Part shown: positions 1 through 64,000 of the stretch, in pieces
How positions within the stretch are numbered: the first letter of the stretch is position 1
Layout of the letters: each line of letters starts with the position of its first letter
Assembly (NCBI GenBank): GCA_015680905.1
Contig: CM027379.1
Location: forward strand, 30,336,501-30,400,500
Source: Coptis chinensis
Lineage: Eukaryota > Streptophyta > Magnoliopsida > Ranunculales > Ranunculaceae
Direction: 5' to 3'
DNA length: 64,000 nt
Made by a program: the position numbers and the translations under genes
The notes under the pieces: model-generated
What the model saw: the letters and a program-made list of their open reading frames with translations, nothing else
Database searches by the model: none
Told to the model about the DNA's origin: nothing

Positions 1-3000
1 AAAAGGTAGATGCCATCTCGTTCAACAACAACCCACTCGGTCATGAACATTAACTCTACTCGTTGTAATGTGCATTTGTAGTCTTGAGCATTCCGACTTC
101 TATTGTCCTCTTCTATGCACAAACACCACCACAACCATCACACTTCAACCAGTTAACTCAACATCAAGGACAAGGGAACTTAGGTGACCGGAATAGAGGT
201 TTAGTACCCATAACCCCAGAACTATCAACATCAAGACATGAACGCCAACAAGCTTTTTAATTCCAATACAACCATCTACGGACAAAGTAGTAGTGACCTT
301 GTTGGAGAAACAAAATCAAATTATGCAACAAAACTCCAACTTGATGAAAGATCAAGATGATCAAAACTCTAATATGATGAAACAAACGATGCAAATGATG
401 CAGTCTTTGTGCCAAAAGGTTATTGACATGTCTTCTAACCAAAATAATAACCAAACCTACAGTGTTTCCAAGTCAAGCGTGTGTCTAATCCTAAGTTAAC
501 AAACACCGCCGAAATAAAAAGTATTGATTGTAATGGTAATATAAACCAAGGGGACCTACGGTGAGTCACTACTACCCGTTCGCTCGGGGAGAGTAGTTGA
601 TAACCAAGTTACTATGCCTAAAGATCACCCATGAAACTATAAATGATACCTTACCTTACCAAATAATGTCATAGAAATTGAAGACCTACACTGTAGAGGT
701 TCCAATATGAAAACCTAGTTGGAAAGTGATAAAAGATAAAGCAACGGTTAACAAATATGTTCCCCCTCATATTAGGTATAGGGATAAAACACCGCATGAA
801 CAACTAGATTTTCCTGTAGAAGGTGAAGTTAAGTCTATTGAGAGTTTTGTATATCACATTAGTGCTTCCGGCGATGTCGTCCCCTACACTAGTACATATC
901 CCTCTTATGGAAGAAGACAAAGATCACAATTTTGACTCTTTGAACATAACCTGAACTAGAGAAAGAATTTTCAACCCTACCTTCCGACCATAGAAGAGAT
1001 GGACTAAACCTCACAATAGGCGAGATAGATGAATTCCTCAAAGATGGAGATGAATACCATAATTATATGGATCACGAACAACCTAGATGAGGAATTGACG
1101 AAGTTTCTAAGAGCCTGTGATGATCCACCTTCTCAAGCACTACCTAGAGCACCACCCTACCACCATCCACCTGAGTTAATCCCTCATAAAATCCAATCAT
1201 TCTTTCCCCCTTTTCTTCTAACACTTATCCACATTCCAAGTATTTTCCAAAACCATTCATTTACTCACGATCATTCACTTGGACACCTTCTTATTCAATT
1301 AAGTTCATAAGTAGAAAGTTTTGGAGCTTGATTCTGTTTGGTGGTGCATTCCATGTTAACTATTTATGGAAAGATCCACAATTGTTTAGATTATTGATAT
1401 ATGGGAAACTGCATGTAAATACATATATATCACTTTAAGTCTAGGGAATCTGACTTTAAAAGACCCACATTTTAAAACAAATTTTTACAAACCTGTTTTC
1501 AAAAATTTGTTTGGGGGTGGGGTGTTTGGTTTTTCCATGCTTGATCACTAAACTTCCTATTCTTATCCCCACCTCACTCCCTTTAAGAGTAGCTAGATTT
1601 CTCCTTGTTTGTTGTTTTGATGTTGTTTTTTATTATTTTTAGTATATAGGATGTTACGTTGTTAAATTCCGTAGTTAACTTTCAATTTGGTAGTTAAATG
1701 TTGTTTGAAATTCAATTTTAATATAATGTTGTTCTTTTCAAATTGTGCATGGATTTTATTGTTAATCCCACCTTCCCGAATTGTTTGGGGGTGGTATTAT
1801 TTATTTTATCATGATTTGTAGAAGATCCTCCATTTTAGAGTTTGTTTTGGAGTGAAGATTGAGAATATTGTCGTAATTGGCATACCTATGATTAGATGTG
1901 GTGGTAGGATGAAATCTAAGAGAGTTTAGAAGTTACTAGTCTAAATCCAGTATAAAAGATATTAGGGTTGTTATAGAATCAAGAATATGAGTTGTTTCCG
2001 TTTTCGGGTTCGGAAATTTTATTGTTTCCGGAAATTGCCTTAAAGCTTTTGGCAACCCTACTTGATTCGTTTTAACAATTCAAAACCTATAAAAACTTCA
2101 TTCATTCTACACTCATAACCCACACTACACCTAACTTCCATCTCTCACCTTTCATTCCCCGTTTTCCGTTGTTTCTTCACCATTTTCACAAATCGGCACC
2201 TTGGGCTGCGCGGAGGGAGCGCTTTTCAGCTTTACACATTTGTCGAATTTTTTGTACAGGCCTTTTCGCTTCAAGGTGAGCGACTTCGGCTCAAACACTG
2301 GAATTCCAAAATCATCGAGCGACCGCGCTGAAGTGGAGCGCACCAGCGCTACCGCTTTCGTGAACACGGAAAATTCCAGTTTTCTACGGGTTGTTCGGGT
2401 GATTTGCAGCTGTTCAGGCGTAGTTTTGAGATGACATCTCCTACAATAATACCGAACAGTCTTTGAAGATTTGTTTCAAAGCACTACTTATGGTGCTTGG
2501 TTTCGCGAGGTGATCACACACGTAGGCTGGGAACCGCTTATGGTTCTTGCTAGCATTTGTTCTTGGACTTGTCATGCCCGCTGAAATACAAGACTCATGA
2601 TGCTATTGGGTAGATAATATGCATGTCTACACTTATGACTTTTTGCATGAGGCTTATGGGGCAGGCATTTTCCGTATCGAGGACCAAGGCGAATATAACG
2701 TCGCCCTTGGTAGCCTATCCATGAACATAGGAACTGTTATGTTTTGGATCATGCTAAACATTTTAGGGGAATGGCATTTTTCTTACGTGAATGATGCCAC
2801 TTGCGGCGTCTTCCTTGCTTTAGCCCGGGACGTATGTGCCATGACCTTCCCTAAACCTTGATGTCTAGTTTAGCACGAGCCCATAGCATGAGGCATAAGT
2901 ATCTTCTTATGCCTGTTTTAGTTTTGCCGTATTATGCTATGTTTCTTCCCTATTTTTGTGTCCGTTTCACGGATTGGGTTGGGGTCGAAATTGTGAGACC

Positions 3001-5031
3001 CACCAATTGTATTATCCGATCTTTCCCGCAATGACTTGGCAAGGGTAGAGGATACAACCTCATCGGTTGCACCTTACACCCCATCCACCAAGTGGTGGCT
3101 TTAACGGGTTAGCATCGTAGATGATAAATGGCGACAAGCTTGGCAAATTATAATGGCATGGCGGGATGCGAAGGAACCTCACTTCTTTATAGAAAGAGGA
3201 GGATGACGAGTAAACGTTGGAGTGGAGGTAAGTTTTTAGTTTCAGTTAGTGTTTGCTTATGTCCCAAGCAATTTAATTCTGTTAACCCCATAATGGGTGG
3301 AACTCTTATAGAGTTGTGTCAGTTTTTTTTATTTCCTATATTAGTATGTTCTAACCTTGTTTTGCAGATGTTCTAGAATTTCACGCGTTTCTATGGTATT
3401 TTTCTACCCTCTTTATTTAAATGCTTTGAGGACAAAGCATGCTTCTTGTTTGGGGGGGGGGGCATAGAAACACGTGTAATTAAGGCATCTGTTAGGATAT
3501 AGATATGTATAATATGCATTTGTTTTCAAGTTAAAAATTTCAAAAATATAAATAAATAAGTTTATGATATACACTTAGGAATATTGGTATTGTTTTCTTT
3601 CTCTATGCTCTTAACAATCTAGAAGTCTCCGTAGCTTTTTGCATCGAATAATTGTTAGAAACTTAGGTTAATATGTAGGTAATAATCTTTGCATCTATCT
3701 ATAAATATATTACATGACTATCTATGATTGTTAGCAGTAAGTTTCTGAAATCTAGGCTAGAGTACTTATTCTACAAATCCTGTGAGAATATAGCCTAAAG
3801 CCTTATATGAAATGAAACATTTGAGAAATGACACAAGGGAGAAGTAAAATCCGGATAGAGAAATCACACGTCCACTTTGCTTGATCACTATGCCATATCC
3901 TAAGCGAGAATTTAGGCCCTCTTTGGATCGATATAGCCAGAAATTCAAACTTATGAATTATTTTCCGCTAGTAAGCCCTCCGAGCCTTTCTTTAGCCTTC
4001 CATAAACCACAATTCCTTTACCCTGTTACAAAAACAAAACAAAATAAAAAATTCAACTTACCCAATCTAGAATAAGTCCGAGAATAGAATGAGTGAAGAA
4101 AAAAAAGAAAAAAACCGTGTAAACAAAAATTAGTTGGTTGCTTGAGGAAAAGAAAAGAAGTTTCCATCCAAGGAAAAGAAAAAAAAAATAGAAATAAATA
4201 AAAACTCCAAAAATAGAATAAAAGGGAGTCAAAAGCCAAAGAAAAGAAAAAGAAAAAAATATGGCTAAGGATGGAAACAAAGTATAGAAGCAAAAGAAAA
4301 TAACAAGGTTTTCTCTAAGTTACATAATATGAAGACTCTATTATCTCAGACTTGTCCTTTTGAATATCCATTTCCTTCCTTTTTAAACCATCTCCTAATC
4401 CCATGACACCTAATAAAGACCTCTAGCTCAATTAGGAATAGGTTAGTGTGATAGTAAGTGGCGGATGTGTTTGATCGACTCCACTTCCTTGTTTGTCATT
4501 GAGATTGTAAGGTAAAGTGTGCCCACGCATTAATCGGAGGAGTATGAAACTTGAGTGAGGAAAAATCAGAGTGGTTTTGTCTTGACATTTATGTGAGGAC
4601 CTACTTAAGGACGCTTATTCGAAGTTTTCATAAACGAACCTGCTAGGTATTTTCATAGTATTACTCAAATTATATAAATTTGTTTCATAGATGATTGATT
4701 ATTATGCATATATTAGTTTAGGTTTTTGACTTGGTTATTCTTATTCAATTGCTAGTGAGATGTTTAGATAGTTGAGACATGAATGAGGAAACAATAGTTT
4801 TATTTCTTAGTCGTTGTAGTATAGATGAAGTTTGTGAGTACCTTCACTGAAAAACTCTCACGAGGCTATAACTCGTCCACTAGGGAATTCCTAGTGGTTT
4901 AAGGCCTTGTTGCATATGGTCAATGCAATCGCGACTCGATTGAAAGCGAGTAGTTAGAACTCCATTTTGGTCACTTATTCTAATTTCTCATATTTGCTTG
5001 AGGACAAGCAAAATGTTGTTTGGGGGTGGTT
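1..5031 (+). mobile_element. Athila-like LTR retrotransposon, 3' internal region (cut by window edge)
   Basis: The stretch leads into the LTR at 5032 and ends in a polypurine tract. Just upstream (about 4991-5031) is the arrangement TTGCTTGAGGACAAGCAAA followed by TTTGGGGGTGG, which is typical of the end of plant Athila/Tat elements. A similar G-run motif at about 3425-3465 (GAGGACAAAGCATGC, then a G tract) looks like an internal polypurine tract. Only short, stop-broken reading frames are present: a Q/N-rich one at 293-499, one at 726-935, and one at 1029-1310. I recognise none of them as gag or pol, so this is probably the long non-coding or env-like spacer between pol and the 3' LTR. The polyA/T-rich stretch at 4080-4300 is low complexity. 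The family assignment is inferred from the ends, not from coding sequence. Confidence 0.65.
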
Positions 5032-6184
5032 TGATAAGAGCCCAAAACTGTAGTTTTAACCCCTTAACAATCGTAGTTTTAGACCAATTATGTGAATAAT
5101 AAGTAAGAGTTAATACTGATTACGTGTTTTTATGCATTTCAGGCTTCAAAGTCCATTATGTGCAGAAATGTGCCACTTTAGCGAGATAAAGGAGCAAAGG
5201 TCGGTTGCTAAGGAGTTCTGTGATTAAAGGCCAATTTTCAAGAAGACAAAGCCTCTGTAAAGCCCGGTCAAAAGATGAAAAGTCAAAGTCCACGCGGGCA
5301 GAAATAGTGCACAAAGTCAACAGAACTTCCGAAGACCATATCTTTTGACTCAGACCTCGGAATTGGGCCTACCTTACGTCAAAACGACCGGATCGGAAAG
5401 AGCTTTCCAATGGTCTAAGCCTTGGCCCAAGCAGAGGAGTAAAAGTGGACAAAAAGTCTGTCGAAGTCAACTGCAGCTGAATAGGCCTTTTTAGACTGAA
5501 AGAATTGGGTTTTGGGCCTGATTCTCTTGCCCAAAACATGGCTCCAAGCCCATGCACGATTTTTGGATCTGAATGTATAAAAACAAAAGCTTAGCTCTTT
5601 GTTAATGGTAGATAGTTAGGTTAGAAAATAAGTTAGGTTAGGAAGCTAATGTTAATAGAGTTTAGGGTTAGAATAATTTTTAGATCTAGAATTAAATCTC
5701 CATTTTAATTAGTTGTCATTTCCCTTGTTTTAATTTAAAGTATTAAAATATTTTTATTACTTCATTAGATAAATTAAGTAGTTTATTATTGATCAAATTC
5801 GATTTTGTCATTTATCTATTGCTTAGATCTAATTTCATTTCTTGGTTGTTAGTCATTTCGTAGTTATTGATGTTGGGTTGGATTATTGTTTAGTTAAATT
5901 TCATAAAGTTAGAATCTTTAGATTATGTTGTATTCAATTTCATATAGAAATGATAGTATAATGATATTAGAAATTTCACATCACCCATTACTCTCACCAT
6001 TGTTCCTCAGGGTCGAGTAGTTGAATTCTAATTAAGTCTTGAGGGTTTAAGAGTGAAGCGAATCCGACTCTAATATATTACTTCGTTATTGAGAGTAGGA
6101 ATATTGATATAAACAGGTATTTACGTAAATTGATTATTTGTGTTTACGCATAAATAGTTAGAATACGTAAAATCACTTTTATCA
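5032..6184 (+). repeat. 3' LTR of Athila-like element
   Basis: The LTR runs from TGATAAGAG to CTTTTATCA, giving inverted ends TGATAA/TTATCA, and follows a polypurine tract directly. Its body is clearly related, in reverse orientation, to the solo LTR at 38548-39952. Shared blocks include the start (TAAGAG, then AAACTGTAGTTT), the middle (GTCAACAGAACTTC, then CCAATGGTCTA) and the end (GAGAGTAGGAAT). The 5' LTR lies outside the window, so the target duplication cannot be checked; the 3' flank begins CTTAG. A TATA-like TGTATAAAAAC lies near 5573-5583. Confidence 0.8.
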
Positions 6185-6190
6185 CTTAGC

Positions 6191-7101
6191 ATAGCTTGGA
6201 AACAAAGAAAATCCGGTCTTCGTTGCAAGTGGTATGACAAGTTTCCTACAGATGTTGAACGAAAGAGAAATGTACCACCACTTGTTAAAAAGGAAGATTG
6301 GGAACAATTTGTTGACCTGTGCTCCACGGAAGTAGAACAGGCTAAGCGAGAAAATGGAAAGTTTTCTAGGATGAAGATGAAAAACAAGCATACAACTGGT
6401 AGAAAGGGCTCGGCTTGTGTGATTGAAGAATTGGTAATTTATATCTCAGCTGATATAGTCTTATTTTAGTTTAAAGTTTCGTTTTGTGTTTAAAAGTTGG
6501 ATTCCTTTCTGTAGAAAAAGAACAATCATATAGGTACAGTTACTCGAACGGAAGGATTTTTGGGCACCTATAGAACAAAGGATGGCGGGTTCCTTCCTGA
6601 TTATCTAGAAACTATGGTAAGAACTATTTTCCTTGTTATATGTCTTGTTTATAGTTAAACTAATAAATAATCAGGATATGTACTTGAATATAAATTCTTT
6701 CATAAGAGGAAATCAAGCGACTTACTAGCATCAACCCAGATCTGGTGGAAAAAGATTGAGATAATGATCTGGTTGCTTTGGTGTGTATTGATTACCATTA
6801 TCTCGTTGTATTTTCCTTTGTAAGAAATATTTTATGAAGTGCACCATTTTAATGCTTGATTTAGGTTTGTGGTCGTGATGGGATGGTGCGTACTCAAGGC
6901 CTAGGCACTGGAGTGTCAAAAACTTCGTGCCATGCATCGAAGCCTTACAAAGAGATCACTCAAAGAGAGAAAAGAGCTTGTGAGACAACTAATGGAAACT
7001 ATGTGACCGTCATAGAACGACTTGATGAAGAGTCTAGTGCTCGAAAGAAACTTGAGGAAGAAGTAGGAACAATGCGGCAAGAATCTTCTACTAGGGGCAA
7101 T
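6191..7101 (+). pseudogene. CACTA-associated transposase (Transposase_24 / En-Spm type), C-terminal exons
   Basis: Four exon-like blocks with GT-AG borders (6191-6433, 6515-6616, 6709-6780 and 6865-about 7101) read as the C-terminal part of the plant En/Spm-type Transposase_24 family. Visible features are a W-rich start (AWKQRKSGLRCKWYDKF), a KREN...HTTGRKGSA segment equivalent to the family's NR...HTGGSKS motif, a short block GTYRTKDGGF, and a glycine-rich GRDGMVRTQGLGTGVS followed by a charged helix. One in-frame TGA lies in the third block, near 6757. The 5' exons are missing because the Athila-like LTR abuts the first block. A further exon may start after the acceptor at 8735 (reads QPMRRPPVREGHM, then stop). 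This is a broken copy. Its role in the family is to support CACTA transposition; no activity is expected here. Confidence 0.7.
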
Positions 7102-8735
7102 TCATCTCAGATAAATTATATATTATTTGTACTGCTAGCTCAATTTTGTCATAATTGCTTAACAAAAGTGGATATTGGATATAGCTATCTTATAAAATAG
7201 CTTGTATTGTATGTGTATAGTCTTGGATATAGATATTATGTGATATGAGGCTACTAGGATTGGGAATGAAAACAAAGGCATGTGACTACTTTAGTAGGTC
7301 ATTTGAAACAAGACATAGTTCTCTGGTATGTGTAGATGGGTTGGGCAACAGATATAGAGTTAGTTTCTAACCAAATGTTTAGCCAGTTCTTAGATTGTGA
7401 CTATGCCCAGACCTTGAGTGTAGATTCCTTTAAGATAATTCATCTCTGAAAATTAAGTCAAGTCTAGCACTGCCTAGTTTTCCGAAAGGAGAACCATCGC
7501 AGTATACCTTGATTGTGTCATTGTTAGTGGGATCCAAATGACTTGTTTGATGGCAGTGGCTGATTTGGGTCTGCATTCAATACCAAGCTGATGAAGAATG
7601 ACAAGATCATGAACTAAATTGTTCTTGGTGCCTTTACTTTGATCTGCATATAGCCAAGAACTAAATGTGCTCGATCTCTGTCACCTTCATTATCTACAAT
7701 AACTTACATAAGCAGTTTTATTGCATAACTAGTCATAAATTTGATATTAAAAAACTGGAACCAGTCAGAGTAGTGACTTTAGTAAATAGGTTAGAAGGTA
7801 GATTTATAGAACTACTAAGTAAGGTTGGTAAAAACTAAGGCATTGGAAGAAAATTAAATATTTTTTGCTCTTGTCTATGCTCCTCTTGCTCTTATGTATA
7901 CATGTATCTCCGCTGCTACACCTAGCTAGCTGCACTTTTTTTTTTTCTTTTTCTTTGAACTTCAGGGATTTATTTTGTGGGCTGAGAAATAGAAAAAGGG
8001 GGGAAGTAGGGTTTATTTTGTTGGCTTTATTAGTTTGGTACTCAAGTGATCGGGCACTTGTCAATCCTTCGTTTATGGGTGTATTTGAAATATGTAGGGT
8101 TAGATGGTTTTGTTGAGGTTGTTCTAGTAATGTGGAGATGTATGTATGTTAGTTGCATTGTATAAGTCTTGTATATTTTATAGTTTTCTTCTTGTTCAAG
8201 GATTGGCTACTTGACTTAACTGGCATTGGTCGAGACGGTTAAGTAGCTGGTTCTACGAATCAGTATATCTTTTAGTAGTTGAATTTAAGACTGAGGTATG
8301 AGGTTTTATATTTGGTTTTGATGTATTCTTATTAAATTTTCAGGTTATGACAGATTTTATATTTATGAAATGTTGAAAATACAGAGGGGACTCTACCGAA
8401 ATTTTTCTAGGAAAGTCACGTATATTAGGTATGTAGTTGCTTGAGATTTGGGGCTTTACAGAGGTGGTTTCATGACTCATGACATGATTATGCTGTTCTA
8501 TGTGACATGTTGTGAGATTGTTATTTGTCTTAGTTGTTCTTTCTTTCTTTCTTTCTTTATGTTTTTGATTATGTAGGGATGTGACCACGTGCCGTTTGGA
8601 TTAAGTTAGGAATTAATAATAATATATCTTGCATGTTTTTACGCATAAAATATTTTGTGGCGTGTGTATCACTGTATTGAATATTGATTGTATATTTGTC
8701 CCTAGAGAGTTATTGTGTTATCTTAATGTATGCAG
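7102..8735 (+). other. Probable long intron or 3' part of the CACTA gene
   Basis: No coding sequence was recognised. The stretch lies between the last clear transposase block and a possible acceptor at 8735. It contains a pyrimidine tract at 7936-7955 and a short TTTC microsatellite near 8537-8556. Its reading as an intron is an inference from the phase-compatible blocks on either side. Confidence 0.3.
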
Positions 8736-8803
8736 CAGCCAATGCGACGTCCACCAGTTCGTGAAGGTCACATGTAGACCTTCCTCCATCCGCTAGTTGT
8801 CTA

Positions 8804-9001
8804 GTGAGAAGTTTTGTAACAAAAAGGGTGGTAGCACTTGGACAAGTTTGTACCGATATGGCATCATCTGCAGCTTCCTATAACATCCGCATTGATGAGA
8901 TACTTGACTACGATAGTCTGCTTTATGATGGAGATGGAACACTAGGAGATGTCGAGCCTGGCGATATCATCAGTTGGTCAAGGTTGTATGTACTTCTCTA
9001 A
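8804..9001 (+). other. Short unrecognised ORF, acidic
   Basis: A 65-codon frame ends with an acidic, glycine-containing segment (EILDYDSLLYDGDGTLGDVE). It lies just downstream of the possible last exon of the transposase gene and just upstream of foldback repeats. It could be a frameshifted tail of that gene. I do not recognise it, and it may be non-coding. Confidence 0.2.
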
Positions 9002-9054
9002 AAAGTCCATGATTTTGCTTGGATTCATTTTCCCAAAAGTACGTAATATTTTGT

Positions 9055-9490
9055 AGTAATTCTCTAAAAAGTTTGACCATGACCACATTGTAGTAATTCT
9101 CTAAAAAGTAGCTACTTGAGTTAACTTAAAATAAGTACGTACGTAAAACTTCACCTACAAAATAAATTCAAACCTAATATTTTGTGGTTATGAAGCACTT
9201 ACCATAATAATTATTTTTCCAAAATTTCAGCTCATTTGGAAACATCTAATATAGATAAAAATTGTTGTCATATTTAAAAAGAAATCTAACAGTCCAGAAT
9301 TGTTGAGTTTTTGTAATCGTTTTTTGCCAATGTTAGAGGTTTCCAAATGAGCTGAAATTTTGTAAAGATGATCTTAATATTGAGTATATCATATCCACAA
9401 AAAAATAAGTTTGAATTCATTTTGTAGGTGAAGTTTTACTTACGTACTTATTTTAAAGTTAACTTAAATAGTTACATTTTAGAGAAGGAC
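9055..9490. mobile_element. Foldback MITE A
   Basis: The arms at about 9089-9262 and 9331-9487 are inverted copies of each other. The left arm contains AAGTACGTACGTAAAACTTC, then ACCTACAAAATAAATTC, and AGCTCATTTGGAAAC. The right arm carries the reverse complements in the reverse order. A segment TAGTAATTCTCTAAAAAG is directly duplicated at 9054 and 9088. No open frame is present. The exact ends and target duplication are not certain. Confidence 0.65.
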
Positions 9491-9508
9491 GCAATACCAA
9501 TATCTATA

Positions 9509-9871
9509 TACAGCCCGGCTCCTAAAAGGACCTTAAATAAATACCAAATCTAAAACACCCACAACTTCACCTACAAAATGATTTAAACCCTAATCTTTTG
9601 TGCATATGATCTACTAACTATAAAGAACATCTTTATAAAAATTCAACTCGTTTGACAATTTTGTAGGTAAAGTTGCAGGTGCCGACTAGCAAAGTCGGTA
9701 AAACCTTTGGGTGATGATACCAGAGGTCTGGGGCTCGAATCCCGCCAGCATCAAAGAGTTACTGATCTCATTTAAAACAAGCTTACCAAACAAAAAAAAA
9801 AAAAAAAAAAAAAAGTTGTGAGTGTTTTAGATTTGGTACTTATTTAAGGTCCTTTTAGGAGCCGGGCTGTA
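9509..9871. mobile_element. Foldback MITE B (TIR TACAGCCCGGCTCC), split by a SINE
   Basis: The terminal inverted repeats start TACAGCCCGGCTCCTAAAAG at 9509 and end with the reverse complement at 9871. The arms extend about 80 bases, through the segments AAATACCAAATCTAAAACAC and ACAACTTCACCTACA. The flanks are TA-rich (CTATA / TATAT), so a TA or TATA target site is likely. The right arm is interrupted by the SINE at 9676. Removing the SINE and one copy of AAAGTTG restores an arm matching the left one. Confidence 0.75.
9676..9814 (+). mobile_element. tRNA-derived SINE, copy 1
   Basis: The element carries a pol III A-box-like TAGCAAAGTCGG and a B-box-like GGCTCGAATCC at tRNA spacing, then a tRNA-unrelated tail (CATCAAAGAGTTACTGATC) and an A tract at 9792-9814. 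It is flanked by the duplication AAAGTTG (9669-9675 and 9812-9818). Copies 2 and 3, in reverse orientation, are at 13262 and 48610. It sits inside the right arm of MITE B. Confidence 0.8.
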
Positions 9872-10254
9872 TATATATATATATTACTTGCTATATATAG
9901 GAAATGAAATTAGCAAATATATATATTGCTAATTTCATTGAAACATTCCAATCCCCTTAGATAACCAATATATATTTGTACTTAATTGTAAAACGTAATG
10001 AAATAAATAACACATTTCCTATCTAATTCATATAAATATAATCAGCCTAATCCAAATCCAAATGAAAAAATAACCTAATCTCGTCAAAGTCGATCACCCA
10101 CATATGAACAAATTAGACAAATCCACAGCGCTTTCCCAACTGGTAGTATTCATTCCTCCAAGGGAGCCCCAAAATCCTAGCTCACATCTTTTAACACACT
10201 AGCCCACTTGAAATCTGCAATTGAAAAAAGGTGGTGACACTTAATATAACTTGA
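9872..10254. other. No gene seen
   Basis: AT-rich spacer between MITE B and the CACTA element. It includes an imperfect AT palindrome near 9906-9940 (AAATTAGCAAATATA and its complement). An acceptor-like site on the minus strand near 10218 cannot be tied to a gene. Confidence 0.4.
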
Positions 10255-13200
10255 CACTACTAAAAAAAAGACTTATAATGACGGCTAAAAGCCATCATGA
10301 AACAGGTTTAATGATGTGTTTTCATTAAAAAAACAACTGTCATTATAGAGCCCGTCATAAAAGTTTACCAAAACCGTCATTAAATTTATGACGGTTTTAC
10401 GAAAACCGTTATGTACTTCAAATATTTTATGTCAAAAATAGAGATAAAACCGTCATAATAGGCAATAAAATATTGAGTGTTACATAGTAACCGTCTTTAA
10501 TTTTAGTACAACTGTCATAATTTTCAGCAAAAACCATCACGAAACCTGTTCAATTTGTGATGGTTTTGTCAAAGCCGTCATAAAAATATACATTTTCTAG
10601 AAAAAAAATATTTATTAAAAATTATTTTATACCTAGAAAATTGAATAAATCATTTAGCACGTATACAATCAAACTCCAGTACAAACAACTTATCATGATC
10701 ACAAATGTAACAAACTAGCCAGTTCGTGATCTATTCACAAAACAGAATCCATTACATTCCACCATCTCAAAAAATTACATACATGTAACCAAAAATATCC
10801 ACAAAATATGTCTAAAAAAGAACGGTTTGCATGGTTTGAGTTTCATTCATCGAACCTTGTCCAAACTTATCCTGCAAAAAATCAAAGTCCAAAAAGAAAA
10901 TAAGAAGAGTATCATTCGAAGAAAACGACGAAAGGAAAAAAAAAATGTTAATGACAAGACGAAAGTGAGAAAAAAAAACGTGTTACATTGCATCTGGTCC
11001 TTGCAAGAGTTCCAATGAACATCTAATAAGTTGCAGTAAATATCATATAATTTTTGCCACAATTTCAAATGAGTATAAGTAAGCAAATATTGCATTGCTG
11101 AAAGGAAAAAGTACATGGGCCTCCAATAGTCCACTATAATAACAATAGCACTATTAGAAGATTAGTCAATTCATCTATGGATTAGACAAATTCAGATTAG
11201 TACCATAAGCAAGTGCAATCTCATTCCATTCTATATGTAAATTATTAATACAGCTAAGGTCTATTGAGTTCAAGTCATAAAATGCCTCACTCCATTGTAG
11301 CTAATTCCCACTAACTATTAGTGATAACTATACTAGAATGCAACATTCAATAGGTCAGCTAACATGCACGAACGGAACAAATACCAAGTCAAACCCTTAC
11401 TAAATGATATGCACAATTTATAAAAGCAAAAAACAGGTACAACCAATAAAATATTTTGGCACTAATGATATTAAGAAGGAAAAAGGAATAGAGGAATTTT
11501 TCTCTACTCGCAATCTCACATAGATTGAAGGCTACTTACGATTCTGATCACCAACTATAGTCTCCTCACAAGCTCAGACTAAGCAACTTCTGAAAGTATG
11601 ATCACTTTGTACCTGTAACATTAAATATAACCCAAGCTCATTGGCAACCATGTTGTACCCTGAGTGACTTAGGACCTAATTGCTAGGAACAAGATATCAT
11701 TAATTAAGACTTGTTTTAAAACATAAGTGAGGTGGAAGGGCCTATGTGTAGGCTGGGTTGCAATCTACATGTAAGAACTAGCCTTCTTGATTGGGAACAA
11801 AACTTTGAACTAAGCAAAAGAACATATAATAACTTGAAAACTCTAGAAGGTCAATGTAAGATTTGATAGAAAATAGTTGATAGAACGATCTCGAAATAGA
11901 TAACAAATTAATGCAACAAGTCTTAGAACAAAAATTGAATCCAACAAACGGAATGATCAATGCAAGGCGACTTACCAACTCAGAGTTTCAGACAAAAAAT
12001 GCAAAGCTTGTATTCCACACGAACCAATCCTCAACAACTCGATCATCTCTTACAAACACCCGTTAATACAACAAAGAAGAAAAAGTCAGAATCACCCAAA
12101 AAGAAAATCAATATATCCTTAACAGTGAGTATCTACCATAGTATTTAACTCTTGAACCATTAAACAGCTCAACAAATTACCAAGGCAAGAAGCTTGCAAA
12201 GCATTCAAATCCTCTAAAATTAGTTACATTAGAATAACTAATAGGATATGTATGCATCAAGTCACATATATATATAAATATATATGCATTCAAAAATAGC
12301 TATGAACATAGCAACTTAGCTCCAGACCAGGAATGCAAACCATGCATCAATTCGAATCAACCATTCAAAACACGATTTAAAGTTTCTGCCCTGTGCAAAC
12401 CACTACACGCAACTACATACGAACCTAATTATATACAATACCAAGGAATTGAAGCACTTACTGGTTAACAAGTTTGTGTTGAAGCCTACTTTCTTGAATT
12501 GAGCGAACAAAAGCAACCAGCTATATGAAATTCCTTTTCCACCAATATACAGTAGTACATTGAAAACTAAATAGAATGCAAACAGATAGTGCATACTTTA
12601 AAATATTGAAGTAACTAACACCAGCACAAACATTGTTTTCTTATGTCGAAACCCAAATAATTTGAAAAACCCCAATTTAAAATCCAAACAATTAGAAAAC
12701 CCCCAATTTGAAAACCGTAACAATGTTTAAAACCTGAAAGAATAACCAAACCAGAAAACGTGATTGCTAGATAATGATAGAGAGAAACCAAATACCGTGA
12801 TTCTTTCGCTCTCTCTCGAAATCAACAGAAAAATATTTTTCTTTTTGGGGAAACCATGTTAAAAAGATGGTGGTTACCTGAGGGATGGGAGATTGAGAAA
12901 ACGAAAGGGGGTCAAATAGACTAGCTAGAGAGACATTGAGCAGGAAGAAGAAGCATAGCCGTTGTCCAGGAATATTCTTGAGCCAAAACCCTTGCGAAAA
13001 AAAAAAAAATGGTCATGACCTTTTGTTTTAGTTGACCAGGTTTAGTTGACCCAGGCTTATTTTTGTATTCGAGGACTCTTGACGCTTTAACTTTCAAAAT
13101 GCGACTCAATTCCAAAAATTTAAAACGAACACATGACGGTTTAGAATTATATCAGCTAACAATTTTGCCAAGCCCGTCATAAATTTTTTTGACACAACTC

Positions 13201-13261
13201 ATGATAACGTCAAAAATTAAACAAAATCGTCAATAAATTTTTAAGTACTTTGGTTTATTAT

Positions 13262-13378
13262 TATTTTTTTATTGGTAAGCCTATTAAATAAGATCAGTAA
13301 CTCTTTGATGCTAGCGGAGTTCGAACCCTCTGGTATCATCACCCAAAGGTTTTACCGACTTTGCTAGTCAGCACCTGC
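13262..13378 (-). mobile_element. tRNA-derived SINE, copy 2
   Basis: This is the reverse complement of the 9676 copy: B box as GAGTTCGAACCC, A box as CCGACTTTGCTAG, and T-rich tail at the left. It is flanked by a 16-bp perfect target duplication TACTTTGGTTTATTAT (13246-13261 and 13379-13394), the signature of LINE-mediated insertion. It lies inside CACTA element 1. Confidence 0.85.
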
Positions 13379-13423
13379 TACTTTGGTTTATTATATTGCA
13401 AACTTGACTGTTTTAGGAAATTT

Positions 13424-13680
13424 GTCATAAAATTATCATATTTTCTTGACACTTATGTCATACACGACATAATGTTACAACAACCGTCATAAAATCATAA
13501 TATTTTCTTGATGCTTGTGTCATATACGACATCATATTGCAACAGCTGTCATAAAATTATTATATTTTCTTGACGTTTGTGTCATACACGACATAATGTT
13601 GCAACAACCATCATAAATTTATTATATTTTCTTGATGCTTGTGTCATACATGACATAATATTTCAATAGCCGTCATAAAC
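13424..13680. repeat. Subterminal tandem repeats of CACTA 1 (about 70 bp x 4)
   Basis: Four imperfect units each contain CGTCATAAA, ATATTTTCTTGA and the near-palindrome TGTCATACACGACATAA. They lie next to the right terminal repeat of CACTA 1 and are likely transposase-binding repeats. Binding is inferred from the family. Confidence 0.75.
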
Positions 13681-13775
13681 ATATTACTAAAACACCTATC
13701 TTAACGGTTTTTAACAAAGCCGTCAAGATAGATAAAAACCAACCGTCATAATATGTCTTTTTTTTAGTAGTGTGA

Positions 13776-14560
13776 TATAAAATAGCCAGTATTAATGTAG
13801 TTGTACTTCAAGCAAAGCCAGCACCACAAAAGGTTGAAGCCAACTCTGCACCTATATAAATCTTTATCTATTTGGGGGTTTTATACCAATTAGCAATCTA
13901 CGAAAGGACATAACCAATTTTCTTGGACAGAACCACGAATTACTCAGGCTACTCACACAAAAAAAACCATAGTTGTCTTTTGCTTGGTAAATTTATACTC
14001 ACTCAACTAGTAAAAGCTCCCCCGACTGGTGCAGCCCTTCACAGAGATAAAAGTCATAGGCAGATAAATATATAAATTTTGCAAGGTGCCACACTAAGCA
14101 ATATAATAGAGCAATTAAATAAGTAAACACAAATTGCCCACAAAGAAATACATACCAGAAATTATCAGAGCTGAAAAAAGAAGAGTCCTCATCCATGTTC
14201 ATCACCGTCAAAAAATCAAGTGACTAAATGTCATATACGTGGCCAAGTAACCTCATCCATGCACTACTTAAGCACCTTGAGTTCTGAAAGATAGTAAAAT
14301 TGTTTGACAATAAGAATTAGTCACTTTTTTAAATCATTTATAAAACTACCCATAGAGGTGGGGAAAAGGTTTGTTGAGCATAAATAAGCCCGGTTTAGTA
14401 AGTTATTAAAATGTGTAGCAAAGTGAACTCCAAGTAATATTTTGTTTTCAATGCAAGGAGAAATTCATTAACTTGGGTTATATTATACTTGAGAATGCTA
14501 AAGTGATCTGGGTTTTGCCTCCAATGTTGACATCAGTAGAATTTGAAGAAATATGACAAC
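13776..14560. other. Spacer left of the NOP14-like exons
   Basis: No clear gene. A minus-strand exon-like piece near 14150-14215 (reads MNMDEDSSFFSSDNFW, then a GTATG donor) could belong to the NOP14-like copy or to another gene; I cannot identify it. Confidence 0.25.
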
Positions 14561-14569
14561 TTATATATG

Positions 14570-15010
14570 GGCAGAACTTCTGCAACTGTCTGGCGACCTG
14601 CAGAACCATGGAGCACAAGAAATATCCAATGGCAATGTCACGACCACATTTTATTGGACAATGCATCAGATACTCGCACATCAATAAGACCACTGGTGTC
14701 ATGACAACATGACGGAAATCGGAGCATGGAAATATCGTGGACCATATCATCAAAAGAAATAATGTTTTCATAGAAGGCCAAGAACTCGTCTCTGCAAGAT
14801 GTCTGTGCATTAGTAAAAAAAACTAGTACAAGGAAGTTGTTTTACCTAAGCTGGAAAGTACCTCACAAAATTGAGTTCTGGTGTGATGTATGTTTTGTCA
14901 AGCACAAATTGCTGCAAAGTACAGAGTGTCCATGCTCATCTCTAGCAATGGTTTAACCAACAAGTTTAAGAGTTTGAAGTTCAATGGCTTCTTATCCGTA
15001 ATGACAGCAA
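14570..15010 (-). pseudogene. NOP14: NOP14-like nucleolar protein, two decayed exons
   Basis: Two minus-strand exons read as the C-terminal domain of NOP14, a nucleolar protein of the small-subunit processome needed for 18S rRNA maturation. The first (about 15010-14862) reads KKPLNFKLLNLLVKPLLEM, then AAICA, a stop, and HTRTQFCE, followed by a GTAC donor. The second begins after a TTGCAG acceptor at 14793 and contains SDFRHVVMTP, MCEYLMHCPIKCGRDIA and FLCSMVLQ, then KFCP. The family normally has AAICAR at the position of the stop and continues KFCPEAI; here the frame is lost after KFCP. Introns are retained, so this is a genomic fragment, not a processed copy. It lies between two CACTA elements and may be a relict gene or a capture by a larger transposon. 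The family call is fairly firm; function is not expected. Confidence 0.7.
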
Positions 15011-16405
15011 AATACTACAATAGGACACCATAAAAAACCTAAGAAAAAAAATAACAATTCATTACAAGAACACTTGCTTTTCTTTTTATTAAATGCCAAG
15101 CTTGTCACATACTCAAGTGCAACTCAAACTTAGATCCAGGTATGCCAGACTAAAAATTAAGCTTAGTTGAACATCAGGGTAAATTTTAGGGCCACAAGCA
15201 CAGCCCAAAAGATGATTAACTTCAGAACTTGTGTTCTAACACAAAATCAGCCTTATGTCAAGCAGCCCCAAAAGTGTGTAGTAATTGTTACCTAAAAGAA
15301 ACTGAAGTTTTAACTCCATTATATTATATTTTTATACTTTATATGACAAAAAACAAACACTAGCAAACAGTTTTGCTAGAGAAAGCATATAAATGACACC
15401 AAAATAGATCAAATATGAAATTACCCTAGCATAACATAAGCTAAAGCAAGCAAGAGTACTGTTAAGTTAGGACCTAGGTTCTATTTGGTGTTAATGGGCT
15501 CCCTTGTTTCACTCTACTAAAAAATGATAAAAGAAGCCACTCACAAATATAATAATACATTGATGTTGAAACTTATGAAACTTTCGTTAAAACAATTACT
15601 AAGCCCAAGAACCCAAAGTGCAGCTCTATTACTAAGTCCAAGAAGGCAAAAACCCATACCTCTGCTAACTTTTCTGGTCTATCAAACCAGCTCCAATCAA
15701 TGTGAACGCAAGAGTTGATAGGTGGAATTCATACTGCACCAAAAGCAATGGCCCAAGCATTGTTACTAAATATAAAACAAATAACTAACTATTAACCCAA
15801 AGTTCCCCATTGTTAACACAAACAAATAACTAATTAGTACAAAGTTCCTAAATTTTACCGTAGTATTATATCTCCCTAAACCCAAACCACATTATTAACA
15901 CCACTTTTTTCCATTTCTCCTTCTAGATAAACAAAAACCAACATCAACCCAATTTTCCCCATCTATGCTCTTTGTTCAACTAATTTCACAATCACTCCAA
16001 ACACACATTTGACAAACATCAAGAAATGACTAAAATTTAAGTAAATGGATCATGAAATGACTAAAATTTGAGTTACATTTATAGAGAAGCTAAACAGAAC
16101 AAAACCCAAATCAACCAAATCATTAAAAATGGAAAAAACAAACATGCCCATCTCACAAAATCAAAATTTTATCCTTGTATAAGTAAATGAACCATTAAAT
16201 GAAATTAAAAAAATAAAAGGCTCACATGGGATTTTGTAGAATGAAGGAGCAGTAACATCTCAGAGAATCCATGAAGTGATAAGAGAGACCAAGAAGACAA
16301 CCATAATCAAGTCCAACAGAAAGTCTTGTGATCCCAGAAGGTACTGAAATAAACCCAAATGCGTATATTAGACGAAAGCCCTAAAAGTTGAGAGGAAATG
16401 GTAAA
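15011..16405. other. Spacer between NOP14-like exons and CACTA 2
   Basis: AT-rich, with no recognised coding sequence. A minus-strand acceptor-like site (TTTATTTCAG near 16345) is followed by a short open stretch that I do not recognise. It could hold further decayed exons of the NOP14-like copy. Confidence 0.3.
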
Positions 16406-16789
16406 GCCCACTACCAAAAAAAAAAGTTTACCTGACAAACGCTATAAAGAATAGCCGACAGTTTCTGTTTGTGGGAAGTTACCTACGTATTTCGTCTGTC
16501 GGGTAAAGTTTGAAGGTGTATCGGGTAAACTCTCTGAGTATTATATGGGTTTTAGATGTGGCCGATGGTGTTACGAGAGTTACTAACCCTCGGATAGGGC
16601 GACGGTTTTCACTACTTGGTAAGTTCCGACGGATTTAATAAATATCCCAATTGTTGTTTAATATTTTGCAATATTTGCTAGCCGCGGGGTATCTTCCAAC
16701 CAATTTCAACTGTCGTCATACCTTTCCCAAATTATCAGGCGCCAAACAAATTTCGTTCCCATTAAATTTATTTGGAAAAATAAAATAAG

Positions 16790-16990
16790 AAAAAGAAAAA
16801 GAAAACCTAAAATCTAATTTTCCTCTCTCCCTCACAGTTGCTACCGCTTCAACTCTCCTTCCCACTCCAAAAAGGTAACGTGCACTCTCTGTTTCTCTCT
16901 CTCTCATTCTCACACTCTCTCTCAAATAAAATTTTAATTTCATTTTTTTCGGTGATTTTTTAGGTTGTTTCATTAAGTTTAAATCTTTAG
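16790..16990 (+). other. Leader-like pyrimidine-rich segment in CACTA 2
   Basis: A CT-rich stretch (CTCTCTCCCTCACAG, then CTCTCTTTCTC-like runs) includes a donor-like AAAAAG/GTAACG near 16872. It resembles a plant 5' leader with a leader intron. It lies upstream of the NAT10-like exons and could be their captured promoter and leader. This is an inference from composition and position only. Confidence 0.3.
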
Positions 16991-17221
16991 AGTTGAAAAT
17001 GATGGAACTTAGCACGCGTTAGGGTAAGGGTGAATATAGTTTTTGTTGGTGATTATAGTTTAACAAAATTATTTTCTAATAAATATGAAGTTTTTTGTAG
17101 TTGATTTCAACTACCACTGTTCAGACCAGAGACGGTGTTGATATTCTTGAGCACTTTCATATCCCTATTGGTACTTATAAAATCACTTCTTAGTTTTATA
17201 TAAGAGATTGATATTAGTGGA

Positions 17222-18296
17222 GAGAAGTTAAAAGGCGTATGAAACACGGATTGTTAACAGCTGATATGATTGACCCATTTTTACTATTTGCTAAAAGTGG
17301 GGGATTAAGTATTGCATGTATAAGGATTCAGAAAGAGTTATTGGTAACACATTTGGCATGTGTATTCTAGGTACAACAACTCTAGCAATCTATATATATA
17401 TAGTTCACTACTTCGTATTAACTTATGCCTCTTAATATGATTGTAGGATTTTGAGGCACTGACACCAAATCTCCTTGCAAGAACAATTGAGACAGTGGAA
17501 GGTGGTGGATTAATTATATTGCTACTTCATTCCCTCACTTCACTCACCAGTCTTTATACAATGGCCATGGTCTGTTTTCTGCAACAACTTGTCTTTCTAC
17601 TGTTGCTTGTTAACAATAACTGGGCCCGACTGCCTATAAAGAGGAAAGAATTAGTACAAGTGTAAATAAAAATGTGGATTACTTTTCCTACTTAGAGGTG
17701 TTGATGTTTTCAAATATTACAACTTCACAGATATTAGTAATGAAAGCAAAGCCAAGACAAATAGGCAACTTATTTCTTGATCTAATCTTATTTCTCTTAT
17801 GAAGAAACTCATACTACATTCTGAATAAAAACTTATTTTTAAAACTTTATATAGTTGACCTTCGACTGCTATTTCTATAATGTCTTTTATGTTGCTACTA
17901 GGATTCATGATATTTCTTATGAATTAATCACTTGTTTTGAGAATGATCCTTTTGTCATTTGTCCTCGTTATCAAAGTACTGCCACAGAGTACTTTGTTCT
18001 TGAATAAGAAATGTTGTTGCTTTTGAAAGGCACAAACTTGGTGATGTGTAACAATATTATAAGTGCAAACTCATTTCTTTCAGGATGTTCATGAGAGGTT
18101 TCGAACAGAATCCCACTCTGAGGCAACTGGACGCTTTAATGAACGCTTCTTATTATCTGTTGCATCCTGCAAGGCATGTCTTATAATGGACGATGAGCTA
18201 AATGTAATCTTTCATGGAAAAGAAACAGGAGACCAGCTAAATGGTTTATCGATTTTGTCACATAATAGGATGAACGAAACAGGAATAGTTAGGAAG
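17222..18296 (+). pseudogene. Captured fragment of RNA cytidine acetyltransferase (NAT10/Kre33-like)
   Basis: Three exon blocks with GT-AG borders (about 17222-17370, 17447-17569 and 18084-18296) read as the N-terminal region of the NAT10/Kre33/TmcA family, the nucleolar ATP-dependent RNA cytidine acetyltransferase. Diagnostic strings are KRRMKHGLLTADMIDPF, then (after a frameshift) YKDSERVIGNTFGMCIL, DFEALTPNLLARTIETVEGG, and DVHERFRTESHSEATGRFNE with CKACLIMDDELN. Two lesions are visible: a frameshift near 17300-17315, and an apparent 2-base loss at the 17370 splice border. The helicase and acetyltransferase domains are absent. After MDDELNVI the reading no longer resembles the family, which suggests a junction with other sequence. 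It lies inside CACTA 2. The family call is strong; it is non-functional as an enzyme. Confidence 0.85.
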
Positions 18297-18907
18297 GTAT
18301 GGTTTCACACTTTCACCACTATTATCTTTTCAGATATGCTTTGTTTGGTACAAATAATGTATTTGCTGTACTTGTAAGAAACGTTTTGATTTGATAATTC
18401 CATTCATGCGTCTCTGCTAGCTTGTGGCAGCATACAATATCTTGTATTCTATTTCATGCACTAATTTATGCATCTCAGAAGTATAGGACCTAATTAACAC
18501 TAGTTACATAGTGAGTTTAATCTACTTAATTGCATTATTCTACTCAGAACGTAGGATTAATAACATCAAATTATCAATGCCTCAATTTTTTCATGTTCTG
18601 CACCATTTCTTTAGGGGTATATGTATGTGTCTCAACTTTTTATTCTTTATGGTGATGAATGTGTACAGAGTCCAATTTTCTAGGCTAGTGAAAGTTTGGT
18701 AGTCGGCTTCTGACTATGAGGAAAAATTTATAGTTGTCGGACCTTACGAAATCTATACAAGGAAAATGCCCTGTCATCTCCAACAAATCAGTTCATTTTG
18801 GAAGTTTGTAGTTTGTGATTTTGTCGCATCATTTGTTGTGTGCAACTTATTGCCCATCACAGTGACTAAATCTCTCTTAATTAATCATCATGCTTCTTTT
18901 GGTTAAG

Positions 18908-19242
18908 CTGGGATTCCGAATGTGAGGTGGTTTGGCGTTGAAAGAGATTACAGTGTTCTTGTGATGGATTTGCTTGGACCTAGTCTTGAAGATTTATTTA
19001 ACTTCTGCAGTGGAAAACTTTCTTTAAAGACTGTTCTTAGGCTGGCAGATCAAATGGTAGGTGCAATATCTCGTTTGGTCTCTGTTATTCTATATTAATG
19101 GTATACAAGATTTCTCATGTACATATGTTCCCAATTCTTTCATCAGATTAACCGAGTTGAGTTTGTTCATACTAAATATTTTCTACATCGAGATATCAAG
19201 CCAGACAATTTCCTCATGGGCTTAGGGAGGCGAACGAATCAG
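18908..19242 (+). pseudogene. Captured fragment of casein kinase I (plant CK1/CKL)
   Basis: Two exons with intact GT-AG borders (18908-19056 and 19147-19242) match the plant casein kinase I catalytic core with few changes. The first reads [20 protein letters not shown] and [19 protein letters not shown]. The second reads [21 protein letters not shown] and [11 protein letters not shown]. The second includes the catalytic loop HRDIKPDN with the proton-acceptor Asp. The ATP-binding lobe before it and the DFG segment after it are absent. Both frames are open and in phase across the intron. The piece sits between the NAT10-like and CLC-like pieces in CACTA 2, same strand. It cannot make a whole kinase, but a chimeric transcript is conceivable. 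Confidence 0.92.
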
Positions 19243-19805
19243 GTATGTTTTACCTCTTCATTGATAATTTTTCTTTTTTCTTCCAAGTGATTCCTTGTAT
19301 GTGATGTAATGTGCTTTTTCTCTTTAAAACCTGCTCTACTATATCTGTTGAGATTTTAGTAGAAAAGGAGTTGAGAGCTGATTCTATGTCGTGGTGTGGG
19401 TTTCGATAGTAAATTAGCACTCGACATATTTCGTTTACGTCATCTAGTGTGTTGGATATGTAACAAAATTTAGATAAGGTGCATGGAGAAGAAATGGATG
19501 GGAGTACTGGTTGAAGAATGCGAGCTAGTTTAGTACTATGTAAAGACTCAACAAAAGCTCATTACATGGAAGGAGAAGAAGCATAAGAAAATGACCCAGA
19601 AAGCAACTCTCTGCAGTAGCCATTTCTTAAAAAAAATAGAACAATATCCTCCAACCCACTAGCCATGGTTGGGTCTAAGGTCTCTCATATGGAGAGCTTG
19701 GACTATGAGCATGGTCATCTTATTCCATAAATCAATACTAATATTCCTTCTTGTAATACTATCATGCTCAAATGATTCTTTTTTCTAATGTCCTTCTTGA
19801 TGCAG

Positions 19806-20864
19806 GATCAATGAGAATGATCTCTTCAAACATGATTGGAGGAGTCGATCAAGAAATGGCTTTCCCTATTTTCTTAAAATGGACATTGGCTTTCCTTATT
19901 GGCCTGCTAACTAGGGTTATTGCCACCCTTATCAACCTTTCAATAGAGAACATTGCTGGATGCAAGCTTCTCGCAGTGGCTCATTTTGTTGAGGAGAAAA
20001 GGTGTGCATGCTTTCTGCAGGATCAGTATTATACTATTATCAAACCTTTTTAGTAGGGTGTCAACAACTTCATTTTCTTGGTCTTTTTTGTCCGTACAAA
20101 AATTTGAAATGTACATTCTGATGGTTGCTGCAGGTATCTCATGGGTTTCATATATTTCACCGTGTCCAATCTGGTTCTCTTATTAGTAGGGGTTGTTCTT
20201 TGTGTGATGTTTATGCCTACCGCTCTGAGGATCAAGCATACCGAGATTAAAGCTTATCTCAACGGAGTTGACACACCCAACATGTTGGTGCTCCTTAATT
20301 AGTTGTGAAGGTGAGTTAACCACTTCCTAGCTTGATTCGGTTTAAACAAGAATTCACATTTGGTCAACAATTTCGGATAGTGAAATGACTAAATCAAAAT
20401 AATTTTAGTGGGCAAAAGTTCACCACTATGAACAATCTCAAACCGATAAACAAGTACATTTTTTATATATGGCTTAAGAAGAAATACACAACAAAGGATA
20501 TTGACATTAAATTCAAAAATGGATAATTAGATATAGATGATCTCAAAAAACCTTTTCTTACTCATCTTTGCAGATAATTGGAAGTATTTGTGCGGTCTCT
20601 GCTGGTCTAGACCTGGGAAAAGAAGGGCCACTGGTGCACATCGGTTCCTGCATTGCTTCCTTGCTAGGCCAAGGTGGACCAAACAAACACCGCTTGAAAT
20701 GGTGTTGGTTACGTTACTTCAATAACGACAGGGACTATAGGGATCTTATTACATGTGGAGCAGCTTCAGGTGTATGTGCTGCTTTCCGCTCACCTGTAGG
20801 GGATGTTCTATTTGCCCTAGAAAAGGTAGCAACATGGTGGAGGAGGCCTGCTATGTGATATAGG
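19806..20864 (+). pseudogene. Captured fragment of CLC chloride/nitrate transporter
   Basis: Three exon blocks (19806-20001, 20134-20310 and 20574-20864) match the N-terminal half of plant CLC anion channels/antiporters of endomembranes. The first has FLKWTLAFLIGLLTR and NLSIENIAGCKLLAVAHF (first membrane helix region). The second has YLMGFIYFTVSNLVLLLVG and EIKAYLNGVDTPNM. The third has SAGLDLGKEGPLVHIGSCIA, which includes the ion-pathway signature GKEGPxxH, then CGAASGVCAAFRSPVGDVLF and LEKVATWW. Lesions: the segment before EIKAYLNG is altered, and a frameshift with a TAA follows DTPNM. The first block also has a frame change near its beginning and an altered segment after WRSRSR. The later helices and the CBS domains are missing. 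Introns are kept, so capture was from genomic DNA. It is inside CACTA 2. Confidence 0.9.
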
Positions 20865-21284
20865 GTGAGTGTTGTCTTAGATTTAATTTCATACTTTATA
20901 AATGTTAGTTTTAGTAAAACCATTTCCTTGTAAGTTATTGGGAATAGCTTTAGCAATACATTAAGGGTTGTTTGTTCAGTCTTAAATTTAAATTTTGCCC
21001 CGATATTGTTCCTATCTTAGCTTGAAGTCCTGTTTCTCCTTTGATCAGCCATGTGAGGCAAGATTATTATAGTCATGCAAGTCACAAACTATTCAATGTT
21101 TTTTAGCAGAGTACTTTAATTTTAGCATTTTGTTGTTCTAATTGTTTATTTATGAATACATTGGCGCTTGTAGCATTTGAGTGGAACCTGCAAGATGTAA
21201 TTGGAGGGGAAAGAATGTAGTGTTGGGATTAGGATACCTGAAAGAATTATTACAATCAATATTTTTTTTAAACAAAAAACTAAT

Positions 21285-21660
21285 ACCCGACAGATACCAA
21301 CTGTCTAGTAGTAAACTACCCCGACGGCCTATAACACTGGTCCTATCCAACGGCTAGTGACAGCAGGTATATCCGACGGGCTATAATAGTTGTCCTATCC
21401 GACGGCTAGTGACAGCAGGCATATCCGACGGTTAACAACAGCCGTCCATATCCGATGGTTCTTGGCAGCAGTAATACCCGACGGTCCAAAGCAGTGGGAA
21501 TATCCGTCGGCAAAGATCATCAACCCCGACGGCCTGTTCTGATTGTTCATAACTGTCGGAAACCTATGCCGACTGAGCGTTTTCCGACGGTCATGCGGCA
21601 GTTTTGGTCTGTCGGGTAATACCTTTGGCGACAGTCACCGTCAGTCGGGTAAAGTGACTT
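21285..21660. repeat. Right subterminal repeats of CACTA 2
   Basis: Repeated CCGACGG and TATCCGACGG motifs occur in both orientations. A direct repeat of about 66 bp is seen at about 21330-21400 (GGTCCTATCCAACGGCTAGT versus TGTCCTATCCGACGGCTAGT, each followed by GACAGCAGG). These are the expected transposase-binding sites next to the terminal repeat. Confidence 0.75.
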
Positions 21661-21674
21661 CTTTTGTAGTGGCC

Positions 21675-22100
21675 ATACCGAAAAGATAGAATGCTGCACT
21701 TGAAATCCCAAAAAACCAAAGCAACAGAACTTCCCAATATCTGAAATCCCAAAGTTTAGACCCCTCTTCTTTGAATCTGTGTTTGTGAAACACAACCACA
21801 AACATAAACAAGCGGTTTCATTACCTGAACAATAGGTTTGAATGGTTGTTGAGGTGGAGAATCGGTGTTGCTGGTGGAGAGATTTAAGAAGAAAGTGATA
21901 CTGCCGAGTGCAGATGAAGAGGCTAAGTCTAGGGTTTTCTATTTTGGAAACAAACTACCCCTCTTTTTACTTTGTCCTTATTTCTTAAGTTTTTTTTTTT
22001 TTTTTTTTTTTTTGACGAAAATATGGGCACTAAATAACGAAATGATAGGCATGGAAAGTATAAATTAATAGTGCCTATTATTTACTGCAGATGCAAGGGT
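21675..22100 (-). other. Possible 5' exon of an unidentified minus-strand gene
   Basis: On the minus strand, a CT-rich leader-like stretch (about 21945-21835, starting near AAAACCCTAG) ends in CAG/GTAATG, a good donor. No protein could be recognised. It may be the leader exon of the gene whose interior received CACTA 2. A T tract lies at 21991-22013. Confidence 0.3.
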
Positions 22101-22593
22101 GGGCAATAATTTTCTTGCAAAACTAATTTGAAGAACTAGCTACGCATACAAGGTAACAAGTGGTTGCCAATAACAGAGACTATCAGCAACGCTTGAAAGC
22201 GTTGTCCAAGCTTTTACCAAATTTTGGTATTCACTGTGAGCATAGAATCAGCAACAGTTATTGAACAGTTGCCAAACCTAGCTATTGAACCACATATTTT
22301 TCCCTTTCTTAATAGTGTCTGCAACATTTTCAAGCGTTGCTGAAAGTAAATAATATTTGCTACTCTTAAAAGCGTAGCTAATACTAGCTAAATAATACAA
22401 AAAATTAATTTAATTATTAGAAAATGCGAGATACATATAGCAACGCTTAAAACCATTGCCGATAATATCATCTATTATCTGCTTCAAAAAAGCAATAGCA
22501 ACGTTTGAAAGCGTAGCAAAAGATATCTATTGGCTACGCATTGTAAGCATAGCAAATAATTTTGTAGTAAAAAATACCATCTCTTGTAGTGAG
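22100..22593. mobile_element. CACTA-like right end with CAACGCTT repeats (unpaired)
   Basis: Repeated AGCAACGCTTGAAAGCGTTG-type palindromes and GCGTAGC / GCAACG motifs run up to a terminus ...CATCTCTTGTAGTG at 22593, the inverse of CACTACAAGAGATG. The layout is that of a CACTA subterminal region. I found no matching CACTACAAGAG left end in the window, so the element is truncated or nested beyond recognition. Confidence 0.5.
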
Positions 22594-23630
22594 GTGTTCT
22601 TAAATATTGGGGTATCTCGAAAGTAGTAAGTTTTAACACTCCAAAACACAAAACAAAAATATATAGCGGTAATTGAAAGCATTAAAATTGATCTATGACC
22701 TATTAACAAAGGAAATTACTTTTGTTTACAATAAAAACGAGCAAGGACGATTCATTGAAATCAGTTCAGTCCATAGCGAAATCAACTATTCACACAATTA
22801 ACAGATACAAACCCATACTATGCTTAAACTTAAAGGAAATCAATTCAATCATTTAAAAACTGAAACAAACCCATACTATGCTTAAACAAATAAAGAGAAC
22901 TGGAAATACCCGAATTGATGTGAAGAGAAATTTGGAAGTTGAAAAAAAATGTAATATGTATAGCAACGTGGAATTTAAAATATACCATTTTTATCGGAAA
23001 TTAAACCCTTGAAACCCTAATTCTAAACCCTAACAACCCAAATATGCTATATTATTGAAATTGATAAGCAATTAATGGATATTAAAGGGGGAGAATGAGA
23101 GAGACAAAGAGCTTTAAACCTGTTTGTCTTGCTTCTTCCTCCACGACTTCTTTCAAAATCCGCCGATAAAGATTAGTGAATACAGTAGTGGTACTCCGAA
23201 AAAAGTGTTACAAAGCAACCTACAAAATCACTGAAACAAAATATTAGTATAAATCAAATCAAATCTTTATTTTAAAAACACTAAAAAGGAGTGAATTTGT
23301 ATTTGGTTGAGTGAGTGAGAGAAGCAGCGAACATCAAGTGGGTGAGACAAGACAAACAGTTAGCTTAAGGGTGGGTTTTTTCTGGTTATTTTCTTAATTT
23401 TCCAAAAACAAATAGGTGGGAAGTGAAATTAGTTTGCCGCTTGGTATTTGGAAAATAATCCTAATCGGCAAAAGTGAAGAAAGAGTTGTGAGAGATCGTG
23501 AGATTCATTTTGTTTGTTTTTTTTCTTATATTTTTTCCTTTTTTGTGAAGCATAACCTGAGTGTTTGAAGAAAGCGGGCCGGGAGACTGAGCGTGGGCTT
23601 TGAAGTAGTTTTTTTAGTGCAGTTGTGGGG
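22594..23630. other. AT-rich spacer, no gene recognised
   Basis: Contains ACCCTAA-like runs near 23010-23040 and splice-like borders near 23120-23230, but no coding sequence I can identify on either strand. Confidence 0.35.
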
Positions 23631-23639
23631 CAGGACTAA

Positions 23640-23906
23640 AAAATTAGAATTTGGTCTTCTATGATTTTCACATAAAGTCCGGGAACATATAACTATTTTA
23701 GTAAAATAGTCACAAATAGCTCTCCACACATATACACCTTTAGAAAAAAAAAAAAAAAACCATTTGTGATCGTTTCGAAAATGCATGTCACCAAAAACTT
23801 TTTAAAACAGTCACAAAAACCATTTCTGCCATTTGTGCCCGTTTTGAACAGAACAGTCGCAAATAACATTTTAAAACAGTCACAAAAATCTTTTTTTGTA
23901 ATAGTG
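23640..23906. mobile_element. Second unpaired CACTA-like end (CACAAA repeats)
   Basis: Repeated AACAGTCACAAA / CCATTTGTG motifs lead to a terminus TTTTTTTGTAATAGTG at 23906, the inverse of CACTATTACAAAAAAA. The terminus abuts a retroelement gag reading frame exactly. The other end was not found. Confidence 0.5.
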
Positions 23907-24465
23907 AATCTATCTCATGCTTTGGAAAATGTCTCACTTGGACTCTGTCTGAAGAACTGTATCTTACTTCTTATCTCTTCTGTTTTCTTCGACGAAAAGT
24001 ACTTTTTCGTGAAGGTGAGCACAACATTTTCCCATGTATCAAAAGAACCAGGCTTTTGAGAAAGAAGTCATGCGTGACTCTTACCAGCTAGAGTGAAAGG
24101 AAACACTCGTAGCTTCACTTGATCATCGGTGACACCCAGATGGTGGAAAGTATTTCATACTTCATGTATCAGGCATAGATGTTCGTATGGTAACTCGTGT
24201 TTAACCCGTAAAAGATGGGTAGAAGATTGAACACGTTTGGTGGAATGTGAAAGTCGCTCGTGAGCGATGTGAGTCGTATACAAGATGGAGGCCCATCTTG
24301 CAATGGTGTGTAGAAGTTAGAGAGAGGTTCTTCATCTTGCACTACTTCGTCAGCCATCTTAGTAGATGGAGGACTAGAAATAAGAGATTGTCTATTACGA
24401 CGTACTCTCCTACATGAGTAAGTTTTATTCTTGCTAATACATGTAGTGCCCAAACGCAATATCAT
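23907..24465 (-). pseudogene. Athila-type retrotransposon gag fragment
   Basis: On the minus strand an N-terminal piece reads LSNFYTPLQDGPPSCIRL and FNLLPIFYGL. After a frame change it continues with VTDDQVKLRVFPFTLAGK, GSFDTWENVVLTFTKKYF and IRSKIQFFRQSPSETF. These are the conserved strings of the Athila/Tat gag (retrotrans_gag) domain, which forms the virus-like particle shell. Stops interrupt it at least three times. It is cut at its 3' side by the CACTA-like terminus at 23906, which suggests that element inserted into gag. Confidence 0.75.
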
Positions 24466-24469
24466 GCAC

Positions 24470-25430
24470 TTTTAGCAAGATAGCAAAACTATCCTAACAT
24501 GCGCAAATGATGCAAGGTATGCTCAAGCAATCGAAATTCATTTTTGCAAGTATGGAGTTTTGAAAACTTTGTTTAGTCTATAATTTATTGTGCCCTGTTC
24601 AAGAGAACAATTGGGCACGAGACTAGGATGGCTCTACTACACGTCTCAGAAGAGTAGGCAGTTACTTAACCAAGTGGTGTGCTACCAAGAATCTCACTCA
24701 CGATGAATCTGGGGGAGGGGAGTGAGGAAGGTAGTTGGTTCACCGGAATCTGATAACTGATTACTCTAAATCTTCGTGGCTATATTTTTGTCCTTTTTTA
24801 GAGGAAGGTGACTACTTTGGGTTCTAGTTGATTGATTTTAATTTATTTTTTTCTTCTAGGGCTTCAAGAATCAAGCAACGACCGATTTATCTACATTGGG
24901 GAATGACTTCCCAATGGTTGTTATGTGGCTCGGGTTCAGCCTTATGCATGGATGTAAATTGCAGTATGGAAATTAAATTTCAAACAATCACGTAAGCATG
25001 CTTGAACACACAAAGTATCCTCTTACATGGGTTTTGAAGAGATTTAAAATTTACCTCTCAAGCCGTGCTTACACACTGCTTGAGGAGAAGGCGACGTTGG
25101 TTGGTGCGTGATATGAGAATCAGGCCCAACCGTTCGAGTTTTTCCTTATTTTAAGTTACAATAAAAGTCCACTTAAAAAACCCACAATTTGGGTTTTTTA
25201 TAACTAAACAACTTTGCCTTCAAGGGCCCAAAACATAAAACTAAACTAATAATAAACTAATATAATAGATTAACTAGTTTAGATAGATTATCTAGAGCTA
25301 AACTTAGTTAGAGTGTTGATTACCAAGTTGATTCAAAGTGTACGAGCATTTGATTCACGACTCACCTCGCACACTTGAACTTCTCAAGGCAATGAAAACT
25401 CTAATCTCTTGGTAAGTTTAGAACTTCAAT
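24470..25430. other. Probable 5' leader/LTR remnant of the gag fragment
   Basis: No coding sequence. By position it is upstream (minus strand) of the gag fragment, so it may hold that element's leader and LTR. I could not find LTR ends or a second copy. Confidence 0.3.
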
Positions 25431-25435
25431 CAAGT

Positions 25436-26104
25436 TGTAGGGGATTTTCTGAGTATCCCCTGATTTTCATCTGTGCCTTGTGATCTAGAAGTTGCTACTT
25501 GGTAGAGAAGGGATGAGATGATTTTGAGTTCAGGGTTGAACCACCTGGCGGCTGCCTACGTATCTCCTTGTTTATTTAGGAGAATCAAACCTTATTTTGC
25601 ATAGTTCCTAAGAGAGAATTCCTATGTTTTATATAGGAAAAGCTTTGAGAGTCTTAGGGTTAGGGCTGTCCTCACCGCTTGTGAGTTTCCTTCCATCTTT
25701 GGACTCTACCTTCCTATTTGGAATCTTCTCCTTATGGAAGTCTGAATCTAGACCATATCTTATTAGAGGTAGGTTTTCTTGTTGATCATAATGTCCCATC
25801 GTACATGGGAAGATTATATCTAAAAGGTAACTCTTAAAGATATGTCATCACGATTCCTTCCTTATCATCAAAGATCGCCCTCTTCAGTTTCCTTCTGTTC
25901 AGGAACTATCCATTTCAGTTCCTAACGACTTGGAGAACTGTTATGCTTAGAGGCGGTTAGTCACGTGCCTGGCACATGTCTACTAAACACTTGTGCTAAA
26001 CACGAGATCACTTATTTGCAGAACTGATCCCATGGTCCTCGTCTCATTCTAGACATTTATAGTCCTGGGTTATTTCCTATACACATGTCATCCATCCAAT
26101 GACA
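25436..26104 (-). repeat. 3' LTR of gypsy element 1
   Basis: Begins TGTAGGGGATTTTC on the plus strand and ends CCAATGACA, next to a pyrimidine tract (TCCCCTCTCG) that is the minus-strand polypurine tract GAGAGGGGA. It pairs with 35994-36678. Confidence 0.9.
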
Positions 26105-26327
26105 TCCCCTCTCGTGCCATCTAGCACATGGGCGCTTGAAGCGACACTGCTTTTGGCACGAGAATCTTTTTGCTAAACAGTTATTGGAACTAATTACGTA
26201 CTTAACTAATTAAGGCTCTGAAAAGGCGGCACGAACAAACACGCCGTTTCCTGAAAAAGGTAATGATGGCAGTTCCATCCTGAAAAGACGCAATGCTTGG
26301 GCTAATCGTAACCATCCATCTTATCTG

Positions 26328-26337
26328 TATATAAAGG
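26328..26337 (+). promoter_or_regulatory. TATA box of the antisense gene
   Basis: TATATAAAGG lies about 114 bases before the ATG at 26451, with a CT-rich leader between. This supports independent plus-strand transcription of the antisense gene. Confidence 0.55.
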
Positions 26338-26450
26338 ATCTGGTGAAAGAACCCTCATTATCTCTTCCACTACCTTTTACTGTATACTGAACCCTTTGAT
26401 CTCCCGTTTAGGGTTTAACCAAAACTTGAAACTTTCTCTCTTTTCTGATC

Positions 26451-29142
26451 ATGAATCCCAACTGGTCACTTATAAACTTTGAAGATCTTTCCTCCCTATA
26501 ACTGATCTAAGAGAATTTCCACATCCCTGATGATATTGGCCTAGAGTGGGGGAGATTGTCTGATGAGTTAGCCTACAAGGAAGTAGCGCTCATCACAATC
26601 GGTCAACTCAGGGCCGGACTCACCCTTCCCCTCAACCCATTGTTAAGAGAATGTCTGATTCACTTCAATCTTGCTCTTGGTCAAGCAACACCCCTGCTCT
26701 ACATAATCATCATGTACTCTGCCATACTGGCCAAGAAACATAGGTTCATTCTGAATCGTTGGGTGTTTGGATATTTCTATGAGGTCTGCCGCATTCGAGA
26801 CCAATCTTACTACTACCTCATGACCAGAGACAAGAACTCTCTAATTGTCTTTTTTTAGGGGAAGCAGAGTGACGAGGGTTGGGCTGATCACCACCTTTGT
26901 GTGTTGGGTGATGCGTGGGATGTTCGTCTTTCTGATGCTGATGGTGAGCCTGTGGGAATTCATGTTCCCAAAAAACACACTCATGCTCCAACCAGTAAGT
27001 CTTTTTTCTCCCGAATTTTGTAATCATTATAAGATTCTTTCAACTGAGTTTCTTTGCTATTATTCCTTAGATGACTCTTCCCCCTTGAATCAACTAACTG
27101 CAACTGATGCTACTATGATGGACGTCATCAAGAAGATCCGCAAGGAACAAAGGATGCCTTGGGTGATAGTTCTTAATCCGACCCGTCTTTTTGAATATTT
27201 CAACATGCCTGCTGAAGAATTGCTGCAACTTACCCCTGGCTTTTCCCCTTTTGGGATAAACACTATAAATTCTGGGCACACATTACTCCCTCCTCCTGTG
27301 GATCAGGATGCTGGATTTCTTCCTCCTCCAATTCAGGATGAATCCTCTTTGAATATTAAAAGAAGAGGAAACCGCAAGGAGAAGAGTTATGTGGCAACCT
27401 CCGATGATGCTGCGACGTCGAGCTCAGTTCAGGAGCCTGCTGTCAGTGATAATTGTGTGATCACTGGCGGGAAAGGCCCTGAACTGCCTCATGAACTGCT
27501 AGCGGCTAGTAACTTTAAAAGGGAAGTATGTGCATCCAACCGTTCAAGACTAAAGAGAGTTTATCCTGCTCTTGCTTCTGATGTTGCCCCATCTGGTAAG
27601 AAAATAAAATTTTGCCCTCTCACTATGAATGAAGAAACACTTTTCAAGGTTCCTACGAGTATTCCCCATTCTGGTAAGTCTTTTGAGAAAGTAGTTGTGT
27701 CCTTACTAGTTCCAGATCCCCCTATGGGTTCTGAACAAGCTGGTGACAATGTACCTTTGACTGTTGACCTTTCCCTCCCTGATAACCGTAAAAGGAAAGG
27801 GCATTGCTGAGACAACTGCTGTAACTGTTGCTCTCCCTCCTTCTCGATTTAGTGATAGGAGGAGGGTGAGTGATGACATTCCCTTCTTGCCACAATCTCC
27901 AAATTCCCCTAAAAGGGAGATGATCAAGGAGATGAGGTGTTGGGGCTGAACTGATGAACTTCCTGTTACCAACAAACACTCTGTTAATGATGTTGATATC
28001 GCACTTGGAGTTCTAGAAGCTACGCGACTTCCTATTGACAAAGCTGAAGCCAATATGGCTGGGAGTCTGGAGTTGTCCTTTCACCGTTCTACCGTTTATC
28101 TTGCCAAGGTAAGACTTTCTTCTCTGTTTAATGTTATGTTTCTCTCATTGGGTTACTTACACATTCTATATCATTTTCCAGTTAGTGAACTTTTTGGCCA
28201 TGAAAGAACCCATCTTTGCGGCCTCAGCTGATACAGCCACTGATGACATGGCTACTGGTGAGCTGATCTAGGTGAAAGAGGCTACTGAGAAAAGAGCTGA
28301 GGAGCTACAAATCCAAGTGGACCAGCTTTTGGCAAAAGAGAATAAATCTGATACTGGCTTCAAGAACATGAGAGATACTATCTCCAACTTCCACAACTCT
28401 CTGGACAAAGCCCAAAAAGGAGTTGCTGATGCTGCCTCCTAGAAAGTGAAGTTCTTGGAACTGCGCTCCCACTTCACCTCCCTGCAAGCAAAGCATGACC
28501 AAGTTCAAGGAGAACTTCACCATAGGAATACGGAGATGAGAACCCTTGGCTAAACCATTACCCATGCAAAATGAAGTCATGCCAGGTTATGAGAGGGCTC
28601 TCAAAGAGAAGCGTCTACGTTCTGAGAAGAAAGCTGGTGATCTCTCGGCGGAGACCTCTGAGTTCTACTCCAAAGTGGTGGAGGAAGTGAAGAAGAGGTC
28701 AGCTGAAAATGCCATTCGTTTTGCTCTGAGGGTACTTGATGTTTCTGAAGAGTCCTTCAATGCAGCCAAGCAAGTTAAGTTTGATGAGGCTATTGAGGCT
28801 ACTGGGTATGTTTCTCAGTTAGATGATCAAGGGCAGGTGACCAACCCTTTCATCTTATTTCTTGATCTGAACACCAGTATCTCCGCAATTCAGAATGAAC
28901 TTATGTCTAATGCCTACTCCTCTTCTGAAAAAGACACCGATGATTACATGCATCCCGTTCAGCTTCCTTTTTTACCAGTGCCAGTTTCAGATGAGTGTTC
29001 TATTCAGCCTTCAACCGTTCTAGCAAGTCCTACCACACAATCAGTTCTTGAGAGTGGTCTAGGAGTTCTTGATGATGGTGCAGCAGCAAGTACTAATGCT
29101 GAACTGAAGTTTGACTCTACCCCTACTCATCAGGCTAAGTAA
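26451..29142 (+). pseudogene. Antisense ORF of gypsy element 1 (Transposase_28-like, spliced)
   Basis: Exons are about 26451-26994, 27071-28108 and 28182-29142, with GT-AG introns (GTAAGT...TTCCTTAG and GTAAGA...TTTTCCAG). The N-terminal part reads GQLRAGLTLPLNPLLRECL, then LALGQATPLLYIII and an R/Y-rich segment, resembling the Pfam 'putative gypsy type transposon' (Transposase_28) domain found in many plant retroelement proteins. The middle is P/S-rich and low complexity. The C-terminal third (28240-28850) is K/E-rich and predicted to be coiled coil. Two stops follow the ATG within 20 codons, there is a frameshift near 26855 and another near 27805, and stops occur near 28270, 28441 and 28552. 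The gene converges on pol. Its molecular role is unknown in the family. Confidence 0.7.
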
Positions 29143-30128
29143 AGACTTAGTTATTCAGTTCATGAAAACAATTATTTTGAAATAATTATTCTATGGGTCT
29201 GTAATATTGAGCTAAGTAGCTCACATACTATTTACTTACTGAGCTCTGCAGCTCTTCTATTTTATGCATGCACTTAAAGTATTTTATATTATATAGCATA
29301 TAATTACATGTACTACTATGCATATTCTACCCCTGATGTCCCCAAAGTTCATTTGGAACAACAATATATAGGTGACCCTAGTAGGCTAAACGGGTTAAAA
29401 TGAGGCATAACCAGAATCTGATCAGGATATCATGGGAGCCGTTCAAGTTAAATGTAACTTAAAGTTCGATCATAATAGAGACATAGTGCCCAGAGAAGTC
29501 ATGTGTCTTTGCGAAAGTAACTTGGTGCCTTGAGCACAACACTGTGTTTAGTAACGATAGGTCCTATTTATTTAAAAAAAAAATAGGTTATCACCAGAAG
29601 AATAGTGGGGGAGTCTTCCTCAACGCCATCATGCCGATATGATTCTAGGCCAATGATTGCGTGCTAGGATCTGGTTCCAACCCAGATCTTCCTAGTAACC
29701 CCCATGCTTGATGTTATGAGAGCTCCAGGAACTAGCATACAATTCGGGCTCCTAAGAACAATATCTTTTGTCCCAAGTCAAACTGGCATACAATTTACTG
29801 AACAGTTAGTGTGGTTAGGTTCCCTAAAGGCTTAACCAATCGAGGATAATTGCAGTCTAAAAGAACTGGCGTACAGTTCAGGCTGCATAGGGATGAGAAA
29901 GGAACTGGCATACAGTTCAACTTCTCCAAACTCAGTATCACTAGTTCTAAAGAAAATTGGCATGCAATATTCTTGAACAGATAGTGAGTAGATAATTCCC
30001 TAAAGGCTTAGCCCATTGTAGATAATAAATAAAGAATTGATGCAAGGAATAAATTCTATTGTAAGGTGAGGAACTTTATTGATGACTGAAGAGAAGAGAC
30101 AATGCATAAAGGAGCATAAAATAACAAT
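29143..30128. repeat. Convergent 3' region with AACTGGCATACAGTTCA repeats
   Basis: Between the antisense gene (ends 29142) and pol (minus-strand end 30129), no coding sequence is seen. From about 29720 to 29975 the near-palindromic motif AACTGGCATACAGTTCA and variants recur about six times, with TTCCCTAAAGGCTTA(A/G)CC twice (29820, 29996). The role is unknown. Confidence 0.6.
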
Positions 30129-31400
30129 TTACTGATAGTACTTGTGAAGGTGTTGGGCATTCCATGGTTTGACAAGAACGTCCCCTTCAACAGTACGTAG
30201 GTAGTAAAAACCAGTTCGGCAAACCTTGTCAATGATGTATGGTCCTTCCCAGTTAGGCCCAAGCTTGCCGTTATGCTCTGGGATCTCACGCATAACCAAA
30301 TCGCCAGATTTGAAAGCTCGAATTTGGATTCTCTTGTCGTATGATCTTTTTAGAATCTGCTGGTTGGCAGCCAAGCGCAATGCAGCGCCTTCCCTCTTTT
30401 CATCTAGTAGATCCATTTCTTTGTATAATAATTACTCATTATCTAGGGTGTGCACAACGTCTGACTTCTGAGTGGGAGCTACCAGTTCAGGATGTGTGAC
30501 AGCTTCAGTTCCGTAGGTCAGTGAAAATGGGGACTTACCAGTCGATCGTCTAGGCGTAGTTCGGTATGCACATAGGACCTTAGCTAGTTTCTCGACCCAT
30601 AAACCCTTTGCTTCATCTAATTTATGCTTCATGTTATCCAAAATAACCCTAGTGGAGGCTTCAACCTGGCCATTGCCTTGTGGATACCTTGGAGTTGAGA
30701 ACATATGGGTAATGTGAAACTCTTCACAGAGTTCAGCGACTAATCCGCCAGTGAACTGTTGCCCATTATCTAATATGATAACTTTGGGTATGCCAAACCT
30801 ACAGACAATATTGTTCCAAATGAACTTTCTGACGTCTTGTTCACGAATGAAGACAATGGGAACTACTTCCATCCACTTGGTGAAGTAATCCATCGCAACC
30901 AGTAAGAATCTGACATTGCAGGGAGTGGGTGGCAAGGGTCCCACAATATTAGTTCCCCATTCTGCAAATTGCCATGGGATGGATAACGGGTGCAGCTCTA
31001 TTGCTGGAGCATGGATAAGTGGAGCATGTCGTTGACACTTTTCACATTTACGGGAAAAAACTTGTGCATCCTTTTGCATATAAGGCCAAAAGTACCCTTG
31101 CCTTAAAATCTTGAGGGCTAGTGTTCTGCCCCCAGCATGGTTGCCACAAATTCCTTCGTGAACCTCTCACATGACATGTTCAACAAGATCTGGGGTGAGA
31201 CATCAGAGATGAGGTCCCAAAAAGGACTTATTGTAGAGATCATCTTCAATGAAGGTAAATCTTGGTACCTTTGTAAGCAGACGCGTTGCTGTGTTCTTAT
31301 CCTCTGGGAGTGTTCCGTCTTTGAGGTAAGACTTCTATGGATCCATCCAATTTGGTGTGGTGGTTGGAATAACACAAACTGTCATAACATCGAGTGCTTG
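30129..31400 (-). pseudogene. Gypsy element 1 integrase
   Basis: The zinc-binding segment ends in CEKCQRHAPLIH. The core follows with EWGTNIVGPLPP, IILDNGQQFTGG and PQGNGQVEA. The C-terminal domain (30129-30416) reads GKLGPNWEGPYII, and the polyprotein ends NAQHLHKYYQ, the usual Tat end. The first acidic residue of the D,D-35-E triad is Asn here (GTNIVG instead of GxDIVG); the second Asp and the Glu are present. Frames shift near 31100 and 30430. Integrase would insert the cDNA; this copy cannot. Confidence 0.9.
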
Positions 31401-31479
31401 GATGCTAGGTTTGCCTTGGAACTCTTTAGGGATGGAACGAGACTCGTTGTTGCCCAGCATTGAGGCAACATATGCCAAA

Positions 31480-32200
31480 GCATCTGCGTGTCGATTTGCT
31501 GATCGAGGCAGCTGATAAAACTGAATATTCTCAAACTTGCTCTAAAGACCTCTTACTAGTTCTAGGTATTTGGCCATTCGTTCATCCCTGGCCTCGTATC
31601 CTCCATCAACTTGAAACACAATCAGTTGTGAGTCACTAAAAACTGCAAGGTGTGTTAGGCCCAAGTCGAGAGCCATTGTGAGGCCAGCAAGTGCCGCCTC
31701 ATATTCTACCTCATTGTTAGAGGCATTTCAACCTAACCGGATGGATTTCTCCAGCCGCATATTGTCAAGAGTGACTAGCACAGCTCCAACTCCTGCACCT
31801 TTGTCATTGGAAGATCCATCCACAAATAGTCGCCATCCGAAGATCGGCTCCCAAGGGTCTGGTCGGGTGTTTTAAGATTCAGGTAGGATGCCATCATCTG
31901 AACTGGGGTTGTTGAGTTGTACCCGGTGTTGGTCATTGGGAAATCTCCCAAGAATTCTGCTAGTGCTTGACTCTTCTCTGAGATTCTTCGGACATAAATA
32001 ATATTATATTCTGACAGTTGCACGGACCATTTAGCTAACCTTCTTGATCTGTTTGGCCTTTCCAGAACTGATCGTAACTGGTACTCTGTGATTACTTTGA
32101 TAGCGTAGGACTAGAAGTGTGGTCATAATTTCTCTGCTACGAAAACAAGGGCTAAAGCAACTCTTTCGAGTTTAAGGTACCTTGTTTCTGCTGGTAGGAG
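31480..32200 (-). pseudogene. Gypsy element 1 RNase H region
   Basis: On the minus strand, YNIIYVRRISEKSQALAEFL is followed (in another frame) by a WRLFVDGSSNDKG-type motif, the first catalytic Asp of RNase H, and further on by an SDSQLIV motif. Several frameshifts and stops occur. It lies between RT and integrase, as expected for the element. Confidence 0.8.
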
Positions 32201-32203
32201 TGT

Positions 32204-33460
32204 TCAACTCAAGAAATAGACAGGTTTTTCAACCTTCTTTTCATCCACACGTATCAGTACATAACTGATACCATAGTCAGATGAAAAGAGATAAAGACCC
32301 AAAACTTCTCCCTCAACTAGTTTAGAAAGGATTGGTGGTGCCCCCAGGTATGTTTTGAGTAAATCGAATACTTTTTGGCATTCATCCATCCATGCAAATG
32401 AGGTATTCTTTCGCAGTAATTGAAAGAGAGCTTTGCACTTATCTGAACTCTTGAAGATAAACATGTTCAGAACTGCTAACCTGCCTGTAATTTTTTGAAC
32501 CTCTTTCATGTTTTTAGGTGAAGGCATTTCTATGAGCACCCAGATCTGATATGGGTTTGCCTTGATTCCTCTCTTAGTAACTAGATACCCTAAAAACTTC
32601 CTTAATGAGACAGCGAAAGCACATTTTGTAGGGTTGAGCTTCATGCGATACTCTCAGAGAATGTCGAATGCACATTTTAGGTGGGAGAGATGATCTCCTC
32701 ATCTTAGGCTTTTGATCAAGAGATCATCTACATGCACCTCCACAAATGTCGCTTATCAATCCTTCAAACATTTTGTTTACTAAATGTTGGTACGTGGCTC
32801 CTGCATTTTTCACTCCGAATGGCATGACCTGATAATAGTACAAGTCATCCTCAGTTGTGAAACTAGCATGCTTGTGGTCTTCCTCATGTAATGGGATCTG
32901 GTTGTAGCTAGACGACCCATCCATGAAAGATAACAATTCATGTCTAGCCGTTGCATCTACCAATTTGTCAATACGTGGCAAAGGGTAACTGTCTTTTTGA
33001 TGCACGGTTTAGATCTGTGAAGTCGATACAAATTCTCCATGACCTATTCTTCTTACGTACTAGGACAATATTATAAATCTAGGTGGAGAAATTGATTTCC
33101 CTGACAAAATTAGCTACTTTTAGGTTTTTAACTTCGGCTTTTACCGTTTTGGATCTGTCAGCACCTATCTTTCTCGGTTTCTGCTTGACTACTATTGCAT
33201 CACTGCGGACATTAAGTCGGTGGCATGCCACATGGGGGTCAATTCCTTGCATTTCTTCAAATGACCAAGCAAACACGTCTTTGTGTTCTCGGAGGAAGTG
33301 TATTAGAGTCTGTCGCTCTTCAGAACTCAACAAAGTGCCGATAAAAGTGGTTTTTGGTGAGCTGGTTCCCACAATTTCCACTTCCTCTAACGGCTCCAGT
33401 GATGGGGGATCCTCCCTCTCTCTTGGGACCAGGTCCGGGAGAGGGGGATCCAACTGTAAT
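32204..33460 (-). pseudogene. Gypsy element 1 reverse transcriptase
   Basis: The order on the minus strand is EMQGIDPHVACHRLNV (start of the RT region), DSYPLPRIDKLVDA, FMDGSSSYNQIPL (first catalytic Asp), YQVMPFGVKNAGATYQ (motif B), then the catalytic box read as VHVDDLLIKS, where the usual Tyr of YVDD is His. It continues with LNPTKCAFAVSLRKFLGYLV and the thumb/connection through FAWMDECQKVFDLLK. Frames change near 33060 and 32730. The family call is firm; the copy is inactive. Confidence 0.9.
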
Positions 33461-33599
33461 TGTTATTTGGCAGGTTGCCCCACCTCCATTGGTTCAAAAG
33501 GGAGTGGGGACTGTTTTATCGCTAAAGCATAGCATGTTTTGGCAGCCACCTGATCTTCTCTAATTGTCTCAATTTTCCCTTTTATGCGAGAACTTTAGA

Positions 33600-34020
33600 C
33601 ATTGGTGATAGGTGCTGGGAACAGCGCAGAGTTTGTGCAGCCAGGTCTTGCCCAAGATCATGTGATAAGGTGTGTTAGCTTTTACCACAACAAAATTTAT
33701 GATGAGAGTTACTGGACCCGTAGCTACGGGTAGCTAGATCTCCTCAACTGTTAGAGCTTTGTCCCTGCTTAATCCATATAAGTTGGAGTTGGTAGCGACC
33801 ATCTCCGAATCAGGAATCTGCAGTTTTTTTAATGCGTCATAGTATAACACATCTACTAAACTTCCTGGGATAACCAATATGTGATGCAAATCATAATATC
33901 CAAAAGGGAGTGTAAGAACCATTGCGTCCTCATGTGGACTCTGGATGCTGAGATAGTCAACCTCAGTGAAAAAAAATAAGTGGATCTTTATGGGGTGACG
34001 CGTCGACTTGAGCACTCATG
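33600..34020 (-). pseudogene. Gypsy element 1 protease
   Basis: SIQSPHEDAMVLTLPFGYYD precedes HHILVIPGSLVDVLYYDALK. The position of the catalytic DTGSSADVL motif of retropepsins reads IPGSLVDVL, so the active Asp is lost. It lies between gag and RT. Confidence 0.75.
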
Positions 34021-34200
34021 GTCAGTTCACTGTTCATGATCATTATTTGCTTGGCGACACGCATTTGGTATTCGCGCCCTCTTTTCTGTAACCTGGCCAC
34101 TCCGTTTGCTTGCCTTTCCAGAAATCATGTTTATCTGGAGCCGGCCATTGAGTGGCCCAGTACCTAGGGGATCCTGAACTGACGTGCTGATTTCCTTTGG

Positions 34201-35330
34201 TTATACAGCGTTTGCCTGTTCATGTGCTATGAACTGCTTCAAATACCCCCTTTCAATCAGATCATATAGTTGATTTTTCAGGGTCCTGCAGGCTCTGGTA
34301 CTGTGACTCTTACTCTTATGGCACTTGCAGTAGGTCCTCTGGTCTCTGGTACCCAAGGAGCCCGGCTTGAGCGGACCTGGCCATTTGAGGTAACTCTGGT
34401 TCTTGATCAAGTTCAGAACCTCATCTGGCATTTTGTTCAAAGGGGCGAAGTTTCTGTCCATTGAGGGTAGAGCTTATTCAGCTCATTCCATACGTGGCTT
34501 CTTTTGTGGTTTTCCATCTGCACTATTGGCTAGATTTTGGTACTACCCTCTGGGCATTCGTCCCTTTGATGGGGATTCAGCCCTTTGGCGACCACGATGA
34601 CGGTATCTTTTTTGCTTTTGAGGGAAAGAGTTCCCGTTCCCCTCTCGAAAGGCCATAGGAGTTGTCCGATTTTTCTTCTTTGCTTCCTGATGTCGGTTCA
34701 GGACATCTTCCTCCCACCCCGCATGAGTTTCAACCCCTGTCTAGGAGTTCCTCCAAATTACAGGGTGGTTTCCTGGAAAGAGATCCAAATAAGGCGTTGT
34801 TTTCATCCAACCCTTGTTTGAAAGTTATTATAGCAATCTGTTCGTCACAAGACTCTATCTGGATGGAAATTTCCATGAACTGTTGCATGTAGGACCTCAA
34901 TGCCTCTTCGTCCTTTTTCTTGATATTAAACAGTGCATCGATCCATTTTGGTTGGTGATAGTTGCGCGAGTACCTATCTATGAAGGTCCTGAACATTTCT
35001 TCTGATGACCTGATATGCCGCTCAGGTAACCTATGGTACCACTGGAGCGTAGATTCAGATAGGGAAGCTTTGAACTCTTGACACATGATGTGGTCATACC
35101 TTTCATATTGTCCCATAGTGGCACGATATATGAACACATGATCCACTGGATCTGACTTGCTACTGAAGATACTGAACTTCGGTTGTCTGTGACTGCGGGG
35201 ATATGGCTTTCTCATTCCTCGTGATGCGAAAGGAGATCTGCCTGCCCCCATTATGGTGGATTGAACAAGGGAGTCTTGCATTTTTTTTTCTCCCTTTGCT
35301 GTCATCCGATGCATCTGACGGATTAGGTCG
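34201..35330 (-). pseudogene. Gypsy element 1 gag
   Basis: The capsid-like part (34730-35314) contains QPKFSIFSSKSDPVDHVFIY, CQEFKASLSESTLQWYHRLP and a DALFNIKKKDEEALRSYMQQF segment. A C-terminal knuckle-like segment (34201-34461) has CKCHKSKSHSTRACRTLK followed by LIERGYLKQFI, typical of Tat gag. The two lie in different frames with stops between. Gag would form the particle shell and bind RNA. Confidence 0.85.
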
Positions 35331-35970
35331 TTCTTCTCAGTTTCCCATGCACTTTCTTTGGTATAAAGTTCCTTGTTCTAGGTTCCTTTTCAGTGTCAGA
35401 CCGGGGTCGACATCACAATCCTAGTCAGTTGACTTTGGGTCTGATGTTGTATCCGAATCTTCATCCAAGTTACTATATTTCGACTCTGATGGTTTGTGTC
35501 AAACTGGTTCCCCACGCCTTGGGTTCCTAGCATGACCGCCTTCTGGAAAGTTGTCATTATCGAGATCGATGAGTGGCTTCTTCCCTGTGTCAAATTGATA
35601 CAAATGCCTCAGTAGCTATAACTCTCACTCAAGGTTGCTTCTTTGCTGTTCCAGAGCCTGTACCACCTGACTCGCCTGAACAGACTCTGGGTTGGTGGAA
35701 CAACATTCTCACCATTTTGGCGTTCCTCTTGAGCATTATTCCTAGGGCCTGCACCGGGAGCAACTGGTCCGTCAGTGCTAGTCACTAGTCCTTGGAAGGG
35801 ATTATTCACATCATGGTGACCGACATTCTCCCCCCTTCAGGCATCTTGTGCTCTTCTTCTCTGACAGCGACGCTGTGTGTGGTAGCGCCTATTTTCTTTG
35901 CTCCTGCCATCACAATGGTAAGAGTTTTAAAACTAAATCAGTCATTTGAACGAATGTTTACCTACTTTCG

Positions 35971-35990
35971 TCCCCACAGACGGCGCCACA
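35971..35990 (-). other. Primer-binding site of gypsy element 1
   Basis: On the minus strand, TGGCGCCGTCTGTGGGGA lies a few bases inside the 5' LTR, the normal position of the tRNA primer site of plant gypsy elements. Element 2 has a similar GACGCCGTCTGTGG at about 53163-53176. Confidence 0.7.
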
Positions 35991-35993
35991 AGA

Positions 35994-36678
35994 TGTAGGG
36001 GATTTTCCGAGTATCCCCTGATCTTCCTCTGTGCCTTGTGATCTAAAAGTTGTTACTTGGTAGAGAAGGGATGAGATGATTTTGAGTTCAGGGTTGAACC
36101 GCCTGGCGGCTGCCTACGTATATCCTTGTTTATTTAGGAGAATCAAATCCTATTTTGCATAGTTTCTAAGAGTGAATTCCTATGGTTTATATAGGAAGAG
36201 CTTTGAAAGTCCTAGGGTTAGGGTTGTCCTCACCGCTTGTGAGTTCCCTTCCATCTTTGGACTCTACCTTCCTATTAGGAATCATCTCTCTATGGAAGTG
36301 TGAATCTAGACCATATCTTATTAGAGGTAAGTTTCCTTGTTGATCATAATGTTCCATCATACATAGGAAGATTATATCTAAAAGGTAACTCTTAAAGATA
36401 TGCCATCACTATTCTTTCCTTATCATCAAAGATCGCCCTCTTTAGTTTCCTTCTGTTTAAGAACTGTCCATTTTAGTTCCTAACGACTTGGAGAACTGTT
36501 ATGCTTAGAGGCGGTCAGTCACGTGCCTGGCACATACCTACTAAACACTCATGCTAAACACGAGATCACTTATTCGCATAACTTATCCGATGGTCCTTGT
36601 CTCATTATGGACATCTATAGTCCTGGGTTATTTCCCATACACGTGTCATCCATCCAATGATGGGAAATCCCCCTTACA
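35994..36678 (-). repeat. 5' LTR of gypsy element 1
   Basis: Plus-strand limits are TGTAGGGG and CCCCCTTACA, followed by the duplication CAAGT. It is about 16 bases longer at its outer end than the 3' LTR (see findings). Confidence 0.9.
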
Positions 36679-36683
36679 CAAGT

Positions 36684-38325
36684 GTTCACTCATGTTCATC
36701 CACATAATCAATCAAAAACTCATATTTTCTATTTTTTTCGTTTTTCTTTTATATCTCTATCTATTACAAACAAGTTTAACTGATTTATACTACTTTATTA
36801 CAAAATTCGGATCTGTAGATCAACTAAACATTACAAAACAACTGAACTGTGAAAAATTGGACACTGGAATGCTGAGGTGGACTCGTGGTCGCCCGCTGGA
36901 AAGGGCACAGTTGCCTGCACGATTGCCCATCGAATTCCGACCAAGTTTTGTCGGTTTTCAACTACAGCTTCAGCTCCTCTCCAACATGTTGATCTCAAAC
37001 CTGGATTTGCAAAAAAGTAAGTCAGTAATGAAAAATTAACAACGAAATAAATCAACAAAAATTAGAAAAATTAGAAGTGAAAAGGTGAGAGTGACGCTTC
37101 CCTCTTTAGATGCTCAACCAAGCATTCTTTCTCCTTCAATTCATGACGGTGGCACAATTTGTTGCAGTATTGTGTTGAGTATCTCAAATTTTTTGATGTA
37201 GTTCACCATAGATTGTTTAGAGTTTGAATGGTTGGGAGTTGAAGAAAGGAAGGTAGTTTCTTTAGTTTAGGACAAATGTTTGTTTACTAGTTTATACTTT
37301 TAGTTCTTATACCCCTACTTTATGCATATGACTGATTTGCCCTTCTCCATTACATTTGAGACACCTCACCATTTACTTTATGCTTTTGTTTTTTCCTTTT
37401 GCTTTTTAATTTCTTCTTAATCGATCAAGATAGGTTTAGGAAAAGTCGTCTTTTGAGTTGAGGACATCTATCTCTGGTCTTCTGAGTTAAAGACTTTGAC
37501 TTTCAGCCCTTTGGTTCTGAGTCCTTGACCTTTGACTTTGACTTTTTCAGTACTTTTTCATATCAGCTTCTAGTCTTCATAATAAGCGTGATTAAGACTC
37601 TTTTTGGTGCTAAGACTCATATTTTATGATAAGTGGTCTGAATTTCTTTGTAACCTGAAAAAGGCAATAAAAGTTATGAGTTGTATTTTTATTAAGCGTA
37701 AGAAGGGTTGTAATCCAATAATATAAGGGTAATAAAATGCACATTTGGGAGCTGATCAGCATTCACCTGTAAGATTAAATGAAGAAGGAAGTGCCTGGTC
37801 CGATCCCAATCTAACAATGAAAGCGTTTGTCTCCTGATTTTTGTTTTGCAAATGGCTCAAAAACTAGATGGGGAAAGTTTAATAGGTGAGTTATGCAATG
37901 GGTTATTAGGTTATTAATGGATATAGAGAAACACAGCTGAGTGGTTTACAAGGAGTGTGTGATGAATTATCTATATAACAAATTAGGGTGGTGTGGGGCC
38001 CTAGAAACCAACCGTAACCTTTGCATCTACTTATAATGCTTATGACGTGGCGGATCTTAGGGCTTATAGGGCGTAGACTGTATAATAAGTGGCAACAGGA
38101 GTATTGGATCATTGTTTGAAGTCAACAAATGCTGCTGGACATTTTGGGTAGGCAGTTGGGCTTTTTTTGTCGGGCTTTTGTTGGGGCTTTTAGTGTCGTA
38201 CGACACAAGCCAATACTAGTAAGTAATATAAAGGAAGATGATATGGCTGGCAGATGGTGACGGTGCTCTTAATCAAATGGAATTTTTTCTGTTTAGATTA
38301 AGTCATGATGAGTTAGTGGAATTTT
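36684..38325. other. No gene recognised
   Basis: Host-side flank of gypsy element 1. Open frames at 36551-37039 (+) and 36831-37058 (-) are not recognisable, and the first crosses the LTR border. No repeat structure was seen apart from AT-rich tracts. Confidence 0.4.
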
Positions 38326-39959
38326 GGGTTAACTAGTATTACCCCCCCCCCACCAGATGAGCCAATTAGGATTTCCCCCCTTACTAGATGGGGAAATTAG
38401 GGTCTCCCCCCTAAGTACACACACACAAAAAGTCAACTTGGGTTGACCGTGTTTTTTTTGTGTGTATTTGGGGGGGAGACCCTAATTTCCCATCTAGTGG
38501 GGGGGAATCCTAATTGGCTCATCTAGTGGAGGGTAATGTTCATTAACTGATAATGGTTAAAATTGATCCTTAATTATCTATAGAAGAACACAAACAACTA
38601 ATGATCAATTTCATTATCAATATTATTCCTACTCTCAATTCATTATGCAATATATAGAGTCAGGATTTGTTCCACTCTTAATCGTTAATAACTTAGAATT
38701 CTACTAGAAATCAAGGTTAGAACAATGAGAGTAGTGTTGTGATTTATTTAAACTAAAACTAATTATAAATTAATTAAACTAATTATAATTTAAACTAAAA
38801 AAATTAAAATGTGAATTTAATGAATAGGAAGAACATAAAGGAAGGATTAATCTATCTATGTGAAGCTATAATTATTCTAACTAGTTTCTCATGTTTTAAT
38901 CTTAACCTTTATTAATCTACACAAGGTAAAACAACAAAAGTTACAATTTTTATTGATCCCTAACCAATCCTAGCAATCTCTGTACTAAGATATGATTAGC
39001 ATAAGAGAAATTCTCCTCCACAAATCTCTTTGTGGAGTTTCCTTTCTCTAGTTCAACTTCTATAATCTTTATCTCTAGACAACTATAGAACTTGAACTTG
39101 AACCACATAAGACAATATAAAAACTAATGAAGAACAATCATAACCCTCACATAGACTTCATAAAACTCCTCTAATGGAGTTTTAGCCTAGTTTCATTGCG
39201 TTTATTAACAATAAACAATAATAAGAAGACATAATTAAATTAAACTAAACTTATATTAATAAAACTAATAGTATAATAGAGTTGGAGGCAAGAACATTAA
39301 ACCCTAATTACTCTAAACTAATTCAAAGAGATACCTAATTATCAACTAAACTAAAGAGGGGAGTAGCCAAGTTTTGTTTAACCTTAACCCTCTTTATATA
39401 GGAGAGGGTTAGGTTTACAATTTCGTGCATGGGCTTTTAGGCTAGGTTATGGACCCATAAATCAAGTCCATAACCTAAGTGGTTGAATCCAAGACTTTCA
39501 ATTCTGGTTGTGTTACTGTAGTACATGTTTTCACCAACTTATACTATTCTGATCGAGTCAAGGCCTAGACCATTGGAAACTGTTTTCTGAACCGGTCATT
39601 TTGATATAAAATGGGCCCAAATCCGAGGCCTAAGTCCAAAGATATAGCCTTTTGAAGTTCTGTTGACTTTTCTTCAACTCTCTAATCCGGTTTGACTTTC
39701 ACTTAACAATTTTGACTTGGGCTTTTTATAAGTTTTTTCTCCATGAAACTTGGGCTTTCTTCATGGAACTTTTCTAGCAATTACTTTAGCTCATTTTAGC
39801 ACCTAATTAGTAACGAATTAACATTTATTCAACTCCGAAACCTGAAATACTCAAAAGCACGTACTTAGTGATAAACATATATTATTAATAACATAATTGG
39901 CTAAATAGAAATACTATTAAAGGGTTTAAACTACAGTTTTAGACTCTTATTATTAACCC
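38326..39959. mobile_element. GGGTTA-type MITE split by a solo LTR
   Basis: The left end is GGGTTAACTAGTATTACCC. The right end lies in two parts, ...GGGTAATGTTCATTAAC at 38547 and the last bases at 39953-39959, giving the inverse of GGGTTAATGAACATTACCC. Long arms (about 85 bases) include CAGATGAGCCAATTAGGA and AAATTAGGGTCTCCCCCC and their complements around a short centre. The ends resemble the MITE at 50721 (GGGTTAGTTAGACTTACCC), so they are probably one family. A clear target duplication was not found here. Confidence 0.7.
38548..39952 (-). mobile_element. Solo LTR, Athila family of the 5032 LTR (TSD TTAAC)
   Basis: On the minus strand it runs TAATAAGAG...CCATTATCA, homologous to TGATAAGAG...CTTTTATCA at 5032-6184, including GTCAACAGAACTTC and CCAATGGTCTAGGCCTTG-like blocks. 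It is flanked by TTAAC (38543-38547 and 39953-39957). There is no internal region, so it is the product of LTR-LTR recombination. It is inserted in the last bases of a MITE. A TATA-like CTATATAAAGAGGG lies near 39392-39405 (minus strand). Confidence 0.88.
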
Positions 39960-40301
39960 AAGATAATTTGAAGATTATTTTCAACAAAAACTTTGAAGTG
40001 CAATTTCGCTTGTTGGTGTTTGTTCCTCTATTGTGTTTTCTTTGTTTTGCAAGTTTAGGAGATGGCTATTTAAGGTACTCGCTATGGGCACCTTCCATTT
40101 TGTGTTGGGCAGACCCAAAAAACATTTATTACAAATTTGCCATTGATCCTAAAAATCATAATTTGTGTTGGGCACCCCCCACTATATCAAGTTAACTTGT
40201 TGCAGTATATCAATTATCCAGACGGAAAAGAGGGGAAATCAATTTAGGGCCCACAATTTATCGTGGGGGTGAATCGGTGTTCTGGGGGTTAATGTTAGGA
40301 G

Positions 40302-40709
40302 CAAGGCCCAAAATATCGAATTTGGCAAATATTTTGATGTACCCAAAAACCGATATATATCGGAAATATCTATTTTTTTTGTTTACCAGTCAAAATTTTG
40401 TTTTGTATGTTGATATATCGGAAATATCGTCGATTATATCAAAAATATCATCAATTATATCGGAAATATAGCCAATATATCGATCAAAGTAAACAATATT
40501 TGGTCAAAGTCAACAATATCGGTCAAAGTCAACAATTTATATCGTATATATCGATCGATATATATCATTATATCGGAAATTATAATATATATCGGGAAAA
40601 AAAGATTCAATATTCGGTTGAGATATATCGAATATATCCATGTCGGTGTACCAAAAAAACGATATATATCAACGATATATTAGATATATCGACGATATTT
40701 TGGGCCTTG
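40302..40709. mobile_element. AT-rich MITE with TIR CAAGGCCCAAAATATCG
   Basis: Perfect 17-bp inverted ends (CAAGGCCCAAAATATCG / CGATATTTTGGGCCTTG) flank an interior built of repeated ATATATCGGAAATATC-type motifs. It has an 8-bp target duplication with one mismatch, GTTAGGAG (40294-40301) and GCTAGGAG (40710-40717). An 8-bp duplication fits hAT or Mutator types. The long open frame across it is a composition artefact. Confidence 0.75.
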
Positions 40710-40717
40710 GCTAGGAG

Positions 40718-41261
40718 GACAACATAACTCAAAATACTTGACAAGTTCTGTGTACGTTCTGGGGGTGAATCTTAAACTTCAGGCAAAATGGGACAGTTTG
40801 GCAGTAGATAAAAAGCATAAGAATTCAACATCCTCGGAAATCCCACTTCTCATCTTTTTCTTCATTTTTGGAAAATATCATTGCGCAGGAATAACACCCC
40901 TTCATTTTATTGGTTTGAATAAGCAGTAGTAGGTCGAGAAAGTCGTAGGATTTTATTGGCAAGTTAAAATATTCTCAATTTTGATTTGGAATTTTTTAGT
41001 AATACCAGAATTGATACTAGTTTTGGTTTTACTATAAATCTTTTAGAATTTGTTTTGATTTTGGACGTAAATCTCTTGTATGTTTAGATTAAGATATAAA
41101 AGACTTAAAATTTCTATTAGATATACTAGTCTGATGCACGTACTACACACCTCTGGCCCATTCTATAAAATAATCTACAAAAATTGAATTACTTATTTAA
41201 CATATTTGTATGTAGTATTTATTTTTTTGATTTTGCTTTGGGTGTAGGGGTAAATTCGAAG
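40718..41261. other. No gene seen
   Basis: AT-rich spacer between the MITE and the LINE 3' end. Nothing coding was recognised. Confidence 0.4.
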
Positions 41262-42148
41262 TTTTTTTTTAAAACAAATAAGCTAGGGTTAGGCAGACCC
41301 CCACCTGTATTAAACTCAATGTTTCCTTATATAATTTTTTCCATTTGCATCCTCATTTACAATGGTACTCCAAGGGACTAGCAAAATGGACCGTAAACAA
41401 CTCATGATTATGAACAAGTCCTGCAAGATAGTCAGCTACTCTATTCACTTCTCTAAAGACATGTGAAAAAGTAATATAGCTAAACCTATCTTTTTTCCTC
41501 TCTATAGCTACCACCACATCTCTACAGTACCAGGAAGGTTTCTCTAACTTGTTAATGGCATTTATGGCTCTCATGGAATCAGACTCCACTTCTACCTTAG
41601 CAAAACCTTCTCATATGCATCTCTCCAGACAAACCTCAATAGCCTTGAGTTCTTGGAAAATAACTTATTGATGACCTCCAGTCCCACTAAAAGCTGCAAC
41701 AACTCTACCTTCCTTGTCCCTCATCACACCTCCATGACTTGGGCCATTCTTGTTTAGAGCCCCATCTGCGTTTGCTTTAATCTTGTTGCCCACTGGATGA
41801 TTCCATGAACAATTAATATTCACCTGTTGCTTGAACTGGGTGGTGATGTTTAACCTGAGGAAGAGATTTCGAACCTTGACAATATCTTGGACATCAGAAC
41901 GCAAGACTTGTATATATTTCCTCAAATCTTGTACCAGCTTGTTGAATAGTGTCTATGAAGGTTTAGAGGTATGTTGGAACCTTCTTTCATTCCTTTTTTT
42001 CCAAATGCTACTCACCGATGCACAAAAGAATATTTTGTAAATCTCCCCTACTTCTGCGTCTTTACTCAATCTCATTAAAGAAGCCCATTCTCGATTTGCA
42101 TTACTAGTATCGGTAGAAATTCCCAACAACCTCTTTACTCTTGAGAAG
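41262..42148 (-). pseudogene. LINE retrotransposon, 3' part (RNase H domain and tail)
   Basis: On the minus strand, a region after the zinc-binding module (SVSSIWKKRNERRFQHTSKP) leads to an RVT_3-type RNase H domain: NKIKANADGALNKNG (first Asp), GGVMRDKEGRVVAAFSG, VEVESDSMRAINAINKL (next Asp) and FREVNRVADYLAGLVHN (final Asp). Stops lie near 41666 and 41611. A minus-strand A tract at about 41262-41270 marks the likely 3' end. The LINE is interrupted at 42149-42153 by the solo LTR and resumes at 45657. Confidence 0.85.
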
Positions 42149-42153
42149 AAATC

Positions 42154-45100
42154 TGTCACACCCCAAATTTCGACAGAATTCGGAAAAAACAATATTTGTT
42201 CCCGACTCTTCGATTTTCGAGGTGTGATGCACTCTCCACTTCCAAAAACCCATAATCAGTTTAAATACGCTGATAATTAAAAACCAATAAAAATTTCAAA
42301 TAAACAAAAGTCATCTTCATTATAAAAATTCACAAAACTCATTAACTTAAAAATCTCCTTTCAACAACTCTTTAATTATGATTACAACTGAAAATATAAA
42401 ACAACGTTTGTCTCAACTAAAATCTATTACACCTTAAGGGAAAACAAAACATATCCTAAATGCGACGCTAATGCAAACCACAAGCAGCAACCAACCTTCT
42501 TCAACACTAATCCTGTCAAGACTTATCAACTATGTTCATTTAATGAACACACCCGATAAGCAAACATTCAAATCTGGTCAGCATTATAAACAATGCTGGG
42601 GTGAGTAGCCCTAAAATACAACATATACTTATATATATATATATATATATATTTACACATTAAATAAGGCAGTTAGTTCCTCCACCGAGGCGCCTTAACT
42701 TCCAACGACTAATACAACAATCTTAATTACAAAAATTAAGGCAGGTAGTTCCTCCACTGAGGCGTCTTAACTTCCCACTAACCACACAACAAACCATACG
42801 CATAATAAATAAGGCATGTAGTTCCTCCATTGAGGCGCCTTAGCTTCCCAACAATAATACAAAGGCATTTAGTTCCTCCATCGAGGCGCCTTAGATTTTA
42901 ACTAAACTAATAACTAGCCAAGCATATTCTATACTTACCGCATTTCATGCTCAATTACAGAGTGGGTTATCTCTGCACAAGTAATTAGTTTGACCCACCC
43001 TCTTGCAAAACCATATACAATCATATATTTAAAGATATTTCATTAACCAATATATTACCATAATTATATTATTTAAGGCTTTCTTTGTGTGTCCCTAAAA
43101 TCACGGCGTATCTATGTCTTACCTAGTTTCCCTGGCTACCACAATCGCTACCCAACGCCGAACATGTACATCCACATGCCTCCCCTCATATAATGAACCA
43201 CTCCGTGCTCAACTACCCTAAGCGAGATATCGCATACCAAGTAACCCTCACACGAAAGCCATTATGTGAGTACTGCCACTATTCGGCATAAAATATCGCG
43301 CGTCTCGTTCTAATTTTGCAAACGGAATAATCAAGTCACTATTCGGCTACGCCAGAAGGGCCATTCAGATTCACTGAAACGCCAGAAGGGCCAATCAAAT
43401 TACTTACGCCCGAAGGGCCATTCAGAATTCACTGAAACGCCAGAAGGGTTGTCATATACGCCCATCACTAGGGCCAAATCACATGAGTTGTGGTAGCTAG
43501 GTTCTAGGATTTTTGTTACGTAATTTATTTAGATGTCATACCTTAGTATCTCATAACCATTCCACATTATCAAGTGCCAATACTATTCATTTCACGATAT
43601 CCAAGTATCTCTATATCAAATCTCAAAACTTATTATTTCACGTGCCAATCACATATTGCACTACACCATATGGAATGTATCAAGCCTTCATAAATACTAC
43701 AATTCATTTAAGTAGCAACTCATAGTAGTAATCAATCATGTAATGTATTCGCTCAATATATTTATGTGAACTCAATTCACCATCAGAGGCACGCATTATT
43801 TCTATTTGTGCACAATATAAATAGTATATAAATAATCAAAATATAAGTCCATTCCACCAAATATCAAAATGAAACGACTTTAAAAAGAAAGAACAACTCA
43901 AGTCCAAATATAATGCATAATTATTCGAGTCCAAATCACAAGTCAGGTCAAACTGATCAACCATTAAAAAACCTAAAACTAAAGTCCATAAATCTGAGTC
44001 CATGTGTAGTTTAATTCTCATAAAAACATATTTATCTAAGTTTTATAAGAATTCCCCTCTTGTTACGCGCCAATATTTATATTCTTTACACACTACTCAC
44101 GTCAAATCTTAATTAGATAATGACAAACAAAACTATACAATTTTCGACAATATTTTATTACTACATTTGTCCATATTTTTAAATATGTGAAAATCTAGAA
44201 AAAGTCAACATTCCACAGTCAACAGTCAATGGTCAATGTTGAAGTCAAACTGGTCAACCGTCAAAAGTCCACAATCAAAGGATTCAAAGCCCGAAACCAA
44301 AACCCAAAAGTCTAAATATTTAAAGACCCCATTGGATCTATTTAAAGACCCCAAAACAAACTTGAAACTGGCCCAAAGAAAGCTAATTGGTTTCTGCCCA
44401 AGCCAACACAAATGAAACTTAAACTGGCCCAAAACTTTAATTGGTTCGGCCCACAAACCACTAAAATGAAACTGGCCCCAAAACAAACTAAACTAATCTT
44501 TAGCCCAAAGCCCAACCAAACAAAAGAAACTAGTCAGGCCCAAACAAAACAACTTAAACTAATGTGGACCGGCCCAAGTAACTAATTGGTTGGTTCCAAG
44601 GCCCAACCCAACCAGAATAGCAGCGGTTTCTTTCTCATCTCCCTGGGTTCACCGGCTCCCTCCGCGCAGACCATTTCGGCCACCCCATCCCCCCTCTCCC
44701 CTTCATCCCTCTTTTACCCCAGCGGTTTTGACCCTTGTGAAAAACCCTATCTTTCCATACCCACAAAACTCGATTCCTTTCACCTCCAAAACTCAACCCC
44801 CGACCGCCATTAACGAAGTCTTCAAGCTCCCAACAGCCCTTCTGCCAACCCCCAACCACTACCAAACGGTTGGGTTTCGATCCCTATCAAAACCAAACCT
44901 TTGGAGTGTAATCAAAACCCAAACAAAACCTCACTGCTCACAAATGTCGACACCCTTACAGTTTTTTTTCCAAAGCTTCAACAGCCCAACCACACCACAG
45001 ACTCAAATCGATAGCCCGGCCACCGTCTTCCGTCCAACAACAACACACAACCTAATCGGCAGCCACTTTCCACCCACAATCAATAGCCACCACCGATTCT

Positions 45101-45656
45101 ACCCCGACAACCAACAAAATAGTCCAACCAAAACTAATTAAACTGATAACACAATCAACAATACTCACAGCAACAGTTTATATCTCTATATGGATAAATA
45201 ATTAAAATTTATTAGTAGTCAAACCCAATTTTATCAGTATAACTTGGTTTCAGCAGCAGGCAGAATATTTCAGCACACAACAGAATGAACAGCAAAACTA
45301 AATAGAAAACTTATATATTTTGACAATAAATTCGTAAATTTTAAATAGACGAAAATTCTAGTTTTTGTAGTCGGTGAAAGATAAAATCTACTCACAATAA
45401 TGAAAAGCACCACGAATCCCTCCTAGTCCGAATCGTCGTGCTCCAACTCTCTTGCAAACAAGCCGCCTCCATTTTTTTTATTTTATTTTAATCCCAAAAA
45501 CCCTATTCTCTGGAAAAAATGAATATATACTTGGGTTTGAAACCTAAGCCCAACACAGACTCGGGCCCAGAAATCAGGCCCACATATCCCAAATCTAATC
45601 CAGCGAATTTTAAATTAATAAATAAATAAATACGTATTTTAAATACAAGTGTTACA
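42154..45656. mobile_element. 3.5-kb solo LTR (TSD AAATC) inside the LINE
   Basis: Ends TGTCACACCCC...GTGTTACA, flanked by AAATC at 42149-42153 and 45657-45661. TGTCACACCCC is a common start of long plant gypsy LTRs. There is no second copy of either end inside, so it is a solo LTR rather than a small complete element. It contains a four-unit repeat at 42664-42895 (GTTCCTCCACCGAGGCGCC) and a GCCAGAAGGGCCATTCA repeat at 43350-43450. The proline-rich frame at 44590-45141 is within it and not recognisable as a gene. Orientation is undetermined. Confidence 0.8.
42664..42895. repeat. Four-unit direct repeat inside the 3.5-kb LTR
   Basis: Units at about 42668, 42741, 42809 and 42854 share GGCANNTAGTTCCTCCA(C/T) and GAGGCGCCTTA with spacers of different length. 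Confidence 0.75.
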
Positions 45657-45661
45657 AAATC

Positions 45662-46344
45662 CCTCGAGTAATGACACTCAAAAAACAAATGGGCGGAGAA
45701 TTCTCTATGCAAACAAAGACAACAGGAAGACTGATTAATAATTTTCTTGTGATCTAACCTGTCTTGTATGGGGATGCTGTTGGAAAAGAGCTGCCAAGTA
45801 GTGAATGAATGTTGTGGCATCACCCACCTGCCCCAGACTATTCAACTCCATCTTTTCTTATCTTGAACAGGAGACAAAGCTACATAGGCGCTGCTGGAAG
45901 AGAACATCCCACTATGATGTGGTGTCCACACTATTAAGTCCGAGTCTAGATGCTTGTTTATATCCACTGCCAAAATGCATCCTTTCAAATTTTGAGATTG
46001 TAAGGTATGTACTTATGCATTCTAGCTTCCAGAAGCCATGATAACACTCACTTTAGCATTTAGAGGAAAATCCCAAGCTGCCACCGCCTCTTCATCTTGG
46101 ATTAGGGGAGAACGAGCACACCACAAGTCATGTCATAGTAGAGTGGTTTCCTCATTTGAAATCTCATATTTGATGAATTTCTTTGCAATCTCTCTGGTAC
46201 TCAAAATATTCCGCCAAGTCCATGAGCAATCTTTTGGGATACTCATGGTCCAGAAGAACTTCTCCTTAATGTGCTGCTTCCAAGTCCAATCCACCCAGAT
46301 AGTATCCTCTCTTGTATAAGGGCAAAACAATCACAAAAAAGTGA
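45662..46344 (-). pseudogene. LINE retrotransposon, zinc-binding (zf-RVT) part
   Basis: The minus-strand reading gives WDFPLNAKVSVIMAS, then (other frame) WTPHHSGMFSSSSAYVAL, then HSFTTWQLFSNSIPIQDRLD and CCLCLHREFSAHLFFECHYS, the zf-RVT module that follows RT in plant LINEs. The last string continues directly into the reading at 42148 once the solo LTR and one AAATC are removed. RT itself is absent, so the LINE is 5' truncated at about 46344, where an hAT-like element begins. Confidence 0.8.
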
Positions 46345-46352
46345 CCAAGAGT

Positions 46353-47227
46353 TAGGGGTGTGCACGGGTTGGTTTGGGTCGGGTTTAAGGTCAAATCGAC
46401 CACCGAACCGACATCTATCCACAGTTTGAACAAAAACATAACCTCAACCGAACCGAAATTAAGCCTCAACCGATCTGAAACTGAACCGAAATATCGGATT
46501 GGTTTTCTTGGTTTTTTCGATTTTTTTTATTTCAAACCAAAGTATGGAAGAAAAAGAAGAGATCCAGTACCCAAACAAACAAAAAAGAATGAAATGTTCA
46601 TATACAAGATTAAATTTTATAGTTTTTACACTAATTTAAAAAACACAAACTTCAAACATTTGAGCCACAAGAAAATCAAAATTTTACATATCAAATATGA
46701 TATATAAAAGTAGATCCATCTCATTTAATGACTACTCCCCATCTAGATTTGCCCTTAAATCTTCAAACATTCAAAGACCACACACTCTTCAAGCATAAAC
46801 TTCTTCATATTTTGGATTAGTTATTTTATTATTAAAGAAGAAGGAGTTTGAGTAGAGTGAGGAGATGAGAATTTTGTGATTTGGTGATGTTTGGAGAAGT
46901 GGGCGGCTTGGTGAGAGAGAGAAGAAGAGGATATAGGGCAAAAGAAATTAAACTACATTAGGTTTAGTTTGCTTTTATTCTAGATCCAACGATTTAAAGA
47001 TCAAGTTTTGCATCTAATGGTTATAAATAGAAAGCTACTACTAAATCTAATTAAAATTCCGGTTCAGGTCAGTTATCTCGGGTTTCAACTATTTTAAACC
47101 AATCGAACCGAGGGAGTCGGTTTTACACTTTTCCAAACCGAACCAAATCGGTTATGTACAAATAACTGGCCAAAACTGGTCGGGTCGGTCAGGTTAGTCG
47201 GTTTGACCGGTGTTTTGCACACCCGTA
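46353..47227. mobile_element. Non-autonomous hAT-like element
   Basis: Ends TAGGGGTGTGC and GCACACCCGTA are inverted repeats with one mismatch. Both subterminal regions are rich in AACCGAACCG / CGGTTTGG-type motifs. The 8-bp target duplication is CCAAGAGT (46345-46352) versus CCAATAGT (47228-47235), one mismatch. TAGGGGTGTGCA ends with an 8-bp duplication are characteristic of plant hAT derivatives. No transposase frame is present. Confidence 0.8.
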
Positions 47228-47235
47228 CCAATAGT

Positions 47236-48605
47236 CACACATTTTTTAATATTAAATCACTATTACAGCACTGTAGGTGGGGGTCAGGATTTTTAAAATA
47301 GTAAAAGATAGGCGAGTGTGGGCTTAATAGGATACCGTTATACACTAAGTTAGGCCCATTTCATGGCTTACTAGTGCACATCAAACATCTTTTCTCTGTA
47401 AAGAAAACTGCTCGTGTAACAATATCGATTGGGTCGACTTGATTTTTTAGTTTCCTAAATTATCCTCATTGCTAATTTCTATTTACAGCCTCCTATGCTG
47501 GGTCTAAGATGTAAATTATGGTATTTAAAAGAGGTATAAATGTCATTAAAATGTAATTCTTTCAAGTCAACAATTTATGCTTGGCTTTATGGAATATATG
47601 GATAGTACACACGCAGAGCGTGTACACGTATGCTAGTAATTTTGTAAAGCCCACTAGTTCTTTTTGCTATAGAAGCAGTGCAAGCCCAACCCTAAGCATC
47701 CAGCATTTTTGCATATCCATTAGAAACAAAACCCATTGATATCAGTTTTGGTGTGGATTTATAGTCACAAAAATCTCTAATTTTTTCAATAAAACGTAAA
47801 AAGTCTTTGAATTGAAAAGTTATAGAATTTCAAAACGAATAAACAATAAAAATGGTAAAGGTCTCCTAATTCTCGATGTTTACTGATTTTTAGCTATTTT
47901 TAGCTATTTTTTCCGATTTTTTTTTATGATGGCTAACTTTCTATTCTTTTATTTATATATTTTATTTTTTAAATTGCAATTATTTGTAGGATATCCTAAG
48001 ATATAACAAAGCTTTACATATATATATTTGCAAATTTTGAATTTGATATATGCTCGAAGTAACCCTAACATGATGCACAATGACACATTGTATACTATTT
48101 TATGTTTTAATTGTTTATTTCCGATTTTTTTAATGAATTTGTACGAATTAATGATTTCATTGCCGAATTGTGGCCGATTTCCGAATTTGTGACTATGCTA
48201 CTCAATGGGTTCAGATAACCCGAAACAAACCGTTAAAAAATAGTTTCGGTTATGATAATTCGGTTTCAATTTCAATTTTAAGTTATGATAAAATATTTGT
48301 GGTTTCGGGTTTGCCATCCACCAAACCGATAAGATGGCATTTCCAGTAATATTTTTATGATTAATTTTATGTATATTTTATAAATTGTGCGGCTAAAATT
48401 AATTAATATAATTTAGGATTTGATTGATTTATAGTTTTCGGTTTGGTTTCGATAAACAATATATCTTATTAGTTTGGTTTTCAGATGCACTATATAGTAT
48501 TATCAGGTCGGGTCGGTTTCAGATACCATATTATCTAATAGGTTACGTAAAGGATTTTCCATAATCCTACTCTAACCGAACCATTAACACCCGAACCTTT
48601 TTCAC
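47236..48605. other. AT-rich spacer with CCGAA-rich remnant
   Basis: No gene. From about 48200 to 48600, repeated AACCGAAAC / TTTCGGTT motifs in both orientations resemble the subterminal regions of the preceding hAT-like element and may be a second decayed copy. Ends were not found. Confidence 0.35.
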
Positions 48606-48609
48606 TCAA

Positions 48610-48711
48610 AGAAAAGTAAGCTACTAACTCTTTCAAGAGCGGCAGAGTTCGAGACTAGACCTTTGACATCATCACCCAAAGGTTTTACCAACTTGACTAG
48701 TTAGCACCTGC
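48610..48711 (-). mobile_element. tRNA-derived SINE, copy 3 (diverged)
   Basis: The minus-strand copy shares CATCACCCAAAGGTTTTACC and TAGTTAGCACCTG with the other two. The B-box region is GAGTTCGAGAC. It is more diverged than the others, and no clear target duplication was seen. Confidence 0.65.
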
Positions 48712-49128
48712 CACTCTCATGTAATGCCCCACCCCTCACTCTCGTAATCCTCATCTTCTCCATTGTCGCCAATTTTCTATTGTGACCAAACAACAATAAG
48801 AAATTTTCACGGGTTTTATTTATCATTTCATCAGGCAATGAATATGTGTTCTGAGCCACGTGGATTGCCACTTAAAATAAAGCCTACCCATATTTCCATT
48901 TAAAATAAACTAATCATCCAAAAAAACATGAGGCCAAAACCGACAGAAAACATTCCCCCCCAACCCCAGTAGTGAAGAACCGAACCACCAAAAAAGTTTC
49001 ACAACGAAGCAAAACAAACTGAGCAAGCTATCTTTTACCCTCGCTCACTCTTAAATTTCACTAGCCTTAGCACGTGGTTCCCATGTAGGTACTCCCTCTC
49101 TCTCTCTTTATTTTTTTCTAGTGGGGCC

Positions 49129-49609
49129 TGTTTCGACCAAATATGATCAAAACACTAAGTGGTGATAAAAGAAATTAAGAACGTAGAAAAGTAGTGAAAA
49201 AGCGATAGTGATCGAGTGAATGATGAGACTGTACCTTTCGGTTGCCTACGTACCCAAATTATCGATGGGATCAAGTCTCAATAACGTAGTTCTGTATGAA
49301 AAGTAGTTTGGTATTTATATAGGTAGAGTAAAGACTCCTTGTAGCTCAAGTATTCTTGTAGCTTAAGTAATTGTAATTGAATATAACTCTCAACTGATAA
49401 TTATCTCTTTAATAAGAAACGAATCTGGACATAAATTAATGTACATTAGTGGCAAGCCATGTGGCTAAGGTTTAGCCTTAGACACATGAGTTAATGGGCA
49501 TGTACATTGACCTATGGTATTACAAATTGGGCTTTAGCCCTGTCGATTAAACGAATAAAATAGAGACCCTTACTAATGGACGTTTGCCACGTAGGTGGGG
49601 GTCGAAACA
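49129..49609 (-). repeat. 3' LTR of gypsy element 2
   Basis: Runs TGTTTCGACC to GGTCGAAACA, with a perfect inverted end of about 10 bases, then the polypurine tract complement CCGCCCCCTCTTT. Confidence 0.93.
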
Positions 49610-49638
49610 CCGCCCCCTCTTTGAAATGCGAACAAAGT

Positions 49639-50211
49639 TCATATGACAAAGAATAGAAGAAAAATCAAGGAAAAAATGGAATAAGAAAAGAGTGAGCGGA
49701 ATGTATAACAAACGTTTTTCAGACCGAAAGGTATTACCTGGTAACAGTAAATTTCTTGGTCTGTAATGAATGCAGTAAACTCTTGGTCCTCAATGAATAA
49801 CGGAATCTGATGATAACCAAAATAAGCATCCAAAAAAGACAAACACTGAAAACCATATGTGGCATCGACCATTTCAGATATACGAGGCAACGGATACGGA
49901 TGAATCGGACATGCTTTATTGAGATTCATAAAATCGATACAAACACGTAATTTGCCGTTCTTTTTAGGCACTACGACTACATTTGACAGCCATGTTGGAT
50001 AAGTCACAGGCCTTATAAAATTAACAGACAAGAGACGATCGATTTCTTCTTTCACTTTCATCTTTCTATCGGGGGTCATCCTTCGGGGATTTTGTCTAAC
50101 CGGCTTTGCATTGGGATTAATGTCAAGTTTATGACAAGCCACAGAAGGATCTATACCAGGCATTTGCTCTATTCGCCAAGCAAAAACATGACTATTCTTC
50201 CTCAATAACAA
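49639..50211 (-). pseudogene. Gypsy element 2 reverse transcriptase, N-terminal half only
   Basis: The minus-strand open frame reads QMPGIDPSVACHKLDI, RVCIDFMNLNKACP, SFLDAYFGYHQIP (first catalytic Asp) and YQVIPFGLKN (motif B), then loses similarity and ends in hydrophobic sequence derived from the 3' region. The frame up to that point is open. The catalytic YxDD segment is deleted, so no polymerase activity is possible. Confidence 0.9.
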
Positions 50212-50274
50212 AATAAGCTCTTGTCTCTCCGCTTCTAAAAGTTCGGCCGAAATAAAAGTTGTCTCTTCAGGGAG

Positions 50275-51050
50275 TTAGCCAATTTGAACTTCTAAAAGTG
50301 GATCGACGGTCGGGGGTCCTTCAACATTTCTATTGGCAGAGTAAACTGAAGGTCCCGAATGCTGTAATTGATATTTGACGGCGTTGGAACTCAGAATAGT
50401 TCGTCCAACAACTTCAGACTTCTTATAATCATCGTGGCAAATTAGAGATGCAGGTTGATCACTACACACTTTATAGACTTTACTATTGAATAGGAACTTG
50501 ATGGTTTGATGATATGTTAAGACGACAACTTCCATATAATGAATCCAATCGCGACCAAAGATGACATTGTAAGGGGATTTACAATCCATCAATAGGAAAT
50601 AAATATTGACTTCTTTCTGCATAAGAGTGACTGGGAGAGAAATATTTCCAACGCAATGAGTAGCGGTACCATCAAAACCAACGATAGGCGCATTTTCAGG
50701 AGTGATCAAGTTATCAATAAGGGTTAGTTAGACTTACCCCCCCCTCCCCCATTACTAGTTGCAATTAGTGTTACACTACGTTTTCAAAAATATTAGTGAT
50801 ACCCCCCCAATTGCAAGATCCAACGGTTATGAGATGAATTTTTTTTTTTTTCAGATAAAGAAATCTGACTGTTAGATCACTCAAATGGGGGGGTATCACT
50901 AATATTTTTGAAAATGGGGGGGTAACACTAATTGCAACTAGTAATGGGGGGGTAAGTCTAACTAACCCTATCAATAAAAGGAATACTGTGATAACACCCA
51001 GAAAACATGACGCTAGCTGAACTACCAGTGTCAATCATTATACGTTGTAC
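50275..51050 (-). pseudogene. Gypsy element 2 protease, split by a MITE
   Basis: The first part (about 51090-50978) contains the retropepsin active site MIDTGSSASVMF. The second part (50709-50275) reads VGFDGTATHCVGNISLPVTL and YNVIFGRDWIHYMEVVV. The MITE at 50721-50968 with its 9-bp duplication lies exactly between them. The active-site Asp is intact. Confidence 0.88.
50721..50968. mobile_element. Mutator-like MITE in the protease (9-bp TSD TATCAATAA)
   Basis: Inverted ends GGGTTAGTTAGACTTACCC are followed by C tracts and long arms (ATTACTAGTTGCAATTAGTG and complement). The 9-bp duplication TATCAATAA is perfect (50712-50720 and 50969-50977). Nine bases fits the Mutator superfamily. It shares the GGGTTA start and C-tract arms with the MITE at 38326. 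Confidence 0.88.
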
Positions 51051-51087
51051 GCGCATACAGCTGATATACGCAGTTATCACGACAGCA

Positions 51088-52437
51088 TCATAATAAAGAA
51101 CATGCACTCCCATTGTCAATGAAACACAATGGTTCGTCTTCAATAGTCTCCGGGCGAAAACCTTCCACGAAATTGATCCCGTTAACTTCGTAAAAATTAG
51201 AAAGATATTTGACTTTAGAATGGTGAGCATTTTTCCACTGAATATTAGAGAATGAATCAATGACGGCATGTCCAACCTTAATGACATTGTGATCGGTTAC
51301 AGTTAAAGCTTGAGTTGTCACTTTTTTATGCACATATTGATCAAGTTTCCCATTCTGCACAAGTTTTTCAATTCTTCCCCGCAAAGACCGACAATTCTCT
51401 GCCTCATAACCATAATCATTATGAAATTTGCACCATAACGATTTATCGTGAGTTGTTTTAGTGTCATTGAGCAGGGGAAACGGCGGAGTGAGCAGACTTT
51501 TATCCCTGATTTTGTCGTAAACCACCGCATATTTAGTATTAAGCGGAGTTAATTCAAAAACAGTAAAAGGCTTTTCAGTCCTGCTCGTTGAGCCTTTTTT
51601 CTTATACGGAAGCTTCTGACTGGGTTGCTATTGATCAAAAATCGAATTCTTCTGTTTGTTTCGCTGATCGTTGAAATCATTTCCTTTCTTATCGTTGTCA
51701 CAAGAAGTACGAGCAGTCGTGTCGTCCTCAACATTGATAAATTGTTGAACTCGCTGGTATAACGTACGTCGGGAAGATGGAATGTCCCGAACAAGAGAGT
51801 TGTATAACCCGTCTTTATCAAATAAGATAGCTTTTTTAAAAGCATAGACCACCATTAGATCGAACTGCTCGGAAATCTCAACTGCAGCTTGGCAAAAATA
51901 AGTGACAAAACTACGAAAAGTTTCATCACGTTGTTGCTTGATGTTGAAAATAACTCGGACACCATTTGGACATTTTAGATTATGATGAAAACGTTTCAAA
52001 AACTTTTCAGTTAAGTCCTTGAACCGACGAATAGATCGCGAGGGTAATTCGCTAAACCATACCAACGCTTCCCCTTTCAATGTAGAAGGGAAACGTTTGC
52101 ATTTTAAAGCATCATCACCTCCCGATAAAACCAGTTTGTTCATAAAATTAATCACATGAAGCATAGGGCAGCCCTTAACATTATCATATTGATCAAACTC
52201 TGGTTGTTTGAAGTCCTTGTTATGAGTAGCCCGTTGGACGGCGAGAGAAAATTTGTCCAAAATACCATCTTCAACTGTCAGATTCTCTAGTGTCGATTCA
52301 AAAGGATCACTGTCTAGAAAAGCTTTTTTAATCATTTCTTTGACACGTTGAGGAGTTATCAGATCCATATCTGCTGGCTCATAATCATAGTCGCGATGAC
52401 GCCTATGGGAACGAACAGAACGAGAAGAAAATGACAA
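51088..52437 (-). pseudogene. Gypsy element 2 gag
   Basis: The long minus-strand frame (52437-51628) contains LHVINFMNKLVLSGGDDALK, then LKGEALVWFSELPSRSIRRF and KFLKRFHHN, the capsid core of plant gypsy gag, followed by VIFNIKQQRDETFRSFVTYF. A second frame (51525-51088) carries the knuckle-like WCKFHNDYGYEAENCRSLRG and NGKLDQYV. One stop and a frame change near 51630-51540 separate the two. It is comparatively well preserved. Confidence 0.88.
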
Positions 52438-52439
52438 AG

Positions 52440-53181
52440 ATTCATCGTGACTGTGTCGAGATGATTGTGGACAGTATGGTATGACTGCAGTATGATATCC
52501 TTCAAAAGGATAAGAATCGTGTCAGTGAGGTCTTTCTCGAAATTGATTGTTTCGATCATGAGTGCGACCATTATTCTATTTGTCGCCCAAATTCTTCGGG
52601 ACTGGCCGATAATTCGTAGGACCTAGGGGTGCAGTCGGACGGTTATTAGCATTACATTGCCTACTGAGAATGTGATCGGGTCTCGGCGGAGGTCAGGAAA
52701 TTCTGTTCCCATTACTTGGAACTCGTTGATGGCTGTTGCGAATATCGTAAATCTCATCCTCACCACTTAATCGATCCCACACACTGTCATGTCATTAGCG
52801 TGTGTTACGTTGTGGTGTGACAGAGACAACATCATCTGCGAGTGGAGTAGGTCATTTTAGATGACGCTTGTAGTAGTTGTTCTATTTTCAGACATTCTTG
52901 AACTTTTTAAGAAGTGCTTCGCGAAACAGTTGACTGACATTATCCATATCAGATGATGGAGAATTGTTAGAGCCAATAACCTCGCGCTGAATAATTTGGC
53001 GCATTGGTGGAATGACAGTATTAGGAGGTATTAGTCCGTTATCGCCAAGTGGACCTTGACCATCATGTTCGTGATGATTGTCAGTAATTACATCGGGACC
53101 TTAAGCTCTTCGAGTATACGTCATAACTTTTGCAGAACGTGATCGAGAGTGTGGAATAAGAACCACAGACGGCGTCAATTA
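52440..53181 (-). other. Leader and N-terminal region of gypsy element 2
   Basis: Between the gag start and the 5' LTR, short broken frames rich in R/S/D suggest a disordered gag N terminus. The primer-binding site, minus strand GACGCCGTCTGTGG, is at about 53163-53176. Confidence 0.5.
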
Positions 53182-53662
53182 TGTTTCGACCAAATATGAT
53201 CAAAACACTAAGTGGTGACGAAAGAGATGAAGAATGTAGAAAAATAGTGAAAAAATGATGGTGATCGAGTAAATGATAAGACTGTACCTTTCGGTTGCCT
53301 ACGTACCCAAATAATCGATGGGGTCAAGTCTCAATAACGTAGTTCTGTATGAAAAATAGTTTGGTATTTATATAGGTAGAGTAAAGACTCCTTGTAGCTC
53401 AAGTATTCTTATAGCTTAAGTAATTGTAATTGAATAAAACTCTCAACTGATAATTATCTCTTTAATAAGAAACGAATATGGACATAAATTAATGTACATT
53501 AGTGGCAAGTCATGTGACTAAGGTTCAACCTTAGACACATGAGTTAATGGGCATGTACATTGATCTATGGTGTTGCAAATTGGGTTTTAGCCCTGTCGAT
53601 TAAACGAATAAAATAGAGACCCCTACTAATAGATGTTTGCCACATAGGTGGGGGTCGAAACA
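53182..53662 (-). repeat. 5' LTR of gypsy element 2
   Basis: 481 bp, same ends as the 3' LTR, followed by the duplication GGGCC. Confidence 0.93.
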
Positions 53663-53680
53663 GGGCCAAAAAAGATATAT

Positions 53681-53683
<3 letters not shown>

Positions 53684-53723
<40 letters not shown>
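53684..53723. repeat. (CA)n microsatellite
   Basis: About 20 ACAC dinucleotides directly after gypsy element 2. A C tract lies at 53877-53892. Confidence 0.95.
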
Positions 53724-53726
<3 letters not shown>

Positions 53727-54658
53727 CACCAAAAAAAACAAAAAACTAAACAAAAGTAGAATATCACGTGTCACAAAATTATGCAAGAGTAGAACTGCAG
53801 AACTGATAGAAAGCTCCATTGGCTTACTCACCCACGCAACTTATAAGTAGTAGAGATAGGCAGTTGCGGCCTAGTTCCCCCCCCCCCCCCCTTACCTTTT
53901 TTTTCTAGGTCTTAGGGCCCACCCGTTAACAAAAAACAAAAAACCCCAAATTGGTAGCTACATATATATTTAATTATACAAGAAATTAGCCCTAAAGCCC
54001 AATTTCGTTTCAAAACATGTACAACTCTAAAGGACATGGTTTTTTTTATAATCACTCACAAACCCAATTTCCACGTTTTAATAACCCACGGACCCAAGAT
54101 TTTAATTAAAATAACCCTCAAGGACAAAATAATGTGCCCGGTTTTTTTTTAAATCCCATTTTTACCCTTTAAAGTTACCCTTCGCTATTTTATAAGCTAT
54201 TAAAACACCATTCTCTCATTCTCACGTATGTTTTTATCCTTCCTAAAAACAATCTCACTGAAAAGAGAGAAAATTATGATGGCGATCTCAAGTGATTTAT
54301 GGGTATGTGCAATAAAATAAGAAGATCTAGTTCTATCTTACCTTAGAAAATAAAGTAAGAAGATCAAGTAATTTTTCGTTTTCGTTTTTTTTTTTAATTT
54401 TGTTGATTTGAGCTGGTTTTTTGTAGTTGTGAATCAGATCACATGATTTTTATTGAGTTTGATGATTTGTGTATTGGGTTTGTGGTTCTTTTGATGTTAG
54501 TTAATTTAGCGAGTGAAGTGTTTGATCATTGATAGGAGCTTTCAAAAAAGTTTCAAAAGGCGTTCGATAAAATGCCTGTAAGTGATTTGTATTGAGTTTT
54601 TATCGATTCGTGTTCAACTGCAATAACTAAATCTAACAATCAATACATCTACAAGCGT
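53724..54658. other. No gene seen
   Basis: AT-rich spacer. Nothing coding was recognised on either strand. Confidence 0.4.
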
Positions 54659-54732
54659 GGATCTTTAGCTCAAATGGCTGAGCACTTTGGATATATCCAA
54701 AGGAGATGGTGGTTCGAATCCACCAAGATCCT
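54659..54732 (+). tRNA. tRNA-like gene with an 8-base anticodon loop (possible pseudogene)
   Basis: It folds as a cloverleaf: acceptor GGATCTT/AAGATCC (7 of 7 pairs), D arm GCTC/GAGC with GG in the loop, anticodon stem CTTTG/CAAAG, T arm GGTGG-TTCGAAT-CCACC (perfect). The anticodon loop GATATATC has 8 bases instead of 7, so the anticodon is uncertain; ATA follows the only T in position 33. A TTTT pol III stop lies at 54739-54742. It may be a tRNA with one extra loop base, an organelle-derived copy, or a tRNA-derived repeat. Confidence 0.55.
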
Positions 54733-54869
54733 CTAAAATTTTAATGTTAATCAAACATGGAATCAAGTGTGTAATGTGAGTAATTTTCAACTTAGACGAC
54801 ACTTCCAAAAGAAGTTTCTAAAATTCAGTTCCAAAAGAAGTTCATAGTACAAAAAAAGTTCATAGTTGT

Positions 54870-55290
54870 TGAGGTATGAACAATCATTGTTCATAGTCCA
54901 ATAGGTGTTTTCATTGATCATTCCTCATGCTGTTGATGTATGAACAATCATTGTTCAGTGTGAACAATGATTGTTCATAGTCCAATAGGTATGAACAATG
55001 ATTGTTTAATGTGAACAATGACTGTTCATAGTCCAATAGGGGTATGAACAATGATTGTTCAGTGTGAACAATATGATTCTTCATAGTCCAATAAGTATGA
55101 ACAATGATTAATATTGTCCATTTTTTTACTGTTGAGCACGCATTGTTCATACGTACTTTAAGTATGAACACGTATTGTTCATATCTATTTTGGGTTCATA
55201 TTTTTTTTGGGTATGAACACGTATTGTTCATACCTAAAAGTATCAACAATCAATGTTCATATCTATTTTGCATATGAACATTTATTGTTC
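54870..55290. repeat. Cluster of TGAACAATCATTGTTCA palindromes
   Basis: About ten copies of a 17-base palindrome or close variants (at 54877, 54941, 54961, 54992, 55012, 55045 and others; later copies as ATGAACACGTATTGTTCAT). They are spaced 16-65 bases apart with CATAGTCCAATAGG between several. No gene is present. Function is unknown. Confidence 0.85.
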
Positions 55291-55407
55291 AAATCTGTTT
55301 TGAGTAAATATCTGTTTTGACTAATGGTTATTGTTTCAGCAAGATTTGCCAAAACACACCAGTTGAGGGTCGGAAGTAATATTTTTGGAGATGGTGAAGG
55401 AGATGGT

Positions 55408-55975
55408 TGTTGGGGAAAGATGAGACTAGACTTTAGTGTGAAGTTGCCTACGTACCCAAATATATTGCTTGGGATCAAGTCTCGATGGCGTAGTTCTGGA
55501 AAAATGACGAAGGTTAGATTTTATAGGTAGGATTGGTGATAGTTCTTCCTCATTCTCCAATATTCTAATCGTGGGATGAAGTTGGAGAACTGGTAGGAGA
55601 ACTGTCCACTCGTAGGATGAAGTTGGAAAACTGACGAGAGAACTGTCCAATCATGGGATGAAGTTGGAGAACTAGCGGGAGAACTGTCCAATCGTGGGAT
55701 GAAGTTGGTGGAAGTTGTTTGACTTGCAAAACATGTACGCAATTGATATTGATTTTATATGTAGGTATGTAGGCTTTGGGCATAGGCTCTGAGCGTGGGC
55801 TTTATGGTAGATAAGCTCTAAGCATGGGCTATGAGCGTGGGCTTTTTTGTAGATAAACTCTGAGCATGGGCTCTGAGCGTGGGCTTTTTTATAGATAAGT
55901 TCTGAGTATGGGCTCTGAGTGTGGGCTTGTATTGAATTGGGCTTTTATTGGGCCACATTTGTGGGGGCCGGAACA
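55408..55975 (-). repeat. 3' LTR of a third gypsy element
   Basis: Ends TGTTGGGG...CCGGAACA, with CGCCCTCTCTTTA (polypurine tract complement) directly after. The promoter-proximal block GCCTACGTACCCAAATA followed by GGGATCAAGTCTC is shared with the LTRs at 49129, 53182 and 58898, so this is a related family. Inside are a 41-bp repeat (four starts at 55570, 55611, 55652 and 55693) and a repeat of about 44 bp rich in CTGAGCATGGGC (55776-55930). No 5' LTR was found; the element is cut by the LTR at 58898. Confidence 0.8.
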
Positions 55976-56610
55976 TCGCCCTCTCTTTATTACATGGGCA
56001 AAGCCTGTGTGGCAAAGGAAGTTTTTTTCTTTTTTTTTTTTTTTTTAAGTTTTTTTAAGTCTTCAGCTCAATATATTTGTTAAGAGAGTGGACACGCACC
56101 AATTGCATCAAAATCAGATAGATCTAGCACTTTCTTTTCTACGAGATTATCCAACTTAGGAATTTGAATTCATGCGGACTACCTGTCTGAGCAGGAGGCA
56201 TGAAGTAATGGAAGCACACTCTGCTAGTGGAAGATTCAGTGTCAAGACTGCCTATCATGCATAAGAACTCTTCGAACGAAACCAGCATGGCACTAGTTCC
56301 TGACTCCCTAAAACTCTAATATGATGGTGCAACCAATGGCAACCCGGCAAGGTACTGCAGTTTGGGGTTCAGTTTATAGAGATTGCATTGGTTACAGTTC
56401 TTGGGGTCTGCATAGGATAGTATATGTAGGAGGTGCGGGTGTGCTAAAAAAGTATGAGGGAGAGTCTTAAGACCATGCGGATAAAGGATGCAAATGCCTC
56501 TATGGAACTACAGCGGGTGATATTTCTTGGGATCAAAGATTCCAGTGGTAGGTGGGACAGCGAGATCGGCAAAGATAGAACATTTTGAGCTGGCTTCAGG
56601 AGGTTAATAA
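55976..56610. other. 3' untranslated region of the third gypsy element
   Basis: Begins with the polypurine tract complement and a T tract (56020-56060). No coding sequence was recognised. Confidence 0.4.
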
Positions 56611-56619
56611 ACAAACAAT

Positions 56620-56865
56620 TCAATCAATTCCAGCACGGCAATTCAACTTCCTATGTTAGAAAACACAGCGGCAATTCAAGTTTACTATAGCCAGCGGCAA
56701 ATCAAGTATAGCCAGCGGAAAATTCAACAAGCGACAAATCAAGCAGCAGCAATTCATTCAGCGGCTATTCAAAGGGATCAACACACCAGCGGAAATTCAA
56801 AGTATCAAGCGCATCGGCAGTTCAAAGAATAGGCATCGGTAGTTCAATGGGATCGGCAAAAGACT
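56620..56865. repeat. Degenerate CAGCGGCAATTCAA repeats
   Basis: About ten imperfect copies of (C)AGCGGCAATTCAA(G), spaced 15-35 bases apart, lie directly downstream (minus strand) of the CDPK piece. Confidence 0.7.
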
Positions 56866-56889
56866 TAAACAAAAGAGACAAATTCATAC

Positions 56890-57326
56890 CGCCTCCATTA
56901 GTTGCCTGACTTCAAACTCTGAAAGCTTGGTACCCAGTTTTGGGAAACCTGCTTTTAGTTCTTCATATGTTATTGTCCCACTGTTATATGTATCCATGGA
57001 TTTGAACATTTCTTTCAAACCCATAATCTCTTCTTCTGAAAGATTTTCTGCAATAACCTTTAGATCAACTTTCTTGAGTTTATTCATTGCCCTGAACTGC
57101 TTCATTCTACTTAAGACAGCAATATCAATTGGCTTGTCAGATGCGTCCCCATCTTCCCTGATCCATGGGTGGTTTAGGACTTCAAGAGCCGAAAGTTGTT
57201 CTTTCGGATCAGCCCATATCATCTTCTTCACTAGATCTTTGCCACTACTGGAGATGGAAGGCCAAGGATCCGAGGAGAAATTGACATGACCTCGCAAAAC
57301 AGCGTCAAAGATACTCATCTCATTCT
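56890..57326 (-). pseudogene. CDPK (calcium-dependent protein kinase) fragment, internal exons fused
   Basis: The minus-strand frame is open for 437 bases. It reads the end of the kinase domain ([48 protein letters not shown]), the autoinhibitory junction ([20 protein letters not shown]) and the first EF hand ([20 protein letters not shown]), ending [15 protein letters not shown]. It starts right after TTAATGCAG and stops right before GTATGAAT, so both borders look like splice sites, yet the introns that plant CDPK genes normally have inside this interval are missing. In the first EF-hand loop, D-T-Y-N-S keeps the main ligands. ATP-binding and catalytic-loop parts and the other EF hands are absent. 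It lies between a gypsy 3' LTR and its antisense gene, on the element's sense strand. Confidence 0.9.
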
Positions 57327-57542
57327 CTGCATTAAAATTCAGCTAAACTCCTTTAATTCAACTTCTTCAAAACAATATCCTGTTGGCTGGGATCAGTAAC
57401 ATGCGACTTTAATTCTTTCTCAGTTCAGGAGCGGTAAATAGAAACCTATTGTTTGTGAAATACCCAGCACATGGAAACCAATGAATTTTATTGGTTGTGA
57501 AACACATGGAAACCTATTGGTTTACGTTACTTATTAGTCTTT

Positions 57543-57554
57543 GGATATAAAAAG
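57543..57554 (+). promoter_or_regulatory. TATA box of the 57801 gene
   Basis: GGATATAAAAAG with CCAAT-like motifs upstream (ACCAATGAATTTTATTGGTT at 57478-57497) and a purine-rich leader downstream. It precedes the plus-strand gene by about 250 bases. Confidence 0.55.
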
Positions 57555-57800
57555 AACGCAAGTCGGCTCTTCATCAGTCATAAAACTGAGAGAGAAAAAA
57601 AAAATCAAAAAATAAAACAAAGTTCTGATATTATAATTCTTTTTCGTTCGTCTTCCTCAGTAAAGTTTGTATATGGGCACGTTGGAGACTCTAGTGCTTA
57701 ACATGGTGATTACGTGGCTTGAGGGTTTGATCAATTAAATCATGGTTTGTGAAAAGGTTAGATTTTTATTTTGTTTAGTTTTTGACAGTATTTAAAATAT

Positions 57801-58813
57801 TTGTTAATGGAGAGGAATTATAACTTGAAGAGGAGATGGGGTGATAAAGGGGATTTTAATATGAATAGGGTGGTGAAGGGTATTGATACAGATAGTTTGA
57901 AAGCAAAGTATGATATTGGAGGTGATGTTTCTATTGAGTATGTTGGAAGCGATATCAACCAAAAGTGTGAAAATGACGAGATAATTTTATTATTTTCACA
58001 TTTTTGGCTTGGTTGTAGTGTTCCATTTCGAAAATCAGTTTCCAAGTTATTAGCTCGATGGAGATTACATCCTTTACAATTATCTCCTGGCTATTGGGCT
58101 ATATTTGCCCGTGTAGCGAGGATTTGTAAGGTTTATCAAAAGAGTATGTCTTCATACCTTTTGTTTGAGTTATTGAAGCCTCTACGGCAAAACAAGGCTT
58201 CTTTTAAAAGTTATGCGTTGGGATATCATAACCATCACAACCAGAATTATCGGTTTTATGGGATGCCTTCGAACTACAAGAATGCGAAATTGTATGGTTT
58301 TAAGATCAAAGGCAATTGGAGGTTCGAAAATATTGATTATCCTAACAATATATCAGGTAAGATGCTAACTCAATATCCTTATAATTATTATTTTAAATAG
58401 TTAGCATCACATTATGATTATCTTGTTCTTTTTTTATAGGGGATATTCTGAAGTTTCCAAATATATCATTGTTTAGCAGCGAGATGATAAAAAAGAAATT
58501 TGTTAGTTTGTTTAGTCATAATGCAGATGTCAATGATATGTCGTTTCCAGACGATATTGTAGATTATTATCATGATATAGAAACTGGACAGCTTAATGAG
58601 CCTAGGGAATTAGCACCTTACTGTGGCTCAAAAAAGAAAAATAATGTTATTGTAGATGATAGCAGTGAAGATGACAAAAAAGTAGAAGGAGATAACTCTG
58701 AGGATAGTGGACAAGAAAATATTAGAAAGAAAAAAAGAAGTGTACGTCCAAAAAAGAAGGAAAAGAAAACTGGGGATAACTCAAGTAAAATTGAGGAAGG
58801 GATTGAGAGTTGA
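57801..58813 (+). CDS. Antisense retroelement gene, two exons (Transposase_28-like)
   Basis: Exons 57801-58356 and 58440-58813 join in frame over an 83-base GT-AG intron (GTAAGA...TTTTTATAG) to give about 309 residues without a stop. The ATG at 57801 is the first of the frame; 57807 is an alternative. The N-terminal half contains SKLLARWRLHPLQLSPGYWA followed by an aromatic/basic segment (FKIKGNWRFENIDYP), similar in layout to the Transposase_28-like domain of the antisense gene at 26451. The C terminus is an acidic stretch (DDSSEDDKKVEGDNSEDSGQ) followed by a lysine-rich stretch (RKKKRSVRPKKKEKK) that could be a nuclear signal. It is antisense to the gypsy element whose 3' LTR is at 55408. 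The gene looks intact but shorter than its 26451 relative, and may be truncated at its 3' side by the LTR at 58898. Function is unknown. Confidence 0.6.
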
Positions 58814-58897
58814 GAAATGGTAAGTGTTTCGGCAGTAAACTGCTTCAACACAACGAGAGCAATGGTGACGAACACACTAAGAAACAGAGGAATTTGA

Positions 58898-59298
58898 TGT
58901 TGGGGGAGATGAAACTAAACCAAATAATGGCTGCCTACGTACCCAAGATCTATTATCTAGGGATCAAGTTTCAACATAGTTCCTTATGAAAAATAGTTTG
59001 GTATTTATATAGGTAGAGTAGAGAGTTTGTAGCTCAAGTAATCTTGTTACTTGAGTAATTGTGATAGAATATAACTGTCAACTGATAATTATATCTTTGA
59101 TAAGAAATGAATCTGGACATAAATCAATGTACATTAGTGGCAAGCCATGTGGCTAAGGTTCAGCCTTAGACACATGAGTTAATGAGCTTGTACATTGATC
59201 CATGATATTGCGAATTGGGCTTTAGCCCTGTTGATTAAATGAATAAAATAGAGACCCCTACTAATGGATGTTTGCCACGTAGGTGGGGGGTCGAAACA
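58898..59298 (-). repeat. 3' LTR of a fourth gypsy element (family of element 2)
   Basis: About 401 bp. Most of it is closely similar to the element 2 LTR (for example TTGGTATTTATATAGGTAGA and ATGTACATTAGTGGCAAGCC), ending GGTCGAAACA and followed by CCGCCCCCTCTTT. The next bases (GCGAACAAAGTTCATATG) also match element 2. It is inserted next to TTTGA (58893-58897). The 5' LTR is not in the window. Confidence 0.85.
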
Positions 59299-59870
59299 CC
59301 GCCCCCTCTTTATCATGCGAACAAAGTTCATATGGCAAAGAAGAAAGAAAAATGAGCGGAATGTATAATGAAGTGTCGTGCGAAAAGAAATAATTGGAAA
59401 ATTGACTGCCGAAAAAAAATTCGTAAATTATCGGAAACGAAATAATGTCAAACTAACGTATACGAGACGCAATGTAGTTAAATAAAAGACGGTCGAAAAT
59501 GTACAGAAAAAATAAAAGATGCACAGAAATAAAATTGCAAAATAAATTGATTTTAAAATCCGTATCAACGCAGCATCACGAACGATCTGACTAAAGTTGA
59601 TTACAACGACGCGTGCCAGCGAAATAGCGATACTAGAAATAGACCGTTGAAATTAAACGTAGGGGTAGTTTAGTAATAATAGTAATAAAAGGAAGTTAAA
59701 TACGAAAAGTTGGATTTGGTGAAGAATCCCATCAGCACTGGAAAACCCGCTTGTAAACCTATATAAGTGCTGGTGCCGCACATCCCAATCCATAAAAACA
59801 CTTTACGCTCATCCAATAAAACAGACGTAAACAAAACAATTTTTGACGTCGCACAAAGCTCGTCTCTTTC
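59299..59870. other. 3' untranslated region of the fourth gypsy element
   Basis: Shares its first bases with element 2 after the LTR, then diverges. A minus-strand frame at 59670-59912 (hydrophobic) overlaps the end of the 59875-60339 ORF in another frame and may be its continuation after a frameshift or splice. Confidence 0.4.
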
Positions 59871-59874
59871 TGTA

Positions 59875-60339
59875 TTACTGCTGCTGTGTGGCGCCTTCCA
59901 TCGAACTAGCACTGTTCAGCTCATCTTGGATTCTCGGTAAGTTAAACTTATACTCCTTATACTCAGCTATAGCAACAGTGTTACTACCAAAGGTCCAAGC
60001 GATCATGGTAGGAAAACCTTGTTCTTGTGGTGCGTCTGGAGAATTGTGTGAGTCGTCTCCATCATCACGAGCATGGTAAACACAGGAGAAAACTCCTTCG
60101 GCAGTTACATTATGCACATGAACCTTTATAATGCCAACATCCAAGGTACGACCCTCAAGCCCCACTGTTCTTTTTTTTTTTGTATGCATGGCCTTGAACT
60201 GTTGCATCTTGTCCTTAGGAATACTCTGTTTCGAACATGTGTAGACGACGACAAAAAAGGAATACGTTTTGGTGTTGTGCACGACTTCTTCATGAGCTAC
60301 TGAAGAGTGAAGACGATGAAGGCGCTGTATCCAAACCAA
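59875..60339 (-). CDS. Unrecognised 154-aa ORF with its own TATA box
   Basis: An open frame from ATG at 60339 to TAA at 59875, mixed composition, not low complexity. It contains KMQQFKAMHTKKKRTVGLEG and HVHNVTAEGVFSCVYHARDD, and ends ELNSASSMEGATQQQ. No family is recognised, and no signal peptide or membrane segment is obvious apart from a short hydrophobic SFFVVVY. A TATA box (minus strand TATATAAAAG, 60394-60403) lies 55 bases before the ATG. It sits in the sense orientation inside the fourth gypsy element, upstream of its 3' LTR, where element 2 is deleted. It may be an extra retroelement ORF or a captured gene. Confidence 0.45.
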   Translation of the reverse strand: MVWIQRLHRLHSSVAHEEVVHNTKTYSFFVVVYTCSKQSIPKDKMQQFKAMHTKKKRTVGLEGRTLDVGIIKVHVHNVTAEGVFSCVYHARDDGDDSHNSPDAPQEQGFPTMIAWTFGSNTVAIAEYKEYKFNLPRIQDELNSASSMEGATQQQ

Positions 60340-60347
60340 TATTAATC

Positions 60348-60512
60348 AAACATGATACGGTGCAATGCCTTCTAAGGAAGGGCATCGTAACCGCTTTTAT
60401 ATAATCTGGCCCGGTGCATTCGGAAGATTTAGTAACAAACATGATATGGTGAAACGCCCTCTAAGGAAGGGCACCATACCTGTGTCTCATTGATCTGGCC
60501 CGGTTCACCCTT
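60348..60512. promoter_or_regulatory. Duplicated hairpin/TATA region between two divergent ORFs
   Basis: Two direct units of about 76 bases, 89 bases apart (60348 and 60437), each have AAACATGATA(C/T)GGTG, the hairpin GCC(T/C)TCTAAGGAAGGGCA(T/C)C and ATCTGGCCCGGT. In unit 2 the arms ATGGTG/CACCAT close the hairpin. Unit 1 contains the minus-strand TATA box. The region separates the minus-strand ORF (ATG 60339) from the plus-strand ORF (60535). Confidence 0.6.
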
Positions 60513-60534
60513 GTGGACTTACTGAACCCGGTTT

Positions 60535-60876
60535 TTGAGCTATCCGAATTTTTTTTTTTTTCTCGTAGGTAGAAACGACCGTATTACACCGATGAAAGAT
60601 AATCGAGAAGAAAAAAACTCGACGACGATCGTGGACTTGGTGAGGTGGAAAGAAGGTGCCAGATATAACGAACACACGACGCTACGGCGATGGTCACTTA
60701 AAGAACTACGGAAAATATTAGCACTCGAGAGATTTGAGATGGACGAAGTGTATGAATTTGAAACGAAAGTGATAAGTGCTCAAAAAGTGCTATTTAACCC
60801 TCGATTATGCCTCTTGTTTAGCCATCTTAGTGGACTAATAGTGTTTATAAGTTGTGTTTTAAGATTCTACAGGTAA
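60535..60876 (+). CDS. Unrecognised 113-aa plus-strand ORF
   Basis: Open from 60535. The region before 60568 (T tract, then CTCGTAG) looks like an intron acceptor, so the real exon may begin at GTAGAAACG near 60568. It is rich in charged residues (REEKNSTTIVDLVRWKEGAR, then LRRWSLKELRKILALERFEM) and ends with a hydrophobic segment. No family is recognised. It could be part of an antisense gene of the fourth gypsy element. Confidence 0.35.
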   Translation: MSYPNFFFFLVGRNDRITPMKDNREEKNSTTIVDLVRWKEGARYNEHTTLRRWSLKELRKILALERFEMDEVYEFETKVISAQKVLFNPRLCLLFSHLSGLIVFISCVLRFYR

Positions 60877-61118
60877 AAAAGAGAGTTTTGTAGAATATTA
60901 GAGAAAATGGGGTAAAACGAAGCAATTCGGAGCATTAAGGATCACATGGGAGGCCCGTGGACAATCATGGAGAAGGCCAAGGAATTGGAGCTGTTAAAGA
61001 TGTGACTTGGACCTATTTTAAAGTCTATTTGGAAGCCCAAGGCCAAAGGATTCGTTGTTTGGACCAAAGCCCGCAAAAGAGGATAGAAGGATAGAGCAGA
61101 AGAGAGAAAATCGGCTTA

Positions 61119-61243
61119 TGCGTCTGGGATGCATGTACCGAGCATCCAGACGCATTAAGTGCGTCTGGGATGCATAAATCGAGCGTCCAGACGCATTGAT
61201 TAAGTTTGGGACGCATGAATAATGCGTCCAGACGCATGAATCG
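61119..61243. repeat. Three 41-bp palindromic units
   Basis: Each unit is TGCGTCTGG...CCAGACGCA around a 20-base centre with GATGCAT. The third left arm is degraded (AGTTTGGGACGCAT). Confidence 0.85.
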
Positions 61244-61704
61244 ATTAATCGTAGCCAATTCCTTTCGCTTTTTGAAGACTAAGTCGAACTACGGAAGAAG
61301 TCTATTTGTATTAGGAAACAAATGACGGTTTGGAATGCTTCTAGAGCTCATTGTAACCCCTATAAATAGAGGACCTAAGTGCCTCATGTAATTGGCCAAT
61401 TCACTTATATTCTTGTCTCCTTAACTTGAAGGAGAGAGATTAATAATAAAAGATCGGTTTTAACTAGTCGAAGTCTTAATAAATTAGTCTTTCTAGTCTT
61501 ATGTTCTTCGACTCTTCTTCTTCTCATTCTTCGTGTTCTTCCTTCTTTATGGAAGGCTAATCTTCTCCTTCAAGGGAGGAGATGAAGCCGTGCTTAAGGT
61601 TTAATGATTCTTCCGGTTTATGGTGTTCTTCAATCCGGGTTAGTTCTTTATGTTTTTAGTTATTAGTTCCATTGCCCACACCGGGGATGGAAGTATAGAT
61701 TAAG

Positions 61705-61855
61705 GTTTTTATTTATTACAATTGAATATCATGCTAGTTTAGGGTTTTATTTATTGCAATTGAATATTTGCTAGTAACATGCTTTTATTTATTGCAATTG
61801 AATATAATGCTAGAATAGAGTTTTATTTATTGTAATTGAATATTATACTATTATT
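61705..61855. repeat. Four tandem units of 37-39 bp
   Basis: Units start TTTTATTTATTGCAATTGAA at about 61707, 61744, 61783 and 61820, each followed by a variable ATGCTAG tail. Confidence 0.85.
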
Positions 61856-62580
61856 CTCTACTTTTCTTCTAATTGTGTAGTGTTTTAGAGTAAGGTAAGT
61901 ATTCCTTGTGTTTGCCTTAGAGATGGTGATTCATTGAAGCTGCCCAAGCTCACATAAAAGGAAAGAAGATACTAGTAACATGAACATAGGAACAACCTTA
62001 AGTAGAGTTAATTGTTTAACGATGTTTCACCCAAAAGGCATCGGCACTTTCATTTCGATTGCCCGATTGTAGTCTACTTGGAGAACAACATGAAGCAAAA
62101 AGTCATTGAATCAAAAGCATTGGTGGATTTGAATCTCTTGAATCTATCTCTCTCATATTCTCTCCCTATTTCCAATTCTTAGTTTTAGTATAAGTTTAGT
62201 TAGTTTAGTTTAGTTTAGTATTAGAATCTAAAAATCTCTACAATTATAGTTTTAATCCCTCAAACCCCTTTCCAAATTCGTCCTTCATATAAACATACAC
62301 TTAAAAGTGGAACGATACCCTACTCATCATTTACTTATTGAGGGATAATTAGGTTTTGATACGCTTCTATTTGTTCAACGACCATCATACATCATACATC
62401 TACATCATCCATACACATCTACACACACAAAAAGAGGCAGTGTCAGAAAGTCGAAGAAGATGAAGTAGTAATGGCTTACTCACAATTAAGTTGCAGGAGT
62501 GCAATTCCATTAAGCAAAGAAATTGCGCAATAATTGAGTTATATTGGGCTACCGAAGAAGACGAAGAAAAGTTCGGAGAA

Positions 62581-62586
62581 TATGAC

Positions 62587-62614
<28 letters not shown>
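62581..62614. repeat. A tract
   Basis: About 28 A residues, possibly the tail of a retroposed sequence lying to its left. No SINE boxes were recognised there. Confidence 0.6.
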
Positions 62615-62617
<3 letters not shown>

Positions 62618-62666
62618 ACAGCATGAAACAGGTATGTCAGTATTTTTTTTTCCCAGTTAGCTTCAC

Positions 62667-62760
62667 ATTTTGGTTAAGTCTGAAAGACTAACGAAAAGAT
62701 TTGTATTTGCATCATTTTGGTTAAGTCTGAAAGACTAACGAAAAGATTTGTATTTGCATC
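62667..62760. repeat. Perfect 47-bp direct duplication
   Basis: Units 62667-62713 and 62714-62760 are identical, starting ATTTTGGTTAAGTCTGAAAG. This suggests a recent tandem duplication. Confidence 0.9.
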
Positions 62761-62879
62761 GCAGGTTGAAACGGCGGAATTACGAGCAAAAGATATTGAC
62801 GAAAAGTTTCGAACGGAAAGATCACAATGCCGTAGAAAAAATAATAATAAAGAAGCTGAATAAAGTTTTCGCTTGGAAA

Positions 62880-63835
62880 GTTAACGTAATGCGAATTTTT
62901 GCCGCACGGAGAAACGACAGTTGGACGAGCCTCGGAAAGTTTCGCTCAGAAAGTTCGGCTTAATGTCTTAGAAAAAATAATGAAGCTGTCAAAAAATTTC
63001 ACTTGGTAAATTTCTCGTAGAAAGATCGGCAAAATGCCTTAGAAAAAATAATGATGGTAACGAAAATTTTCGCTCGGAAAATTTTTCGGAGAAAGATCGG
63101 CACAATGCCATAGAAAAAATAATGACGCTGACGAAAATTTTCTCTCTGAAAATTTTTCAGAGAAAGATCGACGCTGCCTTTTAGAAAAATAATGAAGTCG
63201 ATTTTAAAATTTTCGCCGGAAAATTTTTTTCAGAGAAAGATCGGCACAATGCCTTAGAAAAAATAATGAAGCTGACGAAAATTTTCACTCGGAAAATTTT
63301 TCGTAGAAAGATCGGCACAATGCCTTAGAAAAAGTAATGAAGATGATGAAAAAATTTCGTAGAAAGATCGGCACAATGCCTTAGAAAAAATAATGAAGCT
63401 GACGGAAATTATCGCTAGGAAAATTTATCGTAGAAAGATCGGTACAATGCCTTAGGAAAAAATAATGATGCTGACGAAAATTTTCGCTCGGAAAATTTTT
63501 CGAAGAAAAATCGGCACAATGCCATAGAAATAATAATGACACTAACGAAAAATTTCGCTCGGAAATTTTTTTGTAGAAAGATCGGCACAGTGCCTTAGAA
63601 AAAATAATGAAGCTGACTAAAATTTTTGCTTGGAAAATTTTTCGTAGAAAGATCGGCACAATGCCTTAGAAAAATAATGAAATTTGTGAAAATTTTAAAA
63701 TTTTCGCTCGGAAAATTTTTCGTAGAAAGATCGGCACAATGCCTTAGAAAAAATAATGAAGCTGACGAAATTTTTTGCTCGGAAAATTTCTCGGAGAAAG
63801 ATCGGCACAATGTTTAAAAAATAATGAAGTCGGAA
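62880..63835. repeat. 71-bp tandem array, about 13 units
   Basis: The core GAAAGATCGGCACAATGCC recurs at 63024, 63095, 63166, 63239, 63310, 63366, 63438, 63509, 63580, 63651, 63729 and 63800 (positions of GATCGG or its variant). Spacing is mostly 71-73 bases, with one 56-base and one 78-base unit. Each unit also has AATAATGAAGCTGACGAAAA and CTCGGAAAATTTTTCG. Open frames across it arise from the repeat and are not convincing genes. Confidence 0.9.
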
Positions 63836-64000
63836 GATAGTTAACCGAAAGCACTAGCGAAACGAATGCAGATTTCAAAGAAGAAAACGAAGATTTAATA
63901 GAGCGACCGTAAGACAATTGACAGAGACAATTGATTAGGTAATTGCGTGAATATAATATCATAGAGCTAAAACTTCTTTTGATGAAAAATAAAAATAAAG

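What the first reader, a model, noticed from the sequence alone, without database searches (positions are those of the whole stretch)
16409..21671. A complete CACTA element carrying pieces of three unrelated host genes
Terminal repeats and a GCC target duplication delimit 5.3 kb that contains, in one orientation, NAT10-like (17222-18296), casein kinase I (18908-19242) and CLC channel (19806-20864) exons with their introns. Splice borders are mostly intact and the casein kinase frames are open. This is a multi-gene capture by one transposon. A read-through transcript could splice exons of three genes into a chimera or make RNA that interferes with the parents.
Basis: partly seen in the sequence, partly recalled or inferred. 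Interest (0 to 1): 0.88.

Follow-up and report, generated by a model that had tools for sequence, protein, structure and literature searches.

The report
Jumping gene carrying three broken genes
A cut-and-paste plant transposon of the CACTA type, apparently in a goldthread (Coptis) genome, carries decayed pieces of three unrelated plant genes, and related copies of this mosaic appear as ordinary genes in a public Coptis chinensis annotation; it is a good new example of a phenomenon already known from soybean, Arabidopsis and maize.

Summary
16409-21671 is a 5263-bp CACTA-type element: CACTAC... ends, GCC target duplication (end similarity plus duplication reached in 0 of 200 simulations), and a subterminal repeat found mainly at its ends. 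It carries NAT10, casein kinase I and CLC-a/b exons with introns, in one orientation. No transposase domain appeared in the 10 of 68 further ORFs tested. The useful new evidence: Coptis chinensis gene model IFM89_001294 is the same NAT10-CK1-CLC mosaic, 326 of 337 residues identical to the window's exons joined the same way. Two further models (IFM89_013127, IFM89_031011) share its odd CLC end, WWRRPAM-stop, seen in 3 of 237 listed proteins, all C. chinensis. So one captured, already broken mosaic seems to have been copied to several contigs and annotated as genes. Best reading: a non-autonomous Pack-CACTA family, like soybean Tgm-Express1. Transcription, chimeric splicing and small RNAs could not be tested; the host genome search did not complete. 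Ordinary in kind, well documented.

The parts
16406..16408 (.). left target-site duplication GCC
16409..16442 (+). left terminal inverted repeat, starting CACTAC
   Evidence: 18 of the first 24 positions match the right end
16409..16700 (.). left subterminal region with 4 CCGACGG/CTGTCGG-type motifs
16820..16960 (+). CT-rich leader-like sequence; possible promoter or 5' leader of the element (inference only)
   Evidence: seen in sequence; not tested for plant promoters
17221..17300 (+). probable further NAT10 sequence; attribution by recall, no Pfam match
17301..17370 (+). NAT10 exon piece; its frame does not carry over to the next exon; a cryptic donor after 17343 is used in the C. chinensis model, which reads this stretch in another frame
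17447..17569 (+). NAT10 exon
18084..18209 (+). NAT10 exon, recognisable part
18210..18296 (+). unassigned continuation of that exon; two AGCTAAATG copies 39 nt apart (18196 and 18235) overlap its start
18734..18803 (+). exon of the C. chinensis model, origin unassigned
18908..19056 (+). casein kinase I exon, open
19147..19242 (+). casein kinase I exon, open
19557..19709 (+).
19806..20001 (+). CLC exon with a frame change between 19854 and 19868
20134..20310 (+). CLC exon; alignment to relatives breaks off at 20284, read as a frame loss
20574..20858 (+). CLC exon ending in the odd WWRRPAM-stop
21272..21671 (.). right subterminal region with 15 motifs and the right terminal inverted repeat (ends TAGTG at 21671)
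21672..21674 (.). right target-site duplication GCC

Best explanation
A non-autonomous Pack-CACTA transposon. An ancestor with CACTA ends acquired DNA from NAT10, casein kinase I and a CLC-a/b channel gene, introns included. The mosaic, already carrying frame breaks, was then moved and multiplied by transposase supplied from elsewhere that binds the ends, giving related copies on several Coptis contigs, which now decay. Shown: ends, duplication, cargo, odd breaks shared with C. chinensis gene models on different contigs. Inferred: the host, trans-mobilisation, CACTA ends on the other copies, silencing.
For: Ends and GCC duplication beyond chance; end-concentrated subterminal motif; three gene families in one orientation with introns; no transposase domain in the 10 further ORFs tested of 68 listed for the element. 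The window's exons joined as in IFM89_001294 give an ORF of the same 337 residues with 11 differences. IFM89_013127 (CK1+CLC) and IFM89_031011 (CLC) lie on contigs of other lengths and share the end WWRRPAM; 3 of the 237 proteins listed show it (sequences), while 125 others read TWWRSALL or a close variant. IFM89_031011 also shares the odd frame MISSxMIGGVDQE. An apparently intact casein kinase I, IFM89_038209, exists in C. chinensis; the three mosaic copies differ from it at 4-6 of 81 residues, against 0-2 for 84 of 85 other casein kinases that carry the motif used to pick them.
Against: I saw no DNA around the C. chinensis models, so CACTA ends there are unproven, and as annotated the models hold all three pieces in only one case. 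No intact Coptis CLC or NAT10 parent was seen: each listing shows only the best 120 hits, and full-length NAT10 lay outside the lengths searched. CLC exon decay alone is not decisive: the window and two models differ from the relatives' consensus at 10-12 of 88 residues, but 6 of 116 intact relatives also differ at 10 or more.
Confidence: 0.9

Rival explanations
1. The mosaic is a new chimeric gene: a spliced transcript of seven exons encodes a 337-residue NAT10-CK1-CLC protein that the plant uses.
For: The exon set of IFM89_001294 is fully open in the window, with all six introns GT..AG. One C. chinensis genome paper (PMC8172641) combined MAKER, AUGUSTUS and assembled transcripts and reports using RNA-seq to confirm expression of its genes (passages; section 21), though I could not tie the IFM89 tags to that paper (0 occurrences in its main text, nor in PMC8166882).
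Against: The ORF depends on a cryptic donor at 17343, an unassigned exon and, in the window, skipping three CLC exons; each Pfam match covers only part of its domain. The CLC end break is shared between copies. CK1 positions are less conserved than in the other plant CK1 proteins compared. A gene predictor picks exons that stay open, so an open model is weak evidence.
Confidence: 0.04
2. The element makes RNA, from its own left-end promoter or by read-through, that is spliced variably and feeds small RNAs acting on the parent genes.
For: Intact splice sites; direct precedent for chimeric splicing in soybean Tgm-Express1 (PMC1947982, abstract and sections 3 and 6).
Against: No expression or small-RNA data here; no plant promoter test was available (one search uses a bacterial consensus and is uninformative).
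Confidence: 0.2
3. Chance ends around an unrelated cluster of pseudogenes, with no single transposon.
For: The terminal match is imperfect, 18 of 24, one more than the best of the simulations; the ends of the other copies were not seen.
Against: 0 of 200 simulations; motif concentrated at both ends; related mosaics on other contigs.
Confidence: 0.02

Closest known systems
Tgm-Express1 (soybean CACTA element in the wp allele; PMC1947982)
   Same: CACTA element of similar size (5.7 kb) carrying exons and introns of several unrelated host genes (five there).
   Different: Different plant and genes; Tgm-Express1 has proven chimeric transcripts from a host-gene promoter, none is shown here.
Pack-CACTA of Arabidopsis and maize (Pack-TYPE survey, PMC8903248; review PMC13317346)
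   Same: CACTA ends, 3-bp duplication, captured coding DNA; in maize, Pack-CACTA are reported to hold the most distinct captured loci.
   Different: Mobility reported in Arabidopsis lines (passage); not tested here. The original Arabidopsis paper was not held.
CACTA elements with captured fragments in Chenopodium (PMC8978399, passages only)
   Same: Host gene fragments inside CACTA-like elements.
   Different: Those in the passages seen keep a transposase-associated domain; none was found here in the ORFs tested.

Membership tests
CACTA (En/Spm) superfamily | terminal inverted repeats starting CACTA | tested here: met
CACTA (En/Spm) superfamily | 3-bp target-site duplication | tested here: met
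   GCC on both sides
CACTA (En/Spm) superfamily | subterminal repeated motifs at both ends | tested here: met
   4 left, 15 right, 1 between; 7 in the rest of the window; motif chosen after inspection
CACTA (En/Spm) superfamily | mobilised by a CACTA transposase | not testable with these tools
   needs the host genome or an experiment; the genome search did not complete (11 calls)
Pack-CACTA (non-autonomous, gene-carrying) | no transposase of its own | tested here: inconclusive
   none in 10 further ORFs of 68 listed (one weak PHD match, E 0.026, below its cut-off) nor in the cargo pieces; the other ORFs were not scanned
Pack-CACTA (non-autonomous, gene-carrying) | contains coding DNA of host genes | tested here: met
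Pack-CACTA (non-autonomous, gene-carrying) | parent genes present elsewhere in the genome | tested here: inconclusive
   CK1 seen as IFM89_038209; CLC and NAT10 parents of Coptis not seen in the listed hits; full-length NAT10 not within the lengths searched
Pack-CACTA (non-autonomous, gene-carrying) | several copies with the same cargo and ends | tested here: inconclusive
   cargo copies seen as proteins on other contigs; their ends not seen
Tgm-Express1-like chimeric splicing | chimeric transcripts joining captured exons | not testable with these tools
   no RNA data; only the gene model IFM89_001294

The most novel reading that the evidence does not exclude
The Coptis copies are transcribed and spliced into a stable NAT10-CK1-CLC chimeric RNA family that is kept, either as a protein or as a source of small RNAs tuning the nitrate/chloride channel, casein kinase and RNA acetyltransferase genes together.
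Probability: 0.06. Interest if true: 0.7.

Novelty: new member of a known kind. Interest (0 to 1): 0.32.

Why it matters
It adds a clear multi-gene Pack-CACTA from what appears to be an early-diverging eudicot, with related copies whose shared break places at least part of the decay before the amplification. That argues that the cargo spread as passenger DNA and not because it coded for anything. It also shows a practical problem: three public C. chinensis 'genes' appear to be transposon cargo, which can mislead gene-family counts for CLC channels and casein kinases.

Tried and rejected
Camellia lanceoleosa P0001 scored above all other hits and looked like a second chimera; its sequence is mainly a tandem repeat of casein kinase I, so it was dropped. 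A fourth captured gene (18210-18296 plus 18734-18803) was tested by Pfam (only YejG at E 0.015, below its cut-off), solved structures (0 hits) and a protein search (only IFM89_001294 among 2 candidates) and remains unassigned; the exon end could also be NAT10 with a 39-nt insertion, from recall of NAT10 only. I looked for the left partner of the CACTA-like right end at 22591 and found no convincing one in the window (best 16 of 24 positions, without CACTA). A minus-strand leader-like sequence near 21830-21960 suggested a host gene interrupted in an intron; I could not support it. The comparison of CLC decay was not decisive. The bacterial promoter scan is uninformative for a plant.
Full report
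What is there. The stretch 16409-21671 (5263 bp) starts CACTACCAAAA and ends TTTTGTAGTG, with GCC immediately outside each end. I listed all CACTA...TAGTG pairs 300-12000 bp apart with an identical 3-bp duplication: 13 in the window (10.0 on average in 200 first-order Markov simulations). The best two are 10255-13772 (22 of 24 end positions alike) and this one (18 of 24); the simulations never exceeded 17, which 2 of 200 reached. A CCGACGG/CTGTCGG-type motif set, picked after seeing the ends, lies 4 times in the first 300 bp, 15 times in the last 400 bp, once between, and 7 times in the other 58.7 kb. These are the usual features of a CACTA element (family knowledge, recalled).

Cargo. Conceptual exon translations match TmcA_N (NAT10, E 8.3e-34), Voltage_CLC (8.7e-23) and Pkinase (3.9e-8) in Pfam; 3 of the 5 pieces given matched above their cut-offs, and the piece of the two middle CLC exons and the piece 17221-17367 had no match. 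In solved structures the best matches are RNA cytidine acetyltransferase (7.8e-47), a casein kinase I-like protein (3.2e-45) and CLC-a (2.3e-51). Its donor reads GAG|CATGGT. Apart from it, 7 of 8 native donors are GT and 7 of 7 acceptors AG (after correcting two coordinates that I had set one base off). The casein kinase exons are open. The NAT10 frame of 17301-17370 leaves one extra base at its donor and so does not carry over into the exon at 17447. CLC changes frame within its second exon (19854 to 19868), and its alignment to relatives breaks off near the 3' ends of the third and fourth exons, which I read as frame losses. No transposase domain appeared in 10 further ORFs tested of 68 listed.

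Relatives. A search with the joined casein kinase and CLC parts listed C. chinensis IFM89_001294 second, with precomputed Pfam domains of all three genes (120 of 7254 hits listed). The first, from Camellia, is a tandem repeat of casein kinase I. Joining the window's exons as in IFM89_001294 (17266-17343, 17447-17569, 18084-18296, 18734-18803, 18908-19056, 19147-19242, 20574-20858) gives an open ORF of the same 337 residues with 11 differences; all six introns are GT..AG. A second search listed two more C. chinensis mosaic-like models, IFM89_013127 (CK1 plus CLC) and IFM89_031011 (CLC), on contigs of 114 and 98 Mb against 90 Mb for the first, and an apparently intact casein kinase I, IFM89_038209, on a 125-Mb contig (120 of 7478 hits listed).

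Shared lesions. The CLC piece ends in WWRRPAM-stop, where intact relatives such as those of Aquilegia and Ranunculus read WWRSALLWR. Of the 237 proteins listed by the two searches, 3 read TWWRRPAM, namely the three C. chinensis models, and 125 read TWWRSALL or a close variant. IFM89_031011 starts in the same shifted frame as the window (MISSxMIGGVDQE). IFM89_001294 reads the first NAT10 stretch in the same non-NAT10 frame as the open frame of the window (LSIACIRIQKELL), though a gene predictor may choose frames; it also holds the unassigned 54 residues (94% identical; the only match, which considered lengths of about 0.55-1.75 times 487). An odd break shared by copies points to a common captured ancestor that was already broken when it multiplied. 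From these matches I infer that the window comes from Coptis or a close relative.

Constraint. In the 81-residue casein kinase stretch, 85 other listed proteins differ from IFM89_038209 at 0 (5), 1 (53), 2 (26) or 4 (1) residues; the window differs at 6, IFM89_001294 at 5, IFM89_013127 at 4. The 85 are those with the motif GIP[NH]VRWFG; P0001, the two models and the window were set apart, and proteins without the motif were not counted. This fits loss of protein constraint. The CLC exon is less clear: 10-12 of 88 for the window and two models, but 6 of 116 intact relatives of that length also reach 10 or more; sequences of another length, including IFM89_031011, were left out. Both sets are top-scoring hits and so biased to similar sequences.

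How it works. Most likely the element is moved by CACTA transposase made elsewhere, acting on its ends and subterminal repeats; capture of neighbouring DNA by aberrant excision of closely spaced elements is the mechanism proposed for Pack-CACTA (PMC13317346, passages). The order of the captures cannot be read from the data. Whether it is transcribed is open. Soybean Tgm-Express1 (PMC1947982: abstract and sections 3 and 6 read) shows that such an element can donate cassette exons when it sits in an expressed gene. The C. chinensis models are annotations; I could not link the IFM89 tags to a specific genome paper (0 occurrences in the main texts of PMC8172641 and PMC8166882).

Novelty. Multi-gene CACTA elements are known: five gene fragments in Tgm-Express1, and in maize Pack-CACTA contain the most distinct loci (PMC8903248, section 10). 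In the held library no paper mentions the three C. chinensis model names (0 papers). The searches 'Coptis' with 'CACTA' (15 of 35 papers listed) and Coptis/gene capture/Ranunculales/transposon (8 of 11 listed) showed nothing on this element in the listings, and CACTA does not occur in the main texts of three C. chinensis genome papers. So the instance seems undescribed there, but the kind is known.

Noticed in passing
window 10255-13772: A second complete CACTA-type element: 31-nt arms 94% complementary, TGA duplication, subterminal GTCATAAA repeats partly in a 62-bp array; no Pfam domain above its cut-off in the 8 of its ORFs tested.
   Followed up: partly
window 22591 and upstream to about 22180: A third CACTA-like right end (TTGTAGTG) with GCAACGCTT-type repeats; no convincing left partner found in the window.
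   Followed up: partly
window 14481-14822, minus strand: Fragment of a Nop14-like gene (Pfam E 4.5e-28) between the two CACTA elements, apparently with frame breaks; possibly another captured or relic gene.
   Followed up: partly
window 21830-21960, minus strand: Leader-like sequence (AAACCCTAG..., then CAG|GTAATG) just outside the element on the opposite strand; it might be the 5' end of a host gene into whose intron the element jumped, antisense to the cargo. Not supported further.
   Followed up: no
window 18196-18243: Two AGCTAAATG copies 39 nt apart in the NAT10-derived exon, an in-frame insertion-like unit; its translation is shared with IFM89_001294.
   Followed up: partly
window 30435-31166, 34733-35377, 49642-52521: Retroelement pieces (integrase, gag, reverse transcriptase) on the minus strand.
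   Followed up: no
window 56887-57342, minus strand: Protein kinase (just under its cut-off) plus EF-hand piece, like a calcium-dependent protein kinase.
   Followed up: no
window 54659-54733: tRNA-like gene scoring above the Rfam cut-off, but ARAGORN could not name its anticodon.
   Followed up: no
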